Source of the DNA: Oscillospiraceae bacterium
GTDB lineage: Bacteria; Bacillota; Clostridia; Oscillospirales; Ruminococcaceae
DNA length: 13,086 nt
Assembly (NCBI GenBank): GCA_031281115.1
Contig: JAITFV010000303.1
Coordinates: 1 to 13,086 of the forward strand
Direction: 5' to 3'
The notes beneath the pieces were generated by a model. It was not told the origin of the DNA. It ran no database searches and was given only the letters and a program-made list of their open reading frames with translations. A program made the position numbers and the translations under genes. Shown here one piece after another: positions 1 to 13,086 of the stretch (position 1 is the first letter of the stretch; the number at the start of each line of letters is the position of its first letter).

Positions 1-67
1 TGCGCTCACGCAGCGGAAACCCGTTTAAATTGAAACTGTGGAACAGTTTTCAATTTAAACGATTATA
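1..67. repeat. Dispersed palindromic repeat, copy 1 (cut by window start)
   Basis: These 67 bases match 5451-5517 with a single difference (C at 22, T at 5472). The copy holds a hairpin at 23-60: a 17/18-base AT-rich stem with one bulged A and a GGA loop. Similarity stops after GATTATA at 67. The copy starts at the window edge, so the hairpins present left of the second copy may continue outside the window. No reading frame is evident. Confidence 0.9.
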
Positions 68-143
68 GTTAGTTAAATTTAGATTGGAATGATTAAAGCC
101 CTTGACTTGCAAATTAAAGCGATAGAAACCGAGAAATATGCGA

Positions 144-172
144 TTGACTTTTTCGCCGTTTTATGATATTAT
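144..172 (+). promoter_or_regulatory. Sigma-A type promoter
   Basis: TTGACT (144-149), a 17-base spacer and TATTAT (167-172). Transcription would start near 180 and run into the frameshifted membrane-protein gene at 230, and possibly on through the nicotinamidase remnant into nadE, since no terminator is seen before nadE. A small hairpin (ACGCTC / GAGCGT, 194-209) would lie in the leader. Confidence 0.7.
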
Positions 173-229
173 AAAGGAGCGAAAATATTTTCCACGCTCA
201 GCAGAGCGTAGTACATGGAGTTTATAAAC

Positions 230-680
230 ATGATGATATTAAACATAAAGAAAAGGTCGTTTACGTTTAAGTTGCTTTGGGCGTTTTTATTTCAAGTTGT
301 TTTTTATTTTTTATATTTTATTGTTACCGTCAGACCAGTTAGAGGGGGGTAATATCGCTCTTTTTAATTCAATAATTGTAATATCTTGCATACTCGGTAT
401 TTTATGGATAATTTATCTCGTAGACCAAATTAGATACTGGTTGATAACTCCCTTTGCACTTTATTTACTTGCTTTATTTTACAACAATCCCGATGCCGCA
501 TTGTCTTTTTCAGATGCGTCTAAGAGCGGAATAATGAGTTTTCCGGATAGATTTAGTACAGTTATAATATTTGTTCTTATTTTCTTTGCTCAATGTGTAG
601 TATGTATAATAAAGTGGATAGTAAAAGTGATTATTATTAATTCAAAATCTTATAAAAATAAAACCAACGCAACCGAGTAA
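230..680 (+). pseudogene. Small multi-pass membrane protein, frameshifted at a G6 run
   Basis: Translation from ATG 230 has a good site (GGAG at 217-220, 9 bases upstream). It gives a basic start (NIKKRSFTFK) and a hydrophobic helix, then meets TAA at 350 directly after six consecutive G (344-349). The frame that continues to 680 is open through the same G run and encodes further hydrophobic segments (roughly IIVISCILGILWIIYLV, LITPFALYLLALF, VIIFVLIFFAQCVVCII) and a polar Lys/Asn-rich tail. Removing one G would join them into a protein of about 150 residues with about four membrane helices. The alternative, a TTG start at 297 for the second frame alone, has no ribosome binding site and a poor N-terminus. 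The family is not recognised. The break may be a true mutation, a phase-variable tract or a sequencing error. Confidence 0.65.
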
Positions 681-699
681 TCATTAATAAAAATCTAAC

Positions 700-913
700 A
701 TGGTAAAAGCGAAAATCGAGCAGTATAAACAGAACGGCGATAAAATCATACTAACCCGCGATACGCACGGAATCGACTACTACAATACGCAGGAAGGCAG
801 ACTTCTGCCCAAACACCGGCAATGGCACCGATTTTTTCAATGATATAAGAAGAATCGAGAACGCTTTGCTCACTATGAAATCATGTCAGATTGAGGTAAT
901 AAACGATGATTAA
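700..913 (+). pseudogene. pncA: Nicotinamidase (PncA-like) remnant, internally deleted
   Basis: An ORF from ATG 700 reads VKAKIEQYKQNGDKIILTRD then THGIDYYNTQEGRLLPKH. This matches the nicotinamidase segment around the TRDTH and NTQEG..LP.H motifs, where family members bind metal. It runs to a stop at about 843. In another frame, just downstream, RIENALLTMKSCQIEVINDD ends at TAA 911-913 and matches the family C-terminus (MK.CQ.E). Missing are the N-terminal stretch with the catalytic Asp and about 100 central residues including the catalytic Cys, so it cannot be functional. The two pieces lie in different frames, consistent with an internal deletion. Its stop overlaps the nadE start by 8 bases, which suggests that pncA and nadE were once translationally coupled. 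PncA converts nicotinamide to nicotinate, feeding the pathway that NadE completes. Confidence 0.8.
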
Positions 914-1637
914 TACCGGGGAAATAAAAAACCGAATAGTGCAGTGGATTGCAGATTATTTTAAGAAGAATGCAAGTCCTGACACCAAAGCCGTCATCGG
1001 TATCAGCGGCGGGAAAGACAGCTCAATCATTGCAGCACTTTGTGTTGAAGCGCTCGGCAAAGAGCGCGTTTTCGGCGTTCTCCTGCCGCAGGGCAGGCAG
1101 CACGATTTTGACGTGTCTTATGATTTATGTAAAACCCTCGGTGTTTCTTATATTGAATTAAACATTGAAAAATCGGTTAATGCTTTGTATGACGGCATTA
1201 TAGCAGCCGGGCAAGCGCTCAACGATATCGCAGTTTTCAACACGCCTGCACGGATTCGCATGACCGCGCTTTATGCAGTAAGCGCAGTCATTTGCGGCAG
1301 GGTCGCCAATACCGGCAATCTCAGTGAAGATTACGTCGGCTACTCTACCAAGTTCGGTGATTCGGCGGGCGATTTCAGCCCGCTGTCTGATTTAACAGTC
1401 ACGGAAGTTAAAGCCGTCGGATACGAAACCGGACTTCCCGCCCGATTCATTGATAAAGTTCCGCTGGACGGACTCTGCGGAAAAACAGACGAGGATAATC
1501 TCGGCTTCTCTTATAAGATTTTGGATAAATATATCCGCGAGGGAGTTTGTGAAGATGAGGTTGTAAAACGGGAAATTGACAAGCTTCACGCGCAAAGCCG
1601 ACATAAATATACACCGCTGCCGGCTTTTAAACTTTAG
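906..1637 (+). CDS. nadE: NAD synthetase, ammonia-dependent type
   Basis: NadE catalyses the last step of NAD synthesis, amidating nicotinate adenine dinucleotide with ATP in the cytoplasm. The 243-residue product has the N-type ATP pyrophosphatase loop SGGKDSS (34-40), the conserved TGNLSEDYVGYSTKFGDSAGDFSPL block (136-160) and VPLDGLCGKTDEDNLGFSY near the C-terminus. There is no glutaminase domain, so it should use free ammonia, and the length is normal for the single-domain class. The start ATG 906 lies inside the last codons of the decayed nicotinamidase; only a weak GAGG (893-896) precedes it. With that gene broken, initiation may depend on residual translation of the remnant's C-terminal frame or on this weak site. 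No terminator is visible between 680 and 1637, so it may share the promoter at 144-172. The gene itself looks intact. Confidence 0.96.
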   Translation: MINTGEIKNRIVQWIADYFKKNASPDTKAVIGISGGKDSSIIAALCVEALGKERVFGVLLPQGRQHDFDVSYDLCKTLGVSYIELNIEKSVNALYDGIIAAGQALNDIAVFNTPARIRMTALYAVSAVICGRVANTGNLSEDYVGYSTKFGDSAGDFSPLSDLTVTEVKAVGYETGLPARFIDKVPLDGLCGKTDEDNLGFSYKILDKYIREGVCEDEVVKREIDKLHAQSRHKYTPLPAFKL

Positions 1638-1695
1638 AATTATTTAGAATGCACGGATAATGCTTATGATGTTCATTTTTAGAGAGGTGAGTATA

Positions 1696-2211
1696 TTGAA
1701 CAGAAATGAATTTTATGAAATGATTTTTAAGAAATATTTACACATCGTTAAAAATATAGTAAAAGCCACAATATACTCACGGAATCTCGCCGATATAGAG
1801 GATTGCGTGCAAAATGTCTTGGTTGCGGCTCTTCAGAAGCAAGATTTGCAAGCACACCCGAACATCGAGGGCTGGCTTTACATAACAGGCAGGAACATAG
1901 CCATGCAGTTCAACCGCGAGCATCTGCGGCGAGAAAAGATTATTAACACCGATGATGTTGAATTGTCCGAAAGCGGATTCACAGACAGACTGATTGAAGA
2001 TATTGAATTTGAACGGCTGAAAGAACAGGATTGTATACAAAATGTTTTAGGTGCGCTCTCGAAAACCGAAAAGCACTTTTTTTATTTAAGGTATATAAAG
2101 AAATACAGCAATGGGCAAATCAGCACTATGACAGGAAAAACAGAGGCTGCGGTACGTGTCAGATATACTCGACTCAAAGAAAAGATAAAAAATCTTATAA
2201 AAAATATGTAA
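1696..2211 (+). CDS. RNA polymerase sigma factor, ECF type
   Basis: A 171-residue sigma-70 family protein of extracytoplasmic-function size. Region 2 covers about residues 10-80: LADIEDCVQNVLVAAL, then EGWLYITGRNIAMQFNREHL, the -10 recognition helix area. A linker follows, then region 4 at about 118-171 with a helix-turn-helix (LSKTEKHFFYLRYIKKYSNG, then AAVRVRYTRLKEKIKN) for -35 recognition. The start chosen is TTG 1696, because AGAGAGGTGA (1681-1690) lies 5 bases before it; ATG codons at 1660-1672 lie upstream of that site and have none of their own. It is followed 56 bases later by a membrane anti-sigma-like gene, then a secreted protein gene, the usual arrangement for a sigma factor released by an envelope signal. 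Its own stop codon lies inside the first copy of the shared upstream motif. Confidence 0.88.
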   Translation: MNRNEFYEMIFKKYLHIVKNIVKATIYSRNLADIEDCVQNVLVAALQKQDLQAHPNIEGWLYITGRNIAMQFNREHLRREKIINTDDVELSESGFTDRLIEDIEFERLKEQDCIQNVLGALSKTEKHFFYLRYIKKYSNGQISTMTGKTEAAVRVRYTRLKEKIKNLIKNM

Positions 2212-2231
2212 CAAATGCGTTTTCGTGTGAT
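2207..2231 (+). promoter_or_regulatory. Candidate ECF sigma promoter motif, copy 1
   Basis: TGTAACAAATG at 2207-2217, then TGTGAT at 2226-2231, with 13 bases between TGTAAC and TGTGAT. The same arrangement occurs at 3088-3112, upstream of the next gene. TGTAAC resembles the -35 element of several Gram-positive ECF sigma factors; the 13-base gap is shorter than their usual spacing. It would drive the anti-sigma-like gene at 2268. It overlaps the sigma gene stop codon (2209-2211). Confidence 0.5.
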
Positions 2232-2267
2232 TAATAACATGAAGACTAAAACGGGAGAGGGATTATT

Positions 2268-3080
2268 ATGCCGAAAAAATATAATGAACTTACTTTGGAA
2301 GAATTACGTGCGCTTCTTTTAAGAGGCGAGCTTATACACAAAAACATGGAACAGGAAGACTACGTTATTCTTATGGAAAAAGAGTTTGAAGCGGCAGAAC
2401 CCGACAATGATGTCATAAGGATTTGCGCCCTTGCCCTCGGAAAATACGATGATTATAATGAGCTTGATGAAATTAACATTGATATTAACGAGTTAATTAA
2501 TAAAACCGCCCCGAAAACATCTTCAATAAAGTTAAAAATCAAGCGTTCTCTGCTTATTGCCGCCGCAATAACCGCAGCCCTCTCGATTACACAGCTTGTT
2601 GCAGCGGCGTTCGGGTTCAACATCTTAGGATATATTTTCAATTTTGAGCAGGAACGGCTCGTTGCCGAATATAATCCCGGACCGGATTATGACGCAACCG
2701 GCGAAATGACTTTTGAAATCTATGACGCCTTCTCCGATGTCCCTGCCGCTATGACGATTTTTGTTCCGCAAGCAATAATTGAGGATTTTTCATTCTCCTA
2801 TGCTTCTTCTCTTAATATCGGAAATAATATTTTCGCCTATAAATTTGTGTTTACACGCGATGATGCTGTTTTATCATTTCACATTGATAAAGGCATGGAT
2901 GTCTATATACAAAAAGAGGAGGACTTCTTGGAGGAATACAGCGCAAGCGGCAAAGATTTCACAATTTACAGAGATTTTGAGCAGTTTTATAAGGTGACTT
3001 GGATTGAAAACGGACATCTGTTTGATATAGGTGTAAACCTGCCGCTTGAGGAAATTAAAAATACTTTAGAAAAATTTTAA
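2268..3080 (+). CDS. Membrane-anchored anti-sigma-like protein, DUF4367-type C-terminus
   Basis: A 270-residue protein. Residues 1-90 are acidic and probably cytoplasmic, in the position where an anti-sigma factor binds its sigma. One membrane helix follows at about 94-120 (RSLLIAAAITAALSITQLVA), preceded by Lys/Arg, then an extracellular domain at about 125-270. Its end (KVTWIENGHLFDIGVNLPLE then EIKNTLEKF) resembles the DUF4367 domain found in clostridial proteins encoded beside ECF sigma factors. The start ATG 2268 has a purine-rich GGGAGAGGG (2253-2261) upstream. It lies directly after the sigma gene and before the secreted protein gene. The inferred role is to hold the sigma factor at the membrane until an envelope signal arrives. 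The anti-sigma role rests on gene order and topology; no ZAS-type zinc motif is seen. Confidence 0.7.
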   Translation: MPKKYNELTLEELRALLLRGELIHKNMEQEDYVILMEKEFEAAEPDNDVIRICALALGKYDDYNELDEINIDINELINKTAPKTSSIKLKIKRSLLIAAAITAALSITQLVAAAFGFNILGYIFNFEQERLVAEYNPGPDYDATGEMTFEIYDAFSDVPAAMTIFVPQAIIEDFSFSYASSLNIGNNIFAYKFVFTRDDAVLSFHIDKGMDVYIQKEEDFLEEYSASGKDFTIYRDFEQFYKVTWIENGHLFDIGVNLPLEEIKNTLEKF

Positions 3081-3087
3081 ATTTTTA

Positions 3088-3112
3088 TGTAACAAATGGA
3101 TTTGGACGTGAT
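3088..3112 (+). promoter_or_regulatory. Candidate ECF sigma promoter motif, copy 2
   Basis: TGTAACAAATG at 3088-3098 and CGTGAT at 3107-3112, with the same 13-base gap as copy 1. The motif begins 8 bases after the anti-sigma-like stop codon and 63 bases before the secreted-protein start. The intervening bases differ between copies, which argues against a simple recent duplication. Confidence 0.55.
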
Positions 3113-3150
3113 ATATAGGTAGAAGAATAATTTCAGGAGGAGAAAATAAT

Positions 3151-5370
3151 ATGAAAAAACGTATTCTATCTATGCTTGTAACGGCAGCAATGGTTTTCTC
3201 GGCGGCAGCGGTGATGCCGGTGACGGCAGGTGCAGATTTAAGCGGAGCACTTCACGACTTCAGCGGAACCTGCGGTTTCTGCGACGGTACACTCGTGCGG
3301 CGCGACCTCGGTAAGTTTACTTCGGTTCGTTTGAGAAGCGGCGGTGCAGGAAGCGGTGCAGGCGGCGGCAACCCTTTTGACGGCTGGGCTTTCGACACGC
3401 CTAATATGTCAAGGGCAGGCTGGGAAACTTACAATGACACCTGGGAACATGCAATCACCCCCGTGACCTCTGCCGAACTGCAATCTGCCGAGTATCTGGT
3501 GCTTGAAGTTGACCGCCCGATGAAATCTTCGATTCATTTTGCGAGCAACATACTCGACCCTCATACACGTTTTACGCCGGAGCAGGTGTTCGACGGACAG
3601 AACACTATAATGATTCCCATGTCAATGATTGGTGGACGCGCGCAATTCCTCAACAGGGATATTAGCTCTTTTGACGGCTTTTTAAGGATAGAATTTGCTT
3701 ACGCCAACGCCCCTGAAACAAACTCAAATTCTCTTGACAGGCTTGGGGATGTATCCGCGCTCGGTGTTACTGCGGCTTACATTCTGCTGCGTGACGACTG
3801 CGAGGGTGACAAAGTTTCAACGCCTTTAATTTCTGCACAGGATAGAGAGTGGACACGGACTTTTTATCTCGCGAGCGAAACAAGAGGCGCTTCGATTTAT
3901 TACACTCTTGACGGCTCAACGCCAAGTTCGCTTTCAACGCCTTACAAGGGGAATCTAATAAATCTTCCGCAAGGAAAAACCACTACAATCAAAGCAATCG
4001 CAATAAAAGACGCCATGGAGGACAGCGAAATACTAACCGCCACGTTTGCGATTCCGTCTGCAAACGCTACTACCGCCGGCGGTCCTGGTGTCCTTCCCAG
4101 TGTTGGGGGATGGCGAGTTTTCTCAATTTCATTTAATCTGAACGGCGGAACTTCATCAGCTATAAATAACAGAACGACAGATGCAAACGGCAGAATCACA
4201 CTTCCCGCTGCACCTACGAGAGCAGGTTATACTTTTGCGGGCTGGTTCACAGCCGCGGCAGGCGGCACACGGACAGAGGCAGACAGAGTATACACGGCAG
4301 ATACTGCACTTTTTGCACAGTGGACAGCGAATCAAGTTCAGTCTCAGCCTGTAATTGCACATAAATTCACTACCGCCGATGCGTTGAATATTCTGCGCTA
4401 TGTTGCAGGTATAGTCACACTGACTGACGAGCAGCGGGAAAGGTACGGCATTAACGGCGGCGGTAATATTACCACTGCTAATGCGTTGCGCATACTGCAA
4501 ATCGTTGCGGGGCTTGAAGAGCTGCCCGAACCCGAATCGGAAACCACGCCGGCGCCTATGGGCAGAGTTTCAGGGGCTGCCGGCGATAGCGGCAGAGCGC
4601 CGCAGGGCAGCGGTTCCGGCGGCGGAGGTAGTGCGGGTGCAGGTGGTGGCGGTAATGAAGGCTTTGACCGGGAAAATCGCGACCCTTGGGCTGAATATCT
4701 CAATATCAGAAGCCATACGCGGTGGCCTAATGCAACCCTCTGGGCAAACCTTGACGGAACTTTCCCTGTCAGAGAATACCCGAAGCCATATACCCCTCCC
4801 TCCATTTTGCCCTCGAATCCCGATAATGAAAACAGCAGCGGCGACAGCGACAGAGGTTCGGGCGGAAGCGGAGGAGGAGGAGGCGGGGGTCCACCGCCGC
4901 CGGTTCTTCCGCAGTTCAGAAACCTCGGTGAGCTTTTCACAAGGTTTCTCTCCGCAGAACACAGAATTACCGATACCGGTGCCGGCTTTACTTTTTCAAA
5001 ACCCGAGCGCGACAGATTTGATTATATTGTTCCGGTCAATGTTGAATTTATGAACATTGAGTTTATTAATGATAACGCCGAAAAAGCACTGCCGATTTTC
5101 AGCTTGCTCTCATCGTGGAGGAATGTTACTTATTACAATAGGGATGACGACAGTGAAATAGACGAAATGTATTTTTGGACGAACCTTTATGTTTACGGTC
5201 AGATAAATATAACAATTACCACAAATAACCTCACTTCTGTTGATATAGTTCTCTGGCCCTGGGATGAGATTTTCGTCTATGTGAGCGGGTATGATGGTGC
5301 TTTCATGGCTAAAGTCGAAAGCGGAACTTTTGAGAAGTTGCTTTCGTATCTTATACTGTTATCCATTTAA
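3151..5370 (+). CDS. Large secreted multidomain protein (chitobiase-C-like, InlB repeat, dockerin-like)
   Basis: A 739-residue exported protein. The start ATG 3151 follows AGGAGG (3135-3140) by 10 bases. Residues 1-28 form a signal peptide (KKR, hydrophobic core, AGA before D29). Residues 29-222 are unassigned, with a CGFC pair (41-44) and a Gly-rich patch near 64-73. About 224-301 resembles a chitobiase C-terminal-type domain (IYYTLDGSTPSS). About 325-394 is an InlB/Listeria-Bacteroides repeat (FNLNGGTSSAINN ... PTRAGYTFAGWF ... FAQWTAN). About 404-456 holds two dockerin-like helices (TTADALNILRYVAGI and TTANALRILQIVAGL), but the usual Asp-rich calcium loops are degenerate (INGGGN), so classical cohesin binding is doubtful. 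Two low-complexity Gly/Ser/Pro linkers (about 471-504 and 562-585) precede an unrecognised C-terminal domain (586-739). No LPXTG or membrane anchor is seen. It is probably the surface output of the adjacent sigma system. Confidence 0.85.
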   Translation: MKKRILSMLVTAAMVFSAAAVMPVTAGADLSGALHDFSGTCGFCDGTLVRRDLGKFTSVRLRSGGAGSGAGGGNPFDGWAFDTPNMSRAGWETYNDTWEHAITPVTSAELQSAEYLVLEVDRPMKSSIHFASNILDPHTRFTPEQVFDGQNTIMIPMSMIGGRAQFLNRDISSFDGFLRIEFAYANAPETNSNSLDRLGDVSALGVTAAYILLRDDCEGDKVSTPLISAQDREWTRTFYLASETRGASIYYTLDGSTPSSLSTPYKGNLINLPQGKTTTIKAIAIKDAMEDSEILTATFAIPSANATTAGGPGVLPSVGGWRVFSISFNLNGGTSSAINNRTTDANGRITLPAAPTRAGYTFAGWFTAAAGGTRTEADRVYTADTALFAQWTANQVQSQPVIAHKFTTADALNILRYVAGIVTLTDEQRERYGINGGGNITTANALRILQIVAGLEELPEPESETTPAPMGRVSGAAGDSGRAPQGSGSGGGGSAGAGGGGNEGFDRENRDPWAEYLNIRSHTRWPNATLWANLDGTFPVREYPKPYTPPSILPSNPDNENSSGDSDRGSGGSGGGGGGGPPPPVLPQFRNLGELFTRFLSAEHRITDTGAGFTFSKPERDRFDYIVPVNVEFMNIEFINDNAEKALPIFSLLSSWRNVTYYNRDDDSEIDEMYFWTNLYVYGQINITITTNNLTSVDIVLWPWDEIFVYVSGYDGAFMAKVESGTFEKLLSYLILLSI

Positions 5371-5384
5371 GAAGTGGATATAGT

Positions 5385-5423
5385 CCTTTAACTTAAAAAG
5401 CGTTTCGCTTTTTAAGTTAAAGG
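5385..5423 (+). terminator. Long hairpin after the secreted-protein gene (possible terminator)
   Basis: CTTTAACTTAAAAAGCG (5386-5402) pairs perfectly with 5406-5422 across a TTT loop, extended by C5385-G5423. It lies 15 bases after the stop codon, where a terminator would be expected, but it is followed by GGGGC, not a T run. It may be a terminator of weak form, a 3' stabiliser, or simply the first palindrome of the repeat chain. Confidence 0.5.
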
Positions 5424-5517
5424 GGCTTGCGCTGTTGCGACAGCGCCCGCTGCGCTCACGCAGCGGAAACCTGTTTAAATTGAAACTGTGGAACAGTTTT
5501 CAATTTAAACGATTATA
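5385..5517. repeat. Chain of four hairpins; dispersed repeat copy 2
   Basis: Four adjacent palindromes: a 17-18 bp stem at 5385-5423; GCGCTGT TGCG ACAGCGC at 5429-5446; CCGCTGCG CTCA CGCAGCGG at 5447-5466; and the AT-rich long hairpin at 5473-5510. The portion 5451-5517 matches 1-67 except for one base. The second and third hairpins abut without spacing. The array is non-coding. It might be a REP/MITE-like element or a structured RNA segment. After it, 5518-5634 contains no gene that can be supported; it includes a CGCTGTCGCAG stretch reminiscent of hairpin two. Confidence 0.85.
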
Positions 5518-5634
5518 ACAGGGTTCCGCGCTGTCGCAGTACACCCATACACAGTTAGGAATTGCCAAAAACAACCGTATTTTTGCAAAAAAGAAAAACC
5601 CATGAAACCGCAGTATCAAAGGCTTTACAGTACA

Positions 5635-5707
5635 AGCTGAGAATCGGACTCGAACCGACGACCTGCTGATTACGAATCAGCTGCTCTACCAACTGAGCTA
5701 TCCCAGC
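5635..5707 (-). tRNA. tRNA-Thr (anticodon CGT)
   Basis: Read on the minus strand it starts GCTGGGA TA GCTC and ends TCTCAGC T, 73 nt. The acceptor stem GCTGGGA/TCTCAGC has one G-U pair. The D-arm GCTC..GAGC, the anticodon arm GCTGA TTCGTAA TCAGC with anticodon CGT (codon ACG), and the T-arm GTCGG TTCGAGT CCGAT all fold correctly. CCA is not encoded. Downstream (minus strand) a T-rich stretch, rev-comp of about 5581-5600, may end transcription, but no convincing stem is seen. Confidence 0.97.
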
Positions 5708-5718
5708 AAAAATTGCTA

Positions 5719-5747
5719 TTGCAAAAAGCAAAAAAAAATGCTATACT
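5719..5747 (+). promoter_or_regulatory. Sigma-A type promoter for the SipW-like gene
   Basis: TTGCAA (5719-5724), a 17-base spacer and TATACT (5742-5747), giving a start near 5754 and a leader of about 50 bases before GTG 5803. It overlaps the antiparallel tRNA promoter: its -10 is 2 bases from the other promoter's -10. Confidence 0.65.
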
Positions 5748-5749
5748 AT

Positions 5750-5778
5750 ATTTTACAGTAGATTTTGTTTTTTGTCAA
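5750..5778 (-). promoter_or_regulatory. Sigma-A type promoter for tRNA-Thr
   Basis: On the minus strand TTGACA (plus 5773-5778), a 17-base spacer and TAAAAT (plus 5750-5755). It starts near 5743 and reads into the tRNA at 5707. The -35 is a perfect consensus, as expected for a tRNA gene. Confidence 0.8.
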
Positions 5779-5802
5779 TAGATAAAATTTCTGGGAAAAG
5801 GA

Positions 5803-6972
5803 GTGAAAATCATAGAGTTAAAAAGAAAACCCGCCGAAATAATTATTCGTGCTGTTTGTGGCTTCCTCGCGCTTTTCACTCTTTTTATGCTTACTGTATC
5901 GTTGGTTTTTTCGTTAGGCGGGGATGCGCCGAGCCTCTTCGGACGGAACATTTATATAGTCAGGACCGACACTGTAGAGTTTTTGAAGCCGGGTACCGCG
6001 CTGTTTACGCAGTCTGTGTCCTTTAACGAAATTCACCCGGGTGACATCGTAGTCTTTAACAGCCTCGATGGCAGCAAAGCAGGGCTCGCGGAGGTTGAAA
6101 CAGTTCAGGAAAGCGATAATGTTTACAGGTTTGAGGCAATCGGCGAGAGCGGTGCGGAAATCACGCTTGCAGGCAGCCAGATTGTCGGGCGAGCCACGCA
6201 GTACAGCGACTTTTTCGGTGCAGTCATCGGTTTTGCAAAGTCGGCGGCGGGCGTAATGATAATCGCTGTAATTCCCTGCATGATTATTTTGATTTTTGAA
6301 GCTTCCAAGGCCATTTTCGGGGTTTTCCGAAAAGACGGAGAAATACGGCCCGTTAAGAAGCAAAGTGAAATCCCGACCTATGTTCCGCGCCAGAAAATCT
6401 CGGGAAGAAACACAGTTAAAGAAGAATTAAAAGAAGAAAGCGAAGAGGACGATTACGGCAGAATGCTCGCAGAAATCGCCGAGAAGGATGCGACTTTTGC
6501 GGATTCGCCCTATTCCGATAACGAAGACGACTTCCCGCTGTTCAGGCAGCCGGTTTCTAAAACCGTAAATATTAATAAACCTGCGTCTGCGCCACGGATT
6601 GCACCGCTCTCGCAGAAGCGCCTTAATCAAGCGATTGCCGAGGTAAATGCGCGGAAGGTAGAAAATACCGGGCGCATTACCGACCGCTTTCCTTTTAATA
6701 AGACTGATGAAATCATGACGATTACGCCTACAGGAACCGACACCTCCGCAACTTATGAAGTCGGTACACTGAAGGAAATCAAGGCTATGCCTGCCCCCGT
6801 GACCGAAAACGTCAAGAAATACACACCCAAGAAGAACACACCTGCGCAGCGTGTGGCTCAGACTACGTCTATTCCGAGCCTTGACCGGCTTCTGCGCGAA
6901 GAAGACCCCGAGGTCGAAAATGCACCGTATAATATCGAGGATATATTGTTTTCCATAGACAAAAAACGATAA
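5803..6972 (+). CDS. SipW-like signal peptidase I homologue, probably catalytically inactive, with long tail
   Basis: A 389-residue membrane protein. It has a first helix at about 17-38, a compact outside domain at about 47-135, a second helix at about 147-170 (SAAGVMIIAVIPCMIILIFE), and a hydrophilic charged tail at 171-389. The domain follows the SipW/ER-type signal peptidase plan: TDTVEFLKPGTALF (55-68) sits where TGSMEP... is normal, then HPGDIVVFN (78-86), LAEVETVQ, and IVGRATQYSDFFG before the second helix. The catalytic Ser of SMEP appears replaced by Thr57, the THRIV segment that carries the general-base His reads GLAEV, and the KGDAN region reads IGESG. Peptidase activity is therefore unlikely. 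The start is uncertain: GTG 5803 overlaps its own AAGGAG (5798-5803), the frame opens only at 5782, and no other standard start precedes residue 29. The gene converges with the ABC operon, 12 bases apart. Confidence 0.65.
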   Translation: MKIIELKRKPAEIIIRAVCGFLALFTLFMLTVSLVFSLGGDAPSLFGRNIYIVRTDTVEFLKPGTALFTQSVSFNEIHPGDIVVFNSLDGSKAGLAEVETVQESDNVYRFEAIGESGAEITLAGSQIVGRATQYSDFFGAVIGFAKSAAGVMIIAVIPCMIILIFEASKAIFGVFRKDGEIRPVKKQSEIPTYVPRQKISGRNTVKEELKEESEEDDYGRMLAEIAEKDATFADSPYSDNEDDFPLFRQPVSKTVNINKPASAPRIAPLSQKRLNQAIAEVNARKVENTGRITDRFPFNKTDEIMTITPTGTDTSATYEVGTLKEIKAMPAPVTENVKKYTPKKNTPAQRVAQTTSIPSLDRLLREEDPEVENAPYNIEDILFSIDKKR

Positions 6973-6984
6973 AAAACTGCTCCG

Positions 6985-7785
6985 TCATCCTCCCGCACTG
7001 CTGTATCTTTTAACCGCAAAATCGAATATTTTCTTAACGGCAAAGAACAGCACAACCGGTATAATCAATCCCCACAGCAGGTAGAACAGCGGGAGATTTT
7101 CAAACAGTGCCATGACAGGGAAATTCGCGATTACAAAAACGGGAATTAAAAATATACCGAGCCTTTGCAGCCAGTTGTTGTAAATCTGCATCGGCATATT
7201 GTTGAAATCCCACATTCTGTCTGCAACATCGGTGACTGCCTGAACTTTTACAGCCCAAAATGACAATAAATACGGAATTAAGAATATGGAATAAGTCAAA
7301 ACAGTGCCGCTTATTATCAGGCAGATATATGTCACAATTTGCACAAAACCGGCTTCCAAACCTAATCTGCTCCACGAAACAGCAACAGTTATAACGCCGC
7401 CTATTATGTTGGGAATCGGAATCGCAAAATCTACCTCACGCATCGTTAAGTGAAACTGAGTGGAAATAGGTTTCACAAGCATTAAATCAAGCTCGCCGCC
7501 GCGTACTCTGTGCGGAATGAAAAAGAAGTTCATCATGAACATTCCGGTATAGAGCGCGGTAAGTAAAATAAAAGTGCCTATAAACAGCGTGATTTCATCG
7601 GGTGAAAGCCCGCCGACTGTGCTGTTTGTCTGATGTACGATAAAGGAATAAATCAGCTTTGTCGCGAGCCATGCACATTCGGCGCCGATGCCGATTATAA
7701 AATTCGCTCTGTATTCAAGCTGCTGCATAATGCAGATTTTCGCGAATTGTTTATAAACCCGCAGGTGTTTTCTAATTTCTTTCAT
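6985..7785 (-). CDS. ABC-2 type exporter permease (second permease)
   Basis: A membrane subunit of an ABC exporter; 266 residues if started at ATG 7785, which has GGGAG (minus strand, plus 7797-7801) about 11 bases upstream. An in-frame ATG at 7803 would overlap that binding site. It has about six hydrophobic helices, beginning NFIIGIGAECAWLATKLIYS and ending LPLFYLLWGLIIPVVLFFAV, and a cytoplasmic basic start (KEIRKHLRVYKQFAK). The loop PHRVRGGELDLMLVKPIS is typical of the ABC2_membrane_6 permeases (COG3694/COG4587 type), which pair with a NatA/DrrA-like ATPase encoded alongside, as here. The substrate cannot be told from sequence. It is the last gene of the operon; the convergent gene ends 12 bases away with no terminator between them. 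Confidence 0.85.
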   Translation of the reverse strand: MKEIRKHLRVYKQFAKICIMQQLEYRANFIIGIGAECAWLATKLIYSFIVHQTNSTVGGLSPDEITLFIGTFILLTALYTGMFMMNFFFIPHRVRGGELDLMLVKPISTQFHLTMREVDFAIPIPNIIGGVITVAVSWSRLGLEAGFVQIVTYICLIISGTVLTYSIFLIPYLLSFWAVKVQAVTDVADRMWDFNNMPMQIYNNWLQRLGIFLIPVFVIANFPVMALFENLPLFYLLWGLIIPVVLFFAVKKIFDFAVKRYSSAGG

Positions 7786-7805
7786 GTAATAATATTCTCC
7801 CATAT

Positions 7806-7875
7806 ATTGTTAATTGTCAATTGTTAATTGTTAATTATCAATTGTTAATTATCAATTGTCAATTGTCAATTGACC
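7806..7875. repeat. Tandem 7-bp repeat (ATTGTYA-type), about 10 units
   Basis: Ten consecutive heptamers between the two permease genes: ATTGTTA/ATTGTCA variants, two ATTATCA units (7834-7840 and 7848-7854) and a diverged last unit ATTGACC. It is non-coding. On the minus strand it reads as repeated TTGACAA/TTAACAA/TTGATAA, so it contains promoter-like hexamers. Confidence 0.92.
7834..7862 (-). promoter_or_regulatory. Possible internal promoter made by the heptamer repeat
   Basis: On the minus strand TTGACA (plus 7857-7862), 17 bases and GATAAT (plus 7834-7839), about 49 bases before the second permease start at 7785. The spacing results from the 7-base period, so it could be fortuitous. Confidence 0.4.
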
Positions 7876-7876
7876 G

Positions 7877-8701
7877 TCACCCCCTTGCGGCAATGTATTT
7901 TTTCATGCCTACCCGCCAGTAAAGCTTGGATAACCCCATGAAAATTAAAATCCAGACCAATTGCATTGCCACACCCTCGAAAACTTGAGCGCGCGTGGCG
8001 TTGCCGACGACGATATTAAGCGGAAAGTAAATAATGTACTGGAACGGCAGAAAGCGCAGAATCCCTACGATTGTCTCCCCGAATACGCCAATCGGGAATA
8101 TACCGCCGCTCAGAATCGTTGTAACCACTCCCCAGCCGTTGAAAACTCCCCAGCCCCAGGTCAGCCAGAAGCTGGTCGCCGAGAGGAAATAAAACATCAT
8201 GGCGTTTATTAACAGCGACAGCGGCGCGATAGCCAAAGCTACTAAAATATTCAAGAAGCTGAATTCTGCGCCGACCGTGAAAACAAGCACGATTAACAAT
8301 ACCGAACCTATAATTATTGCCATTAAATTTTCCACAACTTTTGCGCCGAGAAAGCCGACAATTCTATACGACATATGACCCACGGGCTGAACGAAAAAGC
8401 GGTTCATGTTACCTTCCATTATGTCGGACATTATATCGTATTCAAAGCCGGTAGCAACGATTCTTGCCATGATTGCCGCCATGACGATGTAGACAACCAT
8501 TTGACTGTATTCATAACCGAACAGCACGGCTTCTTCCTCTGCCTGCCCGCCGTAAATCGCCGTCCACAGGAAAAGCTGAATAATAACCGTAAATCCGCCG
8601 CTGATTAAGCTCATCAGGAAATCCATCCGGTATTCCATCTTTGCCTGCATTTCAAGCTTGAATATGGCGGCATATTTTTTTAGGACTTTCATTATTTTCA
8701 C
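7877..8701 (-). CDS. ABC-2 type exporter permease (first permease)
   Basis: Membrane subunit of the exporter, 274 residues from GTG 8701, which overlaps the ATPase stop codon in a GTGA arrangement and so is probably translationally coupled; ATG 8692 is an alternative start. It has a basic cytoplasmic start (KVLKKYAAIFKLEMQAKMEY) and about six helices, including SGGFTVIIQLFLWTAIY, VVENLMAIIIGSVLLIVLVF and QLVWILIFMGLSKLYW. The loop YDIMSDIMEGNMNRFFVQPV before the third helix is the family hallmark of ABC2_membrane_6 permeases, which form heterodimers with the second permease. It ends just before the heptamer repeat. Confidence 0.87.
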   Translation of the reverse strand: MKIMKVLKKYAAIFKLEMQAKMEYRMDFLMSLISGGFTVIIQLFLWTAIYGGQAEEEAVLFGYEYSQMVVYIVMAAIMARIVATGFEYDIMSDIMEGNMNRFFVQPVGHMSYRIVGFLGAKVVENLMAIIIGSVLLIVLVFTVGAEFSFLNILVALAIAPLSLLINAMMFYFLSATSFWLTWGWGVFNGWGVVTTILSGGIFPIGVFGETIVGILRFLPFQYIIYFPLNIVVGNATRAQVFEGVAMQLVWILIFMGLSKLYWRVGMKKYIAARG

Positions 8702-9504
8702 CCGGTTCCACCCCCATTTTCGCCGTTTTCATACAGCTTGGTAATTGCTTCTTCAATAGTGGAATCGACAACTATATCAGATAGATTCCCGTCATATGCA
8801 AGAAGCCCCTCGTTAATGACAATCGCGCGCTTGCAAAGGCTTTCTATGTCGCCCACATAATGGCTTGTCAGCAGAATCGTTGCTCCTGTTTCCTCATTAT
8901 AATGCCTTATGAATTCGCGGATTGTTTTCTGCGAAACAAAGTCTAAACCTATTGTCGGCTCATCTAAAAAGATAATCTTCGGGCGGTGAACAAGCGCGGC
9001 AATCAGCTCCATTTTCATGCGTTCGCCGAGACTCAAGCGGCGTACCTGCGTCTTCATCAGCGGCTCGACTCCAAGCAGCTCAACAAGCTCACCGACTGTC
9101 TTTTTGTATACAGCATCGTCAACTTCATAAATGCATTTGTTAAGATTAAAGGTTTCGATTGCGGGCAAGTCCCAGTTGAGCTGAGTTTTTTGCCCCATTA
9201 CAATCGAAAAGCCCATCTTAAACGCTTTTTTGCGTTCCCAAGGCGTAAAACCGCCGACTGTCGCCGTGCCGCTCGTTGGAAATAAAATCCCGGACAGCAT
9301 CTTTAAAGTGGTGGTTTTTCCCGCTCCGTTAGGCCCGATGAAGCCTACGATTTCGCCTGCCTCGATGTTGAAGTTAATGCCGTTGACGGCTTCTTTTTTG
9401 AGTTTTTTGCGTTTGATTACATTCCTTAGTGAATTCTTCAGCCCTTGTTCTTTTTGATAATAATCGTAATGTTTTTTTAAGTTTTCTACCTTGATTATCT
9501 GCAT
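8698..9504 (-). CDS. ABC exporter ATP-binding protein (NatA/DrrA-like, COG4586 type)
   Basis: A 268-residue cytoplasmic ATPase that powers the two permeases encoded after it. Motifs: Walker A GPNGAGKT (57-64), a Q-loop around Q105 (VMGQKTQLNWDLP), signature LSLGE (157-161), Walker B IIFLDEPT (177-184, E182 catalytic) and switch His215 (LLTSHYVGD). The N-terminal extension with a basic patch (NVIKRKKLKKEAV) before the first core strand, and the WDLPA segment after the Q-loop, are typical of the COG4586 class, which occurs with COG4587 and COG3694 permeases. ATG 9504 has AAGGAG (minus strand, plus 9511-9516) 6 bases upstream. All catalytic residues are present, so it should be active. The substrate is unknown. 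Confidence 0.93.
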   Translation of the reverse strand: MQIIKVENLKKHYDYYQKEQGLKNSLRNVIKRKKLKKEAVNGINFNIEAGEIVGFIGPNGAGKTTTLKMLSGILFPTSGTATVGGFTPWERKKAFKMGFSIVMGQKTQLNWDLPAIETFNLNKCIYEVDDAVYKKTVGELVELLGVEPLMKTQVRRLSLGERMKMELIAALVHRPKIIFLDEPTIGLDFVSQKTIREFIRHYNEETGATILLTSHYVGDIESLCKRAIVINEGLLAYDGNLSDIVVDSTIEEAITKLYENGENGGGTG

Positions 9505-9560
9505 ATTTGTCTCCTTAAATTTTTCTCTGTATAGTGATTTGAATTGAAACGACTATAGCA

Positions 9561-9594
9561 ATTATAACGCGGTAAATTTGACAGCTGTATGTCA
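9561..9594 (-). promoter_or_regulatory. Possible promoter and operator-like dyad for the ABC operon
   Basis: On the minus strand a perfect TATAAT (plus 9561-9566) lies about 57 bases before the ATPase start. No good -35 sits at 17 bases. The -35 region instead holds a dyad TGACA-N6-TGTCA (plus 9579-9594), as might be seen at an activator-dependent or repressed promoter. The bases 9538-9557 resemble the right edge of the dispersed repeat (17 of 20 positions). Confidence 0.35.
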
Positions 9595-9612
9595 TATTTT
9601 CTAAAAAGGCAT

Positions 9613-9648
9613 AAAAATTCCCCGCACGAATGTTTCATCCGCACGAGG
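9613..9648 (-). terminator. Rho-independent terminator of the small gene
   Basis: The minus-strand RNA forms a 13-bp stem (CCTCGTGCGGATG with CATTCGTGCGGGG, AAA loop) followed by AATTTTT. Nine pairs are Watson-Crick and four are G-U. On the plus strand those four become A-C mismatches, so the structure is specific to minus-strand RNA. It lies 24 bases after the small ORF and upstream of the ABC operon. Confidence 0.8.
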
Positions 9649-9672
9649 CTGCTCAACGTATCACGATTTAAA

Positions 9673-9786
9673 CTAAATCGGTTTATAATACGGTGAAAGG
9701 CGGTTGAAACTATTCTGTTTTTGGACACAGCTATCCCATAAATAAGTAAAATCACCTGCGATTCTAACAATAACTCTCTTTTTCAT
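9673..9786 (-). CDS. Small hypothetical protein, 37 residues
   Basis: ATG 9784-9786 to TAG 9673-9675. The peptide begins MKKRVIVRIAGDFTYLWDSC and ends NRLSPYYKPI: basic at the N-terminus, one Cys, aromatic, with no clear membrane helix. It is preceded by AAAGGTGGTG and GAAAGG (minus strand, plus 9790-9805), by a consensus promoter at 9824-9852, and followed by a terminator at 9613-9648, so it forms a complete transcription unit of about 205 nt. A perfect 7-bp dyad (CGATTTA / TAAATCG, 9664-9680) covers the stop codon. The family is not recognised. It could be a small protein, a dual-function RNA, or a leader peptide whose translation controls read-through into the ABC operon, which starts about 170 bases downstream on the same strand. 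Confidence 0.6.
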   Translation of the reverse strand: MKKRVIVRIAGDFTYLWDSCVQKQNSFNRLSPYYKPI

Positions 9787-9823
9787 TGACCTTTCACCAC
9801 CTTTCTTTAATATGATATTGTTC

Positions 9824-9852
9824 ATCTTAACATATATGGCAAGAAATGTCAA
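9824..9852 (-). promoter_or_regulatory. Sigma-A promoter of the small gene
   Basis: On the minus strand TTGACA (plus 9847-9852), a 17-base spacer and TAAGAT (plus 9824-9829), giving a start near 9817, about 31 bases before the small ORF. It is divergent from the cheV promoter, with 65 bases between the two -35 boxes. Confidence 0.75.
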
Positions 9853-9917
9853 GGGTTATTTTTAATTTTGTTTAATAATTTTCGCCGATTTGATGAGCTT
9901 CCGCTTTTGTGCGGCTA

Positions 9918-9946
9918 TTGACTTTTCCCGCCTCTGATGATATACT
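9918..9946 (+). promoter_or_regulatory. Sigma-A promoter of cheV
   Basis: TTGACT (9918-9923), 17 bases and TATACT (9941-9946), with a start near 9953 and a leader of about 73 bases. The leader contains an ATG at 9967 with GAGG 7 bases upstream and a stop after seven codons, too short to call a gene. Confidence 0.75.
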
Positions 9947-10025
9947 ATCTATTACGAGGGTCATTTATGGCTGTTTCGGGCTTAAATTAAATGCCCATAA
10001 TACCGTAATTTTTGGAGTGTGAATT

Positions 10026-10940
10026 ATGCAAACTGATATTTTATTAGAAAGCGGCACCAACGAGCTTGAAATTATGGTTTTTACCATTGCGGATGTTCCT
10101 TTCGGAATTAACGTCGCAAAAATTACTGAAATCATGCAGTATCAGCCGATTAGGAAAATACCTAAATCTCACCCCAGTATTGAAGGTGTGTTTAAACCCC
10201 GTGATATTATTATTACGGTGTTTAATCTGCCTCGCTATTTGGGTTTTCCCGAGCGCGAAGAAACATACCGCGATATGTTCATGATTACCGGTTTTAATAA
10301 CCTTCATGTCGCATTTCACGTTCATGCGGTGGAGGGTATTCACCGGATTAAATGGAGCGATATCGAAAAACCGAGCAGTGTCACACACAGCAGCGAAAAC
10401 AGCGTTTCCACCGGAATAGCGAAAATAAACGGAAAACTGATTACAATTATTGACTTTGAAAAAATTGTTTCCGACGTCTGCCCGGAAACCGGGATTCAAT
10501 TATCGGAGATTGACGCATTGGGACCGCGGGAACGCAGCATTAAACCTATTATTACCGCTGATGATTCGGTTCTGCTGCGGAAAATGATTTATCAAGCGCT
10601 TAATTCAGCCGGTTATGTTAATATTAAATCCTTCACCGACGGGCAGGAAACATGGGATTATTTAGCGAATGTACGCAAAAAAGTGGTAGAGCAGAATATA
10701 CCGATTGAATCAGAAGTAACCGCTGTAATTTCGGATATTGAAATGCCGGTGATGGATGGGCATCACTTGTTAAAACTAATTAAAGAAGACAGAATTTTAA
10801 AGAAAATTCCCGTTATTCTCTTCTCCAGCCTGATTGACGAAGCTATGCAAATCAAAGGCGAGAGCCTCGGCGCCGACGCGCAGTTGTCAAAGCCGGAGAT
10901 TGGCAGCTTAGTTACTACATTAGATGAACATATACTGTAA
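10026..10940 (+). CDS. cheV: Chemotaxis coupling protein CheV (CheW domain plus receiver)
   Basis: A cytoplasmic adaptor linking chemoreceptors to the CheA kinase; 304 residues, normal for CheV. Residues about 12-155 form a CheW domain (MVFTIADVPFGINVAKITEI, GVFKPRDIIITVFNLPRYLG, INGKLITIIDFEKIV). Residues about 174-304 form a response-regulator receiver: acidic pair D179/D180 (ITADDSVLLRKM), phospho-acceptor D237 (ISDIEMPVMDG), S267 at the switch Thr/Ser position (LFSSL) and K289 (SKPE). All receiver residues are present, so it should be phosphorylated by CheA for adaptation. ATG 10026 has GGAG (10014-10017) 8 bases upstream. It stands alone, with its own promoter and no other chemotaxis genes nearby. 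It implies that the organism is motile or chemosensory. Confidence 0.93.
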   Translation: MQTDILLESGTNELEIMVFTIADVPFGINVAKITEIMQYQPIRKIPKSHPSIEGVFKPRDIIITVFNLPRYLGFPEREETYRDMFMITGFNNLHVAFHVHAVEGIHRIKWSDIEKPSSVTHSSENSVSTGIAKINGKLITIIDFEKIVSDVCPETGIQLSEIDALGPRERSIKPIITADDSVLLRKMIYQALNSAGYVNIKSFTDGQETWDYLANVRKKVVEQNIPIESEVTAVISDIEMPVMDGHHLLKLIKEDRILKKIPVILFSSLIDEAMQIKGESLGADAQLSKPEIGSLVTTLDEHIL

Positions 10941-10945
10941 TGGAA

Positions 10946-10966
10946 AAGCCGCTTTAAAAGCGGCTT
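10946..10966. terminator. Perfect inverted repeat after cheV
   Basis: AAGCCGCTTT and AAAGCGGCTT, a 10-bp perfect dyad starting 6 bases after the cheV stop. On the plus strand it is not followed by a T run; on the minus strand it is followed by TTTTCC. It may terminate cheV weakly or serve minus-strand transcripts from the IS remnant side. Confidence 0.5.
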
Positions 10967-11040
10967 GCCGTAAGAGTACAACGAAAAACCCCTATAAACA
11001 CTAACAATTTTTAGGGAGTGTTGGGTGTGTGGACAAATAA

Positions 11041-11196
11041 TTACAGCCACTTAAACTCCACACCCTCGAGAAACCAGTCAATGTTAATCTCGTAGTTTAC
11101 ATGGAAATTTGCATAAAGTCCGACTGTCAAATCCACCATTTTCTCACAACGTGATACGCATACTGTTTTTCGCCTAAAACGAGCAAACCAGTATCG
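11041..11196 (-). pseudogene. IS1-family transposase C-terminal remnant
   Basis: Minus-strand frame from about 11196 to TAA 11041-11043, 51 residues: RYWFARFRRKTVCVSRCEKM then VDLTVGLYANF. This matches the C-terminus of IS1 transposase (pattern R..[LF]AR[LF].RK[ST]...S...E......G.Y.N). A stop codon lies just upstream in frame and the DDE catalytic region is absent, so only the tail of the element remains. Just beyond the stop, GGAGTGTTGGGTGTGTGGAC (11014-11033) could be the outer end of the element; no matching opposite end is visible in the window. The remnant abuts the first intergenic block of the lipoprotein array and may have removed an earlier array member. Confidence 0.6.
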
Positions 11197-11212
11197 CTAC
11201 GGCATATTATTG

Positions 11213-11312
11213 CCCCCTTAGTTAATCTCCATGACAGAGTGACACCCCACACTTTACTCGGAATAGCGGGGAATACGGGCCACTCGAGTAATTATCACTT
11301 ACATATAGTGGT
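11213..11312. repeat. Intergenic repeat block, copy 1, upstream of the lipoprotein array
   Basis: About 100 bases matching 12886-12984: both begin with TTAGTTAAT, share 23 identical bases at 11248-11270 / 12920-12942 (core ACTTTACTCGGAATAGCGGG), and end with TTACATATAG. No ORF is supported. It is followed by a leader (TAGTGGTAAAACATAATGG...) whose relative also precedes the second and third lipoprotein genes. Confidence 0.85.
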
Positions 11313-11381
11313 AAAACATAATGGTTCTCCCATAAATCCAACAACTAAATTTCCAAATGTATCATTTACATGGGGGTAAAA

Positions 11382-12092
11382 ATGAAAAAAATACTATTTA
11401 TTCTTATCATTTCGTTTTTAATGTCAGCTTGCGGGATAAGTGAAAATCCCGCAAGGGATGGTGATTTAATCCAAGATTACAAAGAAATATTCGATGAATT
11501 GATTATTGCAAGTCAATCCGGACTTGAACCAATTCTTGAACTCGAAGAAGATAGAATTGAAAATGAAGAAAATCCCGGAGAAGATGAGCTTGAAATTGAA
11601 GAAGAACACGAGCAAGAAGAAATTATTGAAAAAAAGATTTTAGAACCTTTAATAATTATTGGTGAAGGACATGATTTTTTTACAGGAAATTATCGTATAT
11701 GGGTAATTAGCTTTTGCGGAGTCGTTAAAGATTTAGAATACGCACACGAAAATGAAGACGAATATTACAATATTGATATGTATAGATTCGCAAACGTGAT
11801 ATATGAGCAAATGAATGATGAAAATATTCCTATTATTGTGTTTTTTGATAGAATACCTAATGATATTGTTGAATTAATTGAAATAGTTGAAATACTTAAT
11901 TTAGATAAATCTGTAACCCCCCGCCCGGGGGATGGTTGGATTTATTATGTTATTATCGGTACAGATGAAGACAGACGAGCTGTAATGATAGGAGATAAGT
12001 GGGGTCCTCCCGGCGGAGATGATTTAGGCGGGAATGTACTAACCAGAGCGATAAATGAATATTTGGAGAATACTGAAAGGCGAGTGCCTTGA
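11382..12092 (+). CDS. Predicted lipoprotein, tandem array member 1
   Basis: A 236-residue exported lipoprotein from ATG 11382, chosen because GGGGG (11373 on) lies about 5-9 bases upstream; an in-frame ATG at 11370 would overlap that site. The signal peptide KKILFILIISFLMSAC ends in a lipobox-like MSA-C, so Cys16 should be lipidated after cleavage. A very acidic Glu-rich stretch (about 50-83) separates the anchor from a domain beginning EPLIIIGEGHDFFTGNYRIW and ending RAINEYLENTERRVP. The domain is closely related to that of the next gene: shared GHD.F, RFAN.IYEQMND, IIGTDEDRRAV and NEYLENTERR.P. The family is not recognised. It is visibly more AT-rich than the genes to its left. The Glu-rich insert is absent from member 2. 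Confidence 0.8.
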   Translation: MKKILFILIISFLMSACGISENPARDGDLIQDYKEIFDELIIASQSGLEPILELEEDRIENEENPGEDELEIEEEHEQEEIIEKKILEPLIIIGEGHDFFTGNYRIWVISFCGVVKDLEYAHENEDEYYNIDMYRFANVIYEQMNDENIPIIVFFDRIPNDIVELIEIVEILNLDKSVTPRPGDGWIYYVIIGTDEDRRAVMIGDKWGPPGGDDLGGNVLTRAINEYLENTERRVP

Positions 12093-12100
12093 ATTTTTAC

Positions 12101-12166
12101 CTTTAGTGGTAAGACATAACGGTTCTCTTATGGACCCAAGAGATAAGTTCCCGGAAATATTTGGAG
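12101..12166. repeat. Short intergenic leader between lipoprotein genes 1 and 2
   Basis: CTTTAGTGGTAAGACATAAC at 12101-12120, with the following bases, parallels 11307 onward and 12978 onward, but the conserved core block seen in copies 1 and 2 is missing here. It looks like a deletion joining the TTTAG at one end of the block to the TAGTGG at the other. Gene 2 may therefore depend on transcription from gene 1. Confidence 0.6.
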
Positions 12167-12175
12167 GTTAATTAA

Positions 12176-12880
12176 ATGTTAAATAAAATGTTTATTCTAT
12201 TTATTATTTCATGTTTATTATCATCTTGCGGGGTTAATGAAAACCCCGCAGGCGACAGTTATTTTATTGAAGATTATAACGATGAATTAATTAAAACAAT
12301 TAATTCAAACGTGTACAAACCGGAATCAGAGTCTGAACCCGACATAGTGAATGATGTTTTTATAGTTCCACCATATAAATTCCAACAAGATGAAATTGAA
12401 AGGAAAATATTAGAACCTTTTATTGTCTTAGCTTTTGGACATGATTTATTTACATCAAATTACTGTATGAATGTATTAAGTCTTTGTGGAGCTGTAAAGC
12501 AAATTGAATACGAACCTGAAGATGGAGAATTCGAGTTTTTGGGAATATATGACGAACGCAATAATATCAATATTCATAGATTTGCTAATGCAATATATGA
12601 GCAAATGAATGACGATAGTATCCCTGTAGCTGCACTATTTGACAAAATACCCGATGAAATTGTTGAATTGGCAAGAGCTGTTGAGACACTTGATTTAGAT
12701 AAGTCATACGTTTACAATCCGGAGAATTCGGCTTTCTATATTATTATCGGTACAGATGAAGACAGGCGTGCAGTATTTATAGGAGGTAGATGGGGAGATT
12801 TCGGTGACACTTTAGGTAGTAACGAACTAACCAGAATGATAAATGAATATTTGGAGAATACTGAAAGGCGAGAACCTTGA
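12176..12880 (+). CDS. Predicted lipoprotein, tandem array member 2
   Basis: A 234-residue protein from ATG 12176, with GGAGG (12163-12167) 8 bases upstream. The signal peptide NKMFILFIISCLLSSC has a good lipobox LSS-C, making Cys18 the likely lipidated residue. The mature start GVNENPAGDS parallels GISENPARDG of member 1. A linker replaces the Glu-rich stretch of member 1. The folded domain starts EPFIVLAFGHDLFTSNYCMN and carries the shared RFANAIYEQMND, IIGTDEDRRAV and NEYLENTERREP ends. The last 30 or so bases of both genes are almost identical, which indicates recent duplication or gene conversion. The function is unknown; it is outside the membrane by topology. Confidence 0.82.
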   Translation: MLNKMFILFIISCLLSSCGVNENPAGDSYFIEDYNDELIKTINSNVYKPESESEPDIVNDVFIVPPYKFQQDEIERKILEPFIVLAFGHDLFTSNYCMNVLSLCGAVKQIEYEPEDGEFEFLGIYDERNNINIHRFANAIYEQMNDDSIPVAALFDKIPDEIVELARAVETLDLDKSYVYNPENSAFYIIIGTDEDRRAVFIGGRWGDFGDTLGSNELTRMINEYLENTERREP

Positions 12881-12885
12881 AATTT

Positions 12886-12984
12886 TGCCTTTAGTTAATG
12901 ATGGAGATAGGTAACTCCGCACACTTTACTCGGAATAGCGGGAAATACAGGTTTATCCACTAATTATCATTTACATATAGAGGT
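12886..12984. repeat. Intergenic repeat block, copy 2, between lipoprotein genes 2 and 3
   Basis: Counterpart of 11213-11312, with the 23-base identical core at 12920-12942 and the TTTACATATAG end. A local hairpin GGAG...CTCC occurs at about 12903-12918. It leads into the 13050 gene. Confidence 0.85.
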
Positions 12985-13049
12985 GAGGAGATTTGGCGGT
13001 CTTATAAACCCTAATGAAAAATTTCCAGAACTTAGGTAGGTATAATTTA

Positions 13050-13086
13050 ATGAAGAATACTATGTGTTTAATATTTACTATTTCAT
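13050..13086 (+). CDS. Predicted lipoprotein, array member 3 (start only, cut by window end)
   Basis: Twelve codons are visible (MKNTMCLIFTIS), with AGGTAGG (13034-13040) 9 bases upstream. They align position by position with the signal peptide of member 2 (MLNKMFILFIIS), and the gene is preceded by the same type of intergenic block and leader. The rest lies outside the window. Confidence 0.6.
   Translation, partial: MKNTMCLIFTIS

Follow-up and report, generated by a model that had tools for sequence, protein, structure and literature searches.

A short leader unit on the minus strand of the window (the whole 13,086-nt stretch of Oscillospiraceae DNA that was analyzed) very probably controls the three-gene ABC exporter operon behind it as a ribosome-mediated transcription attenuator. 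The unit spans positions 9852-9613 and contains a promoter, a strong Shine-Dalgarno sequence (SD), a 37-codon open reading frame (ORF), a dyad over the stop codon, and a terminator. A sequence-only reading of this DNA had listed the promoter, SD, ORF, and minus-strand terminator, and all of them lie where it had placed them. Its account lacked the central feature, a stretch in the 3' part of the ORF that can pair either with the SD or with the terminator arm. These three elements make up the switch. On sequence, the leader holds the parts of an attenuator, namely an ORF whose translation is supported comparatively, a terminator between the ORF and the main gene, an antiterminator exclusive with that terminator, and an anti-antiterminator.

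The window contig (G000:C275) is one of the 333 contigs of its own genome. The promoter (9824..9852, minus strand) is of the sigma-70 type, TTGACA-17-TAAGAT, with an extended -10 (TG). By itself, such a promoter-like match is near chance (6 found vs. a shuffled mean of 4.1 in 1.5 kb). Across the 20 members of the leader family described below, the best promoter-like site scores 9-12 of 12 in each, and in 16 it ends 29-38 nt 5' of the start codon (best site chosen; no chance control). This site lies 58-87 nt from the start codon in L006, L041, L045, and L048, in some of which the scored site may be another one. The SD, AGAAAGGTGGTGA (13 nt, 9806-9794, minus strand), is a sequence that we take to be a near-perfect match to the 16S 3' end. 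The ORF, MKKRVIVRIAGDFTYLWDSCVQKQNSFNRLSPYYKPI, runs on the same strand from the ATG at 9786 to the stop codon TAG at 9675-9673 (9673..9786).

The intrinsic terminator (9613..9648, minus strand) consists of a 13-pair stem (9648-9620), the loop AAA, and an AATTTTT U tract. Its stem contains exactly four G-U pairs, where the plus strand would have C-A mismatches; reading the sequence confirmed the strand assignment that had been made on these grounds. The dyad reported over the stop codon is also present (CGATTTA-GTT-TAAATCG, 9680-9664, minus strand). It lies inside a longer stem, P2 (9657..9692), formed by CGTATTA (9692-9686) and TGATACG (9663-9657) and nested inside the antiterminator. Alignments of 8 and 11 members showed compensatory changes at some outer pairs of P2. 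The inner dyad is peculiar to the window; a stem at the equivalent place pairs in most of the 11 aligned members.

The 20 leaders form one sequence family, with nine members in the window's genus, three elsewhere in the order, and eight in named public MAGs. When 99 genomes, among them that of the window, were searched at the DNA level, clear homologues turned up in genomes of the same genus. Eight elements (the window, L002-L006, L009, and L010) served to build a covariance model of the 3' module, and the structure in this model comprised the terminator and the stop-codon stem only. Among 71 genus genomes, this model found those eight and L035 in six genomes (E≤2.5e-7), together with 11 weaker rows having E values between 7e-4 and 0.1. 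From a search of 394 genomes belonging to the order, in which 10 candidates were scored for each, L039-L041 were accepted and three others were not. A pattern scan of named genomes resulted in 14 matches, of which five were already known, one was a chance match, and eight were new (L045, L046, L048, L049, L052, L053, L054, and L057). The sources of the eight were Defluviitaleaceae (3), Ruminococcus sp., an uncultured bacterium, Clostridiales, Oscillospiraceae, and Lachnospiraceae. The pattern fixes much of segment 2 (defined below) and the first terminator bases while leaving the loops free, and the uniform segment 2 of these eight is therefore partly a product of selection.

The same covariance model found the window alone in a class-wide search of 391 genomes (10 candidates per genome scored), and only the known member in two further families (3 and 18 genomes). 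Plasmids and phages searched for the L040 ORF and viral contigs searched with the family pattern gave no match. Several candidates were left outside the 20. L036 carries the 3' module and an ABC gene, and no family SD or ORF was seen there. On their matched strands, L027, L028, and L038 lack any match to AAAGGYGGTGAA. By eye, L042-L044 were judged to be ordinary terminators, L058 and L045:2074-2172 are chance matches, and L008 and L011-L013 match only SD-like or stray sequence. The weak-match rows L025, L026 (one strand read), L029-L032, and L037 also stand outside. No description of this leader family appeared among the open-licence PMC papers listed, judged by titles and abstract beginnings, and an earlier description elsewhere is possible; the sequence family is apparently undescribed.

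The core of the leader is segment 2 (9691..9715, minus strand), which lies in the 3' part of the ORF and consists of GAATAGTTTCAACCG, the partner of the terminator arm, followed by the anti-SD-like CCTTTCACCG. It is complementary to segment 1, the SD and start-site strand AGAAAGGTGGTGAAAGGTCA (9787..9806, minus strand), forming the anti-antiterminator 1:2. It is also complementary to segment 4, GCGGATGAAACATTC (9628..9642, minus strand), which comprises the terminator 5' arm and loop, forming the antiterminator 2:4. Helix 2:4 is mutually exclusive with 1:2 and with the terminator helix 4:5, segment 4 being common to 2:4 and 4:5. Two registers are possible for 1:2 in the window, GGTGAAAGG with CCTTTCACC and GAAAGGTGGTGAAA with TTTCAACCGCCTTTC, the latter being the stronger by duplex calculation.

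Partner swapping between the members supported both alternative helices. For 2:4, the cognate duplexes had a mean of -15.31 kcal/mol vs. -11.70 kcal/mol for swapped ones, and none of 20,000 permutations was as good (20 members). Restricting the comparison to the 12 distinct segment-2 sequences gave -15.62 vs. -11.45 kcal/mol, again with 0/20,000 permutations; the mean z was -3.83. In L004, L005, and L048, the cognate duplex was weaker than the member's own swapped mean. For 1:2, the cognate mean was -19.48 vs. -16.64 kcal/mol when swapped (0/20,000 permutations, 20 members), 20 of 20,000 permutations were as good with the 12 distinct sequences, and the mean z was -3.05 relative to dinucleotide shuffles. 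The window duplex reached -20.2 kcal/mol (z -4.0 vs. shuffles). Exceptions were L010, L039, and L054, with a cognate 1:2 duplex weaker than the swapped mean, and L040, where the two were equal. The best 1:2 duplex adopts a shifted register, which still engages the SD and segment 2, in four cases: the window, L004, L006, and L010. These permutations ignore the tree, and the family sequences are related; L010 was given its own segment limits for the duplex tests owing to an 18-nt insertion.

Covariation pointed in the same direction. The 10-pair terminator helix was 98.6% paired across the family alignment, with both-side changes in eight of the 10 pairs. For 2:4, we used alignment A3 (21 rows), which was fitted to the terminator and stem and not to 2:4, and which includes the chance match L045:2074-2172 and a misaligned L010. 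With one recurrent mismatch position omitted from the structure, 84.2% of the cells were paired over 14 pairs, and 8/14 pairs had both-side changes. Shuffles of A3 reached the five 2:4 measures 0, 8, 0, 15, and 0 times in 500. Slid versions of the 2:4 structure were 30-50% paired on A3, a comparison biased towards the unslid structure, whose columns had been taken from a single member (L039). Many members share a mismatch at one antiterminator position, with A facing G or A; in the window it falls within 9628-9642.

The window antiterminator is unremarkable in isolation, and the case rests on the comparison between members. Its duplex amounts to -14.7 kcal/mol, and 51 of 108 other terminator-like hairpins have an equal or stronger upstream partner. 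The 19 detected members had a mean upstream duplex of -17.3 kcal/mol vs. -15.3 kcal/mol for the 108 others (Mann-Whitney p 0.012). Taken across the family, the terminator arm and loop covary with the ORF end, and sequence comparison leaves the RNA architecture of 1:2, 2:4, and 4:5 well supported.

These helices suggest how the switch may work. With no ribosome on the leader ORF, segment 1 would pair with segment 2, hiding the leader ribosome binding site. Segment 4 would then be free, the terminator 4:5 would form, and the operon would be off. A freely running ribosome would cover segment 2, after which 1:2 would re-form and the operon would presumably stay off. A ribosome held at the start or the first few codons would instead cover segment 1, so that segment 2 could pair with segment 4. 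This helix would enclose the stem over the stop codon, no terminator would form, and RNA polymerase would be expected to enter the operon. The inducer is probably a drug or a stress under which ribosomes become arrested at initiation or immediately after it, and the exporter may remove the ribosome-targeting compound.

The predicted effect of ribosome position was assessed by folding the transcripts as they stand just before the 3' arm of the terminator emerges, which gives equilibrium predictions without polymerase or timing. In the free transcripts, the mean 1:2 index was 0.83. The mean antiterminator probability rose from 0.17 to 0.58 when a ribosome footprint was masked on the start site (20 members). 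This masking raised the antiterminator by more than 0.05 in 15 of the 20, and in the window from 0.00 to 0.64. When the ribosome was moved along the ORF two codons at a time, the antiterminator value was 0.55 at codons 0 and 2 and 0.21 in mid-body (18 members); over segment 2 it was 0.00, and at the final position it was 0.21. The folding thus predicts that a ribosome positioned at the start site flips the switch.

Individual members departed from this average. The antiterminator was preferred already without a ribosome in L004, L006, and L039 (0.73-0.90), and its start-masked value remained at or below 0.15 in L002, L005, L045, L046, and L052. L045 responded at codon 4 and L046 at codon 2; L005 formed the antiterminator at no ribosome position. 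In the window, the value was already down to 0.03 at codon 2, and further peaks occurred at codon 34 (0.60) and partly at codon 16 (0.37).

The three-helix logic is like that of a trp-type attenuator, in which ribosomes stall at particular leader codons when a charged tRNA is short, and the long-type members share a Cys-containing end, DCFECLSP, both points in favor of such sensing. Reading the sequences revealed no stretch of a repeated codon among the 37 of the window ORF and no codon run common to the 20 ORFs. The Cys codons lie on segment 2, where a ribosome gives an antiterminator value of 0.00, and the downstream genes are mostly exporters and ABC-F genes, not biosynthetic ones. Amino-acid sensing is therefore very unlikely, although it survives best among the alternatives.

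The frame of the leader ORF is open from the start codon to segment 2 in all 20 members, as compared with 0/20 in the +1 frame and 1/20 in the +2 frame. Because the unit recurs in 20 members with this frame open, it is more than a chance arrangement, and translation of the leader ORF is well supported by the comparison. The sequence-only reading had reasoned that relatives keeping the RNA without the frame would point to an RNA gene; both are kept. The same result bears on a ribosome-independent switch responding to a small molecule, a protein, or temperature, with the ORF as a passenger. In its favor, the competing helices are strong, and heat could open 1:2. Nevertheless, the frame is preserved through ORFs of 24 to 88 codons, and one of the switch strands consists of the SD and start codon. 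Furthermore, Rfam had no match for the leader in the window (elsewhere in the window only a tRNA was found), and over 11 loci (E≤0.1) it returned only a sub-threshold ar15 match in L039. We give such a switch a very small probability, ranking it below amino-acid sensing.

The peptide itself is unlikely to be the product. By eye, no alignment of the short-type peptide bodies is apparent beyond the 3' part; L002, L003, L052, and probably L035 read the conserved 3' RNA in another frame; and third codon positions show only a slight excess of differences. In 12 long-type ORFs, with L052 omitted owing to its frame, the differences at first, second, and third positions numbered 1525, 1487, and 1770 over 3471 codon comparisons, the pairs being non-independent. 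This excess is small for a protein under selection. The long-type peptides are recognizably conserved, a profile search with 16 of these ORFs retrieving 371 homologous proteins (threshold E≤0.001). Among the best 120 of these, none carried a Pfam domain or any name except 'hypothetical protein', and Pfam had no match for the three leader ORFs scanned. An independent small protein with its own terminator, incidentally close to the operon, had been the other option offered by the sequence-only reading; despite the complete transcription unit, the conserved long-type peptides, and the slight third-position excess, it is now the least probable account, given the divergent short-type bodies, the members using another frame, the smallness of that excess, the covariation of the terminator arm and loop with the ORF end, and an ABC-type gene that follows the leader on the same strand in 19/20 members (in L004 behind two hydrolase genes).

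Two features of the ORFs deserve mention in their own right. Nine of the 20 begin with MKQ or MKL. The long-type bodies (e.g., L009, L010, L039, and L040) contain recurring hairpins, GGGATAGCTATGCCC, often followed by Ts (by eye), which encode repeated DSYALL-like peptide motifs; one relic is found in the window at about 9737-9723 (minus strand). It is possible that these are pause hairpins.

The operon assigned to the attenuator lies on the same strand, as had been noted, and begins about 110 nt beyond the leader. Gene 1 (8698..9504, minus strand) encodes an ABC ATPase (ABC_tran; the best NCBIfam model is DrrA, below its cut-off). Genes 2 (7877..8701) and 3 (6985..7803), on the same strand, encode ABC-2 permeases (both PF06182, ABC2_membrane_6). 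Elsewhere in the window, 3151-5370 of the plus strand holds a 739-residue ORF with a signal-peptide-like start and low-complexity Gly/Ser stretches (by eye), and its product is perhaps a secreted or surface protein.

Exporter genes follow the leader in 13 of the 20 members, L004 included. ATPase-first ABC-2 operons stand behind it in the window, L002, L003, L005, and L006, and permease-first ABC-2 genes in L009, L010, L041, L046, L049, and L057 (in L041 and L057, the ATPase is outside the view). L004 has two hydrolase genes (one scanned, PF00144) before two permeases and an ATPase, and L035 has a permease-ATPase fusion, i.e., a fused ABC exporter, cut by the locus end. L036 (G053:C16) carries a fused exporter resembling that of L035, with a response-regulator gene ending just upstream. 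ABC-F genes follow in 6/20 (L039, L040, L045, L048, L052, and L053), and in L054 the leader precedes a 1039-residue protein (1540-4659) whose only Pfam match is an N-terminal GNAT domain. Family searches covered the window genes, L046, L035, L054, the L004 hydrolase, and three of the six ABC-F genes, and similarity to these served to assign the rest. Of the ABC-F proteins, the three that were scanned (L045, L048, and L053) scored above the cut-off of NCBIfam NF000355, 'ribosomal protection-like ABC-F'. The solved chain nearest to the L053 protein is 8buu, which was deposited with PMC10201436 and is presumably VmlR2.

The gene neighborhoods and the conserved frame support the suggestion of a leader that governs read-through by being translated: the RNA and the frame are both retained in related genomes, and 13/20 leaders precede exporters. 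An ORF occurring far from exporters had been named as evidence against a leader. The relatives do not show this separation in 13/20 cases; any notion of a leader specific to exporters, however, fails on the six ABC-F genes and the GNAT protein.

Six of the 71 genus genomes contain a close relative of the ATPase (E≤1e-90), and five of the six have this leader. The sixth, G016, has an ortholog of the ABC operon with a different leader (L064, G016:C76, about 1100-1440, reverse strand), which by eye comprises its own promoter, a 30-codon upstream ORF (uORF) starting from GTG, and another terminator in the same place. The leader type can thus change while the layout of uORF and terminator stays. 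In L064, a CTCCTTT 5' of the terminator could pair with the SD there.

A palindrome, TGACA-N6-TGTCA, followed after 12 nt by TATAAT, was found by pattern search 3' of the window terminator (9561..9594, minus strand). Among the window and the 13 loci searched, the palindrome and the -10-like hexamer are present in eight, with small variations and a spacing of exactly 12 nt: besides the window, these are L002 (1733), L003 (1729), L004 (367 and 1640), L005 (1045), L006 (1751), and L036 (1608) on the plus strand, and L064 (2340) on the minus strand. The element separates the leader from the ABC or hydrolase gene that follows, including in L064 with its other leader. It is possibly a second promoter with its own regulator or operator, which, if real, would bypass the switch.

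Taking the family as a whole, we lean slightly towards the view that it is a large undescribed family of ribosome-occupancy switches in Clostridia, a plug-in sensor of arrest at initiation whatever the drug. If this is true, the reading frame is a strap tying the start site of the leader to its own end, a ribosome resting at the start site is what is sensed, and one module has come to stand before resistance-type genes of at least four kinds. The attenuator has an unusual geometry and is reused in front of several such kinds. One sequence family marks resistance-type genes across several clostridial families, offering a means of predicting which exporters and ABC-F genes, as yet unannotated, respond to ribosome arrest. 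Pairing of the start site with the ORF's own end leads to the prediction that mainly first-codon ribosomes induce. In the parts considered, the description of each ABC-F or drug-exporter leader compared here is confined to a single gene or a single ABC-F family (PMC9226507, PMC4191407, PMC10201436, PMC10314930).

The vmlR leader of Bacillus subtilis, which like bmrB has been studied by experiment, offers a close parallel. According to the sections of the paper drawn on here, a stalled ribosome on a short ORF prevents formation of an anti-antiterminator, and the antiterminator displaces an intrinsic terminator; the leader controls a ribosome-protecting ABC-F, and induction relies on arrest during initiation (PMC9226507). 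In that account, the vmlR uORF has three codons (Met-Ile-Asn) in the bulge of one local stem-loop, whereas the present ORFs have 24-88 codons. Its SD lies in a single-stranded region before the stem, whereas here the anti-antiterminator is formed by the SD/start of the ORF with its own 3' part. The vmlR leader is also described as hiding the SD of the main gene (PMC9226507).

Attenuation by uORFs is likewise described, in the portion of the paper used, for the clostridial and bacillar ABC-F genes cplR, VmlR2, and LsaA (PMC10201436). The VmlR2 uORF consensus given there, MK[L/Q], resembles the MKQ/MKL beginnings noted above. The cplR, VmlR2, and LsaA uORF consensuses cover 3-4 residues, in contrast to a frame whose 24-88 codons end in a switch strand (PMC10201436). 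As far as these partial descriptions go, the present leaders are not of the vmlR/cplR sequence kind, given the length of their ORFs and the pairing of SD/start with a distant ORF end. The msrD/mefA leaders also use transcription attenuation by an antibiotic-stalled ribosome on a leader peptide (PMC10314930, in part). There, msrDL has six residues, the stall occurs at its stop, and the stalled ribosome obstructs the terminator directly, unlike here. The uORFC-6-1 motif ahead of the ribosome-rescue gene hflX also combines a conserved uORF with a covarying RNA structure; the passages considered describe it for Bacillales and hflX, with an Arg-Leu-Arg motif (PMC8632094), and its likeness to the present leader is one of description, not of sequence.

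The bmrB leader of bmrCD in B. subtilis was likened to the window leader in the same way, by description and not by sequence. BmrCD is a heterodimer whose subunits are permease-ATPase fusions, whereas the window operon encodes an ABC-2 exporter. As described in the part of the report used, bmrB has a 53-codon ORF and alternative stem-loops ahead of a drug ABC exporter, and induction needs translation of the leader (PMC4191407). The bmrB and window leaders are alike in placing an ORF of tens of codons ahead of an ABC exporter; the bmrB terminator lies within the coding region, unlike that of the window (PMC4191407). By analogy with these systems, the best reading is that the window leader works like vmlR and bmrB, with a geometry of its own.
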